A DNA stretch of 64,000 bases from Amaricoccus macauensis (lineage in GTDB: Bacteria > Pseudomonadota > Alphaproteobacteria > Rhodobacterales > Rhodobacteraceae), in the NCBI RefSeq assembly GCF_014201905.1, contig NZ_JACHFM010000003.1, positions 372,001 through 436,000 of the forward strand, read 5' to 3'. A program made the translations under genes and the position numbers. Positions 1 to 64,000 of the stretch are shown here, piece after piece. The notes below the pieces were generated by a model, which worked only from the letters and a program-made list of their open reading frames with translations, was not told the DNA's origin and did no database searches. Position 1 is the first letter of the stretch; every line of letters starts with the position of its first letter.

Positions 1-994
1 CGAGCATCTGTGCCCAGTCGGGCAGGGCGGTGTAGTGCAGGTGGTGCGGACCGGCCCAGATATAGAGGAAGATCAGCGCCCAGAAGTGGATGATCGACAG
101 CTTGTAGCTGTAGATCGGGCGGTCGGCCTGCTTCGGGATGAAGTAGTACATCATCCCGAGGAAGCCTGCGGTCAGGAAGAAGCCGACCGCGTTGTGGCCA
201 TACCACCACTGCACCATCGCGCCCTGCACGCCGGGGAAGAGGATGACCGAGTTCGACCCCCAGATCGACACGGGAACCGCGAGGTTGTTCACCACGTGCA
301 GCATGGCGATGGTGACGATGAACGCGAGGTAGAACCAGTTCGCCACGTAGATGTGGGGTTCCTTGCGCTTCACGATCGTCATCAGGAACACCAGCAGGTA
401 GGCGACCCAGACGACCGTAAGCCACAGGTCCACGTACCATTCGGGCTCGGCGTACTCCTTGGACTGGGTCTGGCCGAGCAGGTATCCGGTCGCGGCAAGC
501 ACGATGAAGAGGTTGTAGCCCCAGAAGACGAACCACGCGGTCTTGCCGCCCCAGAGCCGCACGGCGCAGGTGCGCTGCACGACGTAGAACGAGGTGGCGA
601 TGAGGGCGTTGCCGCCGAAGGCGAAGATCACGGCGGAGGTGTGCAGCGGACGGAGGCGGCCGAAGCTGGTCCAGGGGAGATCCCAGTTCAGCATCGGGAA
701 TGCGAGCTGGAAGGCGATGTAGACGCCCGCGAGGAACCCGATGACGCCCCAGAGGGCTGTGGCGATGACCCCGTAGCGCACGACGCCATCCATGTAGCCC
801 GTTTCGGGAACGGGGCCGTCCGGGTCCTTCGGGCCGCTGCCGGCGGTGCGGATCGACCAGATGAACATGGTGGCGCAGACCACCATCAGGAGGATGGCAT
901 GGAAACGGTAGGCGACGTCCGTGCCCCAGTTCGCTCCCATGGCAAAGAACAGTATGAGCAGGCCCCAGCCCGCAATCTTGACAGCGTCAGACAT
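1..994 (-). CDS. ccoN: cbb3-type cytochrome c oxidase subunit I (partial, 3' end beyond window)
   Basis: This is the catalytic subunit of the high-affinity cbb3 oxidase in the inner membrane, which reduces oxygen to water and pumps protons. The visible 331 residues start at an ATG preceded by a GGGGGA ribosome binding site five bases upstream. His118 (in RPLHTSAV) fits the low-spin haem ligand. His267 (WWYGHNAV) and His317/His318 (AGPHHLHY) fit the CuB ligands, and Tyr311 fits the His-Tyr cross-link. The family is usually about 530 residues, so roughly the last 40 percent lies left of the window. A perfect FNR box lies upstream and fnrL is the next gene, so oxygen control by FnrL is likely. 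Confidence 0.96.
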
Positions 995-1070
995 GAAGTC
1001 CCCCGATCCGCAAGCTTCCGGAAGACCCGTCCGCCTCGCGCGTAGCTGTCACGCAAGCGTCGGAGGTTCT

Positions 1071-1084
1071 TTGATTCAGATCAA
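1071..1084 (-). promoter_or_regulatory. FNR box upstream of ccoN
   Basis: TTGAT-TCAG-ATCAA is a perfect match to the FNR consensus TTGAT-N4-ATCAA. It lies in the gap between the fnrL stop and the ccoN start, centred about 83 bases before the ccoN ATG. Placement suggests FnrL activation of the cco genes when oxygen is low. No other FNR box was noticed between ccmA and here. Confidence 0.9.
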
Positions 1085-1101
1085 GGGATCGTGAGGAAGG
1101 C

Positions 1102-1845
1102 TCAGACGGCTTCGCCGGCGGCGGTCATGAGGCCTGAGAGATCAAGGATTTCGAGGGTGCGCTGAGACCCGTGGGCGACGAGCGCGTCGCGGGCGAGGGC
1201 GCTGAACTGGCGGCTGACCGTCTCGATCGTGAGCCCGAGATAGTCGGCGATCGCTTGTCGGGTGAGGCGCAGCGGAACGTGCTGGCCCTCGGTCGGCTCC
1301 TCGCCGTTGAGGGCGGCGTCGCGGCGGGCGATCATCAGCACGAGGCTCGCCACGCGTTCGCGGGCGCTCTTGCGACCGAGCAGCGTCATCCAGTCGCGCG
1401 CCGCGTCGAGCTCGTCGAGCGTCATGTCGAGCAGCCGCCGTTCGATCGCCGGATTCGATGCCAGCAGCCGCTCGAAGTCGGGCTTGCGGAAGGTGCAGAT
1501 CGTGACCGGGGTGGCGGCGACGATGTCGTAGTCGATGCGTGACCGGCCCGGGCGCCCGACGAAGTCCGAGGGCAGCAGCAGGCCCACCATCTGCCGGCGC
1601 CCGTCGGGCAGCAGCGTCGAGATGTGGGCGACCCCTTCCACCAGCGAGCCGACGACCGACGGCTCCTCGCCGGTCGAGGCAATCACCTGGCCGGGCGTGT
1701 AGCTGCGGTAGCGCTTGATCCGCTCAAGCTCGGTCAGGGCGAGCATGTCGGCATGTGCACAGACCGCCCGTAACCGGATGGTGCAATCGCGGCAGCGGAT
1801 CTGCCCGGGGCCTGCGGCCGTGAGGGTCATGCGGTTCTGTGACAT
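1102..1845 (-). CDS. fnrL: Crp/Fnr-family oxygen-responsive regulator FnrL
   Basis: This 247-residue protein is a DNA-binding regulator with an oxygen-labile [4Fe-4S] cluster. Three N-terminal cysteines are spaced C18-x2-C21-x7-C29, and a fourth, C117 (VTICTFRK), sits in the effector domain, as in FNR. The C-terminal helix-turn-helix contains IADYLGLTIETVSRQFS, with the E..SR recognition residues that read TTGAT half-sites. It starts at ATG 12 bases after the rng stop and precedes ccoN, whose upstream region has a perfect FNR box. A global role in microaerobic respiration is inferred from FnrL of Rhodobacter. Confidence 0.93.
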   Translation of the reverse strand: MSQNRMTLTAAGPGQIRCRDCTIRLRAVCAHADMLALTELERIKRYRSYTPGQVIASTGEEPSVVGSLVEGVAHISTLLPDGRRQMVGLLLPSDFVGRPGRSRIDYDIVAATPVTICTFRKPDFERLLASNPAIERRLLDMTLDELDAARDWMTLLGRKSARERVASLVLMIARRDAALNGEEPTEGQHVPLRLTRQAIADYLGLTIETVSRQFSALARDALVAHGSQRTLEILDLSGLMTAAGEAV

Positions 1846-1857
1846 CGTCCTAGTCTG

Positions 1858-2901
1858 TCACGTTCGGAGCGCCGAGGCGAGCGGGCGACGTGCCCGCTTG
1901 CGTTGCAATTCGAGATGCCCGAGCGGCGTCCAGCCGACGACGTTCGTGTCGATGCCGTCAGCCCGCAGCGCCTGTGTGAGCGTGCGCTCGACGCGCGGGC
2001 GTTCGGCGCGCGGCATGGGGGCGAAGTCGATCACCACCTGCCCGCCGAGACCGCGCAGGCGGAGCTGGCGGGGCAGTTCCGCGGCGGCGGCAAGGTTCGC
2101 CTTGAGCGCGGCGGCGGGGCTCGTGTCCCCGCCGGTGTTGACGTCGACGGCGACCAGTGCGCGGGTCGGCTCGATTGCGAGAAACCCTTGACCAAGCGAG
2201 ACTTCCGGCTCGCGGAGGGCGTCCACGTCTTCCCAGATGCCGGCATCGGCCAGTGCGCTCCGCGCCTCTCGAACCGGATCACCAGGCGCGCGCCATTCGC
2301 GCAGGGCCTCCGCCCGGGCACCGGGGGCCTCCCGCAGGAGGCCCGGCTCCCCGGTCGCGGCGAGGGCGCTCCATTCAGCGAGGAGTGCCGCGATGTCGCC
2401 GGCGATGAGCTCGTCAGACGCGTCGATCGCGGCCGTCCGCAGGATGAGGCCGGTCTCGGGATCGGCGCCCGCCATCCCCGCGGCGCCGAGGGAATCAAGC
2501 GCGGCACGGCGGTCCGCGTCGCGCACACTGCGGGCGATGTTGATGCCGGGCGCGCCCGGCGTGAGGATCGCGTGGCGGGCCTTCAGAATCGGTCTGGCCG
2601 AGACGGGCTGCGCCTTGCCGGCCTCTGCGGAGCCCAGCACCTGCACGAGCAGCGGCCGGCCGGGGGCGGGCAGCTTCGGTCCGCGCAGGAAGCCGGTGCG
2701 CCCCGATCCGAGGTCCACCATTACGCCGCCCATGCCCTTCATCGGGCGGGCGGGGACGGCCCGGAAGATCGCGTCCGGGCGCGGCGTCGGATCGGACGGG
2801 TCAGGGTCGATGAGCAGATCCTCGAGCCGTCCGTCGACCATCAGCGCAGCCGCATGGCCGCCCGTGGGCAGCGGCTCGATCAGCAATTGACGGCCCTTCA
2901 T
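1858..2901 (-). CDS. Ribonuclease E/G-family protein, minimal form
   Basis: This 347-residue protein resembles the catalytic part of RNase E/G. Its N-terminal S1-like region (about residues 35-105) is followed by the nuclease domain, with acidic metal ligands at D253 ([10 protein letters not shown]) and D292 (VVIDFAPM). The zinc-link CPxCxG motif and the C-terminal scaffold of RNase E are absent, and it is much shorter than RNase G (about 490 residues). The ATG overlaps the maf stop in an ATGA junction, implying translational coupling. A longer in-frame extension upstream runs back through maf and was not used. A role in RNA processing is inferred. Confidence 0.85.
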
Positions 2902-3482
2902 GACGGCACCTCCGCGCGAACGCCGGCGGCGGCCAGCAGGTTCACCGTCTCGGTGAGCGGCAGGCCGACGACATTGGAATAGGAGCCGCCGATCCACGGG
3001 ACAAGGGCGCCGGCACGTCCCTGAATGGCATAGCCGCCCGCCTTGCCCTGCCATTCGCCGCTCGCGAGGTAGGCGGCGATCTCGCCGCGGTCGAGCTGCT
3101 TGAAGCGGACGGCGGTCTCGACAGCGCGCAGCCGGGTCTTGTCGGGCGTGCGGACGGCGACCCCGGTGACCACCCGGTGGCGTCGGCCGGAGAGCAGGCG
3201 CAGGAAAGCCTCGGCCTCCTTTGCGTCCGTGGGCTTGCCGAGGATACGGCGACCCACGGCGACGATCGTGTCGGCGGCGAGCACCACGGCGTCATCGTCC
3301 CGGATTGCCTCGGCCTTGGCGGCGGCAAGGCGCAGCGCACAGGCGCGGGCCAGCTCGCGCGGCAGCGGGGTTTCGTCGATGTCGGTGGGGAGGGTCGCGT
3401 CGGGCCGGATGCCGACCTGGGCGAGGAGCTCGAGGCGGCGAGGACTCGCCGAGGCGAGGATCAGCCGCGGTCTTTCGCTCAC
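2898..3482 (-). CDS. maf: Maf-family nucleoside triphosphate pyrophosphatase
   Basis: This 194-residue cytoplasmic enzyme belongs to the Maf family, which hydrolyses dTTP, UTP or modified nucleotides to monophosphates. The signature SASPRR at residues 11-16 and the catalytic-region Asp71 in AADTIVAVG are present, and length is normal for the family. It sits seven bases after infA and overlaps the RNase E/G gene by four bases. The infA-maf-rng order is common in Rhodobacterales; the yacG gene often found next is absent, since fnrL follows. Substrate choice cannot be told from the sequence. Confidence 0.93.
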
Positions 3483-3489
3483 ATCGGTC

Positions 3490-3708
3490 TCACTTGAAGC
3501 GGTAGTTGATCCGGCCCTTGGTCAGGTCGTAGGGGGTCATTTCCACCTGCACCTTGTCCCCAGCCAGAACGCGAATGCGGTTCTTGCGCATCTTGCCGGC
3601 AGTGTGAGCGATGATTGTGTGGCCGTTTTCGAGCTCCACCCGGAAGGTCGCGTTGGGCAGAAGTTCGGTCACGACCCCGGGAAATTCCAGAAGCTCTTCC
3701 TTGGCCAT
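3490..3708 (-). CDS. infA: Translation initiation factor IF-1
   Basis: This 72-residue protein is IF-1, an OB-fold protein that binds the ribosomal A site during initiation. The start [11 protein letters not shown] and end [13 protein letters not shown] are those of the family, and the length is exactly typical. A longer in-frame extension exists upstream but is not conserved in IF-1, so the ATG at 3708 was chosen. It precedes maf by seven bases. About 160 bases of non-coding DNA separate it from ccmB and may hold its own promoter. Confidence 0.97.
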
Positions 3709-3871
3709 TTGGTGTCCGATACAGTTGCAAAGGCGCGCGAAAACCTGACGGTCTTGGCGCGCGCGGAAAATGATGCGAGCGCCGGGGGATTTCAAGCGAA
3801 ATCGGCCGGCGCTGTCCGTGTTTACGAGATAGGCGACTCGGGCGCTGGCTTCAAGCAACTTCGGGTTGCGC

Positions 3872-4537
3872 TCAGCGCAGGTTCACCCGAAGTGCCGCAG
3901 CTGCGGCAAACGGCGCGCCCGCGAGGACGAAAAGCGTCAGCCCCCCGGTCAGGACGAGCGCAGGGAGCGGGTCGGCGCCGGTGCTCGCCGCAGTCGCGGC
4001 ACGAGCGCCAAAAATCAGCGTCGGCACGTAGAGCGGCAGCACGAGGATCGACAGCAGGAGCCCGCCCCGGCGGACCCCGACCGTGATCGCCGCACCGACC
4101 GCGCCGAGAAAACTGAGGGCCGGGGTGCCGAGCGCGAGGCTCGCGACCAGCCACGGCATGGATGCGGGGGCGAGGCTGAGCGTGACCCCGAGAATCGGCG
4201 CCGCGATGACAAGGGGAAGCCCGGTGGTGAGCCAGTGGCCGGTGGCCTTCAGCGCCACCAGCGCTTCGAGGGGCAGGGGCGCGAGGGCGAGCTGGTCGAG
4301 GGTGCCGTCCTCCGCATCAGCCTGGAACAGCCGGTCGAGCGAGAGGAGCGAGGCGAGAAGGGCCGCGACCCAGAGCGTGCCAACGGCGACAGTCGCGAGG
4401 CGCTCCGGCTCCGGGCCGGAGCCGAAGGGCACGAGCAGGACCGCGGTCAGGAAGAACGCAAGCCCGAGGCCGGCACCACCGCCCGAGCGGAGCGCGAGGG
4501 CGAGTTCGCGGGCGAGGACGGCGCGGGCGGCGCTCAC
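3872..4537 (-). CDS. ccmB: Haem exporter permease CcmB
   Basis: This 221-residue membrane protein is the permease of the CcmAB exporter, which drives release of haem-loaded CcmE during cytochrome c maturation. About six hydrophobic helices are visible, and the family motif [14 protein letters not shown] follows the second helix. The start is GTG, overlapping the ccmA stop as GTGA. Usually ccmC, ccmD and ccmG follow; here infA follows, so those genes must lie elsewhere. Cytochrome c maturation is needed for cbb3 oxidase, encoded nearby. Confidence 0.94.
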
Positions 4538-5181
4538 GTCCAGGCACCCGCGAGGAACGGATCGGAACTGACTTCGGCAGCGTGGGCGGCCTCGGCGGAG
4601 AGTTCCACGCGCACATCGGCGGGCACGCCGATCGGCCCGTGGGTCGCAACGACGATGACACCGCCCGCCGCCGCATGCTCGCGCACCGCGCCAAGCAGCG
4701 CGAGCAGTGCGTCGGAGTCGAGTGCCACGGTCGGCTCGTCGAGGAGCCAGATCCGGCGCGGCGCGAGCAGCAGCCGCGAGAGGCCGAGGCGGCGGCGCTG
4801 GCCGGCCGAGAGCAGATGCGCCGGGCGATCGGCGATCCGCTCGAGGCCGAAGGTGGCGAGGGCCTGCCCGGGTGTGCCGCCAAGGACGTCGGCCCAGAAT
4901 TGCAGGTTCTCGGCAACGGTCAGCTGTGGCTTCACCGCGTCGAGGTGACCGGCGTAGGCCATGAGCTCCGAGCGGGCGTCCCGGTCGGGAACTCGCCCGT
5001 CGATCTCGACCCGGCCGGAATGGGGGGCAAGGCCCGCGAGTGCGCGCAACAGCGTGGATTTTCCCGCGCCGTTCGGTCCGCGCAGGATCGCGACCTCACC
5101 GTCGGGGACAGCGAAGCCAATGTCGCGCAAGACCAGACGGCCACCGCGAGCGCAGGAGAGGGCATCGACGCGCAGTCCCAT
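4534..5181 (-). CDS. ccmA: Haem exporter ATP-binding protein CcmA
   Basis: This 215-residue ABC ATPase powers the CcmAB complex in c-type cytochrome biogenesis. Walker A is GPNGAGKS at 35-42, the signature is LSAGQ at 124-128, and Walker B LLDEP is at 146-150. The ATG at 5181 (MGLRVDAL) gives the normal family length; an upstream in-frame extension is not family-like. It overlaps ccmB by four bases. The 255 bases upstream, to the divergent transporter, hold no recognised gene and must contain promoters for both directions. Confidence 0.94.
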
Positions 5182-5436
5182 GCGTGCCGGCTTATCGGAA
5201 CTGCAGGGAGCGGGGAAGGGGGAAGGAACTCGGCGCGACTGCCATGCGACCGGACCTACTTCCTTGATTTCCCGACGGGAGTTCCTCGCCTCGGCGCGAG
5301 ACCTGTTTCCGGCGGCAGCGGTTCCCGAGCCCGGCCCGCGCGACAATCTACCACAGGCCACACGGCGCGCGTGTCGCTCGTCAGCTCTGCAAGCGGCGCT
5401 AGGTTTCCGCCTCTGAGCGGTCGAGGGGACGGGAAA

Positions 5437-6753
5437 ATGGCAAAACTCGACGCAGGTTCTCCGACGGTGCTGCCGCACTACACGGCTGAGGAACGTCGCC
5501 ACCGCATCTTCGCGATCGTCGCGGCCTCGTCAGGCAATCTCGTCGAGTGGTTCGACTTCTACGTCTACGCCTTCACCGCGCTCTACTTCGCCGCCTCCTT
5601 CTTCCCGAAGGAGGACCCGACGGTGCAGCTCCTGCAGGCCGCGGGCGTCTTCGCGGCGGGATTTCTCATGCGGCCGATCGGCGGATGGCTCTTCGGCCGG
5701 CTCGCCGACCGGGTGGGGCGCAAGGCCTCGATGCTCATCTCGATCTCGATGATGTGCTTCGGCTCCCTGATGGTCGCGGTCCTGCCGACCTACGCCCAGA
5801 TCGGCGCCCTGGCTCCGTTCCTTCTGCTGGTGGCGCGGCTGATCCAGGGCATTTCCGTCGGCGGCGAGTACGGCACGACGGCCACCTACATGAGCGAGGT
5901 GGCGCTTCGCGGCCAGCGCGGCTTCTTCTCGTCGTTCCAGTACGTGACGCTGATCGGCGGGCAGCTTATCGCCGTGCTCGTCATCGTCGTGCTCGAGACG
6001 CTGCTGACCGACGACCAGCTCCGCGCCTGGGGCTGGCGCATTCCGTTCGTGGTGGGCGCCGTCGCCGCGGTCGTCTCGATCTTCCTGCGCCGCACCCTGA
6101 CCGAGACACAGAAGACCGAAGTCCGCGAGAGCAAGGCCGCCGGCTCTCTCGGCGTGCTGTTCCGCGACCACATGCCGGCGTTCCTGACGGTGCTCGGCTA
6201 TACCGCGGGCGGCTCGCTCATCTTCTACACCTTCACCACCTACATGCAGAAGTTCCTCGTCAACACCGCGCATTTCCCGGTGCGTACGTCGAGCTACATC
6301 ATGACGATCGCGCTCTTTCTCTACATGTGCATGCAGCCGCTCTTCGGGGCGCTCTCCGACAGGATCGGGCGGCGCAACAGCATGCTGCTCTTCGGCGCCA
6401 TCGGCGCGATCTGCATGGTGCCGATCCTGAAGGCGCTCCAGACCGTGTCGAGCCCGTTCGCTGCCGGCGGGCTCATCCTCGTCGCGCTCGCCATCGTCAG
6501 CCTCTACACCTCGATCAGCGGCATCGTGAAGGCCGAGATGTTCCCGCCCGAGATCCGCGCGCTCGGCGTCGGCCTCGCCTATGCCATCGGCAACGCGATC
6601 TTCGGCGGCTCGGCGGAGTTCGTGGCGCTGTGGATGAAGGCCGCCGGCAACGAGCAGATGTTCTACTGGTACGTCTCGGCGATGATGGTCGTGGTGTTTC
6701 TCGTGAGCCTCAGGCTGCCGCGGATAGCGAGCTACCTGCACGACGATCACTAG
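5437..6753 (+). CDS. MHS-family MFS transporter, KgtP-like
   Basis: This 438-residue inner-membrane protein belongs to the metabolite:H+ symporter branch of the MFS. It begins with the family pattern [14 protein letters not shown], and the loop 2-3 motif [12 protein letters not shown] is present. Twelve hydrophobic helices can be traced. It resembles alpha-ketoglutarate or dicarboxylate permeases (KgtP), but substrate cannot be assigned from sequence alone. The ATG at 5437 was chosen because homology starts there and a GAGGGGAC ribosome binding site precedes it. It is convergent with the helicase gene, 15 bases away, and is not in an obvious operon. Confidence 0.9.
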
Positions 6754-6768
6754 GGCATCTCGCGCGGC

Positions 6769-8274
6769 CTACTCGGCCTCGAGCTTCAGGGCGGCGGACT
6801 CCCGGGGCAGATCCTCGATCCCGAGCGGCTCGGCGGGCCTTGCCATGGCGTAGCGGGTCACCCAGTGCAGGCGCTCCTCCGCCCGGGTGATCGCCACGTA
6901 GGCGAGGCGTTTCCAGAGCGGCAACCCGGCTTCCTGCCGGTTCGATTGCGCGGCGGCATAGAGATCGGGGCCGAACACCTGCACCTCGCGCCACTGGGAG
7001 CCCTGCGCCTTGTGGATCGTGACCGCCGCGCCGTGCAGGAAGACCGCGCCCATGGAGGCGGCGGAGACGATCGTCGGTTCGTCCTGCTCCGGCGCCTCGA
7101 TCTGGATGATCGAGGCGACGCCCACCCGCGGGTCCTCGGCGCCGACCACGTGGATCCGCGAGAATCCCGGGCGGTTACCAGGGCCGAGGTAGATCACCTG
7201 CGCGCCCTTGATGAGCCCGCGCGCCTCCAGATCCATCCGGCGCTTGCGGTGCTTCAGCGGCAACTCGATCCCGTCGCAAACCAGCGGCTCGCCCGGAAGC
7301 AGCGCGTCGAAGGGCGCGGCATAGGCGAGGCGGAAGGCATTGATCAGCCGGATGCGCGTGGCATTGCGCCAGACCAGCACCGGCGCTCGCGACATCGCCG
7401 CGGCGTCGACCCGGGGTGCCAGGACCACGCGTTCGTCGCGCCGGGCAGCCTCGCCCAGCATGTCCTCGAAATCGCGAAAGCTGAGGGCAGGGTCGGCGAG
7501 CGCGTGGGCGAGGTCGAGGATCGGATTGTCGGCGGACTGCCGGTGGATGCGGTGGAGGGTGAGATGCGCGTCCTCGGGCAGGCTGTCGAAGACCATGGCA
7601 CCGGAGGCGCCGACCGGCGCGAGCTGCGCCGGATCCCCGAAAAGGACGAGCGTGCGGAAGAGCTCACGCAGATCGGAATAGAGCCGGTCGTCGAGCATCG
7701 AGGCTTCGTCGACGAAGCCGATGTCGAGGGGCTCATCCCGGCGCTTCCAGCCCTTGATGAAGTCGGACCCGCGCAATCCCGCGGTCGCCAGCGCGCCCGG
7801 GACCGAAGGCGTCGCCTGATAGAAGGCGTATGCCCGGTCCAGGGCGGCCTCGGTCAGACCCTCTATCTTCGGCCGGTCGCCCTTGCCGGTCAGCCATTCC
7901 GCAATCGCCTCATACTCGGGATCGTAGAGCGGCGTGTAGAGGATGCGGTGGATCGTCGTCGCGGGCACACCCCGGGAGCGCAGCACGCTCGCGGCCTTGT
8001 TGGTGGGCGCGAGCACGGCCAGCGTGCGCTTCTGCCGCGCCTTGCGGCTCTCGTAGTCAGCGGAGACCGGCTCGACACCCGCGGCGATCAGCCGGCGCAC
8101 CAGTTGCGCGAGCAGCATCGTCTTGCCAGACCCGGCCTTGCCGATCACCGCAAGCGTCGGTTGCGGCCCGCCACCCTCCGGCAGCAGCGCCGCGCCGGCC
8201 AGATCGACGCCCGACGCCATGAGCGCCGTCTCGATCCGGGCATCGGCCCGCGCCTGGTCCTCGGAGAACTCCAT
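6769..8274 (-). CDS. RecD-like SF1 DNA helicase / ATPase
   Basis: This 501-residue protein resembles RecD/Dda-type superfamily 1 helicases. Walker A is GKAGSGKT at 45-52, followed by LAPTNKAA (motif Ia) and VDEASMLDDRL (motif II). FGDPAQLAPVG is motif III, and the C-terminal 2B region has TIHKAQGSQW and YVAITRAEERL. It probably moves along single-stranded DNA using ATP in repair or replication. No RecB or RecC partner is next to it; it stands alone, convergent with the transporter. Its exact cellular task is unknown. Confidence 0.87.
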   Translation of the reverse strand: MEFSEDQARADARIETALMASGVDLAGAALLPEGGGPQPTLAVIGKAGSGKTMLLAQLVRRLIAAGVEPVSADYESRKARQKRTLAVLAPTNKAASVLRSRGVPATTIHRILYTPLYDPEYEAIAEWLTGKGDRPKIEGLTEAALDRAYAFYQATPSVPGALATAGLRGSDFIKGWKRRDEPLDIGFVDEASMLDDRLYSDLRELFRTLVLFGDPAQLAPVGASGAMVFDSLPEDAHLTLHRIHRQSADNPILDLAHALADPALSFRDFEDMLGEAARRDERVVLAPRVDAAAMSRAPVLVWRNATRIRLINAFRLAYAAPFDALLPGEPLVCDGIELPLKHRKRRMDLEARGLIKGAQVIYLGPGNRPGFSRIHVVGAEDPRVGVASIIQIEAPEQDEPTIVSAASMGAVFLHGAAVTIHKAQGSQWREVQVFGPDLYAAAQSNRQEAGLPLWKRLAYVAITRAEERLHWVTRYAMARPAEPLGIEDLPRESAALKLEAE

Positions 8275-8351
8275 GCCGCTTCCCTAGCGGCTGGAGTAAT
8301 TTTGCGCCAGTATCAGCAGGCTGCGTTCCGTCGTTTGCCCGGAGAACCCGC

Positions 8352-8735
8352 GTGCCGCAGACGCTGGCCGACCGTTACCGTGCCTATCTCGATTGCCTGA
8401 ACCGGCAGGCGTGGAACGAACTCGACCGCCACGTGGCCACGATCGTGCGCTACAACGGCCGGCCTCTCGGTCTGAGCAGATACCGCTCCATGCTCGTCCG
8501 CGACTTCGAGGACATCCCGGACCTGCACTTCGAGCCGGCGATCATCCTCGCCGAGCCTCCGCTCGTCGCGGCGCGCCTTACGTTCAATTGCACGCCGCGG
8601 GCGACATTCCTCGGCCTGCCGGTCAACGGCCGGCGCGTCGTCTTCGTCGAGAACGTGTTCTACCAGTACCAGGACACGCGCATCAGTTCGGTCTGGTCGG
8701 TGATCGACAAGGCGGCGATCGAAGCGCAGATCTGA
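8352..8735 (+). CDS. SnoaL-like / NTF2-fold ester cyclase-family protein
   Basis: This 127-residue protein looks like the SnoaL-like polyketide cyclase family: a small alpha+beta cone that often acts as hydrolase or isomerase. Features are the N-terminal helix RYRAYLDCLNRQAWNEL, the central DIPDLHFE strand and the F(Y/E)NVFYQYQDTRISSVWSVID end typical of these proteins. The start codon is GTG. It faces luxI tail to tail, with 153 bases between, and has no operon partner. Substrate is not predictable. Confidence 0.72.
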   Translation: MPQTLADRYRAYLDCLNRQAWNELDRHVATIVRYNGRPLGLSRYRSMLVRDFEDIPDLHFEPAIILAEPPLVAARLTFNCTPRATFLGLPVNGRRVVFVENVFYQYQDTRISSVWSVIDKAAIEAQI

Positions 8736-8888
8736 GAACGCGGACGACGACTGGGCTCGCGGAAGGGGCCGTGACCTGATCCGTGTGAACCTCCGGGGAG
8801 GGCCGGGGCGCGTCGTGCCGGGTGTCCCGTGATGGCGTCGCTGCGCGCGCCCCGCGCCGACGCGCTCGCCGGAGCGGGGCGTGGACTC

Positions 8889-9533
8889 TCACGCGGCGAG
8901 CCGGGCCGCGCTCTCGGTCATGGCATGTCGGGGAAACGAGGCGTCGAACCAGCGTGCCATCACGGACAGCGGGATCCCGGACTTGCGCGAGATCTCGGCG
9001 CGCGCGCTTTCGGTCATCGGCCAGAGGCCCACGCTGATCGCGTCCCGGCCCTTGCCGTCGGTGCCGATGATGTCGGGCGTGACGCCGATGCGCCGGTAGA
9101 TCGGCACGGTCTTGGCGTAGATCACCCCGAGCGCCTGCTCGATGCCGAAGCGAATGCCCATCTCGGTGCCCGCGGCCAGCAGTGCCGCCGCAACGCCGAC
9201 CGGAGCGTCCGGGGCGAGGCAGAAACGGGTGCACTCCCAGATCAGCGGGCTTGCGATGCGGACACCGCCGGTCAGGTGCGTGAAGTGTTCGTTCGTCATG
9301 ATCCGGCCGAGCGTCGGCATGATGCGGACCGAGCCGGCATGCCGGCCGTCCGGCGCTGACGCAATGATGTATAGAGGGTTCAGGACATCGTACTGATCCA
9401 TCTCCCGCCCGCTATCGTCGACAGTAACCTCCCAGTCGAGCCGGTGCTTGAACTGGGCCGCACGATCCAGGAACATGGTGTCGGCGAGGATGGGATATCC
9501 GGACAACTGGTCAGCGTAGAGGAAGTGGATCAT
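8889..9533 (-). CDS. Acyl-homoserine lactone synthase (LuxI family)
   Basis: This 214-residue enzyme makes acyl-homoserine lactone signals from S-adenosylmethionine and an acyl-ACP. All invariant LuxI residues are seen: R24, F28, W34, E44, D46, D49, R70, F84, E100 and R103. A strong AGGAGG ribosome binding site lies at 9539-9544. It follows the luxR-type gene by 72 bases on the same strand, a classic cognate pair. Acyl chain length cannot be read from the sequence. Confidence 0.95.
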   Translation of the reverse strand: MIHFLYADQLSGYPILADTMFLDRAAQFKHRLDWEVTVDDSGREMDQYDVLNPLYIIASAPDGRHAGSVRIMPTLGRIMTNEHFTHLTGGVRIASPLIWECTRFCLAPDAPVGVAAALLAAGTEMGIRFGIEQALGVIYAKTVPIYRRIGVTPDIIGTDGKGRDAISVGLWPMTESARAEISRKSGIPLSVMARWFDASFPRHAMTESAARLAA

Positions 9534-9605
9534 GGTGGCCTCCTGTCGTCTTGAGGACTTCAGGAATCGCCAATCGTTGTTAAGAAAGTCCGACCGTGCG
9601 CCGCC

Positions 9606-10406
9606 CTAATATTTCGGCAACGCCCCCTGCGGGGTGATGATCCCCTTGGCCAGTGCGAGGGCCACCGCGTGGGTAACGTTCAGCGCCCCGAGCTTGTGAC
9701 GGGCCGAATCGATGTAGGCGCGCAGCGTATTCTCGGAGATCTGCAGGATGTCAGCCACCGCCGCACGGCTGTGCCCGACACTGAGATGCGTGAGTGCCTC
9801 GCGCTCCCGAGGCGAAAGTTCGGTACTCGGCGGCGTCAATTCGCGGTTGATGATTCGCAGCGCCTGCTCGTGCATCAGGTGCGAGACGACGAGGATGTCC
9901 TTGGCGTTCCGTCCGGTGAACTCCGCCCATTCCGTATCATCGCACTGGTGGTTCAGGCAGAACACCGCGAACTCGCCCTGCGGCCCCCAGATCGGGACCG
10001 TCCACCCCTGGTTGCCGAGCCCGTGCTCCATGGCGTCGCGCAGGAAGGCGCGGGCGGCGAGGTTCGACCAGTCGAGGGTCTTCCAGTCCATCGGGTGGAA
10101 GCGCCGCATGGCGCCGAGCAGCACGGGGTCGATCGCGAGATAATTCTTCTCGACGTAGTGCCGCGCCCAGTCCCGGCTGTAGGTGAAGGCGCCGATCTGT
10201 TCCCGCTTCAGCGTCGCGGTGTGGTAGAAGACATGAGTGACGCGGAAAAAGTCGCGCAGCTCGTGTGCCCAGACCTGCAGATCGTCAATGGATATCGTTG
10301 TCTGCAAACGCTCCAGCAGCGCTTCGAGCCTGGCCTTTTCCAACGTCAATTCCCGCACAGAGCTTGGCACCGATCTCACTGGCTGCGACGAAGATGGCGT
10401 CGTCAA
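9606..10406 (-). CDS. LuxR-family quorum-sensing transcription regulator
   Basis: This protein of up to 266 residues has an N-terminal autoinducer-binding domain (pieces such as FTYSRDWARHYVEKNY, the DPVL aspartate and GWTVPIWGPQG) and a C-terminal LuxR helix-turn-helix (LSPREREALTHLSVGHSRAAVADIL). It is probably the receptor for the signal made by the adjacent LuxI. The outermost start is TTG at 10406; GTG codons at 10379, 10370 and 10358 are alternatives. The 5' end overlaps a separate small gene in another frame, so the true start is uncertain. Confidence 0.92.
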   Translation of the reverse strand: MTTPSSSQPVRSVPSSVRELTLEKARLEALLERLQTTISIDDLQVWAHELRDFFRVTHVFYHTATLKREQIGAFTYSRDWARHYVEKNYLAIDPVLLGAMRRFHPMDWKTLDWSNLAARAFLRDAMEHGLGNQGWTVPIWGPQGEFAVFCLNHQCDDTEWAEFTGRNAKDILVVSHLMHEQALRIINRELTPPSTELSPREREALTHLSVGHSRAAVADILQISENTLRAYIDSARHKLGALNVTHAVALALAKGIITPQGALPKY

Positions 10407-10491
10407 GCTGCTCGGCGAGTTCGAGCATTCCGTTCTTTTCGGAAAACTGCCGGATGTCCTTCAGAATATCAATGACCCAGTAGGCTTTCAT
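10285..10491 (-). CDS. Small protein encoded upstream of and overlapping luxR
   Basis: This 68-residue ORF starts at an ATG with an AAAGGTG ribosome binding site. Its first half (MKAYWVIDILKDIRQFSEK and LAEQLDDAIFVAASEI) looks like a compact amphipathic helical protein, of a kind I recall upstream of luxR genes in Rhodobacteraceae. The 3' part runs into luxR in another frame, by up to 122 bases if luxR uses its outermost TTG. The second half (KLCAGIDVGKGQARS and on) looks less protein-like. Function is unknown; it may couple translation to luxR. Confidence 0.6.
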   Translation of the reverse strand: MKAYWVIDILKDIRQFSEKNGMLELAEQLDDAIFVAASEIGAKLCAGIDVGKGQARSAAGAFADNDIH

Positions 10492-10811
10492 TTCGTGCGG
10501 CACCTTTCGGGGGCGGGGGGCTCCGTATTGAGAGGGATAGCACCGGGGGGAGTCCGGTGAAATTCGCCAATTCTGAGACCGCAGAAATGAGGGGGTCTGC
10601 AACGGCAAGCTGTTGATATGACTTGATCTGCCCATCGCGGTGGGCGAAGGCGGCGCCTGCTCGGCCGTGCGCGCGTTGCCGGGAGGGCCGCAAATCACTG
10701 CGGCCGTCGGCGAAGTCCCTCCGCCGTCGGCCTGTCAGTTGTCACTGTTCGCAGGCGGTCTCGGGCCGATGCCGGGCTGTCCCGCCCGCCGGCCCGAGGT
10801 CCGGGGCGCGC
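10492..10811. other. Intergenic region between ccr and the small luxR-upstream gene
   Basis: These 320 bases separate the end of ccr from the quorum-sensing genes, all on the minus strand. No convincing gene was seen. The right part ends at the ccr stop, and a direct repeat GCCGTCGGC lies at about 10701-10733. The left part should hold the promoter for the small gene and luxR. Confidence 0.5.
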
Positions 10812-12116
10812 TCACCCCTGCGCCTGGCTCGCCTCGATCGTATCGGCGAAGGTGCGCAGGCCCGTGACCGGCGCGCCGACGAGGACGGCCATGTTGCCGG
10901 GCTTGTGCTCGTTCCGACGCATCTTCACGTGGGCATCGGGGATCTGCGCCCAGGGGAAGACCTCGGACATGCACGGGTCGAGCCGGCGCTCGAGCATGAG
11001 CTGGTTCGCTGCCGACGCCTGCTTGAGGTTGGCGAAGTGGCTGCCCTGCACCCGCTTCTGGTTCATCCAGAGATAGCGGGCATCCATGGTGAGGTTGTAG
11101 CCCGACGTGCCGGCGCAGATCACGACCATGCCGCCCTTCTTCACCACGAGGACGGAGACCGGGAAGGTCGCCTCGCCCGGGTGTTCGAAGACCATGTCGA
11201 CGTTCACGCCCTTGCCGGTGATGTCCCAGATCGCCTTGCCGAACTTGCGCGCCTCGGTCAGCCACTCCTTGTATTCGGGGCTGTTCACCGTGGGCATCTG
11301 GCCCCAGCACTTGAAGTCCTTGCGGTTGATGACACCCTTCGCGCCGAGCGACAGCACGAAATCGCGCTTGTTCTCTTCGGAGATGATCCCGATCGCGTTC
11401 GCGCCGGCGGTGTTGATGAGCTGGATCGCAAAGGAGCCAAGGCCGCCCGACGCACCCCAGACGAGGACGTTCTGGCCGGGGCGCAACTCGTGCGGCGAGT
11501 GGCCGAAGAGCATCCGGTAGGCGGTGGCAAGCGTCAGCGTGTAGCAGGCAGCCTCTTCCCACGTCAGGTGCTGCGGCCGGGCCATCAGCTGCTGGCTCTG
11601 GACGTTGGTGAACTGCGCGAAGCTGCCGTTCGGCGTCTCGTAACCCCAGATCCGCTGGGAGGGCGAGAACATCGGGTCGCCGCCGTTGCAGTGCTCGTCG
11701 TCGCCATCATCCTGGTTGCAGTGGATGACGACCTCGTCACCCACCTTCCAGCGACGAACCTTGTCACCGACCGCCCAGACGATGCCCGAGGCATCCGAGC
11801 CTGCGATGTGATAGGGTGCCTTGTGCACGTCGAACGGCGAGATCGGCACGCCGAGGCCGGCCCAGACGCCGTTGTAGTTGACGCCGGCCGCCATGACGAA
11901 GACGAGAACCTCGTTGGAATCGAGCTTCGGCGTATCGACGACCTCGACCTGGAACGACTGGTCCGGCTCGCCGTGGCGCTCGCGACGGATGGCCCAGGCA
12001 TACATCTGCTTCGGGACGTAGCCGAGGGGGGGAATCTCGCCAACCTCGTAGAGATCCTTCTCCGGGGCGGCATAGGTGGGCTGGGTGGCGGGTGCGTCGA
12101 GCGGGGCCAAGATCAT
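10812..12116 (-). CDS. ccr: Crotonyl-CoA carboxylase/reductase
   Basis: This 434-residue cytoplasmic enzyme reductively carboxylates crotonyl-CoA to (2S)-ethylmalonyl-CoA with NADPH and CO2. It is the key step of the ethylmalonyl-CoA pathway for growth on acetyl-CoA units. It is a medium-chain dehydrogenase homologue with the nucleotide motif WGASGGLGSFA and family stretches AGVNYNGVWAGLG and HCNQDDGDDEHCNGGD; N80/N82 lie in the CO2-pocket segment. The annotated ATG is abutted by AAGGAG with no spacer, so initiation at the TTG two codons later is possible. Divergent ecm encodes a later pathway step. Confidence 0.97.
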   Translation of the reverse strand: MILAPLDAPATQPTYAAPEKDLYEVGEIPPLGYVPKQMYAWAIRRERHGEPDQSFQVEVVDTPKLDSNEVLVFVMAAGVNYNGVWAGLGVPISPFDVHKAPYHIAGSDASGIVWAVGDKVRRWKVGDEVVIHCNQDDGDDEHCNGGDPMFSPSQRIWGYETPNGSFAQFTNVQSQQLMARPQHLTWEEAACYTLTLATAYRMLFGHSPHELRPGQNVLVWGASGGLGSFAIQLINTAGANAIGIISEENKRDFVLSLGAKGVINRKDFKCWGQMPTVNSPEYKEWLTEARKFGKAIWDITGKGVNVDMVFEHPGEATFPVSVLVVKKGGMVVICAGTSGYNLTMDARYLWMNQKRVQGSHFANLKQASAANQLMLERRLDPCMSEVFPWAQIPDAHVKMRRNEHKPGNMAVLVGAPVTGLRTFADTIEASQAQG

Positions 12117-12203
12117 CTCCTTCTCCGCGCAATTTTATTACGTGTCACGGCTAATCGCTTTCATTACATTATCACGACGCGGATGCAACCGTCTTTGTGC
12201 GGT

Positions 12204-12216
12204 GCGGTGAAACCGC
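12204..12216. promoter_or_regulatory. Palindrome upstream of ccr
   Basis: GCGGT-GAA-ACCGC is a perfect five-base inverted repeat about 90 bases upstream of the ccr start. It lies just beyond an AT-rich stretch (12131-12177) that is likely the ccr promoter. It could be an operator for a pathway regulator, but no matching regulator gene lies in the window, so this is only a candidate. Confidence 0.35.
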
Positions 12217-12281
12217 CCTCCGAAGGGGCCTCGGCACCGCCCCAAACGCGGCTCCAGCGCTCGGTGCGGTGCTTTTGTACC

Positions 12282-13222
12282 TCAGTCCTTCGCCGCGGCA
12301 ACAGGGCCGAGAGGCAGGCTCACGGTCAGGAACAGCGAGCCACCCTCGGGCCGGTTCTCGACGGCGAATTCGACGTAGCCGCGCAGGCTGGTGAAAACCG
12401 GCCGGCCAGCAATGTGTAGCCGAGGTGCGGGCCGATCCCGAAGGTCCGGCTCTTGACGTCGCCGAGCGCGTCGGGCTGACCCTCGTCGGGCGTGAGCTGG
12501 ACATAGGCGAATCCGGCCAGCCCGAGGAAGAACTGCTCGCTCAGAGATCGCGAGAACCCAAGGTCGAGGTGCGAGGAAATCCCGCTGGTGTAGTCGGTGT
12601 CAGGGTTCTCGAAGTTGTAGGTCAGCCCGGCCGTGGCGGAGAACTCCCAGCCGGTCTGGCGGTCGAGATAGGTATAGGCGCCGCCCGCGTCGATGGCGCC
12701 GTGGCCGAGCCCGAGGTTTGCGAGACGGCTCGCGTCATAGGCGCCGACAGGCACGTTGCCGGTGAGATAGGCCATCCAGTTGTGCACGCCGCTGGTCCAG
12801 AAGATCTGCGCGTTCGGATAGAGGTCGCCGAAGCCTGTCGTCGTGTCCGACCGTCCGAGGCGCTGGCCCCCCGCCACCGCGACATCGGCCGAGACCGTGT
12901 TCCACCCGGGGAAGAAGGCGAGCGAGAAGCTCGGGCGTCCGCCGAGCACCGTGGTGTCCGGCGTCCAGGTCGGTGCGATGAACTGCGCCACGAAGCCGGT
13001 GTCGAGCCCGAAGGTGAGCTTGCCCCCCTGCGGCAGCGCGGTGTCGCCTCCGGCGTTGCCGCCATAGTAATAGGTCTGCATCGGCAGCGAGACGCCCGGC
13101 GCCGGGGCGATGGCCGCGAAGCTGGCGTATCGCCCCGGAAGCCAGAAACCGACGCCGCCCTCGTCGGCCCAGGCAGGCAATGTGAGCAAGGCCGTTCCGA
13201 CGGCCGCGAGAGCGATGCGCAT
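12282..13222 (-). pseudogene. SphA-family outer-membrane/transporter-like protein, frameshifted near the C-terminus
   Basis: The gene encodes a secreted beta-rich protein like the SphA / phenol-degradation MetA family. It has a signal peptide (MRIALAAVGTALLTLPAWA) and many aromatic strands. The first frame stops at 12326 after an unrelated tail (RFSPACAATS). The neighbouring frame supplies the expected ending (VFTSLRGYVEFAVENRP, then SLFLTVSLPLGPV) and stops at 12282. One base missing near 12395-12408 explains this and would restore about 313 residues. It lies four bases after a decayed DUF1254 gene. A sequencing error is possible but the decayed neighbour favours real decay. Confidence 0.75.
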
Positions 13223-13226
13223 GGCC

Positions 13227-13717
13227 CTAGTCCACCTTCACGATCTGCGGCGGCGTCCAGCTGTCGTCGAGGATCGAGGGGGCCGTATCCTTGGGCCAGT
13301 ACATCCGCAGCATCGGCAGGAAGGCACCCTTCGGCGCGGGCAGCCAGTTCGCCTCCTTGTCCTTGCCGGGCGATTCGGTCTGGAAGTAGAACGTGACCGA
13401 TCCGTCAGCGTTCGCGACGAGGTCATTGCGCGGGCTGACCGTGAACTTGTCGAGCGCGTTCGGCACGAACCACCAGCCCTGATCGACCTGATACATGGTG
13501 ATCGACCAGAAGCCGTTGACCGGCGGTTCCTGTCCCTTCGGGAAGGTCAGGGTGTATTTGTGCGCGCCAGGTTCGCCGGCCAGCCGAAGGCCGCGACCAG
13601 CGCCCGTTTGTCATAGTCAGTGCCGTAGGCGCCGAGGCCCATGGTGAAGATCCAGCCGTCCCTTTCGGTGCCCATGCCGTCCTTGTGCGCCCCGAGGTAG
13701 GCGAGCGCGTCCTGCGG
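13227..13717 (-). pseudogene. DUF1254/DUF1214 protein remnant
   Basis: Only the C-terminal part of a DUF1254/DUF1214 protein remains, split over two frames. One frame has LAYLGAHKDGMGTERDGW and GLGAYGTDYDKRALVAAFGW. The other continues with AHKYTLTFPKGQEPPVNGF and WSITMYQVDQGWWFVPNAL, then ends with SNWLPAPKG-like ANWLPAPKGAFLPMLRMYW. At the junction near 13565 the usual segment of some 20 residues is missing, and the N-terminal DUF1254 domain is gone. Intact members are about 450 residues. It was probably the upstream partner of the adjacent SphA-family gene. The gap 13718-13965 before ecm holds no gene. Confidence 0.8.
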
Positions 13718-13965
13718 CTTCCGACGAAATTGAAGCGCGCCCCTTTGCGAATTCGCTTGAATACGCCCGAAAATTTCTCTCCAGCGCCGTCTTCGCGCAA
13801 TCTTCTTGCGCGACGCTCTTGCGCCCTCCGCTGCGATGCAGCATAGTCGCTCGGAATCCGCAAGATGACAGTAACGGACAAGACCCCGAACAGTTCGAAT
13901 GAGTCCGTATTGCATCCGTGGGACAGATCGAATTCTCCGCGTGAGACACCTTTCTTGAGGCTCGC

Positions 13966-15933
13966 ATGACCGAACCCGCCCGTGACAAGCCCTGGCTCTT
14001 CCGCACCTACGCCGGCCATTCGACAGCTGCGAAGTCGAACGAACTCTATCGCTCGAACCTCGCCCGCGGCCAGACCGGCCTTTCCGTGGCCTTCGACCTG
14101 CCGACGCAGACCGGCTACGACAGCGACCATGTCCTCGCCCGCGGCGAGGTCGGCAAGGTCGGCGTTCCGGTTAGCCACATCGGCGACATGCGCGCGCTCT
14201 TCGACGGTATCCCGCTCGAGGCGATGAACACCTCGATGACGATCAACGCCACCGCGGCGTGGCTGCTCGCGCTCTACGTGGCGGTCGCCGAGGAGCAGGG
14301 GGCCGATGTCACGAAGCTGCAAGGCACGGTGCAGAACGACATCATCAAGGAATACCTCTCCCGGGGCACCTATGTCTTCCCGCCGGAGCCGTCCCTGAAG
14401 CTCATCGCCGACGTGGCGCAGTACTGCTACCGCTCGGTTCCGAAGTGGAACCCGATGAACGTCTGCTCCTACCACCTGCAGGAGGCCGGCGCGACGCCCG
14501 AGCAGGAACTCGCCTTCGCGCTCGCCACCGCCCGCGCAGTGCTCGACGAGGTGCGCGGTCAGGTCGATCCGAAGGACTTTCCCGAGCTCGTCAGCCGGAT
14601 TTCGTTCTTCGTGAACGCCGGCATCCGGTTCGTGACCGAGATGTGCAAGATGCGGGCCTTCGTCGATCTCTGGGACGAGATCTGCCGCGAGACCTATGGC
14701 GTCGAGGATCCGAAGTTCCGCCGCTTCCGCTACGGCGTGCAGGTGAACTCCCTCGGCCTGACCGAGCAGCAGCCGGAGAACAACGTCTACCGCATCCTGA
14801 TCGAGATGCTGGCGGTCGTGCTCTCGAAGAAGGCGCGCGCCCGTGCCGTGCAGCTTCCCGCGTGGAACGAGGCGCTCGGCCTGCCGCGGCCGTTCGACCA
14901 GCAGTGGTCGCTCCGGATGCAGCAGATCATGGCCTATGAGACCGACCTTCTGGAATACGGCGACCTCTTCGACGGCAATCCCGTGGTTGACGCTAAGGTC
15001 GAGGAACTGAAGGCCGGGGCTCGGGCCGAGCTTGCGAAGATCGACGAGATGGGCGGCGCCGTTGCGGCGATCGACTACATGAAGTCGGAACTCGTCTCGG
15101 CGAATGCGGCGCGGCTCCGCCGTATCGAGGCGGGGGAGACCACCGTCGTCGGCGTCAACCGCTTCAAGGAGGCCGAGCCCTCGCCGCTCACCGCCGGGGA
15201 CGGCGGCATCCTCGTCGTTGATCCCGCGGTCGAGGCCGTGCAGATCGAGCGGCTCGTTGCCTGGCGGCAGGGTCGGGACGCGGCCGCGGTCACGGCGGCC
15301 CTCGAGGGGCTGAAGGCTGCGGCGAAGGCCGGCGAGAACATCATGCCGGCGTCGGTCGTCGCGGCGAAGGCGGGTGTCACCACCGGCGAGTGGGGCGGGG
15401 CCATGCGCGAGATCTTCGGCGAGTACCGGGCGCCCACCGGCGTCGGCAAGACGGTCTCGGCGGCCGCGGGCAACCTCGCGGAGGTGCGGGCAGCCGTCGA
15501 GGCGGCGAGCGGCCGGCTCGGTCGCCGCATCAAGTTCCTGGTCGGAAAGCCCGGCCTCGACGGCCACTCGAACGGCGCCGAGCAGATCGCCGTCCGGGCG
15601 CGCGACTGCGGCATGGAAGTGGTCTATGAGGGCATCCGCCTCACCCCGGCGCAGATCGTCAACGCCGCGCTGGAAGAGAGCGTCCACGTGGTCGGCCTGT
15701 CGATTCTCTCGGGCTCGCACCTGCCGCTGGTGACGGAAGTGCTCGAGCGGATGCGCGCGGACGGGATCGGTGACGTACCGCTCGTCGTCGGCGGGATCAT
15801 CCCGGACGTCGATGCCGACCTGCTGCGCGCGGCGGGTGTTGCACGGGTCTACACGCCGAAGGACTTCGAGCTGAACCGGATCATGCTCGACATCGTGGAG
15901 CTTGCGGACGCAGGCGCGCGCGCCGCGGCGTGA
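13966..15933 (+). CDS. ecm: (2R)-ethylmalonyl-CoA mutase
   Basis: This 655-residue adenosylcobalamin enzyme converts (2R)-ethylmalonyl-CoA to methylsuccinyl-CoA in the ethylmalonyl-CoA pathway. The N-terminal mutase barrel shows FDLPTQTGYDSDH and TSMTINATAAWLL. The C-terminal B12 domain has the base-off motif D532-G-H534-SNG in GLDGHSNGAEQ. Length and the MTEPARDKPWLFRTYAGH start match Ecm/MeaA rather than methylmalonyl-CoA mutase. It diverges from ccr, as in other Rhodobacteraceae, but here two decayed genes lie between them. Confidence 0.95.
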   Translation: MTEPARDKPWLFRTYAGHSTAAKSNELYRSNLARGQTGLSVAFDLPTQTGYDSDHVLARGEVGKVGVPVSHIGDMRALFDGIPLEAMNTSMTINATAAWLLALYVAVAEEQGADVTKLQGTVQNDIIKEYLSRGTYVFPPEPSLKLIADVAQYCYRSVPKWNPMNVCSYHLQEAGATPEQELAFALATARAVLDEVRGQVDPKDFPELVSRISFFVNAGIRFVTEMCKMRAFVDLWDEICRETYGVEDPKFRRFRYGVQVNSLGLTEQQPENNVYRILIEMLAVVLSKKARARAVQLPAWNEALGLPRPFDQQWSLRMQQIMAYETDLLEYGDLFDGNPVVDAKVEELKAGARAELAKIDEMGGAVAAIDYMKSELVSANAARLRRIEAGETTVVGVNRFKEAEPSPLTAGDGGILVVDPAVEAVQIERLVAWRQGRDAAAVTAALEGLKAAAKAGENIMPASVVAAKAGVTTGEWGGAMREIFGEYRAPTGVGKTVSAAAGNLAEVRAAVEAASGRLGRRIKFLVGKPGLDGHSNGAEQIAVRARDCGMEVVYEGIRLTPAQIVNAALEESVHVVGLSILSGSHLPLVTEVLERMRADGIGDVPLVVGGIIPDVDADLLRAAGVARVYTPKDFELNRIMLDIVELADAGARAAA

Positions 15934-15974
15934 CGCGACCGGACAGCGTGCCTGCTGTGCTCATTTGTGAGACT

Positions 15975-15997
15975 CCGCGCAGTGATCCACTGTGCGG
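15975..15997 (+). terminator. Hairpin after ecm
   Basis: CCGCGCAGTG and CACTGTGCGG pair as a 10-bp stem with one G-U wobble and a three-base loop, 42 bases after the ecm stop. No T-run follows, so it may act as a weak or Rho-assisted terminator or as a 3' end stabiliser. Confidence 0.45.
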
Positions 15998-16022
15998 CCT
16001 TCGCTGGTGATAGGGGCGTGAG

Positions 16023-16424
16023 ATGCTGGACAACGAGGAGCCCGGGCGCGGCCCGGCGCCCTGGCACGGGTTCAACTCGGCGATCGAGGTCTGCCTCGCC
16101 GAGTACTTCACCTTCCGCGGCCGCGCGTCGCGCTCCGAGTACTGGTTCTTCGCCCTCTTCATGTTGCTCATGAGCATCGGAGGCGAGATAGCTGATAACC
16201 TGAGCGGATTCAGGATCGCTCCGGATGTCGGTCTTTTCGGGACCATCTTGGCGATTGCGCTGTTCATTCCCTCGCTGGCGGTCACCAGTCGCCGATTCCA
16301 TGATGCCGGCTGGAGCTTCTGGTGGTATCTGATGGTCTTTCTTCCGGTGATCGGCTGGATTTTCATCTTCTACGTGCTTGTCACGCGTGATCAACTGCCG
16401 AACCGGTTCGACGTGGTGCGCTAG
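16023..16424 (+). CDS. DUF805-family inner-membrane protein
   Basis: This 133-residue membrane protein belongs to DUF805 (YhaH-like). The family marks are the YFTFRGRASRSEYWFFALF opening, which places the first helix after a charged segment, and SLAVTSRRFHDAGWSFWW before the last helices. Four hydrophobic segments are visible. Biochemical function of the family is unknown. It follows ecm by 89 bases, with a hairpin between, so it is probably a separate transcript. Confidence 0.85.
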   Translation: MLDNEEPGRGPAPWHGFNSAIEVCLAEYFTFRGRASRSEYWFFALFMLLMSIGGEIADNLSGFRIAPDVGLFGTILAIALFIPSLAVTSRRFHDAGWSFWWYLMVFLPVIGWIFIFYVLVTRDQLPNRFDVVR

Positions 16425-16474
16425 GCCGGCGCCGCGCGGTCAGCGGTTCCGGTGACCGAAGGACTTCTCTCCCA

Positions 16475-17212
16475 TCAGCAGTCGGTGGGTTCGAACTGCG
16501 CCGACATGATCGCGAGAGGTGGCGCGACGCCGCTGATCTCGAGGACAAGCTTGCGGTGGATGGTCCTGGCAAGGTCGTCACGTTCGCGGGCGACCATCAC
16601 GAAGGCACCGTCCCCGCCGGCGACGCAGTCCTGATAGTAGAGATCGAGGTCGGGTGCCGCGCCGCCCTCGAAGGCGAGGATCGGCAGACCGTTGATGGTG
16701 ATGCCTTTCGCCACCGCTTCATCCCGGGCTTTGGTGACGGCAGGGCCGGTGTTGTTCGTGCCGTCGCCGGAAATGTCGATCACAAGCCGCGGCGCGGTGA
16801 TGCGATCGTCCTCGAGGAGAACCGTGCCAAACCTGATGGCACGGGAGATCGAGGTGCCACGGCCGCGGCGCACCGGCATGGCGGCGATCTCGTCGGCGAG
16901 CGCCGCGGCCGAAGCGGGGCTGTCGATGATCCGCCAGGGCACGAGGCCGCCATCCTGAACCTGTCCGGCCCACTCGAAATACGCGAGGGCGACACGGCCA
17001 AGCTCCCCCGCCGAGATCGCGCGGGCGAGGCCCGGATGGCGCAGCACCGCGAGATAGCCCTCGCGCTGAATGCTGATTTCGCCCAGGTCCATGGATCGCG
17101 AGGTATCGACCGCGAGGACGATCTTCGCATCGACCTCGACGACGTCCTGAGCCCGACCGCCCGGCGCTGCCAGTGTCAGCGCCGCCGCCACAGCGAGCCA
17201 TGCACTGCGCAT
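16475..17212 (-). CDS. Exported DUF1194 / von Willebrand factor A-like protein
   Basis: This 245-residue protein has a signal peptide (cleavage near residue 21) and a vWA-like fold. The metal-site motif D36-T-S-R-S40 follows the first strand, and DISGDGTNN and PILAFEGG fit the DUF1194 family. It is likely a periplasmic metal-dependent adhesion-type protein; no enzymatic role is known. The ATG at 17212 directly precedes the signal peptide, and longer frames upstream are not supported. It faces DUF805 tail to tail. Confidence 0.84.
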   Translation of the reverse strand: MRSAWLAVAAALTLAAPGGRAQDVVEVDAKIVLAVDTSRSMDLGEISIQREGYLAVLRHPGLARAISAGELGRVALAYFEWAGQVQDGGLVPWRIIDSPASAAALADEIAAMPVRRGRGTSISRAIRFGTVLLEDDRITAPRLVIDISGDGTNNTGPAVTKARDEAVAKGITINGLPILAFEGGAAPDLDLYYQDCVAGGDGAFVMVARERDDLARTIHRKLVLEISGVAPPLAIMSAQFEPTDC

Positions 17213-17265
17213 GCCACTCCTCCCCGCGGTCCTCGCCGGAGAATAGCACGGGCGGCAGGCGCGGC

Positions 17266-18129
17266 CTATCGCAAGCGGCGGATCAGGCTCGAGGTATCCC
17301 AGCGTCCCCCGCCCATGCGCTGCACGTCCTTGTAGAACTGGTCGATGAGCGCGGTGCCGGGGAGGGCGGCGCCGTTCTGGTTGCCCTCTTCGAGGCAGAT
17401 CCCCAGATCCTTGCGCATCCAGTCGACGGCGAAACCGAAGTCGAACTTGTCCGCGAGCATGGTCTTGCCGCGATTGTCCATCTGCCACGATCCGGCGGCG
17501 CCCTTGCCGATCACTTCGAGCACCGCCTCGCCGTCGAGCCCGGCCTTCTGGGCGAAGGCGAGACCTTCCGACAGGCCCTGCACGAGCCCGGCGATGCAGA
17601 TCTGGTTCACCATCTTGGTGAGCTGGCCGGAGCCCGCCGGGCCCATCAGGCGGCAGGCGCGGGCATAGGCCGCGATCACCGGCTCGGCACGGGCGTAGGG
17701 CTCCGCCTCGCCGCCGCACATCACGGTCAGGACGCCGTTCTCCGCACCCGCCTGACCGCCGGAAACCGGCGCGTCGATGAAGTGCGCCGAGCGGGTCCTT
17801 GCGGCGGCGTCGAGCTCGCGGGCGACGGCGGCCGAGGCGGTGGTGTGGTCGACGAAGATCGCGTCCGCCGCCAGCGTCTCGAACGCGCCGCCGTCTCCGA
17901 TCGTGACACTGCGCAGGTCGTCATCATTGCCGACGCAGGCGAAGACGATCTGCTGGCCTTCCGCGGCCATGGCCGGGGTCGGGGCGCTCCGGCCACCGTG
18001 CTCGGCCACCCACGCCTCGGCCTTTTTCAGCGTCCGGTTGTAGACGGTGACGTCGTGCCCCCTGGCCGCCAGATGGCCTGCCATGGGGTAGCCCATGACG
18101 CCCAGACCAATGAATGCCACGCGTGCCAT
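17266..18129 (-). CDS. 3-hydroxyisobutyrate dehydrogenase-family oxidoreductase
   Basis: This 287-residue enzyme is a beta-hydroxyacid dehydrogenase. The dinucleotide motif GLGVMG is at 8-13, the substrate-binding DAPVSGG starts at 119, and the catalytic lysine is K172 in QLTKMVNQ. It probably oxidises a 3-hydroxy acid with NAD+ in the cytoplasm. 3-Hydroxyisobutyrate, tartronate semialdehyde and related acids are all possible. It is followed by the DUF1194 gene after 53 bases and diverges from the penicillin acylase-family gene. Confidence 0.9.
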   Translation of the reverse strand: MARVAFIGLGVMGYPMAGHLAARGHDVTVYNRTLKKAEAWVAEHGGRSAPTPAMAAEGQQIVFACVGNDDDLRSVTIGDGGAFETLAADAIFVDHTTASAAVARELDAAARTRSAHFIDAPVSGGQAGAENGVLTVMCGGEAEPYARAEPVIAAYARACRLMGPAGSGQLTKMVNQICIAGLVQGLSEGLAFAQKAGLDGEAVLEVIGKGAAGSWQMDNRGKTMLADKFDFGFAVDWMRKDLGICLEEGNQNGAALPGTALIDQFYKDVQRMGGGRWDTSSLIRRLR

Positions 18130-18241
18130 GTGCTCGCTCCCCGTTAACCCTTCTCGCGTTGTAGCCGAACTGTTCGCCTGCTATCCGGGCAGGGTCAAGG
18201 CGATGGCGTGAGGCGGCAGGGCGAAAGGACCGGTTTAGCGG

Positions 18242-20719
18242 ATGGCGTTTCTGTTCCGTTGGCTGATGCGCGGCTTTCTCGCGCTCGCCGCGCTCGCCGC
18301 CGTCGGGCTGTTCCTGGCCTACTATCTCGCGTCCCAGTCCCTGCCTGACTACAATGCCAGGTTGAGTATTGCGGGTCCGGCGCAGGAAATCGACATCGTG
18401 CGCGACCGCTACGCGGTGCCGCACATCCTGTCGAAGGACGATCACGACGCATTCTTCGGACTCGGCTTCGTCCACGCGCAGGACCGGCTCTGGCAGATGA
18501 CGCTGCTCCGGCGCACCGCGCAGGGGCGGCTCTCGGAACTCTTCGGGCCGGAGACGGTGCCGATCGACACGCTGATGCGGGCACTCGATCTCTCGGGCTA
18601 TGCCCGCGACGCGGTGGCCCGGCAGACGCCCGAGACGCGGGTAGCGCTCGAGGCCTATGCGGACGGGGTGAATGCCTGGCTGAAGGTCGTGCAGGAAAAG
18701 GCGCTCGGCCGCGGCGCGCCGGAGTTCTTCCTGTTCTCGGCGGACATCTCGCCGTGGCTGCCGGCGGACTCGATCTCGATCCAGAAGCTCATCGCGCTCC
18801 AGCTGACCGACAAGGCGGCGATGGAGGCGCTGCGGGCACGGCTCTCGCTCGTCCTGCCGAACGAGCGGCTCAGGGACATCCTGCCGGATTCGCCGACCGA
18901 GCCGGTGATGGCGTTGCCGCAGTTCTCCGAGCTCTTTCCGGATGCTCCGGGAGGGACGGAGTTCGCGGCAGTAAAGCATCCGCTCGATCCGGTGCCGGCC
19001 CCGGGCTTTGGCGGCGCATCGAACGCCTTCGCAGCGATGGGGAGCCGGACGTCGGGCGGTGCGCCGCTGCTCGCCACCGATCCGCACCTGTCGCTGAGCG
19101 CGCCGTCGATCTGGATGCTGGCGCGGATGGACCTCGCCAGCGGGCCGGTGATCGGCGCGACGATCCCGGGGATGCCGGCGATCCTCATCGGGCGCAATCC
19201 GGACATCGGCTGGGGGCTGACCTCGAGCTATCTCGACGATCAGGACATCTACATCGAGAAGCTGAACCCGGATGACCCGGACAGCTATCTGACGCCGACC
19301 GGCTGGCAGCGGTTCGAGGCCCGGACCGCGACGATCGGGGTGAAGGACGCGGACCCGGTGGTGGTGACGCTGCGGCGGAGCCGGCATGGGCCGGTGATCC
19401 CGGGCGAGACGTTCGGGGCCGCGGCGGTGACGCCGCCCGGACATGTGGCGACGCTGGCCTGGACGGCGCTGACGCCGGAGGATCGCTCGATCGGCGCGGC
19501 CCTCGGGCTGATGCGGGCCGGGAGCGTCGCGGAGGCGCGGCAGGCGGCGCGCGACGTGGTGGCGCCGTCGCAAAACATCACGATCGCGGATGCGAAGTCC
19601 GTGGCGTTGCAGATGTCGGGGGCGGCGCCGCGGCGGCAGGCGGGGAGCACCTCGAAGGGGCGGCTGCCGTCTCCGGGCTGGCTTGCGGTCAACGATTGGC
19701 AGGGGATGCGGAGCTTCGACGAGAACCCGTGGGTCGAGGACCCGCCGAGCGGCGTGGTGGTGAACACCAACAACCGCATCACCGACACGGCGTTCCCTGA
19801 CCACCTGAGCTTCGACTGGGGTGACAGCTTTCGCATCGTCCGGGCCGGGAGGCTGCTGGGCGACCGGCAGTATCACAGCCGGGACAGCTTCGTGGAGGTC
19901 CAGACCGACGACGTGTCGGAGGCGGCGCGGCGTCTTCTGCCGCTGATCGCGCGGGATCTCTGGTACTCCGGCGAGCCGGCGGCGAGCGGCTCGACCGAGC
20001 GGCAGCGGCAGGTGGCGCTGGAGCGGCTGGCGAACTGGAACGGCGCGATGCGCGAGCACGACCCCGAGCCTCTGATCTATGCGGCATGGGTGCGGTCGTT
20101 GCAACGGCGGCTGGTGCAGGACGAGTTGGGGCCGCTGGCGGCGCTGGTTCCGCAGGCCGATCCGGTGTTTCTGGAGCGGGTGTTCCGCAACACCGACGGG
20201 GCGGGGGCGTGGTGTGACGTGAAGCAGACGACGGCGGTCGAGACCTGCCCGGAGATGGCTCGGCGCGCGCTCGATGATGCGCTGATCGAGCTTGACGAGC
20301 GTTACGGGCCGCCGTTGGAGAGCTGGCGCTGGGGTGATGCGCATCCGGCGGTGCAGGCGCATCAGACGCTCGGGAAGGTGCCGGTGCTGAGGAGCCTCGT
20401 GAACATCCGGCAGAGCTCGTCAGGGGGCGACCAGACGCTGCTTCGGGGGCAGTCGACGGCGACGGGCCCCGAGCCCTACGCCAACGTTCATGCGGCGGGG
20501 TTCCGGGCGGTCTATGATTTCTCGGATCCGGACTCGAGCCTCTACGTCATCTCGACCGGCGAGAGCGGGCATCCGTTGTCGCGGCACTATGACGATCTCG
20601 CGGCGATCTGGCGCGAGGCGGAATATATCCCGATGTCGCTCGATCCGGCGCTGGCGCGGGCGGGGGCGCTCGGGGTGACGGTGCTGACGCCGGCGGGGGC
20701 GCCTCAGGTGGCGCCGTAG
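18242..20719 (+). CDS. Penicillin acylase-family Ntn hydrolase
   Basis: This 825-residue protein is an N-terminal-nucleophile hydrolase of the penicillin/AHL acylase family. A membrane or signal segment (about residues 12-35) suggests periplasmic location. The alpha-chain motif [19 protein letters not shown] is present. The predicted nucleophile is Ser260 in GGASNAFA, where the precursor would cut itself, followed by TDPHLSL and VNTNNR in the beta chain. Substrate is unknown. Some relatives cleave acyl-homoserine lactones, which is notable because a LuxI/LuxR pair lies about 8 kb away. The 3' end overlaps the convergent cupin gene by 16 bases. Confidence 0.9.
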
Positions 20720-21102
20720 TCGGCGTCGGAGACCTGTTCGAGCCAGTCGACGACCTGGCCGTTCTCGACCTCCTGGATGGCGACGTGGGTCATGGCGACG
20801 TCGGGGGCGGCGCCGTGCCAGTGCTTTTCGCCGGGGGCGAACCAGACGACGTCACCGGGACGGATGTCCTCGATCTCACCACCCCAGCGGCAGACGCGGC
20901 CGCGGCCGGCGGTGACGAGGAGGGTCTGGCCGAGCGGGTGGGTGTGCCATGCGGTGCGGGCGCCGGGCTCGAAGGTCACGGTGGCACCCTGGACGCGGGC
21001 GGCGTCGAAGGGGTTCATCAGCGGATCGATTCGGACGGTGCCGGTGAACCAGTCGGCGGGGCCACGGCCGGACGGGCGGCTGCCGGCGGGGATGATTTCC
21101 AT
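20704..21102 (-). CDS. Cupin protein of the hydroxynitrile-lyase-like type
   Basis: This 132-residue single-domain cupin is close in sequence to the manganese-dependent bacterial hydroxynitrile lyase from Granulicella, as I recall it. The metal ligands fall at H53, H55, Q59 and H94 ([10 protein letters not shown] and [10 protein letters not shown]), the same numbers as in that enzyme. The start [19 protein letters not shown] also matches. GGAGG precedes the ATG at 21102, so the longer upstream reading was not used. The natural role is unknown; relatives are often general small-molecule enzymes. Confidence 0.85.
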
Positions 21103-21200
21103 GAGCTGTTCCTCCGGGCTGGTGCGCAAGTTGCGCGAGATGGTCAAGTATTTGATCGTACTGAATAAGTTATGGCATCCTAATCCGAACGCAACCGGTC

Positions 21201-21752
21201 TCAATCGTTCTCAGATTCTTCTTGCGCGGCATCCTGCGATTGATCGGCCGGATGGTTCGGCGCGGGCCCGGGTGAAGCGGTGGCCCACGCGTCGGGGTCG
21301 AAGGCCCGGATGAGCGCGGCGAGTTCGTGCTCTGCGACCCGGCGCGCGGCCTTCTCGGGCGAGAACCATCGGGCGCGGCGCTGGCCGATCTCGGGAAACT
21401 TCTGGAGCATCTCGCGCGCCTCGAGCGGATAGACCCGCACGACGCAGGGCAGGAACACCGAGTGCGGCGTGCGCTTGCGGTAGGTGTAGACGCCGATGCT
21501 GACGGCGGAGATCTGGCCGCGAAGCCCGGCTTCCTCCCACGCCTCGCGGGCGGCGGCACCGGCCTCGGTGCGGTTGCGCATGGGCCAGCCCTTGGGAATC
21601 ACCCAGCGGCCGGTGTCGCGGCTGGTGATGAGCAGGATGCGCAAACCCTTTCGGCTCCGGCGCCAGCAGAGAGCACCGACCTGTAGCCGGGGCGGTTGAC
21701 CGGGTGCCGTGACCGCGGTGCTTCGCGTCGGAATGGGCTTCAACTTAGGCAG
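21201..21752 (-). CDS. Nudix hydrolase
   Basis: This protein of about 180 residues carries a Nudix domain of the diphosphoinositol/diadenosine polyphosphate hydrolase type. The box is present as [23 protein letters not shown]; the catalytic REAWEEAG core is intact, while the first box glutamate is replaced by arginine. The C-terminus is acidic and Gln/Asn-rich. There is no ATG or GTG before the domain. A CTG at 21752 has a well-spaced AGGAG, and a TTG lies at 21743, so the start is unsettled. The gene lies 32 bases after soeC on the same strand. Confidence 0.8.
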
Positions 21753-21784
21753 GGGAACTCCTGGCGCTGTGGGCGAAGGTTGTA

Positions 21785-22657
21785 CTAGCGCTTTCCGTAG
21801 TAAAGGCCAACCACGTGCTCGGCCTGCGCGAAGAATAGCCACCGCAAAACCAGCGCGCCGAGGGCGTGGACGTCGGCGGCGATCCAGACCGCCAGCCGCC
21901 CCTCGGTCGGCAGGATAAGCGCGAGGGGGATCACCACTGCGAGGACGAGGCCAATGACGCGCAGTCTGGCGGCATGACGGCGGCCGACGACGAACACCAT
22001 CTCCTTCAGGAGGTAGTTCTGCCCGGTGTGCGGCGGCTCCAGCAGGCGCGGACGGCCCATCTCGCCGAGGCCGGTGGCGGTGGCGAGCGTCGTGCCGGAG
22101 CGCGCCAGCGCCCGGTCGCCCCAGAGCCATGCGACGATCTGCAGGAGCCCGAGGGCGCCGAGGAGCCACGGGGTCGGGCCGCGGACGCCGGCGAAGAGCG
22201 CGCCACCGGTCAGGGCGAAGAGCAGGAAGATTACCGGCGTCAGAACCGATCGCCAGCGCGGGACGCTGCGCATCTGGGCGTAGATCATCGCCGTCGCGAA
22301 GACGGTCTTGAACGCGAGGAGGGCGGCGAACAGGCCGAGGGGCAGGAAGCGGGTCCCGGTGACCCAGAGCGCCGCGTAGAGCGCGAAGACGACGAGGGTC
22401 GTCATGGCAAGCGCGGCCTCGCGGCTGAGCCAGCTGGTGCGCCACTGCGAGAACGCCTTCAGGAACCGGGTGGGCTGGCCGAGGTGCAGGAGGCTCGCCA
22501 GCAGGCCGGCGCAGACGAGGCCGGCGGCGAGCAGGCAGAGGATGAGCGCGTAGAGGTGGGTCGCGTCCGGGGCGGCGCCGAGCCCGAGCCAGATGATGAG
22601 GCCGAATCCGATGCCGGAGAGCGTGGTGAAGGCGATGATCGAAGGGGCTGGATGCAT
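21785..22657 (-). CDS. soeC: Sulfite dehydrogenase membrane subunit (DmsC/NrfD-type)
   Basis: This 290-residue protein has about eight transmembrane helices and belongs to the DmsC-like anchor family. It would pass electrons from the SoeAB subunits to the quinone pool. The start MHPAPSIIAFTTLSGIGFG matches the family. It follows soeB with a six-base gap. The assignment to sulfite oxidation rests on the SoeA and SoeB neighbours; a DMSO-reductase-type anchor is the alternative. Confidence 0.85.
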   Translation of the reverse strand: MHPAPSIIAFTTLSGIGFGLIIWLGLGAAPDATHLYALILCLLAAGLVCAGLLASLLHLGQPTRFLKAFSQWRTSWLSREAALAMTTLVVFALYAALWVTGTRFLPLGLFAALLAFKTVFATAMIYAQMRSVPRWRSVLTPVIFLLFALTGGALFAGVRGPTPWLLGALGLLQIVAWLWGDRALARSGTTLATATGLGEMGRPRLLEPPHTGQNYLLKEMVFVVGRRHAARLRVIGLVLAVVIPLALILPTEGRLAVWIAADVHALGALVLRWLFFAQAEHVVGLYYGKR

Positions 22658-22663
22658 CGGGGG

Positions 22664-23404
22664 TCAGAGCCGGGCAAGGGTGCGGTCGAGCCAGCCGAGG
22701 AAGCCGCCGGCCTCCTCGGGCAGCGGCTCGAGGAGCGGCGCGAGAACGTCGACGTCGCGGCTGCGCGGCGGCAGGTACTTGTTGGTGGGCCGGGTCTGCT
22801 GCTCTGGCATGAGGTCGATCCCGCCACGCTCGGCGACCAGCCGCGAGACCGCGCTTTCCGGGTCGGCGAGGTCGCCGAAGTGGCGCGCGCCCGCCGGGCA
22901 GGTGCGCACGCAGGCGGGGATGCGGTCTTCCTCGGGCAGCGCGAGGTTGTCGATGCGGTCCTCGCAGAGCGTGCACTTCTTCATGGTGCCCGCGACCGGA
23001 TCGAGCTCGCGGGCGCCGTAAGGGCAGGCCCAGGCGCAGAGCCCGCAGCCGATGCAGTCGTCCTCGTTGACGAGCACGATGCCGTCACGCTCGCGCTTGA
23101 GGCTGGCGCCGGTCGGGCAGACCGTGACGCAGGGCGCGTCGGCGCAGTGCAGGCAGGACTTCGGGAAGTGGACGACGCGGGGTTGCCGGCCGTCGGCGGG
23201 GACGGCCTCGAAGGTGTGGACGCGGTTGAGGAAGGTACCCGACGGACGGGCGCCGTAGGCGTCGGTGTCCGAGAGCGGCCCGGCGGGCGAGGAGCCCGAG
23301 TTCCATTCCTTGCAGGCGACGACGCAGGCGTGGCACCCGACGCAGGTGTCAAGGTCGATGACGAGCCCGAGGGCGCGCTCGGTCGAGGCAGGAAGCGCGG
23401 TCAT
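22664..23404 (-). CDS. soeB: Sulfite dehydrogenase iron-sulfur subunit
   Basis: This 246-residue protein is a four-cluster ferredoxin subunit. Cysteine groups for [4Fe-4S] clusters are seen at CVGCHACVVAC, CLHCADAPCVTVCP, CIGCGLCAWACP and CTLCEDR...CVRTCP. It would relay electrons from the molybdenum subunit to the SoeC anchor. It has no signal peptide, in keeping with a cytoplasmic complex. It follows soeA by 75 bases, which include a tandem 15-base repeat. Confidence 0.9.
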   Translation of the reverse strand: MTALPASTERALGLVIDLDTCVGCHACVVACKEWNSGSSPAGPLSDTDAYGARPSGTFLNRVHTFEAVPADGRQPRVVHFPKSCLHCADAPCVTVCPTGASLKRERDGIVLVNEDDCIGCGLCAWACPYGARELDPVAGTMKKCTLCEDRIDNLALPEEDRIPACVRTCPAGARHFGDLADPESAVSRLVAERGGIDLMPEQQTRPTNKYLPPRSRDVDVLAPLLEPLPEEAGGFLGWLDRTLARL

Positions 23405-23451
23405 TGGCCGGAACCGCCGTGGCTTTCGCCGCGACCGTCAGGGTTGGGCTT

Positions 23452-23479
23452 ACCTGCCATCGGATCACCTGCCATCGGA
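23452..23479. repeat. Tandem repeat between soeA and soeB
   Basis: The 13-base sequence ACCTGCCATCGGA occurs twice with a period of 15 bases, ending exactly at the soeA stop. It looks like a recent slippage duplication in the intercistronic gap; an effect on soeB translation is possible but not shown. Confidence 0.7.
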
Positions 23480-26275
23480 CTAACCGGCACGGAATTTCAC
23501 CAGCTTGGGGGCACGGGGGACGGGAGACATTTCCGAGGGGAAGGCGGGGGCCGAGCGGGCTTCGGCCGGGATGCGCTCGATGCGCACCCGCAGGTCGTAC
23601 CACGCCGCCTGTCCCGTGACCGGATCGGAGTTCGAGAGGCCGGTGGGCAGGGTCTCGGGGATCAGGTGGTTCAGGAGAAAGCCGCGGGTCGCCTCCGGGG
23701 CGTCTGGCGCGAGGGACCACGCGCCGGGGCGTTTGCCGATGGCGTTCCACGTCCAGACGGTCGCCGGATTGAGCGCGTCCATGCGGGCGACGGGGACGCG
23801 GATCTCGGCATGGGGCGAGACGACGCGCGCGAAGTCGCCGGGCTCGAAGCCGAGGGACTCCCAGAGGGCGCCGGGGATGTAGAGCGGGTTCTCGCCGTGG
23901 ATCTGGCGCAGCCATGCGTTCTGCGAGCCCCAGGAGTGGTACATCGCCGCCGGGCGCTGGGTGATCGCGTGGATCGGGTACGTGTCGGTGTCGGTATCGG
24001 AGAGCGGCGGATACCACACCGGCAACGGCGCCATGGCGCGGGCGAGGCGCTCGCGCAGCGCGTCGGGCGGCTGGTGCGGCCCGTGGCCGAGGGCTGCGGC
24101 CTGAAAGCGGGCGAGGGGCTCGACGTAGAGCTGGAAGAGGTAGGGCTGGGGCGTGTCGTAGATGCCGATCTTCACTGCCCAGTCCTGATAGGCGCGGTTC
24201 CACGGCTTGAAGAACGCCGCTTCCTCGGGGACGTGGGCGATGTGGAAGCCGCCGGCCTCGATGTAGCGGGCGAGCTGCTTCGGGTTCGGCGCGCCGCGCC
24301 CGGTCCCGGTGCCGTCCTCGCCACGCCAGCCCATGAGCGGCCCGACGCCGGGGCGGCGCTGGTGGCGCACCATGTAGTCGGCATAGTCGCGGTAGATCGC
24401 CTTGCCGTTGGCATCCACCATGCCGGGGAGTTTCAGGCGGACGCCGAGGTCGAGCAGGACCGACTGGAAGCCGCGCACGCCCTCGGCGCCCGGGCGTTCG
24501 GGTTCGATCACCGGCCAGCGGATCGCGTCGATCGCGGCGTCGGGCTCGGAGATCGGCCGGTCGAGCAGCGAGATGCAGTCGTGGCGTTCGAGATAGGTGG
24601 TGTCGGGCAGCACAAGGTCGGCGTAGGCGACCATCTCCGAGGAATAGCTGTCGGCGACGATGATCTTCGGGATGAGGTAGACGCCGGTCGCATCGGTCGC
24701 GGTCAGCATCCCGATGGTCTGGGCGGTGTTCATCGACGAGTTCCACGCCATGTTGGCCATGTAGAGGAACAGCACGTCGATCGGGTAGGGATCACCCCTG
24801 GCGGCGTTGGCGATCACCATGTGCATCATGCCGTGGGCCGAGAGCGGCGCTTCCCACGAGAAGGCGTGGTCGATGCGTTTCGGCCGGCCGTCGGCGTCGA
24901 TCGCCAGGTCTTCCGGGCCGCGCGGGTAGCCGAGCTGCGGGCCGTCGAGGGGGTAGCCGGGGGTCACCTTGTGGTGCGGCTTCGGGTGGGCCGAGACGGG
25001 CTTCGGGTAGGGCGGCTCGAAGCGGAAGCCGCCGGGCGTCTCGACGGTGCCGAGGATGAGCTGCAGCAGGTGGAGCGCGCGGCAGGTCTGGAAGCCGTTC
25101 GAGTGGGCGGCGATGCCGCGCATCGCGTGCATGGCGACCGGGCGGCCGACCATGGTCTCGTGGCGCTTGCCGCAATGGTCGGTCCACGGGCGATCGAGGG
25201 TGATCGGATGGTTGAAGGCGGTGTCGGCGAGCTCCGCCGCGAGGCGGTGGATGACCTCGGGCTCGATGCCGCAGGCCGGTGCGACCGCCTCGGGGGCGAG
25301 CGCGGGGTCGAGGTAGGCCTCGGCCATCAGCGCGAAGACCGGCTTCACGTGAGTCGGGCCGACGTTGAAGCCGCCCGAGAGTGCGGGTCTCGCCACATCC
25401 GCGGCGGGGACGGCGCGGTGGCGGGCGGGGTCCCACGCGAGCTCGCGTCCCTCGCTGTCGCGCAGGAAGCTGCCGAAGCCGGGGGAGGCGGGGTCCTGGT
25501 CGACGAGCCACGCGGCGTTGGTGAAGCGCATGAGATAGGCGAGATCGATCTTGCCGGAGGTGAGCAGCAGGTGGACGAGGCTGAGGATGAGCAGGCCGTC
25601 GGTGCCGGGCGTGATGCCGATCCACTGATCGGCGATGGCCGAGTAGCCGGTGCGGATCGGGTTGACCGAGATGACGCGCGCGCCGCGGGCCTTGAGCTTG
25701 CCGAGGCCGATCTTCAGCGGGTTCGAGTCGTGGTCCTCGGCAACGCCGAAGAGGATGAGGAGGCGCGTGCGTTCCCAGTCGGGCGCGCCGAACTCCCAGA
25801 AGGCGCCGCCCATGGTGTAGATGCCGGCGGCGGCCATGTTGACCGAGCAGAAGCCACCGTGGGCGGCGTAGTTCAGCGTGCCGAACTGCTGCGCCCACCA
25901 GCCGGTCAGCGCCTGGCTCTGGTCGCGGCCGGTGAAGAAGGCGAGGCGCTCGGGGTGCTGCTCGCGGATCGGCTCGAGCCAGTTCACCGCGATGCCGAGG
26001 GCCTCTTCCCAGGAGATTTCCCTGAACTCGCCCGAGCCGCGCGGGCCGGTGCGGCGGAGTGGCGCGCGCAGGCGGGCGGGCGAGAGGTGCTGCATGACGC
26101 CGGCCGAGCCCTTGGCGCAGAGCACCCCGCGGTTGACCGGATGAGCGCGGTTGCCCTCGATGTGATGGACGCGGTTCTCCGCCACATGCACGTCGATGCC
26201 GCAGCGGCAGGCGCACATGTAGCAGGTCGTGCGGCGGATCTCGGGGGCGGTGTCGGGCACGTCCGGTTCTCTCAT
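23480..26275 (-). CDS. soeA: Sulfite dehydrogenase molybdopterin subunit
   Basis: This 931-residue molybdopterin oxidoreductase fits SoeA, which oxidises sulfite to sulfate in the cytoplasm. The N-terminus has the [4Fe-4S] pattern in TTCYMCACRCGIDVHV and GVLCAKGSAG, and the DMSO-reductase-type cofactor domains follow. There is no twin-arginine signal, unlike periplasmic DMSO reductases, which supports Soe. The ATG at 26275 (MREPDVPDTAPEIRR) agrees with the family; a TTG at 26317 would add 14 residues without support. The genes run soeA-soeB-soeC in one operon. Confidence 0.87.
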   Translation of the reverse strand: MREPDVPDTAPEIRRTTCYMCACRCGIDVHVAENRVHHIEGNRAHPVNRGVLCAKGSAGVMQHLSPARLRAPLRRTGPRGSGEFREISWEEALGIAVNWLEPIREQHPERLAFFTGRDQSQALTGWWAQQFGTLNYAAHGGFCSVNMAAAGIYTMGGAFWEFGAPDWERTRLLILFGVAEDHDSNPLKIGLGKLKARGARVISVNPIRTGYSAIADQWIGITPGTDGLLILSLVHLLLTSGKIDLAYLMRFTNAAWLVDQDPASPGFGSFLRDSEGRELAWDPARHRAVPAADVARPALSGGFNVGPTHVKPVFALMAEAYLDPALAPEAVAPACGIEPEVIHRLAAELADTAFNHPITLDRPWTDHCGKRHETMVGRPVAMHAMRGIAAHSNGFQTCRALHLLQLILGTVETPGGFRFEPPYPKPVSAHPKPHHKVTPGYPLDGPQLGYPRGPEDLAIDADGRPKRIDHAFSWEAPLSAHGMMHMVIANAARGDPYPIDVLFLYMANMAWNSSMNTAQTIGMLTATDATGVYLIPKIIVADSYSSEMVAYADLVLPDTTYLERHDCISLLDRPISEPDAAIDAIRWPVIEPERPGAEGVRGFQSVLLDLGVRLKLPGMVDANGKAIYRDYADYMVRHQRRPGVGPLMGWRGEDGTGTGRGAPNPKQLARYIEAGGFHIAHVPEEAAFFKPWNRAYQDWAVKIGIYDTPQPYLFQLYVEPLARFQAAALGHGPHQPPDALRERLARAMAPLPVWYPPLSDTDTDTYPIHAITQRPAAMYHSWGSQNAWLRQIHGENPLYIPGALWESLGFEPGDFARVVSPHAEIRVPVARMDALNPATVWTWNAIGKRPGAWSLAPDAPEATRGFLLNHLIPETLPTGLSNSDPVTGQAAWYDLRVRIERIPAEARSAPAFPSEMSPVPRAPKLVKFRAG

Positions 26276-27037
26276 GCTGTCGTGGCGAATGCTGCGAAAC
26301 TCGGTGGCGAGGCGCAAGGGGGCGCTGCATCGGGTTTGTGACTTACCGGGTTTTCAGGGACGAAAGTCCCGAATGGCGCGCGGACCCGCAACGTCGTTGC
26401 CAGAACGCCGGGTCAGCCGTAACGTCGTTCCGCCCGGAAGGTTCCGGGAACGGAGGGCTTCTCCCTGAGACGGTTGCCGGGTCTGACCGCAGGTCCGCTG
26501 CCTGCCGCCGCGATCGGCGCCGCCGTGGAGGGCGGGCCGGCGATGGCGGCCGGTGACTGCCGCCTGTTGCGGCTCGACGGGGTGGGGCTGAAGTGGGACA
26601 CAGCCGTGCCCGGCACGCCCGCGACGGTGCGCCATGGTTTCACGACGCGGCGCGCGGCGTTTCCCGACGCGGTCAACTGCCGTCTCGATCACCCGGGGCC
26701 GACAGGCGCGCTCATGGGCTGCTCGAACCGGAGCGGGCTCGCCGGCCTGATGCCGGGAGACATTGCCGGGCGGTCGCCCTCTGCGGGCCATCGGCCGGGG
26801 GATGCGGTGACGGGGGGATGCGGTGAAGGCGCCGGAAAAAAGGTCGTTCGCGTGGCCGGTGCTGCGGGCGGGCGAACGCGCCTGCGGCCCGATCAAAGCG
26901 GATGGGAAGAATGGACTGCCGTTCGGAGGAAAAAGCGGACGGAATTCGCAGCTACCTGCTCCTGAGCCCCGGGGACAGGGTTTTCGTTCTTCGAACGGCC
27001 GTGTATAGGCGCGGTCGATTCCCGAGTTGAGGCTGAC
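26276..27037. other. Large intergenic region between soeA and fpr
   Basis: These about 760 bases lie between two divergent genes. Open frames exist on both strands but none resembles a known protein, and none has a good ribosome binding site plus family-like sequence. A GGGAC-GAAA-GTCCC hairpin (26357-26370), two AACGTCGTT copies and a CGTTC-TTC-GAACG palindrome (26985-26997) are visible, so this is probably a long regulatory gap or the remains of a lost gene. Confidence 0.55.
26388..26429. promoter_or_regulatory. Paired AACGTCGTT sites upstream of soeA
   Basis: AACGTCGTT occurs at 26390-26398, inside the perfect palindrome GCAACG-T-CGTTGC, and again at 26421-26429. The 31-base offset is about three helical turns, so two repressor dimers could bind one face of the DNA. 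The sites lie 115-155 bases before the soeA start. The cognate regulator is not known. Confidence 0.4.
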
Positions 27038-27829
27038 ATGAACCAGGTTGTGGAAAAGGCGCTGCGCGGCATGGCGCTGCTGAAGGTCTCCAATATCCGT
27101 CACTGGACGGACAGGACCTTCTCGTTCAATTGCGCCCGTCCGGCGGGCTTTCGCTTCCGCTCCGGCGAGTTTGCGATGATTGGCCTCATGGTGGACGGCA
27201 AACCGCTGCTCCGGGCCTACTCGATCGCCTCGCCCTCCTGGGACGACGATCTCGAATTCTACTCGATCAAGGTCGAGGACGGCCCGCTCACCTCGCGCCT
27301 GCAGCATCTGCAGGAGGGCGATGAGATCGTCATGCGGCCGAAGCCGGTCGGCACGCTGGTCCACGATGCGCTCATTCCCGGCAAGCGGCTGTTCCTGTTC
27401 TCGACCGGTACCGGCATCGCGCCCTTTGCCTCGATCATCCGCGACCCGGAAACCTACGAGAAGTTTGACCACATCGTGCTGACCCAGACCTGCCGACAGG
27501 TGAACGAGCTCGACTACGGGCACGACCTCGTGGCGCGCATCCGGGGCGACGAGATGCTTTCGGAACTCGTGGGCGACAAGCTCCAGCACATCGCTACGAC
27601 GACGCGCGAGGAGAGCCCGGCCATGGGCCGGATGACCGACTGGATCCGCGATGGCCGCCTTGCCGCCGCGACCGGCGGGCCGCTCGATCCGGCGACCGAC
27701 CGGGTGATGATTTGCGGCTCGATGGCGATGCTTCAGGAGCACAAGGCGCTCTGCGAGGGTGCCGGCATGAGCGAGGGCTCGAATTCCGAGCCGGGTCAGT
27801 TCGTGATCGAGAAGGCGTTCGTCGACTGA
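27038..27829 (+). CDS. fpr: Ferredoxin-NADP+ reductase
   Basis: This 263-residue flavoprotein moves electrons between NADPH and ferredoxin or flavodoxin. The FAD motif R59-A-Y-S62 (LLRAYSIAS) and the pyridine-nucleotide loop GTGIAPF at 124-130 are present, and MICGSMAML marks the NADP domain. The C-terminus FVIEKAFVD is typical of the bacterial subclass found in Rhodobacter. It stands alone between two long gaps and is likely tied to oxidative stress or iron-sulfur assembly, which is inference. Confidence 0.94.
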   Translation: MNQVVEKALRGMALLKVSNIRHWTDRTFSFNCARPAGFRFRSGEFAMIGLMVDGKPLLRAYSIASPSWDDDLEFYSIKVEDGPLTSRLQHLQEGDEIVMRPKPVGTLVHDALIPGKRLFLFSTGTGIAPFASIIRDPETYEKFDHIVLTQTCRQVNELDYGHDLVARIRGDEMLSELVGDKLQHIATTTREESPAMGRMTDWIRDGRLAAATGGPLDPATDRVMICGSMAMLQEHKALCEGAGMSEGSNSEPGQFVIEKAFVD

Positions 27830-28179
27830 ATGACGTCGGGCGCGATGGTTTGGGGGGCGCGGCCCCCGGGGCCTGTCATGGTTAACGGCGAAGCGCCCCA
27901 TGACCGACTCTGCCCGCGGGTGCGAGGGCCGGCAATACCGACCATTCCAGAAGGTTAACGCGACGGCCGACGCAGTCGGAAGCATCACGTCCACGGCGCC
28001 TCCCGCCGGTGGTTCATGATGCGCTGACCCGCAAGGGCGCGGCGGCGCAAAGCGCCTTCGAGGGAAGCCGTTCGAGCCCACGCCTTCAATCGAGCGCCCT
28101 CGCAGGAGTCCCACCTGGCAGTGAGCGCCAAGCGCGCCCTCTGACGTCGGTGCCCCCCGGGCCGGCGCGCTCAGGCCGC
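27830..28179. other. Intergenic region after fpr
   Basis: These 350 bases lie between the fpr stop and the zapE stop, so the genes converge. No gene was recognised. GGGGGC-GCG-GCCCCC at 27852-27867 can fold into a short hairpin without a T-run and may end fpr transcription. Confidence 0.45.
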
Positions 28180-29295
28180 CTAGCGTGGCGGCCAGTCGGC
28201 GCTGCGCATCTCGTGAAGCCTCGAGGCGGTGCGCTCGAACTCGAAGGCGCCCGCGCCCTCGAGATAGAGCGCATCGGGCTCCGCCTCGGCCGAGACGATC
28301 AGCCGGACCTTGCCCTCGTAGAGCGCGTCGACCAGCGTCACGAAGCGCTTCGCCTCGTTGTTGCGGGCGCGCGACAGGGTCGGCACGTCGTCGAGGATCA
28401 GCACATCCACCGCTTCGGCGAGGGCGAGATAGTCCGCCGGCCCGAGCGGCTTGCCGCAGAGATCGGTGAAGCTCGCGCGACCGACGCCATTGCGGAACGC
28501 GGGCAGGGTCACGGTGCGGCCCTGCACGGTAAGATCGAGCGGGTGGCCGGGGCCGCCGGCGAGGCTCTGCCACGCATCGTCGAGCGCCTTCGTGGCGGCC
28601 GGCCCGAGCGGTGCGTAGTAGACCGGCGCGCCGCTCAGGCGGTCGAGCCTGTGGTCGACGCTGCTGGCGAGTTCGTGGACTTCGAGGCGTTCCTTGATGA
28701 GCGCAATGAACGGCAGGAACAGGTTGCGATTGAGCCCGTCCTTGTAGAGTTCGTCCGGCGCCCGGTTCGAGGTGGTGACGATCACCGTGCCGCGCTCGAA
28801 CAGCCGCTCGAAGAGCCGGCCGACCAGCATGGCGTCGGTGATGTCGGTGATCTGCATCTCGTCGAAACAAAGGAGCGTCGCGCTGTCGGCGATGGCGTCC
28901 GCCACGGGCCGCACCGGGTCGGTGACGCCGGTGGCGCGGGCGGCGGCGATGCCCTTGTGGACTTCCTGCATGAAGGCGTGGAAGTGCACGCGGCGTTTCG
29001 GGCTGACCGGCGCGGTCTCGAAGAACAGGTCCATGAGCATGGACTTGCCGCGGCCGACGCCGCCGTAGAGGTAGAGGCCGGGGACGACCTTTTCCTCGAT
29101 CCGCTCCCGGCCCCAGCCGAAGAGGCCGAGGCCGACGCGCTTCGGCTTTGCCGGGTTGTAGTCCGCGAGGCGCATCCAGAGGAGCTGAAGTTTCTCGACC
29201 GCGAGCCGCTGGGCGGGATCGGCCTCGATGGTGCCGTCGGCGACGCGCTGGCGGTAGAGCGCCATGGGGCCGCTCTTGCCCGGATCGGCGCTCAT
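28180..29295 (-). CDS. zapE: Cell division ATPase ZapE (AFG1-like)
   Basis: This 371-residue P-loop ATPase belongs to the ZapE/AFG1 family, which in Escherichia coli acts at the Z ring. Walker A is GGVGRGKS at 78-85, Walker B is LLCFDEMQ, and VTTSNRAPDELYKDGL is a family hallmark. The N-terminal Y-x-x-R-V region (ALYRQRVADGTI) also fits. Its start overlaps the stop of the upstream editing protein by four bases, so the two are coupled. A role in division or mitochondrial-style quality control is known for the family only. Confidence 0.93.
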   Translation of the reverse strand: MSADPGKSGPMALYRQRVADGTIEADPAQRLAVEKLQLLWMRLADYNPAKPKRVGLGLFGWGRERIEEKVVPGLYLYGGVGRGKSMLMDLFFETAPVSPKRRVHFHAFMQEVHKGIAAARATGVTDPVRPVADAIADSATLLCFDEMQITDITDAMLVGRLFERLFERGTVIVTTSNRAPDELYKDGLNRNLFLPFIALIKERLEVHELASSVDHRLDRLSGAPVYYAPLGPAATKALDDAWQSLAGGPGHPLDLTVQGRTVTLPAFRNGVGRASFTDLCGKPLGPADYLALAEAVDVLILDDVPTLSRARNNEAKRFVTLVDALYEGKVRLIVSAEAEPDALYLEGAGAFEFERTASRLHEMRSADWPPR

Positions 29296-30005
29296 CCGGC
29301 GAAATGCAGCGAGACGCGGCGGTTTTCCCGGCCCTTCTTCTCGATCTTGCCGAGGCGGAGCGGGCCGATCTCGCCGGTCGAGGCCACGTGCGTGCCGCCG
29401 CAGGGCTGGAGGTCGAGGGGGTCAGGGCCGCCGATGCGCACGAGGCGCACACGACCCTGTCCGACAGGCGGCTTCACCTTCATGGTCTTTACCATCTCCG
29501 GTCTGGCGGCGAGCTCGTCCTCGCCGATCCACTCGGCGCTGACCGGGAAGTCCGCGGCCACGTGTGCGTTGAGTGCGGCCTCGATCGCCGGCAGGTCGTC
29601 CGGCGGTTCGGGCATGTCGAAGTCGAGCCGGCCCTTTTCCTCGCCGATCTGCCCGCCGGTGACGCCGTAGGGCAGCACCACCGAGAGCAGGTGCAGCGCG
29701 GTGTGCATCCGCATCAGCCGGTGGCGGCGGTCCCAGTCGAGCGCGAGGCTGACGCGGGTGCCGGGCGGGGGTGGGGCCCCGTCGAGGCGATGAAGGATGC
29801 GGGTGCGGTCGCCGTCCGGGTGGACGGTGTCGGTGACGAGGGCGCTGCCGCCGTCCCAGTTCAGTTTGCCGCTGTCACCGGGCTGTCCGCCGGAGGCAGC
29901 GTAGAAGATCGTCCGGTCGAACTCGACACCGTCTTCAGTGACGGCGGTCACGGTCGCGTCGGTCTCGGCGAGATAGGCATCGTCGCGGTAGAGAAGCTCG
30001 GTCAT
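29292..30005 (-). CDS. Alanyl-tRNA editing protein (AlaX-like)
   Basis: This 237-residue protein resembles the free-standing editing domain of alanyl-tRNA synthetase, which removes serine or glycine from mischarged tRNA(Ala). The zinc site is intact: H101-x3-H105 (MHTALHLL) and C202-x3-H206 (PCGGTHVAS). The N-terminal FYAASGGQPGDSG also matches. It is transcribed before zapE with a four-base overlap. It may support accurate translation; substrate specificity is inferred from the family. Confidence 0.9.
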   Translation of the reverse strand: MTELLYRDDAYLAETDATVTAVTEDGVEFDRTIFYAASGGQPGDSGKLNWDGGSALVTDTVHPDGDRTRILHRLDGAPPPPGTRVSLALDWDRRHRLMRMHTALHLLSVVLPYGVTGGQIGEEKGRLDFDMPEPPDDLPAIEAALNAHVAADFPVSAEWIGEDELAARPEMVKTMKVKPPVGQGRVRLVRIGGPDPLDLQPCGGTHVASTGEIGPLRLGKIEKKGRENRRVSLHFAG

Positions 30006-30081
30006 GACCCGTTCCTAGCAGGTGCGCGTGGCGGGTCAACGCCGGTGCGGGGGCTGTCGGGGGGACTGGCCGCGCGGCCGG

Positions 30082-30594
30082 TCACTCCGGGTCGCGCGGG
30101 GCGGCGCCGTTGTGGACGAGCTCGGCGTGCAGCTCGGCCGCCCGCTCTTCGTAGACATTCGAGCCGACCCATTCCGCGAGGATGTCGAGGGCGTCGCGGA
30201 AGGCGCGTTCCTGCTCGGGAGAGAGCGGCGAAAGGATGAGCTGCTCGTAGGCGATGGTGATGGCCTGGGCACTGGCGCGCTTGCTCTGGCCTAGTTCCGT
30301 CGCGTGCAGCTCGTAGCGTCGGGCGTCGTCGGGCGCGCCGCGGCGTTCGATCAGGCCCTGCTTCAGGAGGCTCTGGATCAGACGCGACACGAGGCTCCGG
30401 TCGAGGCGGGTGGCGCGCACGATGTCGGCGAACCCGATGCCCGGGTAGTCGTCGATGATGCGCAGGACCCGCACCTCGCGAATCGATCCGCCGATCAGCT
30501 CGCTGAACGCAACCTCGCCGGTCTCGATCGCGGCCTCGGCAAGCACGTTCAGCCGGTAGGTGATGAAGTCGCTGAAGAAGATTTTCGCGTTCAA
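30082..30594 (-). CDS. MarR-family transcription regulator
   Basis: This 170-residue protein has a winged helix-turn-helix of the MarR family. FADIVRATRLDRSLVSRLIQ forms the DNA-binding region and IERRGAPDDARRYELH the wing. MarR proteins are usually repressors released by small aromatic ligands. The start appears to be TTG at 30594, with no good alternative before the conserved region. It diverges from an amidohydrolase and transporter pair across a gap of 175 bases containing inverted repeats, so it probably controls that pair. Confidence 0.87.
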   Translation of the reverse strand: MNAKIFFSDFITYRLNVLAEAAIETGEVAFSELIGGSIREVRVLRIIDDYPGIGFADIVRATRLDRSLVSRLIQSLLKQGLIERRGAPDDARRYELHATELGQSKRASAQAITIAYEQLILSPLSPEQERAFRDALDILAEWVGSNVYEERAAELHAELVHNGAAPRDPE

Positions 30595-30676
30595 GGGTCT
30601 GACCCCGTCCGATCGTTGAGATTTTTCCGTCGTGCCCGTCCGTGGGGCGGGTCGCTGTTGCGATTATCGTTGACAG

Positions 30677-30733
30677 AGATAGTCAGTGCGCACAATGGTT
30701 TCACCATAAGACTATCTTAGAAAGATACTGTCT
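30677..30733. promoter_or_regulatory. Candidate MarR operators between the regulator and amidohydrolase genes
   Basis: AGATAGTC (30677-30684) is the exact reverse complement of GACTATCT (30710-30717), and ATGGT-TTC-ACCAT lies between them. A second near-palindrome follows: AGACTATCTT (30709-30718) faces AGATACTGTCT (30723-30733). The stretch is AT-rich for this genome and sits 37-93 bases before the amidohydrolase start. Control by the divergent MarR protein is inferred. Confidence 0.55.
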
Positions 30734-30769
30734 GCATCCCGTTTTCAGACTTTCTCAAAAGGGTGATCC

Positions 30770-31921
30770 ATGCCGATACACGCCGAGTTTCTCGACGCCG
30801 CGCCGCTATTGTCCGAGTGGCGCCGCACCATTCATGCCAACCCGGAAGCCGGCTTCGAGGAGGTCGAGACCGCGCGGTTCGTGGCGGAAAAGCTCACGGC
30901 CTGGGGCATCGAGGTCCATGAGGGGATCGGCGGCACCGGCGTCGTCGGAGTGATCCGGGGCGACCGGCCGGGGCCGATGATCGGGCTCCGGGCCGAACTC
31001 GACGCGCTGGTGATGCGCGAGGAGGGCGACGTGCCGCACCGTTCGCGCCGGCCGGACCGCTTCCACGGCTGCGGCCACGACGGCCACACCACGATGCTGC
31101 TCGGCGCAGCGCAGTATCTCGCGGCGCACCGGACCTTCGCGGGGACTGTCGTGCTGGTCTTCCAGCCGGCGGAGGAGACGCTGCGGGGTGTCGCGGCGAT
31201 GCTCGCCGACGGGCTGCTGGAGCGCTTCCCGATCGAGGAGGTCTATGCCCTGCACAACATGCCGTCGCTGCCCAAGGGCACGATCAGCGTTCGAAAGGGT
31301 GCGATCCTCTCGGCGTGCGACGCCTTCAACATCACCATCCGCGGCGTCGGGGGACATGGCGCAGCGCCGCAGGACTGCATCGACCCGATCGTCGTCGGGG
31401 CGGCGCTCGTGCAGGGCCTGCAGACCATCGTCAGCCGCTCGATCGATCCGCTGGAGACCGCGGTGATCTCGGCAGGGATGTTTCAGGCCGGCACCAGCCC
31501 CAACGTGATCCCGGGTGAAGCGACGATCGCCGGCACCATCCGCACGTTCTCGCCGGCAGTGCGCGACACCACGGTCACCCGGATGCGCGCCATCTGCGAC
31601 GGCATCGCGTTGCAGTACGGAGCCAGCATCACCTGTGAGGTCGATGGCCGCTGCCCACCCACAGTGAACGACCCGCGCGCCGTTGCCATCGTCGTCAGCG
31701 CCGCCACCGACGTGATCGGTGCCGAACGGGTCAATGGCGACGTGGCGCCCGCCATGCCGTCGGAGGACTTCTCGTTCCTCCTCGCGCGCCTGCCCGGAGC
31801 CTTCGCGTTCCTCGGACAGGACGGCGCCATGTGCCACCATCCCGAATTCGACTTTGACGACACGATCGCGCCGATCGGCGCCAGCGTCTTCGTTCGCATC
31901 GTCGAGCTTCGCCTCGCCTGA
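30770..31921 (+). CDS. M20-family amidohydrolase (hippurate-hydrolase-like)
   Basis: This 383-residue metal-dependent enzyme belongs to the M20D amidohydrolases, which split N-acyl amino acids or related amides. The metal-binding cluster H99-G-C-G-H103-D-G-H106 is intact, and FQPAEETLRGVAAM supplies the catalytic glutamates. GGHGAAPQDCIDP marks the dimerisation domain. It is followed after 88 bases by an MHS transporter, which probably imports the substrate or its product. Both are likely under the divergent MarR regulator. Confidence 0.92.
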   Translation: MPIHAEFLDAAPLLSEWRRTIHANPEAGFEEVETARFVAEKLTAWGIEVHEGIGGTGVVGVIRGDRPGPMIGLRAELDALVMREEGDVPHRSRRPDRFHGCGHDGHTTMLLGAAQYLAAHRTFAGTVVLVFQPAEETLRGVAAMLADGLLERFPIEEVYALHNMPSLPKGTISVRKGAILSACDAFNITIRGVGGHGAAPQDCIDPIVVGAALVQGLQTIVSRSIDPLETAVISAGMFQAGTSPNVIPGEATIAGTIRTFSPAVRDTTVTRMRAICDGIALQYGASITCEVDGRCPPTVNDPRAVAIVVSAATDVIGAERVNGDVAPAMPSEDFSFLLARLPGAFAFLGQDGAMCHHPEFDFDDTIAPIGASVFVRIVELRLA

Positions 31922-32009
31922 CCAACCTTCACCAAGCCCGCGGGGATGTGACCGCGCGGTCTTGACTGACAGACGTGCCTGCACCCCACCTCTTCATTGG
32001 AGATTGCAC

Positions 32010-33326
32010 ATGAATGCCACGCCTGCCCCTGCCGAAATCCGTCCCGAGGAGCGCCGCCGAGCGGTGATCGCCTCGGTCATCGGCAACGCCTTCGAATGGT
32101 TTGACTTCGCGATCTACGGCATGTTCGCCGTGATCATCTCGCACCACTTCTTCCCCGCCGAGAACGACGTGAGTTCGCTCATGGCAGGCGTCGCGGCCTT
32201 TGGTGTCGCGTTCTTCTTCCGGCCGCTCGGCGGCATCTTCTGGGGCCTTTTCGCCGACCGGAAGGGGCGCAAGGCCGCGCTCTCGGCGATCATGGTCATG
32301 ATGGCCTTCTCGACCGCGGCCATCGGTCTGCTGCCGACCTATGCGTCCATCGGCATCGCTGCGCCGGTCCTGATGGTGCTCGCTCGCATCGCTCAGGGCT
32401 TTTCCGTCGGTGGTGAGTTCGCCGGTGCTACCTCAATGCTGATTGAGTTTGCCCCGAAGCACCGCAAGGGCTTCTACGGATCGTGGCAGATGTTCTCCCA
32501 GGCGCTGGCCTTCGGCATCGGCTCGCTCGTGGCCTGGGGCCTGACCGCCAGCATGAGCGCCGAGGCGCTGCAGAGCTGGGGCTGGCGCCTGCCGTTCATC
32601 CTCGGCGTCCTCATTGGGCCGGTCGGTTTCTACATCCGTCAGCGCGTCAACGAGTCGCCCGAGTTCGCCGCCCTCGCCGAGCGTGCCGAGTCCGCGCCGC
32701 GCTCGCCGCTCGTGGAAACCCTGAAGAACTACCCGCGCGAGATGCTCTCCGGCCTCGGCCTCTCCATCGTGGGCACCGTCTCGGCCTATGTGATCGTCTT
32801 CTATCTGCCGATCTTTGCCGTGAAGCAGCTCGGCATGCCCATGGGCACGGCGCAGCTCAGCACGCTGATCGCGACGATCGTCATCCTGGTTTTCTGCCCG
32901 ATCGCCGGCCACGTCTCGGACAAGCTCGGCCGCAAGGCGGTCTTCTTCCCGGCGATCGTCGTCTACGGCCTGCTTGCCGTCCCGCTCTTCACGAACTTCA
33001 TCGCCGCCCCGTCGTTTGGCGCGATGCTCCTGACCCAGTGCCTCATCGGTGTCACCATGGGCTTCATCTGGGGACCGACGCCGGCGGCGCTCGCCGAGGT
33101 CTTCCCCGTGCGGATCCGGTCCACCGGCGTCTCGCTCGCCTACAATCTCGCGGTGCTGGTGTTCGGCGGGCTCGCGCCGCTCGTCCTCACCTGGCTGATC
33201 GCGAAGACCGGAAGCCCGATGGTTCCTGCCTACTACCTCGCGTTCAGTGCCCTTATCGGCATCGGCGGCTGCCTCCTGCTGCGCAAACCGCAGCCCGAGG
33301 CCCGGCAGACCCTCGCCAACGCCTGA
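32010..33326 (+). CDS. MHS-family MFS transporter
   Basis: This 438-residue transporter has twelve predicted helices and the MHS pattern GNAFEWFDFAIYGMF near the start. The loop motif LFADRKGRKAAL and RIAQGFSVGGEFAGA are also typical. It resembles proline/betaine or dicarboxylate carriers of the family, but substrate is not clear. The ATG at 32010 was chosen at the start of homology, although the frame is open further upstream. It lies just downstream of the M20 amidohydrolase and is probably co-expressed with it. A strong hairpin follows its stop. Confidence 0.9.
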   Translation: MNATPAPAEIRPEERRRAVIASVIGNAFEWFDFAIYGMFAVIISHHFFPAENDVSSLMAGVAAFGVAFFFRPLGGIFWGLFADRKGRKAALSAIMVMMAFSTAAIGLLPTYASIGIAAPVLMVLARIAQGFSVGGEFAGATSMLIEFAPKHRKGFYGSWQMFSQALAFGIGSLVAWGLTASMSAEALQSWGWRLPFILGVLIGPVGFYIRQRVNESPEFAALAERAESAPRSPLVETLKNYPREMLSGLGLSIVGTVSAYVIVFYLPIFAVKQLGMPMGTAQLSTLIATIVILVFCPIAGHVSDKLGRKAVFFPAIVVYGLLAVPLFTNFIAAPSFGAMLLTQCLIGVTMGFIWGPTPAALAEVFPVRIRSTGVSLAYNLAVLVFGGLAPLVLTWLIAKTGSPMVPAYYLAFSALIGIGGCLLLRKPQPEARQTLANA

Positions 33327-33356
33327 CCGGCGAGCCGGCTACACGGACCGGTACAA

Positions 33357-33384
33357 CCGCGCGCGGGGCTTGCCCCGCGCGCGG
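33357..33384 (+). terminator. Strong hairpin after the MHS transporter
   Basis: A perfect 12-bp stem (CCGCGCGCGGGG pairing with CCCCGCGCGCGG) closed by a CTTG tetraloop lies 30 bases after the transporter stop. No T-run follows, so it may terminate poorly on its own or protect the 3' end. Confidence 0.6.
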
Positions 33385-33449
33385 ACGAGCCTTGCCACGC
33401 CCCAAAAGCCGCGTCACCTAGGCGCAGGAGTCTGGACGGAGGGCAGGGG

Positions 33450-34529
33450 ATGGCGGTCAGCGCTCGCCGGCAAGCGCAGTTCTGGGGGATCGGCTTCGTC
33501 GTCCTGGCGCTGGTGCTCTGGCTGCTCGGCACCACCCTCCTGCCGTTCCTGCTCGGCGCCGGGCTCGCCTACTTCCTCGACCCGGTCGCCGACCGGCTCG
33601 AGCGCGCGGGCCTCAGCCGGCTGATCGCGACCTCGGTCATCGCCTTCAGCGTGGTTGTCGCCTTCGCCGCCGTCCTGCTGTTCGCGGTGCCGGCCCTCAT
33701 CGAGCAGGTGCAGGGCCTTGTCACGGCGCTTCCGACCTTCATTGATCAACTGACCGGCATTCTCGGCCGGCGCTATCCGGAGATTTTCGGCGAGCACTCG
33801 CTCATCATGCGCAATCTCGGCGAGATCGAGGTGGCGTTGCGCGACAACGGCATGACGGTGCTCAATCAGCTGCTGGCGGGCTCGCTCGAGGTCCTGAACT
33901 TCATCTTCCTGCTGGTGATCGCGCCGGTCGTTGCGTTCTATCTGCTGCTTGACTGGGACCGGATGGTCGCCCGGGTCAATGCGATCCTGCCGCGCGCCCA
34001 CGCGCCGACGATCCGCCGGCTCGCCCGCGAGATCGACTCGGTGCTGGCGGGGTTCGTGCGCGGTCAGCTCACGGTCTGCCTGATCCTCGGGACGTGCTAT
34101 GCGCTGGCGCTCATGACGATCGGGCTGCAGTTCGGCTTCCTGATCGGCATGACCGCCGGGCTGATCGCATTCATCCCCTACGTCGGGTCGGTGGTCGGGC
34201 TGACGCTGTCGGTCGGGATCGCGCTCTTCCAGTTCTGGGACGCGAAGATCTGGATCGTCGTCACCCTCGGCGTGTTTCTCTTCGGGCAATTCGTCGAGGG
34301 CAACGTCCTGCAACCGAAGCTGATCGGCAAGTCGGTCGGGCTGCATCCGGTGTGGCTGCTCCTCGCGCTGTCGGTGTTCGGCACGCTTTTCGGCTTTGCG
34401 GGCCTTCTGGTCGCGGTGCCGGTCGCGGCGGCGCTCGGGGTCATCGGGCGCTTCGGGCTGGAGCGCTACATGGCGAGCCCGATCTACACCGGGCGCGCCA
34501 GGGCACTGAGCGAGGACGAGGAGACGTGA
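33450..34529 (+). CDS. AI-2E/PerM-family transporter
   Basis: This 359-residue inner-membrane protein belongs to the AI-2E (PerM) family, with about eight helices in two blocks around a large soluble loop. Family features are LGAGLAYFLDPVADRLE near the start and GNVLQPKLIGKSVGLHP in the second half. Some members export autoinducer-2, others move ions; the role here is unknown. Its stop overlaps the GTG start of hdaA. PerM next to an Hda-type gene is a familiar alphaproteobacterial arrangement. Confidence 0.88.
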   Translation: MAVSARRQAQFWGIGFVVLALVLWLLGTTLLPFLLGAGLAYFLDPVADRLERAGLSRLIATSVIAFSVVVAFAAVLLFAVPALIEQVQGLVTALPTFIDQLTGILGRRYPEIFGEHSLIMRNLGEIEVALRDNGMTVLNQLLAGSLEVLNFIFLLVIAPVVAFYLLLDWDRMVARVNAILPRAHAPTIRRLAREIDSVLAGFVRGQLTVCLILGTCYALALMTIGLQFGFLIGMTAGLIAFIPYVGSVVGLTLSVGIALFQFWDAKIWIVVTLGVFLFGQFVEGNVLQPKLIGKSVGLHPVWLLLALSVFGTLFGFAGLLVAVPVAAALGVIGRFGLERYMASPIYTGRARALSEDEET

Positions 34530-35215
34530 CGCTGGCGGCGCCGCGCCAGCTTGTTCTCGACCTCGCGGCGCGGCCCGCGCTCGGGCGGTCGGACTTCTTC
34601 GTGTCGCCGGCGAACGCACTGGCGCTGGCGCAGGTCGATGCCTGGCCCGCGTGGCCCGGGCGTCGGCTCGCCGTCGCGGGGCCGGAGGGGAGCGGCAAGA
34701 CCCATCTCGCCCACGTCTGGGCGGCGCGGTCCGGCGCGCGGATGCTCGGGGCGGAGGAACTGCCGGGGCTCGATCTCGGCGCGGTGCCGGACGATGCGGC
34801 CTTCGCGGTCGAGGACGCGGACGGCCTCTGGGGGGCGGCGGCGGAGGAGACGCTGTTTCACCTCTGCAACCGGCTCGCCGCGCGTGGCAGTCTGCTCGTC
34901 ACCGGGCGCGAGGCGCCGGCGCGCTGGCCGCTGCGGCTGCCCGATCTCGCGAGCCGCCTCGCGGTGGCGCCGGTCGCGCGGCTCGAGTTGCCCGACGACG
35001 ATCTGCTCGCGGCGGTGCTGGCGAAGCTCTTCGCCGACCGGCAGCTCATTGTCGCGGCGGAGGTCGTGCGCTATCTCGCGCTCCGGATCGACCGCGCCTT
35101 GCCGGCGGCCGAGCGGGTGGTGGCGGCGATCGACCGTGCCGGTCTCGCGGAGCGCCGGCCCGTCAGTCTTCGGCTCGCGGGGGAGGTGCTGGCGGCCGAG
35201 GGGGGCGCTGCATGA
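34526..35215 (+). CDS. hdaA: DnaA regulatory inactivator homologue HdaA
   Basis: This 229-residue protein resembles the AAA+ part of DnaA and matches HdaA, which with the beta clamp promotes ATP hydrolysis by DnaA after initiation. Its N-terminus (APRQLVLDL) contains a clamp-binding-like QLVLDL motif. Walker A is GPEGSGKT at 52-59. There is no DNA-binding domain IV. The start is GTG, overlapping the perM stop, and the stop overlaps the next ATG, so the three genes are coupled. Confidence 0.87.
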   Translation: MTLAAPRQLVLDLAARPALGRSDFFVSPANALALAQVDAWPAWPGRRLAVAGPEGSGKTHLAHVWAARSGARMLGAEELPGLDLGAVPDDAAFAVEDADGLWGAAAEETLFHLCNRLAARGSLLVTGREAPARWPLRLPDLASRLAVAPVARLELPDDDLLAAVLAKLFADRQLIVAAEVVRYLALRIDRALPAAERVVAAIDRAGLAERRPVSLRLAGEVLAAEGGAA

Positions 35216-36438
35216 CCGAGCCGGCCGGGATCGCCAGGGACGAGCGGCTGCTCGCGCACCGGCCCTTCCTGCTCTACTTCCTCGGCCGCGGCTTCTCGCG
35301 CTTCGCCGCGCAGATGGCGACGGTGGCGCTCGGCTGGCAGGTCTATGAGCTGACCGGCTCGGCGTTTCATCTCGGGCTGATCGGCCTCGTGCAGTTCCTG
35401 CCGATGGCCGTGCTCGTCTTTGTCGCGGGCCATGCGGCCGACCGCTATGACCGCCAGCGCGTGGTGCAGATCTGTCAGATCGTGCAGGCCTGTGCGGCGG
35501 GCTATCTCTGGTGGGGCACGCTGAACGGCTGGATGACGGTGCCGGGGATCTATGGCGCCGTCGCGGTCTTCGGCATGGCGGGCGCCTTCGAGTCGCCGGC
35601 GACGGCGGCGCTGCTGACCGGTGTCGCGCCGCGCGGACAGTTCCAGCGGGCGGCGGCGCTCGCGACCGGCATGTTCCAGCTGGCGGTGATCGCGGGGCCG
35701 GCGATCGGCGGCTTCGCCTATGCGGCCGGGTCGGCGGTGCCTTACGGCATCATGGCGGTGTTCTGGATCCTCGGGAGCCTGCTCAACGGCGCGATCCGGC
35801 TGGACCGGCCGCCGGGTGTGCGGCCGGCGCCGCGGATCTCGGAGTTCTTTGCCGGGATCCGCTTCGTGCGCAGCGATCCGGCGATCCTCGGGACGATCTC
35901 GCTCGATCTCTTCGCGGTGCTGCTCGGCGGCGCGACGGCGCTGATGCCGATCTATGCGAGCGACATCCTGCACACCGGACCGTGGGGTCTCGGGATCCTG
36001 CGCGCCGCGCCGGCGGTGGGGGCGCTGGCGATGACCGTGCTGCTCGCCCGGCGCACGATCACGCGCCGGGTCGGCATGCGGATGTTGCAGGCGGTGCTGG
36101 TCTTCGGTCTCGCGACATTGGTCTTCGCGCTGTCGCGGGTGATGTGGCTCACGCTGGTGGCGCTCATCGTCATGGGGGCGGCCGACACGATCAGCGTGGT
36201 GATCCGCACCTCGCTCGTCCAGCTGCGCACGCCCGACGACATGCGTGGACGGGTGGGAGCGGTAAACTATCTCTTCGTCAATGCCTCGAACCAGCTTGGC
36301 GAGTTCGAGAGCGGCATGACGGCGGCGCTCTTCGGCACGGTGCCCGCGGCGGTGATCGGCGGTGCCGGGACGGTGCTGGTGGCGCTGGTCTGGATGCGGG
36401 TCTTTCCGTCGTTGCGCCGGGTGGAACGCCTTGAGTAG
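35212..36438 (+). CDS. MFS transporter, enterobactin-exporter (EntS)-like
   Basis: This 408-residue membrane protein is an MFS permease of the EntS/MFS_3 type. FLGRGFSRFAAQMATVALGW marks the first helix and AGHAADRYDRQRVVQ the loop 2-3. FESPATAALL and MRGRVGAVNYLFVNASNQLGE are also typical. It probably exports a small molecule. It overlaps hdaA by four bases, so it is translated from the same message, though no functional link is apparent. A 120-base gap separates it from ppk. Confidence 0.87.
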   Translation: MTEPAGIARDERLLAHRPFLLYFLGRGFSRFAAQMATVALGWQVYELTGSAFHLGLIGLVQFLPMAVLVFVAGHAADRYDRQRVVQICQIVQACAAGYLWWGTLNGWMTVPGIYGAVAVFGMAGAFESPATAALLTGVAPRGQFQRAAALATGMFQLAVIAGPAIGGFAYAAGSAVPYGIMAVFWILGSLLNGAIRLDRPPGVRPAPRISEFFAGIRFVRSDPAILGTISLDLFAVLLGGATALMPIYASDILHTGPWGLGILRAAPAVGALAMTVLLARRTITRRVGMRMLQAVLVFGLATLVFALSRVMWLTLVALIVMGAADTISVVIRTSLVQLRTPDDMRGRVGAVNYLFVNASNQLGEFESGMTAALFGTVPAAVIGGAGTVLVALVWMRVFPSLRRVERLE

Positions 36439-36558
36439 CTGATCACCCGATCGTTATTCGAGCATTCGGGCGATTGGCCGGCATCACGGCGATCCGACGG
36501 TTGCGCGGCCGCCGATGCGCCCTAAGATTGGCGTCAAACCGCCCGTGGAGACAAAGAA

Positions 36559-38796
<2,238 letters not shown>

Positions 38797-38799
38797 GAC

Positions 38800-38827
38800 T
38801 TGCCCGGGCCGAGGTTTGCCCGGGCCG
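38800..38827. repeat. Tandem repeat after ppk
   Basis: TTGCCCGGGCCG occurs twice with a 16-base period just after the ppk stop. Each copy contains the palindrome GCCCGGGC. It may form part of a 3' structure of the ppk message. Confidence 0.5.
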
Positions 38828-38947
38828 GAACCCGCCTCAGGCTGAGACCCGCTCAAGCCGGGCCCTGCGCGGCCGGAGACTTGTCGCGTGCCGCGTGCCT
38901 GCTTACCTCTCGGACCTTGCCGTGCCGTGTCAGGGGGAGAAACACGC

Positions 38948-39907
38948 ATGTCAATCTTGGCCGGGAACGAGCCGCCACGGCGCGTCTTGCTCATCATCAA
39001 CACCAAGGCACGCAGCGGGGCGGAAGCCTATGACGCGATCCGCGCGCGCCTCGACGCCGCCGGAGTCGAGGTCCGGCGTGCCGAGACCGAGACCGCGGAG
39101 GATATCGCACCGGCGATCCGCGACGCGGCCGGGAGCGTCGATGCGGTGATCATCGGTGGCGGCGACGGCACCATCTCGCGTGCCGGCGTCGCGCTCATGG
39201 AGACCGGGCTGCCGCTCGGCATCCTGCCGCTCGGCACGGCGAACGATCTGGTGCGCACCCTCAGGCTGCCGGACGATCCCGAGGCGGCGCTGGACGTCAT
39301 CCTCGCCGGGCGAAAGCGGCAGATCGATCTCGGCACGGTGAACGGCCATCCGTTCTTCAACGTCGCCTCGCTCGGCCTCGCGAGTGATCTGGCGCGCGAG
39401 CTGTCCTCTGGCCTGAAGAAGCGTTGGGGACGGCTCGGATACGCCATGGCGGCGCTGCGTGCCCTCAGCAAGGCCCGCCGGTTCAGCGCCTGGATCACCG
39501 AGGGCGACAGCACGACGCGGACGAAAACCATGCAGATCGCCGTAGGCAACGGGGTCTTCTACGGCGGCGGCACCAAGGTCGCGTCAGATGCCGCGATCGA
39601 TGACGGTCACCTCGATCTCTACAGCCTGGAGGTGAGCGACGTCCTGAAGCTGGCGCTCATGGTGCGCACGTTCCGCACCGGTGAGCACGGGGCCTGGCAC
39701 GAGGTCAGGACGGCGCGGGGCAGCGAATTCGAGATCCGCACCCGCAAGCCGAAGCCGGTGAATGTCGATGGCGAGCTGATCACCGAGACGCCCATCGCGG
39801 TGAAGGTGCATCCCGACGCGGTGACGGTCTACGTGGCCGACCCGGAGCGCGACCCGGACTACCGCGCGAGCGGCGGCAGCGGCATGGGAACATCGGGCGG
39901 GAGCTGA
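38948..39907 (+). CDS. YegS/DgkA-type lipid kinase
   Basis: This 319-residue cytoplasmic enzyme belongs to the diacylglycerol kinase catalytic-domain family (YegS/BmrU). The ATP motif GGGDGTI and the downstream [13 protein letters not shown] are intact, and the metal-linked [18 protein letters not shown] region follows. It probably phosphorylates a lipid such as diacylglycerol. A GGGGGA ribosome binding site precedes the ATG. Its last 49 bases overlap the 3' end of acpS on the opposite strand. Confidence 0.9.
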
Positions 39908-40305
39908 CCGAGCGGCAGCGCCTCGATGACGACGACGGCGAAGGCCCACGGGTGGTCGTCGGTCAGGGTCAGGTGAACGTGGGCGGCGTGACCCTCCGGC
40001 GTCAGGTCGGCGAGCCGGCGCGCGGCCCAGCCGTCGAGCCGCATGGTGGGCTGGCCGGAGCGGCGGTTGACGACCCCCATGTCGCGCCACTTGATCCCCA
40101 TGCGCAGGCCGGTGCCGAGCGCCTTCGAGCAGGCCTCCTTGGCGGCCCAGCGCTTGGCATAGGTCTCGACACGGAGACGGCGCGACTCCGCGAGACGCTG
40201 TTCGGTCTCGGTGTAGACGCGGTTCAGGAAGCGGGGACCGAAACGCTCGATGGTGCGCCCGATCCGCTCGATGTTGGCGAGGTCGTTGCCGATGCCGAGG
40301 ATCAT
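39859..40305 (-). CDS. acpS: Holo-[acyl-carrier-protein] synthase
   Basis: This 148-residue enzyme transfers phosphopantetheine from CoA to acyl carrier protein. The magnesium ligands Asp8 ([12 protein letters not shown]) and Glu57 ([14 protein letters not shown]) are at the expected positions. The ATG at 40305 was chosen over an upstream extension because MILGIGNDL is the family start. The C-terminus carries a proline-rich tail ([14 protein letters not shown]) and overlaps the convergent lipid kinase gene. It follows pdxJ, a common pairing. Confidence 0.95.
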
Positions 40306-40361
40306 GGGAGGTGCCGGCCGAGGCGAGACGACCGAAGCGCGCATCGGGCGCGCGTGTCCCC

Positions 40362-40396
40362 GGCGCGACAAGCGAAAGCACCGCTTTCGCCGCGCC
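40362..40396. other. Hairpin in the pdxJ-acpS gap
   Basis: GGCGCG/CGCGCC and GCGAAAGC/GCTTTCGC form a 14-bp two-part stem with a four-base bulge and a three-base loop. It lies in the 243-base gap between pdxJ and acpS, which holds no gene, and may slow transcription or process the message. Confidence 0.45.
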
Positions 40397-40548
40397 GACG
40401 GCGGGAAGCACGGGACGCGCGGAGGCCGTCAGGGGGCGAGATTTCCGCGGAAGGACGCCAATCCGGCCGTGCGCGTCGCTGGCTGGCGCTCGCGGCCGCG
40501 CCCGGGAGAGGCGTCACCGTCGCGACCTGTGGCCAGCCGGAGACCGGT

Positions 40549-41310
40549 TCAGCCGCTCGCACGCGCCTTGTCCATCTCTTCGCGCATCCGCGCCACGGCG
40601 GCGGGCAGGCCGACGAAGATGGCCTCGCCGATGATGAAATGCCCGATGTTGAGTTCGCGCACCTGCGGCAGCGCCGCCACCGGGCCGACGTTGTCGTAGG
40701 TGAGGCCGTGGCCCGCGTGGACCTCGAGCCCGAGATCGTGGGCGAAGGCCGCCATGTCGGTGAGCTTCGCCAGCTCCTCCGCGACGCCTGCCGCGTTGCC
40801 GGTCAGCCCCGCCTCGTAGTACCCGCCGGTGTGCAGCTCGATCACCGGCGCGCCGATCCGGTGCGCCGCCTCGATCTGGCGCCGGTCGGCGGCGATGAAG
40901 ATGGAGACACGGATCCCTGCGTCCCGCAGCGGTGCGATGAAGTGCGCCAGCCGGTTCTCGTCCCGCGCCACTTCGAGGCCGCCCTCAGTGGTGCGCTCCT
41001 CGCGCCGTTCGGGCACGACGCAGACCGCATGAGGGCGGTGACGGAGCGCGATCGCCTGCATCTCGGCAGTCGCCGCCATCTCGAAGTTCAGAGGCAGCGT
41101 AAGCTTCGCCATCAGCGCGTCGATATCGGTATCGGTGATGTGCCGGCGGTCCTCGCGCAGGTGCGCGGTGATGCCGTCGGCCCCCGCGGCTTCGGCGAGG
41201 AGTGCGGCGCGCAACGGGTCCGGGTGCGGACCTCCGCGGGCGTTCCTGACCGTTGCCACGTGGTCAATGTTCAATCCGAGCCGGAGCCGGCCGGCGCTTG
41301 CGTCGCTCAT
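40549..41310 (-). CDS. pdxJ: Pyridoxine 5'-phosphate synthase
   Basis: This 253-residue TIM-barrel enzyme condenses 1-deoxy-D-xylulose 5-phosphate with 3-amino-1-hydroxyacetone 1-phosphate to make pyridoxine 5'-phosphate. Family features include [19 protein letters not shown] at the start, the [16 protein letters not shown] active-site segment and [13 protein letters not shown]. Length is typical. The ATG overlaps the stop of the DUF2062 gene by four bases, and acpS is downstream on the same strand. Confidence 0.96.
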
Positions 41311-42005
41311 TCGTCTGATCCGTTTTTCGCCGCGGTGCGGCCATCGTGTTTATAGGCCCCAGCGCGGGGGCCGTCAGCCTCGGATTTCTGCCGGAGGCGC
41401 TGGTGCGCGCGCTCCTGCATCCGCTTGCGTCGGTGCAGCTGGTAGGTGGTGACGAGGGGAACCAGCAGGTAGTAGCTCGCGACCGACGCGGCGACCCCGG
41501 GGCCGATGCCGCCGATGAGATAGGGCCAGAAGACGTCCCGCAGGAACGGCACCACATGACCCCACTGGCTGTGACCGAGGCCAGCGAGTGCGAGCGAGCT
41601 TTGCCAGAGCGCGCCTGCGGCCTCGGCGAAGGCGTCCGCCACCCGGTCGAAATCCCGCCCCGTGGCACCGAAGCCCACGATCTTGCGTCCGAGCCAGAGC
41701 GAGCTCCAGGCGATGACCGGAAACGTCAGGGGATTGCCGACCAGCGTCCCAAGGAGTGCCGCAAGGATGTTGCCGCGCACGAGCTTCGCGAAGGCGGCGG
41801 CGAGCACGAAATGCAGCCCGAAGAGCGGCGTGAACGAGGCGAGGACGCCGCAGGAGAACCCGAGCGCGATGCGGTGGGGGGTGTCGGGCAACCGGCGGAC
41901 GCGATGGCCGAGGTACTCAAGCCCACGCCGCCAGCCACGGCGCGGCAGCACGGCCTCACGCAGGCGCGTGAGCACCGGCGGCCTGTCACGACGCTTGAAG
42001 ACCAC
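41307..42005 (-). CDS. DUF2062-domain membrane protein
   Basis: This 232-residue protein carries DUF2062, with three or more membrane helices and the family-like [20 protein letters not shown] and [15 protein letters not shown]. The N-terminus is strongly basic and the C-terminus is charged. Function is unknown. Translation starts at GTG, seven bases after the rsh stop, with AAGGGG upstream. The gene is coupled to pdxJ by an ATGA overlap, so rsh-DUF2062-pdxJ may be one operon. Confidence 0.88.
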
Positions 42006-42012
42006 GACCCCT

Positions 42013-44208
42013 TCAGGCCTTGCGGCTGCTCGGCGACTGGCGGAAGCGGCGCACCTGCGCCACGTCGGAATCTGCGTCGATCGCCGTCAGCACGTGGGTC
42101 AGGTGTTCCATGTCGCGCACCTCGACATTGATCACCATGCGGTAGAAGTCGGGCTTTCTGTCAGTGAACACGATGTCGGTGATGTTCGCGCGCTGCTCGC
42201 CGATCAGGGTGCAGATCCGGCCGAGCACGCCCGCGTCGTTCGCCATCGTCACCTCGACGCGCACCTCGTGGTCGGCCCGCGCCTGGCCCTCGGCCCAGCG
42301 GAGGTCGATCCATCTGTCGGGCGAGTCCTCGAAGGCGCTAAGCTCGGCGCAGTCGATGGCGTGGATCGTCACGCCCTTGCCGCGGATCGCGATGCCGACA
42401 ATCCGCTCGCCGGGGATCGGATTGCAGCATTGCGCCGGCTGCGCCACCTGGCCGCTGTCGAGGCCGATGACCACGGGCGCGGTCTTGTCGCCGGAGCGGG
42501 GCAGGGCCGCGTCGCGCAGGAGTTCGGGATAGAGTGCCGCCACCATTTCCCTGCCGGTCAGCTCGGCAGCGCCGAGGCGCGCCAGCACGTCCTCCGCCTC
42601 GTCGAGGCCGAGGCGGCGGGCGGCGGTCTCAAGCGCCTTGTCGGTGGGCTTCTTGCCGATGCGTTCCAGCGCCACGCGGGCGATTTCGCGGCCGAGGCGG
42701 ACCTGGGTCGCGCGCTGCTCGCCCCGGAGGCTGCGCCGGATCGCCGCCTTGGCCCGGCCCGTCACCACCATGTCTTCCCACGACGGCTGCGGCCGCTGGC
42801 CCTCAGCGCGGATGATCGTGACGCCCTGGCCATTGCGAAGCTTGGTCCAGAGCGGCACCCGCTGGCCGTCGACCTTGGCGCCGACGCAGCTGTCGCCGAT
42901 GCGGGTGTGGATGGCGTAGGCGAAATCGATCGGCGTCGCGCCACGCGGCAGCTTCACCACCTCGCCCTTCGGAGTGAAGCAGAACACCTGGTCGGTGAAC
43001 ATCTCGAGCTTCACATGCTCGAGGAAATCCTCGGAATCCTCGCCGTCGTCGAAGCGCTCGGTGATCGAGCGGAGCCAGCGGAACGGGTCGACCGCGAAGG
43101 GGTTCTCGAACCGCTCGCCGTCCTTGTAGGACCAGTGCGCCGCGACCCCGGACTCGGCGACCGAATGCATCTCGGCGGTGCGGATCTGCACCTCGACCCG
43201 CTTGCCGTCCCGCCCGGAGACGGTGGTGTGGATCGAGCGGTAGCCGTTCGATTTCGGCTGACTGATGTAGTCCTTGAACCGTCCCGGGACCGCCCGCCAG
43301 CGCCGGTGCACGGCGCCGAGCGCGGTATAGCAGTCCTCGACCGAGTCGGTGATGATGCGGAAGCCGTAGATGTCGGAGAGCCGCGAGAAGGTCTCCTTCT
43401 TCTCTTCCATCTTGCGCCAGATCGCGAAGGGCTTCTTCTCGCGGCCGAACACCTCGGCCTCGACGCCGGCCTGGGTGAGGACGGTGCGGATGTCCTCGGT
43501 GATCTGGGCGATGACGTCGCCCGACTCGCGGCGGAGCTTCACGAAGCGGCGGATGATCGACTTGCGCGCCTCGGGGTTCAGCACGCTGAAGCCGATGTCC
43601 TCGAGCTCGTCGCGCATCCACTGCATGCCCATCCGGCCGGCCAGCGGCGCGAAGATGTCCATGGTTTCGCGTGCCTTGCGGGCCTGCTTCTCGGGCCGAA
43701 GGTGCTTGATCGTCCGCATGTTGTGCAGGCGGTCGGCGAGTTTGACGAGGAGGACCCGCAAGTCCTTCGACATTGCCATCAGGAGCTTGCGGAAGTTCTC
43801 GGCCTGGGCGTTGCCGGAAGAGGAAAGCTCGAGGTTGGTGAGCTTTGTCACCCCGTCGACAAGCTGGGCGATCTCGTCCCCGAAGCGCAGGGCGATCTCG
43901 GAGTAGGTGGAGAGCGTGTCCTCGATGGTGTCGTGCAGCAGTGCCGTGACGATCGTTGCGTCGTCGAGCTTCATCTCTGCCAGAAGCAGCGCCACCGCGA
44001 CCGGATGCATGAAATAGGGCTCGCCCGACCAGCGGGTCTGGCCTGCGTGCATCTTCCATCCGTACTCGTAGGCGGCTTCGATCAGGCCGCTGTCGGAGTG
44101 CGGATTGTAGGAGCGGATGAGCTCCGTCAGGGTCGTGACCGGGATAACCCCGTCACGCCCCGGCTTTGCCCTGGGGGCAGGGGCTTCGAGGGCAAATTCC
44201 CGGTTCAT
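42013..44208 (-). CDS. rsh: Bifunctional (p)ppGpp synthase/hydrolase Rsh
   Basis: This 731-residue protein makes and degrades (p)ppGpp, the stringent-response alarmone. The HD hydrolase site has H92-D93-TIE-D97 (LLHDTIEDT), so hydrolysis should be active. The synthetase domain has DIYGFRIITDSVEDCY and SNGYRSIHTTV. TGS (KGEVVKLPRGATPIDFAY) and a C-terminal ACT domain complete the long form. Most alphaproteobacteria have one such enzyme. It lies downstream of rpoZ, separated by a probable terminator. Confidence 0.96.
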   Translation of the reverse strand: MNREFALEAPAPRAKPGRDGVIPVTTLTELIRSYNPHSDSGLIEAAYEYGWKMHAGQTRWSGEPYFMHPVAVALLLAEMKLDDATIVTALLHDTIEDTLSTYSEIALRFGDEIAQLVDGVTKLTNLELSSSGNAQAENFRKLLMAMSKDLRVLLVKLADRLHNMRTIKHLRPEKQARKARETMDIFAPLAGRMGMQWMRDELEDIGFSVLNPEARKSIIRRFVKLRRESGDVIAQITEDIRTVLTQAGVEAEVFGREKKPFAIWRKMEEKKETFSRLSDIYGFRIITDSVEDCYTALGAVHRRWRAVPGRFKDYISQPKSNGYRSIHTTVSGRDGKRVEVQIRTAEMHSVAESGVAAHWSYKDGERFENPFAVDPFRWLRSITERFDDGEDSEDFLEHVKLEMFTDQVFCFTPKGEVVKLPRGATPIDFAYAIHTRIGDSCVGAKVDGQRVPLWTKLRNGQGVTIIRAEGQRPQPSWEDMVVTGRAKAAIRRSLRGEQRATQVRLGREIARVALERIGKKPTDKALETAARRLGLDEAEDVLARLGAAELTGREMVAALYPELLRDAALPRSGDKTAPVVIGLDSGQVAQPAQCCNPIPGERIVGIAIRGKGVTIHAIDCAELSAFEDSPDRWIDLRWAEGQARADHEVRVEVTMANDAGVLGRICTLIGEQRANITDIVFTDRKPDFYRMVINVEVRDMEHLTHVLTAIDADSDVAQVRRFRQSPSSRKA

Positions 44209-44415
44209 GGCGATTACATTCCTTTCCGCCCCGGAGGGCGATCGATCCTTACAATAGAGTCGCTGGGATCGGGGAAATCAAGCGCCGGGGGGAGAGTATC
44301 GGCTGGATCCGGTTCGACAGATCACCTGCCCGAGCCGATGGGTCGGGCGCGACAAATCCCTGCCCGTGACGGCAAGCGGGCGGCACCGAGCTGGAGGGGT
44401 GCACCCACGAGAAAT

Positions 44416-44445
44416 GACGCCGGCGCCGAAAGCGGCGCCCGCGTC
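44416..44445 (-). terminator. Probable intrinsic terminator of rpoZ
   Basis: Read on the minus strand, a 13-bp stem with one mismatch is closed by CTTT (arms 44433-44445 and 44416-44428) and followed by ATTTCT. It lies 47 bases after the rpoZ stop, inside a 284-base gap before rsh that otherwise holds no gene. Confidence 0.65.
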
Positions 44446-44492
44446 GATGGCAGCGGGTGGGAGGCGGCAGGACCGGCGCGGAGTTGGGCCGA

Positions 44493-44846
44493 TCAGCCCT
44501 CGCCCTGAGCTTCCATGAGCGCCCGGAGCATCCGCTCCTCGGACATGTCGCCCTCGGCCGGAACGTCGGCAACGTTGCCGGGCAGGAGGGTCATCTGATC
44601 CTCCTCCGGCTCGTCCACCTCGATCTGGCGCTGGAAGCTCTCGATCGCCGCCTCGCGGAGCTGATCGGCGGTCAGGGTCTCCTCGGCGATCTCGCGGAGC
44701 GCGACCACCGGGTTCTTGTCGTTGTCGCGGTCGATGGTCAGCGGCACGCCGGCAGCGAGGGAACGCGCCCGGTGCGCCGCGAGCATCACGAGCTCGAAGC
44801 GGTTCGGCACCTTGTCGACGCAGTCTTCAACGGTTACTCGGGCCAT
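44493..44846 (-). CDS. rpoZ: RNA polymerase omega subunit
   Basis: This 117-residue protein is the omega subunit, which helps assemble RNA polymerase. The start [19 protein letters not shown] and [20 protein letters not shown] are characteristic. The C-terminal half is acidic ([10 protein letters not shown]) and longer than in E. coli, as in other alphaproteobacteria. The ATG at 44846 was chosen; an upstream extension is not family-like. The rpoZ-rsh pairing resembles rpoZ-spoT of E. coli. Confidence 0.95.
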
Positions 44847-45038
44847 AGGGGCTGCTCCTCGGAACGTATCTCGCGCGAAGGCGCAGTATCTAGCGCTCCG
44901 CCGGGGGGATGGCAAGGGCAGAGGCGCCGACCAGTGGGGTGGACCTCTTCAGATCGGACAATCTGTCCCGGGCACGCGCTTCAGGCGGCCGACCGACTGA
45001 TGATCACCTGGTTCGCCTTCGCCACGGCCTCCGCCGCG

Positions 45039-45680
45039 TCACTCCGCCGCGAGGCTTCGGGAGTTGTAGGCGTAGGTTTCCCAGTCGGGGCGGTAGTCCT
45101 CGCTCGCCTGATTGCCCCAGACCGTCCAGCCCTTGCGGACGCCGCGGCCGAAGAGTTCGAGGTAGTCGCCGGGGCTGCATGCTTCGATCACGTCGTACTG
45201 CTCGTCGGGCTTGCGTGAGTGTTCGCGCTTGCGCGACGCAATGACGTTCACCTGCCGCCGGCCCGGGGCAAGGGTGCGGGCGTTGCGGCCGCGGGTGCCA
45301 AAGAGGATGATCTCGGTCACGTTGCGGAAGTAGAAGCCGACGCCGCGCCCGTCCGAGCCGCCGTCCTTCCGGATCTTGTGCCAGATCAGGTTCGACTTGT
45401 ACTGAAAGCCCCAGGAACGCATCACCTCGAGCCCTTCGGGCAGGAGCGCGTTCGGCACCCACAGATAGCAGTGCGCCGTTGCCTCGAGGTGTTCCTCGAC
45501 CGGCAGTGCGCAGATCTCCTCGGTGGTGAGCGTCGGATAGCGGCTGAGCCGCCGATGCTCCGGCGCGACCTTGCCGGTGCGGTTCACGAAACGCCACGGC
45601 GGATCAGCGAGCACGGTCGAGAACCGGCGCTGGCCGAGCGATTGTCTCAGGTCTTGGGCCGGATCATGCGTCATCATCAA
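45039..45680 (-). CDS. MT-A70-family adenine methyltransferase
   Basis: This 213-residue protein has the catalytic DPPW at 26-29 (TVLADPPWRF), placing it in the MT-A70 group that methylates N6 of adenine in DNA or RNA. Other marks are LFLWVPN-like CYLWVPNALLP, the SNLIWHKIRKDG segment and PDEQYDVIEACSPGDYLELFGR. No restriction endonuclease or phage genes lie nearby, so it is an orphan. It sits upstream of rpoZ across 192 bases. Its target and role are unknown. Confidence 0.88.
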   Translation of the reverse strand: MMMTHDPAQDLRQSLGQRRFSTVLADPPWRFVNRTGKVAPEHRRLSRYPTLTTEEICALPVEEHLEATAHCYLWVPNALLPEGLEVMRSWGFQYKSNLIWHKIRKDGGSDGRGVGFYFRNVTEIILFGTRGRNARTLAPGRRQVNVIASRKREHSRKPDEQYDVIEACSPGDYLELFGRGVRKGWTVWGNQASEDYRPDWETYAYNSRSLAAE

Positions 45681-45853
45681 TATCTAGCGAACCGCGCGAG
45701 AGTCGCACAATCGGAACATTGCAGGAACAGGCACGCGGCGCAAGCCCGTGTCCTGGTTAACGCGCTGGTCAGAGTACAAATGGGGCGGTCGCGGACGCCG
45801 CGGACTGGTCGACGGGGCGGGCAGAACAATGCTGCCCGCCGCCAGTGGATATC

Positions 45854-46858
45854 TCAGCCGAGGACGTCGGCGACCGCGACCTTGCGACCTTCGGCGACGG
45901 AGCGGACCGCGGCCTCGGCGAGCGCAAGCGCTCTCAGGCCGTCCTCGCCGGTCGGCGCGATGGCGGTGCCCTCGGTGACGCCGGCGACGAAGGTGGCGAT
46001 CTCGGCGGCGTAGGCGGAGGTGTAGCGGGTCATGAAGAAATCGAGGAGCGGCGGGCGGGTGAAGCCTGCGCCGTTCGCAATCTCGATGGAGACCTCGCGC
46101 TGGTTCTCGGCGGCGGCCATGCCTTTCGAGCCGAGGACCTCGATGCGCTGGTCATAGCCGTAGGTGGCGCGGCGCGAGTTGGTGATGACAGCCTGCCGGC
46201 CCGAGGGGGTCTCCAGCAGCACGTTCGCCGAGTCGAAGTCGCCCGCCCGGCCGATCTCGGAGTCGACGAGGTTCGAGGCGAACGCCGCGACGACGGTCGG
46301 CTCCTCGCCGAGGAGCCAGCGCGCCATGTCGAAGTCGTGGATCGTCATGTCGCGGAAGATGCCGCCCGAGCGCCTGATGTACTCGACCGGCGGGGCGCCG
46401 GGGTCGCGCGAGACGATCGTCACCATCTCGACATCGCCCACGGCGCCGTCGTCGATCGCCTTGCGAACGGCGCGGAAGTGCGGGTCGAAGCGGCGGTTGA
46501 AGCCAACCATCAGTTTCGCGCCGGTCTCCTCGACGACGGCGAGGCAGGCCTTCACCCGGGAGACGTCGAGGTCGATCGGCTTCTCGCAGAAGATCGCCTT
46601 CCCGGCGCGGGCGAAGCGCTCGATGAGATCCGCGTGAGTGTCGGTCGGCGTGCAGATCACCACGGCGTCGATGTCGTCGGCCGCCTCGATGGCGTCGATC
46701 GTGCGCACCGCGGCGGCGGCCTGGGCGGCGAGCGCCTCGGCGGCGGGCGCGAGGGCGTCGGCCACCGCGACGATGCGCGCGCCGGGGTTGGCGGCGATGG
46801 CGCCCGCATGCACCTTGCCGATGCGGCCGGCGCCGAGCACGGCGAAACGAACGGTCAT
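45854..46858 (-). CDS. iolG: Inositol 2-dehydrogenase-like oxidoreductase (Gfo/Idh/MocA)
   Basis: This 334-residue NAD-dependent enzyme fits inositol 2-dehydrogenase (IolG) and its relative MocA. The Rossmann motif is in VLGAGRIGKVH, the E92-K93-P94 motif is in FCEKPIDLD, and the catalytic region is GGIFRDMTIHDFDMARWLL. It would oxidise myo-inositol or a related inosamine to the keto form in the cytoplasm. It is the last gene of the minus-strand cluster, 34 bases after the SDR gene. Exact substrate is inferred from the neighbourhood. Confidence 0.85.
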   Translation of the reverse strand: MTVRFAVLGAGRIGKVHAGAIAANPGARIVAVADALAPAAEALAAQAAAAVRTIDAIEAADDIDAVVICTPTDTHADLIERFARAGKAIFCEKPIDLDVSRVKACLAVVEETGAKLMVGFNRRFDPHFRAVRKAIDDGAVGDVEMVTIVSRDPGAPPVEYIRRSGGIFRDMTIHDFDMARWLLGEEPTVVAAFASNLVDSEIGRAGDFDSANVLLETPSGRQAVITNSRRATYGYDQRIEVLGSKGMAAAENQREVSIEIANGAGFTRPPLLDFFMTRYTSAYAAEIATFVAGVTEGTAIAPTGEDGLRALALAEAAVRSVAEGRKVAVADVLG

Positions 46859-46892
46859 TGAAGTCCTCGCTCTTCGTTGGGGGGCGGCGCGG

Positions 46893-47687
46893 TCAGAAGT
46901 AGGCGCCGGCGATGTTCTGATCGTAGTCGATGATGGAGCCGGTCATCACCCCGGCCTCGGCGGCGAGGAGATAGCTCGCGAGACCCGCAACCTCGGCCGG
47001 CTTGATGAGCTGGCCGAAGGGCTGCTCGGCCTCGGCCTTCTCCAGCCAGTCGTCTCCGGCGCCGTGGTAGCGGCGCTGCGTCGCGTCCTCGCCCTCGGTG
47101 TCCATCCAGCCGCAGGCGATGCCGTTCACCCGGATCCGGTCGCGGCGGTGGGCCTGCGCGAGGTTCTTCGTGAGCGCCGCGAGGGCGGCCTTCGACGCGG
47201 TATAGGGCGCAAGGAACGGCTGGCCGCAGTGGATGACCATCGAGAGGATGTTGACGATCGCCGCGGGCTCCTGCCGGGCGATCGCCTGCTCGGCGAAGCG
47301 CTGCATGGTGAAGAACGGTCCGCGGGCGTTCGTGTCCATGAGCCGCGCCCAGATCTCGGGCGTGGTGTCGAGAAGCCCGCCCCGGTCGCAGGTGGCGGCG
47401 GCGTTCACCAGCGCGTTCGCGCCGCCCATCTCGGCGGCGGCCGTGTCGACGAGGCGGAAGCAGTCCTCGACCCGCGAGAGGTCGGCGCAGACGAAGCTCG
47501 CCTCCGCGCCGGCGGCGGCGAGGAGATCGACGGCGCCCGCCCCCTTCACCTCGTCGCGGCCGGCCAGCACCAGCCGGGGGCAGCCCTCGGCGACGAGCCG
47601 AAGCGCGATGGCAAGGCCGAGACCCTGGGCGCCACCGGTTATGATGGCGCGGGTCTCGACATGGCGGGAGGCGAGGGTGTCGAGCAT
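46893..47687 (-). CDS. Short-chain dehydrogenase/reductase
   Basis: This 264-residue SDR has the cofactor motif TGGAQGLG (17-24), Ser149 and the catalytic Y162-x3-K166 (YTASKAAL). DLSRVEDCF and the GWMDTEG segment fit classical SDRs acting on polyols. Its ATG overlaps the permease stop by one base (TGATG), so the genes are translationally coupled. In an inositol-type cluster it may oxidise another inositol isomer or a degradation intermediate, which is inference. Confidence 0.87.
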   Translation of the reverse strand: MLDTLASRHVETRAIITGGAQGLGLAIALRLVAEGCPRLVLAGRDEVKGAGAVDLLAAAGAEASFVCADLSRVEDCFRLVDTAAAEMGGANALVNAAATCDRGGLLDTTPEIWARLMDTNARGPFFTMQRFAEQAIARQEPAAIVNILSMVIHCGQPFLAPYTASKAALAALTKNLAQAHRRDRIRVNGIACGWMDTEGEDATQRRYHGAGDDWLEKAEAEQPFGQLIKPAEVAGLASYLLAAEAGVMTGSIIDYDQNIAGAYF

Positions 47688-48712
47688 CAGGTTGTCTTCG
47701 TCCTCTTCTTCTGGCGATAGACGTCGAGGACGACGGCGGCGACGATGATGATGCCCTTGACGATCTCCTGATAGTACGCGTCGATCCGAAGGAAGGTGAA
47801 GCCCGATGTCATCACGCCGAGGATGACCGTGCCGATCACCGTGCCGGTGATCCGGCCCTGGCCGCCGGCGAGGGAGGTGCCGCCGATCACGGTGGCGGCG
47901 ATGGCGTCGAGTTCGTACATCATCCCCATGCCGGCCTGCGCGGTCTGGGCACGGGCGGCGGTGACGATGCCGGCGAGACCTGCCAGCGTGCCGGCGATCG
48001 CATAGACCTTGATGAGATGCGCGCCGACGTTGATGCCCGAGACCCGCGCCGCCTGCGGATTGGCGCCGATGGCGTAGGTGAACTTGCCGTAGCGGGTGTA
48101 CCTGAGCGCGATGTGGAAGATGAGCGCGACGACGAGGAAGATCACCACCGGCCAGACGCCCGAGCCGATCTTGGCGAAGCTCTCCGAGGGGAACGAGATC
48201 GGCTGACCCTTGGTGTACCACTTCGCGACGCCGCGGGCCGTCACCATCATGCCGAGGGTGGCGATGAATGGTGGAATGCCGGTCTTTGCGATCAGTGTGC
48301 CGTTTATCAGTCCGGCGAGCAGCCCGACGCCGAGCCCGACCGCGATGGGGACGAGAACCGGCAGGTCGGTGAGCCCCGGATAGACCGCCCGTGCATAGGT
48401 CGAGACCTGGGCGAAACTCATGGCGATCATCGCGGTCATGGCGACGACAGAGCCGGAGGAGAGGTCGATACCGCCGGTGATGATGACCTGGGTGACGCCG
48501 ACGGCGATGATGCCGATGACGCTCACCTGCAGGATCATGATGGTGAGCCGCTGCGGATTGCCGAGGAAGCTCTGCCCCTGGAAGATCCAGCCGAGGATCT
48601 CGAAGACCGCCGCGACGGCGACGAGGATCGTCAGGATGCTGAACTCGGGCGGGACGCGCCGGGTCTTCCCGGGGGGCGAGATGCTCGAGGTATCGGTGTT
48701 CTGCGTTGACAT
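47687..48712 (-). CDS. Sugar/inositol ABC transporter permease
   Basis: This 341-residue membrane protein is the permease of a RbsC-type importer, with about nine helices. [20 protein letters not shown] and [19 protein letters not shown] are family features, and [18 protein letters not shown] is near the end. It would form a channel for the sugar or inositol brought by the binding proteins encoded upstream. Only one permease gene is present, so it is probably a homodimer. It follows the ATPase gene by 21 bases. Confidence 0.92.
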
Positions 48713-48733
48713 TTCCGTTCCCCCCTGCGGACC

Positions 48734-50272
48734 TCAGCGGGCCGCGAGTTCCATGATCTTCACCTGATTGGCTTCCGCCCGGTCGAGAATGCCGGTCTGG
48801 TGACCCTCGTGCATGACGAGGATGCGGTCGGACATGCCGAGCACCTCCGGCAGCTCCGACGAGATCATCACCACCGCGACGCCCTCGCCGGCGAGCTTCG
48901 AGATCAGCCGGTGGATCTCGGCCTTGGCGCCGACGTCGATGCCGCGGGTCGGCTCGTCGAGGATGAGGATCTTCGGCTTCGTCAGGAGCCAGCGGGCGAT
49001 CAGCACCTTCTGCTGGTTGCCGCCCGAGAGATTCTCGATCCGCTCGTAGAGTGTCGGCGTCTTGATGCGGAGCGCGGCCTTCATCTCCTCGCAGCGCTTG
49101 TTGACCCCGGCCTGGTCGACGAAGCCCATCTTGACGTGAGCCTCCTGCAGCACGGCCATCTGCATGTTCTCGAGCACCTCGAGGGACAGGAAGCAGCCGG
49201 TGTCCTTGCGGTCCTCGGTGAGGAACGCCATGCCGTGCCGCATGGCGTCGACCGGCGAGCGGATCGAGACTTCCTGACCGCGGATGCGGATCGTGCCGGA
49301 AGCGGCGGGCGTCACGCCGAAGAGCGCCTCTGCGACGTTCGAGCGGCCGGAGCCGACGAGGCCGGCGAAGCCGAGGATCTCGCCCGCGCGCACGGTGAAG
49401 TTCATCCCCTCGAACACGCCCGGCAGCGTCAGGTCGCGGACCTCGAGCACGGTGTCGCCGATCGGCACGGTTTCCTTCGGGAACATGTTGGTGATCTCGC
49501 GGCCGACCATCATGCGGATGATGTCGTCACGGGTCACGTCGGTTGACGCGTGGGTGCCGATGTACTTGCCGTCGCGGAACACCGAGAACTCGTCGGCGAT
49601 CTCGAAAAGCTCGTTCATCTTGTGGGTGATGTAGACGATGCCGATGCCCTGCTCGCGCAGGCCGCGGATGATGTCGAAGAGGTGCGCGACCTCGGTTTCG
49701 GTGAGCGCGCTGGTCGGCTCGTCCATGATGAGCACGTCGGAGTCGTAGCTCACCGCCTTGGCGATCTCGACCATCTGCCGGGCGGCGACAGTGAGGGTGC
49801 GCACCTCGACGTCGGGGTCGATGCGGATCTTCAGCCGGTCGAAGAGCTCCCGGGTCATCCGGCTCATCTTCGCGTGGTCGATGAGGCCGAAGGCACCCTT
49901 TGGTTCGCGGCGGATCCAGATGTTTTCCGCCACCGTCATGAACGGCATCAGGTTCAGTTCCTGATGGATCATGGCGATGCCCTGCTCCAGCGCATCGAGC
50001 GGGCCCTTGAGCGTGACCTCCTCGCCCCGCAGCCGCACGGTGCCGCGGTCCGGGGTGTAGATGCCGGCGATGATCTTCATCAGCGTCGACTTGCCCGCGC
50101 CGTTCTCACCCATCAGCGCGTGGACGGTGCCGGCGCGGACCTTGAGCTGCACGTCGTCGAGCGCGACCACACCGGGGAACTCCTTGCGGACTCCCTCCAC
50201 GGCCAGAACCTCCTCGCCCATCCGCTGCTTGTGGCGGTGGATCGCGGCGGCGAGCTTTGCATTGCCCTGCAT
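48734..50272 (-). CDS. Sugar/inositol ABC transporter ATPase (two ABC domains)
   Basis: This 512-residue protein is a RbsA/MglA-type double ATPase. The first domain has Walker A GENGAGKS, and the second has the degenerate GLVGSGRSN and signature LSGGNQQK, as usual in this family. [17 protein letters not shown] is the first Walker B. It powers sugar or cyclitol import with the permease encoded downstream. The ATG at 50272 has GGGAGGG upstream; a longer frame is not supported. Confidence 0.93.
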
Positions 50273-50340
50273 GTTCCCTCCCGTTACGTCGCGCCGGCGG
50301 ACGGGACGCACGGGCCGGCGAGGCCCGCGCGTCCGGGGTC

Positions 50341-51288
50341 TCACTTCGGCAGGTAGTCCTTGTAGTTGTCCTTCGTGACCAGTTCGAAGGGGACGTAGTT
50401 CTCGCGATCGACAGGCTCTCCCTTGGCAAGCGCCGCGATCGCGTCGATCGCGCCCTTGGCCTGGCCGGGCGCGCTCTGCAGCACGGTCACGTCCAGCTTG
50501 CCGTCGGCGATGGCCTGGAGCGCGTCCGGCGTTGCGTCGACGCCCGCGACGATGACCTGATCGAGCGGCACGCCCGCGGCTTCGAGCGCCTGATAGGCGC
50601 CGATCGCCATCTCGTCGTTGTTGGCGATCACCGCATCAGGCTTCACGCCGGCGGTCAGCCAGTTCGTCATGAGGTCGGCCGCCTGGGTGCGCTGCCACGT
50701 GGCGGTCTGCTCGTCGGTGATCTTGATGAAGAGGCAGTCCGCCTTCTCGAAGACCTCCCTGACCGCCTGGGTCCTGAGGCGGGTCGCCTGGTTCGAGAGA
50801 TCACCGAGCAGGATCACCGCCGTCGCCTCGGTCTTGCCGGCCTCCTTGAGCAGCCGGCAGACTTCCTGACCCTCGAGGGTGCCCGCCTCGGTCTCGTCCG
50901 AGCCGACGAAGACCTGGTTCGGCGGCAGCTGGTCGAGGTTCACCGGGCGGTTGTTGACGTAGACGACCGGGATGCCGGCGTTCTCGGCCGAGACGGTCAT
51001 CGGCACCGTCGAGTCGCTGTCCACGGGCGCGATGATGATGCCCTGCACGCCGGTCGCCGCGAAATTCTCGACCTGGCTGAGCTGGCGGCCGACATCGCGC
51101 TGGGCGTCCTCGAACTGCAGCGACATGCCCTCGTGCTGCGCGGCGTTCTCGGTCATCGCCTCGCGGAGCAGGGTGAGGAAATTGTCGTCGAAGTTTGAGA
51201 CGGCGACGCCGATCTCCTGCGCCGAGGCGGGCAATGCTGCCCCGGCAAGGAGGGCTGCGGCGGCAATGGCGCGGATCTGGGGGCCCAT
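50341..51288 (-). CDS. Periplasmic sugar/inositol-binding protein, copy 1
   Basis: This 315-residue protein is a RbsB/MocB-like binding protein with a signal peptide ([20 protein letters not shown], cleaved after ASA). The mature chain begins [17 protein letters not shown], and the hinge motif NNDEMAIGA is conserved. It is the third gene of a tandem paralog array and lies directly before the ATPase gene. It is closer in sequence to the first copy (52434-53381) than to the middle one. The shared DVGRQL and [12 protein letters not shown] segments show this. Confidence 0.9.
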
Positions 51289-51332
51289 CGGGGTTCCTTC
51301 CTGGTCTCGGGGACGCAGCCGGCTGGCGGCGC

Positions 51333-51372
51333 CAGTCCGTCCCGGCGGACGTCAATCGTCTCCGCCGGACTG
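51333..51372 (-). other. Hairpin between the second and third binding-protein genes
   Basis: CAGTCC...GGCGGA (51333-51349) can pair with TCCGCCGGACTG (51361-51372), leaving a small bulge and a loop of about 11 bases. It lies in the 151-base gap before copy 1. It could limit or stabilise transcription so that binding proteins exceed transporter subunits. Confidence 0.45.
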
Positions 51373-51439
51373 CGGGTGAGGGAGGGATGGTCTACCTGAC
51401 TCTCGGTTGAGGCCAGTACCAAAGTTGTCTTCCTCCGGG

Positions 51440-52372
51440 TTAGTTCGTCGTCTGGTACTCTTCCATGTTCTCGGGCGTGACGAGCTGGAACGGGATCCAG
51501 ATGTTCTGTTCGAGCGGCTTGCCCTTCGCCAGATCGACCGCGGTGGCGAGGCCGGCGGCACCCTGACCGTGCGCGTCCTGAAAGACCGTCACGTCGAGCT
51601 CCCCCCGGTCCATGGCCGCGAGGCCGTCGGGCGTCGCGTCGATGCCCGCCACGATGATCGTCGAGAAATCGGTGCCGACGCCCTGCATCGCCTGGATGGC
51701 GCCGATCGCCATCTCGTCGTTGTTGGCGATCACCGCGTCGAACTTCTGACCGGAACTCAGCCAGTTCGTCATGATGTCGACCGCCTCGAGCCGGTCCCAG
51801 TTCGCGACCTGGGTGTCGATGATGCTGATGCCGGCGCACTCGGGCTTTGCCAGCACGTCCTTGATGTCCTGGGTGCGGACACTGGCGGAGCTGTTGTTGA
51901 GCGGCCCCATGAGGACGAAGGCCTGGCCCTTGCCGCCGAGCAGCCGGCAGACCTCCTCGGTCTGCATGGTGCCTGACTGCTTCTCGTCCGAGCCGATGAA
52001 GGCCGCCGTCGCCGGCAGCGTCGCCGCGTCCGCGGGCGGGTGGTTGATGTAGACGATCGGAATGCCGGCGTCGGTCGCGGCCTTGGTCATCATCGGCGTG
52101 CCCTCGCCGTCGACGGCCACGACGATGATCGCGTCGACGCCGGAGGCGATGAAGTTCTGCACCTGATCGAGCTGGCGGGTGGGGTCGTTGACCGCGTCCT
52201 CGATCTGCAGCTTCACGCCGTCGCCAAGTTCCTTCGCCTTCGCCTCGATCCCGTCCCGGACCAGCGTCAGGAACGTGCTGTCAAAGCGCGCCACGGTGAC
52301 GCCGACCGTCTGGGCCTGTGCCGCCCCGGCGAAAGCGAGCGCGAGCGCGGTTGCGGACAGAAAGCCCTTCAT
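51440..52372 (-). CDS. Periplasmic sugar/inositol-binding protein, copy 2
   Basis: This 310-residue paralog has a signal peptide (MKGFLSATALALAFAGAAQA) and a mature start QTVGVTVARFDSTFLTLV. It keeps the hinge motif NNDEMAIGA and the EVCRLL cysteine, but differs from both neighbours at likely ligand-contact places: RFDSTFL instead of FDDNFL, DPTRQL instead of DVGKQL, and INHPPADAATLP. This suggests a different ligand or affinity. It sits in the middle of the tandem array. Confidence 0.9.
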   Translation of the reverse strand: MKGFLSATALALAFAGAAQAQTVGVTVARFDSTFLTLVRDGIEAKAKELGDGVKLQIEDAVNDPTRQLDQVQNFIASGVDAIIVVAVDGEGTPMMTKAATDAGIPIVYINHPPADAATLPATAAFIGSDEKQSGTMQTEEVCRLLGGKGQAFVLMGPLNNSSASVRTQDIKDVLAKPECAGISIIDTQVANWDRLEAVDIMTNWLSSGQKFDAVIANNDEMAIGAIQAMQGVGTDFSTIIVAGIDATPDGLAAMDRGELDVTVFQDAHGQGAAGLATAVDLAKGKPLEQNIWIPFQLVTPENMEEYQTTN

Positions 52373-52433
52373 GTCGTGTCTCCGGGATGCATCGTGGGGT
52401 CGTGATCCCGGCGGAGGGCCGCCGGGATCGGCG

Positions 52434-53381
52434 TCAGTTCGCCTTCTGGAACTCCGCGAGGTTCTCGGGGGTCACCAGCTGGAACGGGATGAAGACCTTG
52501 CGGTCCACCTTGTCGCCCTTGGCGAGCGAGAGGGCGGCGTCGAGCGCGCCCTTGCCCTGACCGGCGGCGTCCTGGAAGACGGTGACGTCGAGATCGCCCG
52601 CCGCCATCGCCGCGAGCGCATCCTGGGTGGCGTCGACGCCGCCGACGACCACGTCCTTCATGTCGACGCCGGCGCTCTTCATCGCCTGGATGGCGCCGAT
52701 TGCCATCTCGTCGTTGTTCGAGACGACCGCGTCGAACTTCACGCCCGCCGAGAGCCAGTTCGTCATCAGGTCGGTGCCCTGGGTGCGCGACCAGTTGGCG
52801 GTCTGCTCCTCGATGATCTTCATGAAGCTGCAGTCCGGCGTGGCGATGACGTCGTGAATGTCCTCGGTGCGCTGGCGGGCCGCCTGATTCGACAGCTCGC
52901 CCATCAGCACGAGGATGTTGGCGCCGTCCTTGTCCTTGCCGGCGGCCTTGAGCAGGCGGCAGACTTCCTGGGTCTCGAGGGTGCCCGATTCCTTCTCGTC
53001 GGACGCGACGAACGCCTGGGTCTCCGGCAGATCGTCGAGGTTCGCCGGCTGGCGGTTGACGAAGACGAGCGGGATCCCGGCGTCGTTCGCCGCCTGGCTC
53101 ATCGCGACGGTGGCGTCGGTATCGACCGGGTTGACGATGATCGCATCGACGCCGGAGGCGACGAAGTTCTGGATCTGGTTCAGCTGCTTGCCCACGTCAT
53201 TCTGGGCGTCCTCGACCTGCAGCGTCACGTCCGGCAGCGTCGCCGCGTAGTCCTGCAACCCGTTGCGCAGCACGGTCAGGAAGTTGTCGTCGAAGAGCGC
53301 CATCGACACGCCGACGTTGGCTGCCATCGCGCCCTGCGCCAATACGGTCGAGAGGGCGATGCCCGCGAGAAGTCTCCGCAT
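52434..53381 (-). CDS. Periplasmic sugar/inositol-binding protein, copy 3
   Basis: This 315-residue protein is the first-transcribed of three tandem paralogs. It has a signal peptide (MRRLLAGIALSTVLAQGAMA) and a mature start [27 protein letters not shown] and the paired cysteines (EVCRLL and ATPDCSF) are conserved in all three. The ATG at 53381 places the signal peptide at the start; an upstream frame is not supported. The promoter region just upstream is AT-rich and carries a GGAA-N6-TTCT site. Confidence 0.91.
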   Translation of the reverse strand: MRRLLAGIALSTVLAQGAMAANVGVSMALFDDNFLTVLRNGLQDYAATLPDVTLQVEDAQNDVGKQLNQIQNFVASGVDAIIVNPVDTDATVAMSQAANDAGIPLVFVNRQPANLDDLPETQAFVASDEKESGTLETQEVCRLLKAAGKDKDGANILVLMGELSNQAARQRTEDIHDVIATPDCSFMKIIEEQTANWSRTQGTDLMTNWLSAGVKFDAVVSNNDEMAIGAIQAMKSAGVDMKDVVVGGVDATQDALAAMAAGDLDVTVFQDAAGQGKGALDAALSLAKGDKVDRKVFIPFQLVTPENLAEFQKAN

Positions 53382-53510
53382 GATTGGTCTTTCCCTCCAC
53401 TGCGGGCGCCCGGGCGCGCCCTTGTGAACTCCCGGAGACGCCGGGTCTCCCGCCCGGTCGCCGGTCCGCGGGCGCGACATGGAATGCCCAGCCGTGCCCT
53501 GCGGCATTTC

Positions 53511-53524
53511 AGAATATTTATTCC
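53511..53524 (-). promoter_or_regulatory. IolR-like site upstream of the binding-protein operon
   Basis: Read on the minus strand, GGAA-TAAATA-TTCT lies 130 bases before the start of copy 3, in the most AT-rich stretch of the region. The rhizobial inositol repressor IolR is reported to bind GGAA-N6-TTCC, so this is one mismatch away. No rpiR-type gene is in the window. Confidence 0.4.
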
Positions 53525-53579
53525 ATTTTATGTCGCGACGTCAAGCGCTCATTCCGGCGCCGCGTCGGAGCGATCGGGT

Positions 53580-54395
53580 TCAGGCCGTGGACGTGCTCGT
53601 GCTTTCGCGGACGAGCGCCATGCTGGCCGCGAGGGCTGCTTTCGGGTCGTCGAGGGCCTGAATTTCCACAGCGAACGGCTCAAAGGAGAGGTATCCGTCA
53701 AAGCCCGCCTGTCGAAGCGACCGGATCTGCACGACGTTTCCCAGCCGGTCCGCGGCGGTGACGAGCACGCGGTCGGGGTCGCGCATGTCGGCCACCGCAA
53801 GGTCCGGGTTATCAACGCCCGAGATGTGCACGAGGGCGGTGAGCTCCGGGAAGAGTTCGGATTCGCCGGCGAGGTGGTGGTGGAACGTGTCGTGGACCAG
53901 ACCGAACGTGTCGGCCCCGCCGATGGCGCGGATCGCTGCCGCCGCCTCGGATTTCAGGCGGAGCGAGCAGCTCTCGAAACCGAGCGGCTCCACGAGACCG
54001 CGCAGGCCCCGACCCTTGAGAATCGCCCTCAGCCCCTCCAGCGCCGCTTGCAGGCGGTCGGGCCGGCTGCCGTCGTTGGTGGGCACGAGAACCAGCGCCT
54101 CGGCACCGCAGGCGGCGGCATAGTCGGCGAGGGCCACGGCCTGGTTCGCCCGCTCGGCGCGCCAGTCGTCGAAGCGCTGCAGGGCGTTGATCGAGAGAAT
54201 CCGCACGCCCGCGTCGCTGGCGAGGCCGCGGATGCGCGCGGGCGGCGTGCCGTCGAGGATCGCGTTGCCCTCAAGGTCGTTGCGGATCTCGACCGCGTCC
54301 AGTCCGAGCGCGCCCGCGAGGGCGAAGAACGCGTCCGGCGCGAGGCGCGGGGCGGTCATGTGGTTGAGCGCGAAACGGGGTGGGGTCGACGGCAC
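53580..54395 (-). CDS. Sugar phosphate isomerase/epimerase, IolI/MocC-like TIM barrel
   Basis: This 271-residue protein belongs to the xylose-isomerase-like TIM-barrel family and resembles inosose isomerase (IolI). Features are AGALGLDAVEIRNDL, ALVLVPTNDGSRP and the metal-site-like LVHDTFHHHLAG. It probably acts on a keto-inositol. The start is taken as GTG at 54395 because GGAGGA precedes it with good spacing and homology begins there. It lies 198 bases upstream of the binding-protein array on the same strand. Confidence 0.8.
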   Translation of the reverse strand: MPSTPPRFALNHMTAPRLAPDAFFALAGALGLDAVEIRNDLEGNAILDGTPPARIRGLASDAGVRILSINALQRFDDWRAERANQAVALADYAAACGAEALVLVPTNDGSRPDRLQAALEGLRAILKGRGLRGLVEPLGFESCSLRLKSEAAAAIRAIGGADTFGLVHDTFHHHLAGESELFPELTALVHISGVDNPDLAVADMRDPDRVLVTAADRLGNVVQIRSLRQAGFDGYLSFEPFAVEIQALDDPKAALAASMALVRESTSTSTA

Positions 54396-54573
54396 GGCGT
54401 CCTCCTCCTGATCTGCACAACGAGCGGGTGCGATTCTCACCGAGCGGACTCCGCCGCCCTTTCCCGAAAGATCACCACGTCGCAGCGCGGTTTCAAAGTC
54501 TCGGATGCCACGTGGAGAGCGGCCGGGCGCGGCGAGAGGTGACGTCGAGTGGCAGGGACCGTCCTGATGTGTT

Positions 54574-54627
54574 CTGATAGGTTCTGTCATGCCGCAGATT
54601 GAGCGGTCGCGAGTCCGCCCCTATCAG
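54574..54627. promoter_or_regulatory. Inverted repeat in the divergent iolI-mocE gap
   Basis: CTGATAGG (54574-54581) is the reverse complement of CCTATCAG (54620-54627), spaced by 38 bases. It lies 51-104 bases before the Rieske ferredoxin start in a 282-base divergent gap. It might bind a looping or dimeric repressor, but the arms are short. Confidence 0.3.
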
Positions 54628-54677
54628 GTCGGCAGGCACCGCGCGCCGCCGCGGCACTCGAGAGGGGAACTACCGCA

Positions 54678-54986
54678 ATGGCCTGGATCCGCGCCTGCTC
54701 CGCCGACGACATCGACGAGGAAGACGTCGCACGCTTTGATCACGACGGACGCACCTTCGCGATCTACCACAGCCCCGACGGCGAGTTCTTCGCCACCGAC
54801 GGGCTTTGCACCCACGAGCAGATCCACCTCGCCGACGGTCTCGTTCTGGACAACATCATCGAGTGCCCGAAGCACAACGGCCGCTTCGACTACCGCACCG
54901 GCGAGGCGAAGGGCGCCCCGGTCTGCGTCGATCTGAACACCTACAAGGTGAAGGTCGAGGACGGCGAGGTTTTCGTCGATGTCTGA
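54678..54986 (+). CDS. Rieske 2Fe-2S ferredoxin, MocE-like
   Basis: This 102-residue soluble ferredoxin has the Rieske ligands C44-x-H46 (LCTHEQIHL) and C63-xx-H66 (ECPKHNGRFD). It resembles MocE, the ferredoxin of rhizopine degradation, and other oxygenase-linked Rieske ferredoxins. It probably passes electrons from the next gene's reductase to an oxygenase. No oxygenase (MocD-type) gene is next to it. Its end overlaps the reductase gene by eight bases. Confidence 0.88.
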   Translation: MAWIRACSADDIDEEDVARFDHDGRTFAIYHSPDGEFFATDGLCTHEQIHLADGLVLDNIIECPKHNGRFDYRTGEAKGAPVCVDLNTYKVKVEDGEVFVDV

Positions 54987-56235
54987 GGCGGGCCCCGCCG
55001 GGACGGGCTCCGAGGCTGGTTCCGAAGCGCCGGGTTTCGTCATCGTCGGGGCAGGAGAGTGCGGCACGCGCGCGGCGCTCGCCCTGCGCGAGGCGGGATA
55101 TGACGGGCCGGTGACGCTGGTCGGCACCGAGATCCACACGCCCTACGAGCGCCCGCCGCTGTCCAAGGACGCGATCGCGGCCGACATGCCCGAGCCGAAG
55201 ACGATCGGCGGCGCCGACGGCCTGGCCGAGCGCGGGATCGTCTTCCGGCCCGGCGTCACGGTCGTGTCACTCGACCGTGCGGCGCAGGTCGTCGTGCTCT
55301 CGGATGGCACGCGGCTCGCCTATCACCGCCTGCTCCTCGCCACCGGGGCGCGGCCGCGCGCGTTGCCGGTGCCGGGGATCGACGGGCCGAATGTCGCGAC
55401 GCTGCGCGGCCTTGAGGACGCGGCACGGATCCGCGCGGCACTCGGGCCGGGGCGGCGGCTCGCGGTGATCGGAGGCGGCTTCATCGGGCTCGAACTTGCC
55501 GCCTCCGCGCGCCGGCTCGGAACCGAGGTGACGGTGATCGAGGCGCTGCCCCGGCTCCTGTCGCGCGGCGTGCCGGAGGAGGTGGCGGGCATTCTCGCCG
55601 CCAGGCACGAGGCCGAGGGGGTGCGGCTGATTTTCGGTGCCCGCATCGTGGAGGTGACCGGCGACGGGGTGGCGCTGGAGGGCGGCATCACCGTGCCTGC
55701 CGATCTGGTGCTTGTGGGCATCGGCGCGGTGCCCGAGACCGCCCTCGCCGAGGCGGCGGGGCTTGCGATCGACAACGGCATTGCCGTCGATGACCGGCTG
55801 GCGACGTCGGATCCGGCGATCTTCGCGGCCGGCGACTGCGCCGCGTTCCTGCATCCGGGCTATGGCCGGCGGATCCGGCTCGAGTCCTGGCGCAGCGCGC
55901 AGGAACAAGGGACACTGGCGGCGCGGAACATGCTTGGCGCCGAGCAGCCGGTATCGGCCGTGCCGTGGTTCTGGTCGGACCAGTACGATCTCACATTGCA
56001 GATTGCCGGTCTCGCGGAGGGGTCCATCACCACCGTCCGACGCCCGGTCGGGGAGGGCTTCGTGCTCTTTCACCTCGGCCCGGAGGGGCGGCTTCTCGCT
56101 GCGAGCGGCGTCGGGCCTGGCAATGCGGTCGCGAAGGACATCCGTCTCGCGGAGATGCTGATCGCGCGCGGCGCTCACCCGGACCCCGAGGCGCTCGCCA
56201 CGGTGCCAAACCTGAAGAAGCTTCTCAGCGCCTGA
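54979..56235 (+). CDS. Ferredoxin reductase, MocF-like (FAD/NAD-dependent)
   Basis: This 418-residue flavoprotein has two dinucleotide folds: GFVIVGAGECG for FAD and AVIGGGFIGLELA for NAD(P)H. IFAAGDCAAF is the second FAD site. It matches rubredoxin/ferredoxin reductases of oxygenase systems, including MocF. It overlaps the Rieske ferredoxin gene by eight bases, so the two are made together. The partner oxygenase is not in the immediate neighbourhood. Confidence 0.9.
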   Translation: MSEAGPAGTGSEAGSEAPGFVIVGAGECGTRAALALREAGYDGPVTLVGTEIHTPYERPPLSKDAIAADMPEPKTIGGADGLAERGIVFRPGVTVVSLDRAAQVVVLSDGTRLAYHRLLLATGARPRALPVPGIDGPNVATLRGLEDAARIRAALGPGRRLAVIGGGFIGLELAASARRLGTEVTVIEALPRLLSRGVPEEVAGILAARHEAEGVRLIFGARIVEVTGDGVALEGGITVPADLVLVGIGAVPETALAEAAGLAIDNGIAVDDRLATSDPAIFAAGDCAAFLHPGYGRRIRLESWRSAQEQGTLAARNMLGAEQPVSAVPWFWSDQYDLTLQIAGLAEGSITTVRRPVGEGFVLFHLGPEGRLLAASGVGPGNAVAKDIRLAEMLIARGAHPDPEALATVPNLKKLLSA

Positions 56236-56310
56236 CCTTGCGCCGCGGCCTTGCCATCCGGCCGCAGCGTGCCATTCTCATCCTTTGGACCAAACGGGGA
56301 GGAATGGACC

Positions 56311-56544
56311 ATGGCAACCGCTCGCTGCGACGACCACAGGCCGAACGATTCCGAGCATGTGAGCTATGCGCTCCCGCTCGGCTATCCGTCGACCGCCGTC
56401 ACCTGTGACGTGGTTGGTTGCGCCATGCCCGCGCGGCTCTGGCTCACCAAGGACGAGCGCAAGGCCTTCCTCGCTGGTGAGCGACTCTTCACCATCGGGG
56501 GTGGCGTCAAGATCCGCGCAGCCGACGACCTGTTCCCGAACTGA
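56311..56544 (+). CDS. Small protein of unknown function with a possible Cys/His metal site
   Basis: This 77-residue protein starts at ATG with a GGGGAGGA ribosome binding site. I do not recognise the family. It has C6-x2-H9 and C32-x4-C37, which could bind zinc, followed by a compact charged region (LWLTKDERKAFLAGERLF). It lies 76 bases after the MocF-like gene on the same strand and converges with the phosphatase gene, six bases away. It looks like a real gene from its start signal and composition. Confidence 0.7.
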   Translation: MATARCDDHRPNDSEHVSYALPLGYPSTAVTCDVVGCAMPARLWLTKDERKAFLAGERLFTIGGGVKIRAADDLFPN

Positions 56545-56550
56545 GGCCTT

Positions 56551-57258
56551 CTACTCGCGCCGGAGCACCCGGTCGTTGATGAAGCGCGCAGTTGGATCTT
56601 CCTGATAGGCTGCGGTGAGTGCGGCCGGGTCATAGCGGGTTTCGACCCACTGGCGGAACGTCATGGGCTCCTGCGCGGCATCGTCGGCGTAGCGCTCGAT
56701 CATGTAGCGCATGATCCCCGCCGGCCCGCGGCTGAAGTGCAGGTGGCGCCAGGTGAGCTGATTGAGGGCGTCCGCCGGGGCGGCCTCTTCCCGTAGCAGC
56801 AAGTAGAGCGCCGCGGCGAAGCCCGCTCGGTCGGCGCCGGATTTGCAGTGGAAAAGGAAAGGCTTCGGCAGCTTGGCGAAGAGTGCGTCGAGCGCGAGGA
56901 TCTGCGCCCGGGACGGCAGCACCCGGGAGGAGAGCTTGAAGTCGACGAGCTTGATCCCCGCAGCCCGGCTCGCGTCGGCCTCCAGCAGGTACGAGCCGTA
57001 CTCGGTGGCGCCGCGAAGGTTCAGGATCGCGCGAAAGTCGCGCGCCGCGAGTCCCCGGATTGCCCGAGGGTCCGGCTGGTTGGAACGCCAGACGCCGGGG
57101 GCGACCTCGGCCTCGTTGTGCCAGAGGGTTCGGATCAGCCCGTGGTCGAAGACCAGCATGTCGATTGTCGCGTCACGCCGGGCGCGCGGGCTGTCGAGAC
57201 GCCCGCTCCAGCCATCCTTCCAGCGCCGTTGCCAGCGCCGGACCAGTCCCTTGGCCAC
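56551..57258 (-). CDS. Tyrosine/dual-specificity phosphatase-family protein
   Basis: This 235-residue protein carries the phosphatase loop C138-x5-R144 in FHCKSGADRAG and an upstream APGVWRSNQPDP region typical of the fused-DSP/PTP group. It may dephosphorylate proteins or inositol phosphates. The chosen GTG at 57258 follows the acetyltransferase stop by one base, with GGAGG upstream. A longer in-frame start is not supported. An alternative ATG occurs at residue 34 (MLVFDHGL). Confidence 0.84.
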   Translation of the reverse strand: MAKGLVRRWQRRWKDGWSGRLDSPRARRDATIDMLVFDHGLIRTLWHNEAEVAPGVWRSNQPDPRAIRGLAARDFRAILNLRGATEYGSYLLEADASRAAGIKLVDFKLSSRVLPSRAQILALDALFAKLPKPFLFHCKSGADRAGFAAALYLLLREEAAPADALNQLTWRHLHFSRGPAGIMRYMIERYADDAAQEPMTFRQWVETRYDPAALTAAYQEDPTARFINDRVLRRE

Positions 57259-57259
57259 G

Positions 57260-57973
57260 TCAGCCTGCCTCCGCCCTGCTCGGGTCTGCTGAAACGCGGC
57301 AGGGCGCGGTGAGATCGCCAAGCCTCTGCTGCTGGCGGCCGTCGGCGTCGAAGTTCGCGGGATCGAGCCAGGTCCGCCAGGCGGGCGCGAGACAGCGCCA
57401 GTCGCCGTCGGTCATGGCAAACCAGGCCGTGTCGCGGTTGCGCCCCTTGACCACCGTCGCCTGCCGGAACACCCCCTCGTAGGAGAAGCCGAAACGCTCG
57501 GCCGCGCGCCGGCTCGGGAGGTTCAGCGCGTCGCACTTCCACTCGAAGCGCCGATAGCCGTTCGCGAATGACCAGTCGGCCATGAGGTAGATCGCTTCAC
57601 TCGCCGCACGGGTGCGCTGCAAGCGCGGAGCAAGGCAGATGTGCCCGACCTCGATGGAGCCTGAGGCGGGTGTGATGCGCAGGAAGCTCATGACGCCGCC
57701 TGGAAGGCCCGTGGCGGTGTCGATGACGGTGAAGAACATCGGATCGGCCTTGCCCGCCACCGATGTCACCCAGGCGACGTATTCGGCTTCTTCGCCGAAC
57801 GGGCCATAGGGCAGATAGTCCCAGATCGCGTCGCTCTCCCGGTTGGCCGCGAAGAGCGCCGGCGCGTGCGCGGGCACGAGCGGCTCCAGGCGGACCGAGA
57901 TGCCGTCAAGCCGCGTTGGCTGCGGCGGGGCTGGGGGCGTCCAGTCGGGTAATGGCTCTCCGAATGACGGCAT
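57260..57973 (-). CDS. GNAT-family acetyltransferase
   Basis: This 237-residue protein is a GNAT acetyltransferase of the RimJ/RimL type. The acetyl-CoA region is LAPRLQRTRAASEAIYLM, and ALNLPSRRAAERFGFSYEG marks the last strands. Such enzymes acetylate protein N-termini or small amines. It is transcribed just before the phosphatase gene with no gap, so the two are likely co-expressed. Substrate is unknown. Confidence 0.87.
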   Translation of the reverse strand: MPSFGEPLPDWTPPAPPQPTRLDGISVRLEPLVPAHAPALFAANRESDAIWDYLPYGPFGEEAEYVAWVTSVAGKADPMFFTVIDTATGLPGGVMSFLRITPASGSIEVGHICLAPRLQRTRAASEAIYLMADWSFANGYRRFEWKCDALNLPSRRAAERFGFSYEGVFRQATVVKGRNRDTAWFAMTDGDWRCLAPAWRTWLDPANFDADGRQQQRLGDLTAPCRVSADPSRAEAG

Positions 57974-58048
57974 CGCTGGTCTCCCCCAATCACTACCCCA
58001 CTCGCACGCGGCTCCAGCGCATGCAAGTAACGGGATGATGACGGAACT

Positions 58049-58588
58049 TCAGCCCAGCGAGAAACCCTCGGGGTAATCGTGCTTGCCGTCGAAGTCGGCT
58101 TTGCCGAGGGGCACGCCCGCCTGCTTCAATGCCACGTGCGCCATTGCGTGATGAAAGTAGAGATTTGGCAGGCCGAACTCGTTCAGGTACGCCTCGCCCG
58201 GCAGATCGAGCACGGCGAAACCCGCCTGGTCACGCACGACGCGCGTCCCCGCGTCGGCGAAGGCGCCGGGGTCGAGGGCGCGCAGCAGCGCGCGCGTCGC
58301 CTCGATGCGCTCCATGAGCCCGCCCGCGTCGAGTGGCGCCCGGACCTCGGGAACGCGCTGCCCGGCGAGCGGATACGCGATGCGCAGAGTGAACTGCACC
58401 GCCGTGGCCACCTGTCGCGCCGCGGGAAGCATATGCTCCTGCGGGCGGCGGGCGAGGCCGGTGGCGTAGCCGTCGCCGAGCTTTGTCTCGGCGCGGCGCA
58501 GGCTCGCCTCGAGCCGGTCGAGAACACCGAGGAACACGGGCACCGTCGCCCGCCAGAGCGGCGGGGCGGCGGGATCACAGGGCTGCAT
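58049..58588 (-). CDS. DUF1993-family protein
   Basis: This 179-residue protein fits DUF1993. The N-terminus is VPVFLGVLDRLEASLRRAE, with an RPQEHMLPAARQVATAVQF helix and the end LYFHHAMAHVALKQAGVP. The family is thought to form a DinB-like four-helix bundle; its chemistry is unknown. It lies 75 bases before the acetyltransferase gene on the same strand. Confidence 0.8.
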   Translation of the reverse strand: MQPCDPAAPPLWRATVPVFLGVLDRLEASLRRAETKLGDGYATGLARRPQEHMLPAARQVATAVQFTLRIAYPLAGQRVPEVRAPLDAGGLMERIEATRALLRALDPGAFADAGTRVVRDQAGFAVLDLPGEAYLNEFGLPNLYFHHAMAHVALKQAGVPLGKADFDGKHDYPEGFSLG

Positions 58589-58674
58589 GGACGAGGTCCT
58601 CCGTCACACGAGCCGGAAGGATTTGCACGCGCCCGGGCGCGGCACAAGCGCCATGACGGCCGGCCACGGCCCGA

Positions 58675-59031
58675 TCACGCCGGGGGCACCTCGCAGAGCG
58701 TCGAGCGGGTGAGGAACCGCCGCTCGCGCCCGTTGTCGAGGGAGAACATGCCGCCACGGCCCGGCACGACGTCGATCGTCAGGTCGGTGTGCTTCCAGAC
58801 CTCGAACTGCGCCGCGCCGATGTAGACGGGCGTGTCCTCTCCGATCGTCCCGAGCAGGACGTCGTGCTCGCCGATGAGGAAGTCACCGCGGGGGTAGCAC
58901 ATCGGCGAGGAGCCGTCGCAGCAGCCGCCCGACTGGTGGAACAGCACCGGGCCGTGGTCGGCGATGATCTCGGCAAGGAGGGTGAGCGCCCCCGGTGTGG
59001 CGCTCACCTTGCCGGAGGCGTCCCGGACCAT
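58675..59031 (-). CDS. DUF779-family protein linked to aldehyde dehydrogenase
   Basis: This 118-residue protein belongs to DUF779, which commonly lies beside acetaldehyde dehydrogenase genes. Cysteine-rich HQSGGCCDGSSPMCYPRG and EVWKHTDLTIDVVPGRGG are the family marks. The cysteines may bind metal or sense aldehyde, but no function is established. It starts three bases after the alcohol dehydrogenase stop and closes the operon. Confidence 0.88.
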   Translation of the reverse strand: MVRDASGKVSATPGALTLLAEIIADHGPVLFHQSGGCCDGSSPMCYPRGDFLIGEHDVLLGTIGEDTPVYIGAAQFEVWKHTDLTIDVVPGRGGMFSLDNGRERRFLTRSTLCEVPPA

Positions 59032-59034
59032 GGC

Positions 59035-60066
59035 TCAGCCCGCGATGTCGAGAACGATGCGGCCGTCGATCTGGCCCTTGTGCATCTTCGCGAAGATGTC
59101 GTTCACGTCCTCGAGCTTGGCCGAGTGGATCGTCGCCTTCACCTTGCCCTGCGCGGCGAAGTCGATCGACTCCTGCAGGTCGAGACGGGTGCCGACGATC
59201 GAGCCGCGCACGGTGATGCCGTTCAGGACCATGCCGAAGATGTCGAGCGGGAAGGTCCCCGGCGGCAGGCCGTTCAGCGAGATGGTGCCACCCCGATCCA
59301 CCATGCCCACCGCCTGCTCGAAGGCCTTGGGGCTGACGGCGGTCACGAGCACGCCCTGTGCGCCGCCGCCGGTCTCGCGCTTGATGTACTCGGCCGGATC
59401 CTCGTTCATGGCGTTGACCGTCAGCGTCGCGCCGAGTTCCTTCGCAAGCTCCAGCTTCTCGTCGGAGATGTCGACGGCCGCGACGTTCATGCCCATGGCC
59501 TTGGCGTATTGCACCGCCATGTGGCCGAGGCCGCCGATACCGGAGATCACCACCCAGTCGCCGGGCTTGGTGTCGGTGACCTTCAGGCCCTTGTAGACCG
59601 TCACCCCGGCGCAGAGGATCGGCGCCATCTCGGCGAAATCGACGTTGTCGGGCAGGTGGCCCACGTAGTTCGGATCGGCGACCACGTAGTCGGCAAAGCC
59701 GCCGTTGACCGAATAGCCGGTGTTCTGCTGTTCGGTGCAGAGTGTCTCCCAGCCGCCGAGGCAGTGCTTGCAGTGGCCGCAGGCGGTGTAGAGCCACGGC
59801 ACGCCGACGCGGTCGCCTTCCTTGACGTTGCGAACGCCCCTGCCGACAGCGGAGACGAAGCCCACCCCCTCGTGGCCGGGGATGAAGGGCGGATTCGGTT
59901 TGACGGGCCAGTCGCCTTCGGCCGCGTGCAGATCGGTGTGGCAGACGCCGCTCGCCTGGACGGCGACCTGGATCATGCCTTCGCCCGGCTCGGGAATTGG
60001 CACTTCGTCGATGGAAAGCGGCTTGCCGAATTCACGGACGACGGCAGCCTTCATGGTCCTGGCCAT
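59035..60066 (-). CDS. adhP: Zinc-dependent alcohol dehydrogenase
   Basis: This 343-residue enzyme oxidises short alcohols with NAD+. The catalytic zinc ligands C42, H65 (PGHEGVGF) and a later cysteine are present, and the structural zinc has C96, C99, C102 and C110. The coenzyme motif is [13 protein letters not shown]. It matches propanol-preferring AdhP. It lies between ald and DUF779 on one strand, so the cluster probably turns ethanol into acetate via acetaldehyde. Confidence 0.94.
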
Positions 60067-60098
60067 GGTGTCTCCTCCGTTTTCACGTGTTCAAGGAT

Positions 60099-60121
60099 GG
60101 GCCGGCGGACGCCGCCGGCCC
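60099..60121 (-). other. Strong hairpin between ald and adh
   Basis: GGGCCGGCGG and CCGCCGGCCC form a perfect 10-bp stem with a three-base loop in the 85-base gap. There is no T-run on the minus strand, so it probably adjusts read-through or protects the ald message. Confidence 0.6.
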
Positions 60122-60134
60122 TTGATCTGGATCA

Positions 60135-60149
60135 GATCGGATCGGATCG
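60135..60149. repeat. GATCG tandem repeat beside the ald stop
   Basis: Three exact GATCG units lie directly after the ald stop, flanked by related GATC-containing units. It looks like a small slippage repeat with no clear function. Confidence 0.7.
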
Positions 60150-60151
60150 GA

Positions 60152-61675
60152 TCAGAAGAAGCCGAGCTTCTTCGGGTTGTAGCTCACCAGCATGTTCTTG
60201 GTCTGCTGATAGTGGTCGAGCATCATCTTGTGGTTTTCCCGGCCGATGCCCGACTGCTTGTAGCCGCCGAACGCCGAGTGGGCGGGATAGGCGTGATAGC
60301 AGTTGGTCCACACCCGGCCGGCCTGGATGCCGCGCCCGAAGCGGTAGGCGCGGTTGATGTCGCGGGTCCAGATGCCCGAGCCCAAGCCGTAGAGCGTGTC
60401 GTTGGCGATCTCGAGAGCTTCCGCGTCATCCTTGAAGGTGGTGACGGAGAGCACCGGCCCGAAGATCTCCTCCTGGAAGATCCGCATCTTGTTGTGGCCC
60501 CGGAAGACCGTCGGCTTGATGTAGTAGCCGTCCCCGAGCTCGCCGGTCAGCTTCGCGGGCTCGCCGCCGGTCAGCAGCTCCGCGCCCTCCTGCTTGCCGA
60601 TGTCGATGTAGGCGAGGATCTTCTCGAACTGCTCGGACGACGCCTGCGCGCCGATCATCGTCGCCGGATCGAACGGGTCGCCCTGAACGATGGCCTCCAC
60701 CCGCTGGATCGCCCGCTCCATGAAGCGGTCATAGATCTTTTCATGGATGAGCGCGCGCGACGGGCAGGTGCAGATCTCGCCTTGATTGAGCGCGAAGAAC
60801 ACGAAGCCTTCGATCGCCTTGTCGAAGAAGTCGTCGTCCTCGTCGGCAACGTCCTCGAAGAAGATGTTCGGCGACTTGCCGCCCAGCTCCAGCGTCACCG
60901 GGATCAGCGACTGGCTGGCGTACTGCATGATGAGCCGGCCGGTCGTGGTCTCGCCGGTGAAGGCGATCTTGGCGATGCGGTTCGAGGAGGCGAGCGGCTT
61001 GCCGGCCTCGAGGCCGAAGCCGTTCACCACGTTGAGCACGCCCGGGGGCAGCAGGTCGGCGATGAGATCGGCGACGACGAGGATCGAGGCGGGCGTCTGC
61101 TCCGCCGGCTTCAGCACGATGCAGTTGCCGGCGGCGAGCGCGGGCGCGAGCTTCCAGACCGCCATCAGGATCGGGAAGTTCCACGGGATGATCTGGCCGA
61201 CGACGCCCAGCGGCTCGTGGAAGTGATAGGCGACGGTGTCCTCGTCGATCTGCGACAACGAGCCTTCCTGCGCGCGGATGGCACCGGCGAAGTAGCGGAA
61301 GTGGTCGATCGCGAGCGGGATGTCGGCGTTGGTGGTCTCGCGGATCGGCTTGCCGTTGTCCCAGGTCTCGGCGGCGGCGATCGACGCGAGGTTTTCCTCC
61401 ATGCGGTCGGCGATCAGGTTCAGCACCTTCGCGCGCTCGGCCGGCGAGGTGCGGCCCCAGGCGTCCTTCGCCGCGTGGGCGGCATCGAGGGCGGCCTCGA
61501 TGTCATCGGCGTTCGACCGTGCGACCTCGCAGAGAACCTGGCCGTTCACCGGCGAGCGGTTCTCGAAATACTTGCCGGACTTCGGCTCGACGAACTCACC
61601 GCCGATGAAGTTGCCGTAGCGCGTCTTGAAGGGCGTCTCGGCGGCTTTGAGAAACTCGACCTTGTTCATCTTCAT
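60152..61675 (-). CDS. Aldehyde dehydrogenase (acetaldehyde, ExaC/AcoD-type)
   Basis: This 507-residue NAD-dependent enzyme oxidises acetaldehyde or similar aldehydes to acids. The catalytic cysteine is C302 in [14 protein letters not shown], and the general base is E263 in [27 protein letters not shown] is the coenzyme region. Length and the [11 protein letters not shown] stretch match the ExaC group. It is the first gene of the ald-adh-DUF779 operon. A sigma-54-like promoter and a 26-bp palindrome lie upstream. Confidence 0.95.
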
Positions 61676-61699
61676 CTCCTCCCGGGTTTCGGGGGCGAC

Positions 61700-61715
61700 C
61701 GCGATCGCGGTGCCT
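61700..61715 (-). promoter_or_regulatory. Possible sigma-54 (-24/-12) promoter of ald
   Basis: Read on the minus strand, AGGCAC-CGCGA-TCGCG keeps the key GG-N10-GC spacing of -24/-12 promoters, but the -12 part is weak. It would start transcription near 61688, only about 13 bases before the ald ATG. Confidence 0.35.
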
Positions 61716-61774
61716 GAGGAGAAGATGGCAGGCCGGGAGGCGCGAATCAGCCCTGCCGCGAAGGCTGTCGCATT

Positions 61775-61800
61775 GAAGTGTCGCAGACCTGCGACACTTC
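61775..61800. promoter_or_regulatory. 26-bp palindrome upstream of ald
   Basis: GAAGTGTCGCA (61775-61785) and TGCGACACTTC (61790-61800) are perfect 11-bp arms around GACC. A further TGTCGCA lies at 61766-61772. Palindromes with TGTCGC/GCGACA cores resemble binding sites of AcoR-type regulators. It is centred about 100 bases upstream of the predicted ald transcription start, typical of an upstream activator site. Confidence 0.7.
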
Positions 61801-61844
61801 GGAAGAAAGTTGCGCTCTCTTCGCGGGTGCAGCGTAGGCGAGCC

Positions 61845-62813
61845 TCAGTTCGCGCGGGAGGGACGAACCGACGGATCGCGCTTCAGCTTGCGGTGGAGCG
61901 TGGCGCGGCTGATGCCGAGGGCGGCCGCGGCAGCGGAGACGTTTCCGCCGGCGCGGGCGAGGGCGCGAGTCAGGACCGCGCGCTCCGCATGATCGAGGCT
62001 CTCGCACGCGCGTCCGGTCTCGAGCAGATCGCGGGCCGGCAGCGGGGTGCCGAGGCGCTCGGCGGTCAGCCCGAGCTCCTGCCGTGCCGCGCGGCTCGCG
62101 CCGACGATCAGGTCGTCGCGATCGACCGCGAGAAGTCCGCCGTTCTCGGCGAGCACGATTCGCGCGTCGGGGAAGGCGAGGCGGAAGACCTCTGCCTCGA
62201 TGCGCCGCGCGGCGTCGGCGAGGGCGAGGCGGATGAGATCGACGAAGCCGTCGGCCAGGTCCGCGCGGCACGAGGAGACATCGAGGACGCCGGCGAGCTT
62301 TGCGTCGTGGTCCCATATCGGCGCGGCGGAGCAGGAGAGCGAGGCGTTCTTGGCGAGAAAGTGCTGGTCGCGGTGGATGGTGAGCGGGCGGTGCTCGATC
62401 AGGCAGGTGCCGATGCCGTTGGTCCCCACGGAGCTCTCGTCCCAGACCGCGCCGGTCCAGAGGCCCCAGCCGCGGAACACCGGGTCATCGACGGATGCGC
62501 CGCGGCGATCGACCGGCACGCCGTTGCTGTCGGCCAGCAACACGCAGCAGCCGCTGCCGCCGACGGCCTGATAGAGCCGGTCGAGGGAGGGGCGCGCGGC
62601 GTGGAGCAGGGGGCCCATGGCGTCGCGGTGGTCGCGCAGTTCGGCCTCGCCGAGCCGATGCGGCGCGGCGTCCGCGGCCGGGTCGAGCTTGTGGTGCTCG
62701 GACGAGCGGCGCCACGATGCGGCGAGCGCCGAGCGGGCAGGGGCGTTGGAGGCGAGCGTCGCCTCGACACGGGCGGCATGGCGTGCGGCAGGACGTGGGG
62801 TGCTTCGGGCCAT
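61845..62813 (-). CDS. GAF-Fis regulator, AcoR-like but without AAA+ domain
   Basis: This 322-residue protein looks like AcoR at both ends. The N-terminal part has a GAF-like sensor ([20 protein letters not shown] and [17 protein letters not shown]). The C-terminus is a Fis-type helix-turn-helix ([20 protein letters not shown]). The central sigma-54-interacting AAA+ domain (GESGTGKE, GAFTGA) is missing; full AcoR is about 600 residues. The ATG at 62813 has GGAGGAAG upstream. It sits next to ald and probably binds the palindrome between them. Confidence 0.88.
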
Positions 62814-63175
62814 TTCTTCCTCCGGCGCACCGAGTCGTCCCTTTCGACAGGGATCTTCCCGGTCCCCGAGTTTCCGCGCGGTCCGCCAGTTGGTCAACTG
62901 GTGATATGTCGGGGGTCGGAGGAAAGCGTGTGAGATAGATCGATCCATCAATCATGCAGATCACATCGGCATCTTGATCGTCGATCGCAGCATCACGTAT
63001 ACATTAAATAGAAGTGCCGCGCGCGGTGAGATCTGGGACATGGTATATCAGTAGACCATTTTCCGTGATTGACGTCGCAACGGAATTTCGCCCCGGGGGG
63101 CAGTCGAAATCAGCACGCTTGTGGCGCCAGTCCTGCGGCGGCGCCGCAGGTCGCCTTGGAAGACGGGGGACAGTC
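62814..63175. other. Intergenic region upstream of the regulator
   Basis: These 362 bases between the regulator and a small plus-strand ORF hold no recognised gene. The part 62930-63060 is unusually AT-rich for this genome (for example TATACATTAAATAG at 62999-63012), so divergent promoters are likely here. Confidence 0.5.
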
Positions 63176-63373
63176 ATGTTCAACGAAGATGAGAGTGCGG
63201 GCGGCGTGCAGGACTTTGACGACACCTCGGGTCGGAGGCGAATTGTTGAAGAAAGTGGGTTTAACGTAACGCCGGAGTGGATCTGCATCGAGACTTGGTC
63301 GAGCGGATCTGACGCTAAGGAGCGTGCCCGGCGTCGGCGCCGGCGGTCGGGGGGCCGCCGGCGCCGCGATTGA
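63176..63373 (+). CDS. Small arginine-tailed protein of unknown function
   Basis: This 65-residue ORF has an ATG preceded by GGGGGACAG and a plausible acidic N-terminal part (MFNEDESAGGVQDFDDTSG). The C-terminus (ERARRRRRRSGG) is highly basic. I do not recognise it. The basic tail is encoded by one arm and loop of a perfect GC hairpin, so the reading frame there may be a by-product of a terminator. It may equally be a small RNA region. It converges with murJ. Confidence 0.4.
   Translation: MFNEDESAGGVQDFDDTSGRRRIVEESGFNVTPEWICIETWSSGSDAKERARRRRRRSGGRRRRD
63335..63366 (+). terminator. Perfect 12-bp GC hairpin before murJ end
   Basis: CGGCGCCGGCGG and CCGCCGGCGCCG form a perfect 12-bp stem with an eight-base loop. 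It lies between the convergent small ORF and murJ, so it may end transcription from either side. No T-run is present. Confidence 0.55.
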
Positions 63374-63400
63374 ACCTCACGAGTTCCTAGCGACTGTTTC

Positions 63401-64000
63401 CTAGCGACTGGCCGGGGAGCGGCGCAGGGCGGCGCGCACGTCGGATACCTTCAGCGCGCCAAACCCGAGAGCTGCGGCGGCGTAGACTCCGGCACCAACC
63501 ACGACGAGGGCCGCAAGCGTTGCATACTGCAGCGTCGGGTGAGCGATCGCTCCCGCGAGAACGTGTGCCGCGATCGCGAGGACGCCGCCCATGACGATGC
63601 AGGCGAGCAGAATCCGGGGAATCGCACGGCGCAGGCGTTCGTCGGCAGAGGCGGCGTCGCCCATGGCGCGCGTCCCCCACCAGAGCTGCAAGAGCATCGT
63701 CCAGCCGGCGACGGTGGTGCCAAGGGCCGCGGCAATGAAGCCGATGAAGGGCGCGAGGCCGATCGCGATCACCGCGTTCACGATCATCGCGTGAACCGCG
63801 AAGATGAAAGGCGAGCGGGTGTCCTCGCGCGCATAGTAGAGCGGTGAGATCACCTTCTGCATCACGAACGCCGGCAGGCCGGCGCCGTAGACCGCCACGG
63901 CCAGCGCCGTCGGCCAGGTGTCGGAGGCATCGAACGCGCCATGCTGGAACAGCACGGCGACGATCGGCACCGGGATTACCATGAGGGCGACCGCCGCAGG
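63401..64000 (-). CDS. murJ: Lipid II flippase MurJ (partial, 5' end beyond window)
   Basis: The visible 199 residues are the C-terminal part of MurJ, a 14-helix flippase that moves lipid II across the inner membrane for cell-wall synthesis. IVAVLFQHGAFDASDT and PAFVMQKVISPLYYAREDT are strong family marks, and about six hydrophobic segments follow. Full-length proteins have about 510 residues. Coding continues without a break to the window edge. The gene ends shortly after a GC hairpin in convergent orientation. Confidence 0.94.
   Translation of the reverse strand, partial: PAAVALMVIPVPIVAVLFQHGAFDASDTWPTALAVAVYGAGLPAFVMQKVISPLYYAREDTRSPFIFAVHAMIVNAVIAIGLAPFIGFIAAALGTTVAGWTMLLQLWWGTRAMGDAASADERLRRAIPRILLACIVMGGVLAIAAHVLAGAIAHPTLQYATLAALVVVGAGVYAAAALGFGALKVSDVRAALRRSPASR

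Follow-up and report, generated by a model that had tools for sequence, protein, structure and literature searches.

Three tandem binding proteins before one inositol-type ABC importer in Amaricoccus macauensis

Why should a single ABC importer be preceded by three tandem binding-protein genes, and would the three proteins catch the same ligand or different ones? The question is raised by an inositol locus of Amaricoccus macauensis, which lies on the minus strand of the 64,000-nucleotide stretch of DNA analysed here (the window). It runs from 54395 to 45854 in the order TIM-barrel protein, S1, S2, S3, ATPase, permease, SDR oxidoreductase and Gfo/Idh dehydrogenase, S1, S2 and S3 being the binding proteins (Table 1).

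Table 1. Genes, candidate operator and hairpins of the locus, in the direction of reading
Feature	Coordinates	Strand	Family or remark
TIM-barrel protein, xylose-isomerase-like, 5' of S1	53580..54395	-	PF01261; inosose-isomerase-like by position
Candidate IolR-type operator GGAATAAATATTCT	53511..53524	-	129 nt 5' of S1 start
S1, IbpA-type binding protein	52434..53381	-	PF13407; positions 32/84/110 are D/N/R
GC-rich hairpin after S1, without T run	52404..52429	-	64-nt gap, -25.0 kcal/mol
S2, SMb20072-type binding protein	51440..52372	-	PF13407; positions 32/84/110 are S/V/H
S3, binding protein, lineage within sample confined to own genus	50341..51288	-	PF13407; positions 32/84/110 are D/A/N
GC-rich hairpin, S3-ATPase gap	50304..50334	-	71-nt gap, -38.6 kcal/mol
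CUT2 double-domain ATPase, IatA-like	48734..50272	-	PF00005 in two stretches
CUT2 permease, IatP-like	47687..48712	-	PF02653 (BPD_transp_2)
SDR oxidoreductase	46893..47687	-	NF004847, 343.1 bits, cut-off 240
IolG, inositol 2-dehydrogenase	45854..46858	-	TIGR04380, 419.7 bits, cut-off 355

Gene content and candidate control elements

The three tandem paralogous binding proteins that the first-pass annotation had described between positions 50341 and 53381 are all there: S1, S2 and S3 are co-directional members of Peripla_BP_4, and each is an intact open reading frame with a Shine-Dalgarno-like stretch and a Sec-type signal (signals were judged by eye). With the double-domain ATPase and the BPD_transp_2 permease adjoining them, they have the make-up of a CUT2 importer. 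S1, the ATPase and the permease are also kin to IbpA, IatA and IatP (Caulobacter CC0859-0861; S. meliloti SMb20712-20714): S1 shares 74.4% mature identity (69% by BLAST) with SMb20712 of S. meliloti pSymB, the ATPase matches the product of the ATPase gene 3' of SMb20712 (L114) at 77%, and the permease matches rhizobial loci at 70-82%, its kinship being drawn through these loci. IolG, the sole match above the TIGR04380 cut-off genome-wide, provides a linked inositol catabolic gene, and the SDR start overlaps the permease stop. Judged by this gene content, the locus is an inositol importer of the IbpA-IatA-IatP type. It is like those systems in its component families, and like the S. meliloti SMb20712 locus also in the TIM-barrel gene in front and, as a candidate, in a similar operator site upstream; however, those systems have one binding protein, whereas the locus here has three. 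Many relatives also have a TIM gene 5' of the binding-protein gene; the start of the one here is a GTG, which was inspected and picked for its upstream AGGAGGAGG.

The candidate operator GGAATAAATATTCT is one mismatch away from GGAA-N6-TTCC, a palindrome that is tied to inositol genes in passages of PMC2597717, and it agrees at 12/14 letters with GGAATACATATTCC, the exact site that lies 151 nt 5' of SMb20712. When up to one mismatch is allowed, the window has about 0.06 sites per 200 nt, and the scan took in some 1.1 kb of upstream sequence; the lone GGAATAAATATTCT site could therefore be a chance occurrence. No site within one mismatch was found in the other operon gaps tested, and an exact search of the window returned one site, outside the operon and at chance level. 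Among the relatives, an exact operator is near 43 of 95 binding-protein genes in 80 loci (112 sites in all 1,284,609 bases); the region upstream of SMb20072 has a one-mismatch site at best, and the scanned upstream regions of the Aureimonas binding-protein genes have none within one mismatch. Hairpins were considered as regulators and set aside: the fold of the S1-S2 gap beats most shuffles (z -2.48, 2/200 as good), but those of the S2-S3 gap (z -1.65) and the S3-ATPase gap (z -1.34, 24/200 as good, not beyond composition) do not. A sigma-70 scan of 45800-54800, which covers one promoter type, gave no internal promoters. The operon would be transcribed as a unit, putatively under an IolR-like repressor.

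Lineages of the three copies

In their mature regions, S1 and S2 are 56.8% identical, S1 and S3 58.1%, and S2 and S3 47.7%. S2 is closer to SMb20072 of S. meliloti (66.3% mature identity) and falls in a clade of five rows (support 100/97) with SMb20072, the corresponding proteins of S. medicae and Pararhizobium, and an Aureimonas protein that is the second binding protein of its iol operon. This clade is part of a larger accessory clade of 13 rows (support 100/99), which adds proteins from Paracoccus, Thioclava, Rhizobium and Agrobacterium clusters, in each case the second binding protein. All 13 rows have H110-P111, and S2 belongs to the SMb20072 type both by this pair and by its placement. 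S3 is the sister (support 100/99) of G009 L207_1065, a protein from a second species of its own genus with which it shares 69.8% mature identity; in that genome (G009), the sister adjoins the S1 orthologue. Two long-branch rows (L184_3034 and L213_8963) were left out of the tree, two of the labels (L111 and L115) denote one gene, and the outgroup is very distant, so that the root is not trusted; an earlier tree with unreliable outgroup rows gave the same S2 clade and the same S3 pair.

Since S1, S2 and S3 each side with relatives elsewhere, the array is an assembly of old lineages. A recent tandem triplication was ruled out, as the clade of S2 is that of SMb20072 and the Aureimonas protein, not that of S1 or S3, and all pairs are less than 59% identical. 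The first-pass annotation had set the middle copy apart and had found the outer two alike. The former stands in so far as S2 falls in a separate, well-supported clade; the latter is weakened, as overall identity barely separates the two pairings with S1 and as S3 has, at two pocket positions, A in place of N84 of S1 and N in place of R110. The copies had also been characterized by paired cysteines and by NNDEMAIGA as a hinge motif, a description that applies to the whole family. The two cysteines are present in 210/210 rows and NNDEMAIGA in 185/210 sequences of a set chosen by similarity to S1-S3, and both are therefore family traits; they were rejected as a mark of special relatedness. The motif is not a hinge: we take it to be a ligand-contact segment (RBP N190, GBP N211).

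Counterparts, rarity and transporter partners

Several binding proteins on one ABC importer are familiar from LivJ/LivK with LivHMGF and from HisJ/LAO with HisQMP, although these are amino-acid importers of other families. For inositol systems the arrangement had been put forward as one not known to be described, a view that the analysis does not support. According to passages of PMC10107442, the rhizopine-binding protein MocB and the IntBC inositol transporter components of R. leguminosarum make up a hybrid uptake system. This resembles our locus in that a second binding protein feeds an inositol permease-ATPase pair, but it is an engineered hybrid with genes from two strains. S1-S3 fall outside the MocB family model NF052284, against which they score 34.7-39.1 bits (cut-off 420). 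S. meliloti itself has a second IbpA-like protein, SMb20072, which passages of PMC2848018 and PMC12239276 annotate as myo-inositol-induced and which, in those of PMC2848018, seems to form a transcription unit of its own. SMb20072 is like S2 in its clade and in its pocket residues (see below), but it stands alone, whereas S2 is inside a transporter operon. Induction by myo-inositol, as annotated in these passages, would fit myo-inositol binding by SMb20072 too, and the literature passages on SMb20072 contained no report of a ligand for its clade.

Plasmids of Aureimonas, Paracoccus and Thioclava, in addition, have operons with two binding proteins, located within or next to inositol genes. Plasmid pAU20a of Aureimonas sp. 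AU20 has the order TIM-SBP-SBP-ATPase-permease inside an iol cluster, and on the plasmids of Paracoccus yeei and Thioclava the order is SBP-ATPase-permease-SBP. Like the locus here, these clusters combine one ATPase and one permease with several binding proteins, the second of which is a member of the S2 clade or of the sister clade; they differ in having two binding proteins and, in Paracoccus and Thioclava, in having the second one 3' of the permease. The sharing of an inositol importer by binding proteins is thus known, and what is new is the packaging of three in tandem: our search of the literature on several binding proteins in inositol systems found no triple tandem array.

The first-pass annotation had proposed to look for the array in relatives, and there, too, two-member operons exist, while no triple was seen outside the window's own genome in the samples. 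A pattern scan of species genomes gave at least 596 pattern matches, at least 575 of them confirmed, from which 80 loci were retained; none of these 80, among the matches listed, has three binding proteins. In 61 of them a single binding protein is beside a transporter and in 10 there are two around one transporter; the others have two with one near a transporter (3 loci), two adjoining with no transporter in view (2 loci) or one without a transporter in view (4 loci, some at contig ends). Matches were present in 12/121 genomes of the relatives sample, 84/394 of the family sample (own genome included), 78/390 of the order sample and 6/385 of the class sample; the samples overlap, and the named and other genome sets may overlap in species. 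The 89 stretches from 83 other genomes of the family comprise 83 with one binding protein beside a transporter, five with one and no transporter, and one with two. In the order sample, three in tandem (by coordinates) were present only in the window's genome, and five other genomes had two binding proteins within 3 kb. Altogether, no other sampled genome has a triple tandem array among the candidates scored, which numbered at most five per genome in the family, order and class searches.

Whether the three binding proteins share a single permease and a single ATPase, as had been proposed, is a question of two parts: the operon's gene content agrees with the proposal, and the docking of S2 and S3 is predicted. 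They might instead serve other transporters or sensing and be placed here for co-regulation, with only S1 feeding the permease. In the stretches viewed, SMb20072-type and other relatives do occur with neither an ATPase nor a permease, and CUT2 permeases are numerous elsewhere in the genome (29 matches to the operon permease). On the other hand, none of the other matches is more than 44% identical, and the operon permease is therefore the only clear partner; S2 and S3 sit between S1 and the ATPase, and the Aureimonas relative of S2 is directly 5' of an ATPase and a permease. We consider it improbable that S2 and S3 serve elsewhere. Orthologues of S1 and S3 are present in the draft assembly of the second species (G009), in which the permease has no close counterpart (best match 46%).

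The genome holds two further close binding-protein relatives, S4 (L081) and S5 (L082). S4 is 3' of LacI-type and fatty-acid-hydroxylase genes and 5' of an amino-acid permease gene; S5 adjoins xylulokinase and aldehyde dehydrogenase genes, and about 7-10 kb from it there are matches for permease and binding protein (C3:189584, C3:192317). No CUT2 ATPase or permease was matched in the 14-kb stretches around the two, and we do not claim five binding proteins for one pump. Elsewhere in the genome there are two IolD genes above the cut-off, one adjoining an IolC above its cut-off. The other lies a few kilobases away from an IolG-like gene, which scores 250.2 bits against a D-chiro-inositol model (cut-off 540) and 177.5 against TIGR04380. 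The cell may handle more than one inositol isomer.

Binding pockets and predicted ligands

The closest solved relative by sequence is, for each of the three proteins, 4yo7, which we take to hold myo-inositol, and 4yo7 is also the best match to the structure model of S2 (mean pLDDT 87.3; Z 33.2, rmsd 3.9, 287 aligned). We compared the copies at 12 pocket-equivalent positions, which were mapped by alignment (5kws) and not from a ligand-bound structure: 11 equivalents of GBP contacts plus position 84, the equivalent of RBP N64. The contact lists behind them are those of the galactose- and ribose-binding proteins (GBP and RBP); from 18 displayed positions, neighbours and the RBP-only positions 28, 35, 111, 166, 271 and 273 were dropped. 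Each copy agrees at 12/12 positions with its own counterpart (S1 with SMb20712, S2 with SMb20072, S3 with its G009 sister), and S2 agrees with its Aureimonas counterpart at 10/12. Between copies the match is 8/12 for S1-S2, 10/12 for S1-S3 and 8/12 for S2-S3.

Among the positions that differ, we singled out 32, 84 and 110, after the differences had been seen. The D32/N84/R110 trio is retained in 142/144 binding proteins from single-binding-protein loci, a count that sets aside 16 two-binding-protein loci and 12 loci without an adjacent transporter or otherwise excluded. By identity to S1, retention is 30/30 at 60-65% and 1/3 at 55-60%, with few controls at 57-58%, the actual S1-S2 and S1-S3 divergence. 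In the accessory clade, position 32 is S in the five S2-type rows and N in the other eight, and within the S2 clade position 84 varies among V, I and T.

To what extent do these changes stand out? As a control, we took the 129 positions with a conservation of 95% or more across 116 S1-type rows. S2 is changed at 4/12 pocket positions and at 25/117 other conserved positions, S3 at 2/12 and 27/117; no pocket enrichment was found in either, and the pocket has therefore changed no faster than the rest. Because of this control, our confidence in the model of a shared importer came down slightly, from fairly likely to somewhat likely. What sets the pocket apart is agreement with the orthologue: SMb20072 has 4/4 of the pocket departures of S2 from S1-fixed residues, as against 14/29 overall, and the G009 sister has both pocket changes of S3, as against 17/29 overall (numbers are small). 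The case for new ligands would rest on pocket changes common to orthologues, together with retention in single-copy loci.

These data bear on two further explanations. All three proteins might bind myo-inositol, in tiers of dosage or affinity that would boost capture and not range. This would fit the retention of N109, R171, W197, N222, D250 and Q270 in all three, the annotated myo-inositol induction of SMb20072 in the passages cited above, and a rate of pocket change no higher than at other conserved positions; however, the changed pocket residues are common to S2 and SMb20072 and to S3 and its sister, and single-copy loci keep the trio throughout the 60-65% range of identity. We regard such tiers as rather unlikely, and S1-S3 are, on the pattern of pocket residues, probably not redundant. 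S3 might also be a functionless duplicate in decay, given that 29/129 of the conserved positions are changed in it, but the reading frame is intact, with a signal and ribosome-binding site, and all 12 pocket residues recur in the orthologue from a second species, which is 69.8% identical overall; decay is hardly credible.

We therefore return to the single importer, probably inducible, whose substrate range would be widened by three exchangeable, non-redundant binding proteins; this is the model we somewhat favour. S1 would catch myo-inositol and deliver it to the single permease-ATPase pair. Passages of PMC3454389 describe a FRET construct based on SMb20712 that binds myo-inositol with a Kd of 4.7e-7 M, and, according to passages of PMC2597717, a mutant with a transposon in SMb20712 fails to grow on myo-inositol, with polarity on downstream genes possible. 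For S2 and S3 the predicted ligands are related cyclitols, probably inositol isomers other than myo-inositol or simple derivatives; both proteins would dock on the permease that S1 uses, so that one pump would handle several substrates. The idea that one importer takes up several related cyclitols had been put forward at first reading; it gains from the agreement of pockets with orthologues, from their lower agreement between copies and from the retention of the trio, and it loses from the conserved-position control. A more specific version, which we offer tentatively and hold to be somewhat doubtful, is that the inositol importers of Alphaproteobacteria draw on a range of exchangeable binding proteins, the ligand of each being set mainly by the short signature at positions 32, 84 and 110. 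D-N-R would then denote myo-inositol, S-x-H and N-N-H the accessory clade and D-A-N the lineage of the own genus, and the operon would pack three types, one importer reading three cyclitols.

On the one hand, binding-protein swapping on an inositol importer, as published in the passages cited above, limits the surprise. On the other hand, three differing catchers in tandem are unusual. If the model is true, the locus would offer three pocket variants that occur naturally on one pump, which would help to find out how CUT2 binding proteins discriminate inositol isomers, help to assign ligands in the SMb20072 accessory clade and supply parts for cyclitol biosensors.

Transporter gene order in the window and its relatives

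In the window, the double-domain ATPase gene comes before the permease gene, as it does in the rhizobial loci and in most of the Paracoccus loci. Most family relatives (L118-L206) show the reverse, with the permease first and the ATPase match second; this match has approximately 30-36% identity. Downstream of the transporter, the SDR gene is followed by IolG, as in the family relatives. The locus resembles a hybrid. The table includes the gene that follows the inositol dehydrogenase gene.

Coordinates of the features discussed
Feature	Location	Coordinates	Strand	Neighborhood
MT-A70 family methyltransferase gene	Window	45039-45680	Same as inositol dehydrogenase gene	Next after inositol dehydrogenase gene
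Double-domain ATPase, then permease	Window	47687-50272	-	
Close binding protein	Own genome, L081	6675-7613		Transporter genes not adjacent
Close binding protein	Own genome, L082	6371-7447		Transporter genes not adjacent; xylulokinase and aldehyde dehydrogenase beside

Elsewhere in the same genome, iolD is found in two separate regions (L220 and L221). One contains a fused IolC kinase/aldolase; the other contains two Gfo/Idh genes and an SDR that matches the same family model as the SDR of the window.

Binding proteins in other loci

The second species of the genus (G009) has eight close binding proteins of the S1-S3 family (loci L207-L213). No close permease orthologue was detected in its draft assembly, where the best match was 46%; three of the contigs with binding-protein genes stop less than 300 bases from the gene. 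Two Agrobacterium loci (L016 and L020) carry S1-type and accessory-type binding proteins side by side, and no ATPase or permease match was found within the stretches around these pairs.

Residues at pocket-equivalent position 110

IbpA-type proteins have R110, which is replaced by leucine in both L081 and L082 proteins. All 13 accessory-clade rows, S2 among them, have H110-P111 at this place, and the pair is kept whether the gene stands alone, follows IbpA, or follows the permease. In the accessory clade, H110-P111 may mark the binding of another ligand.
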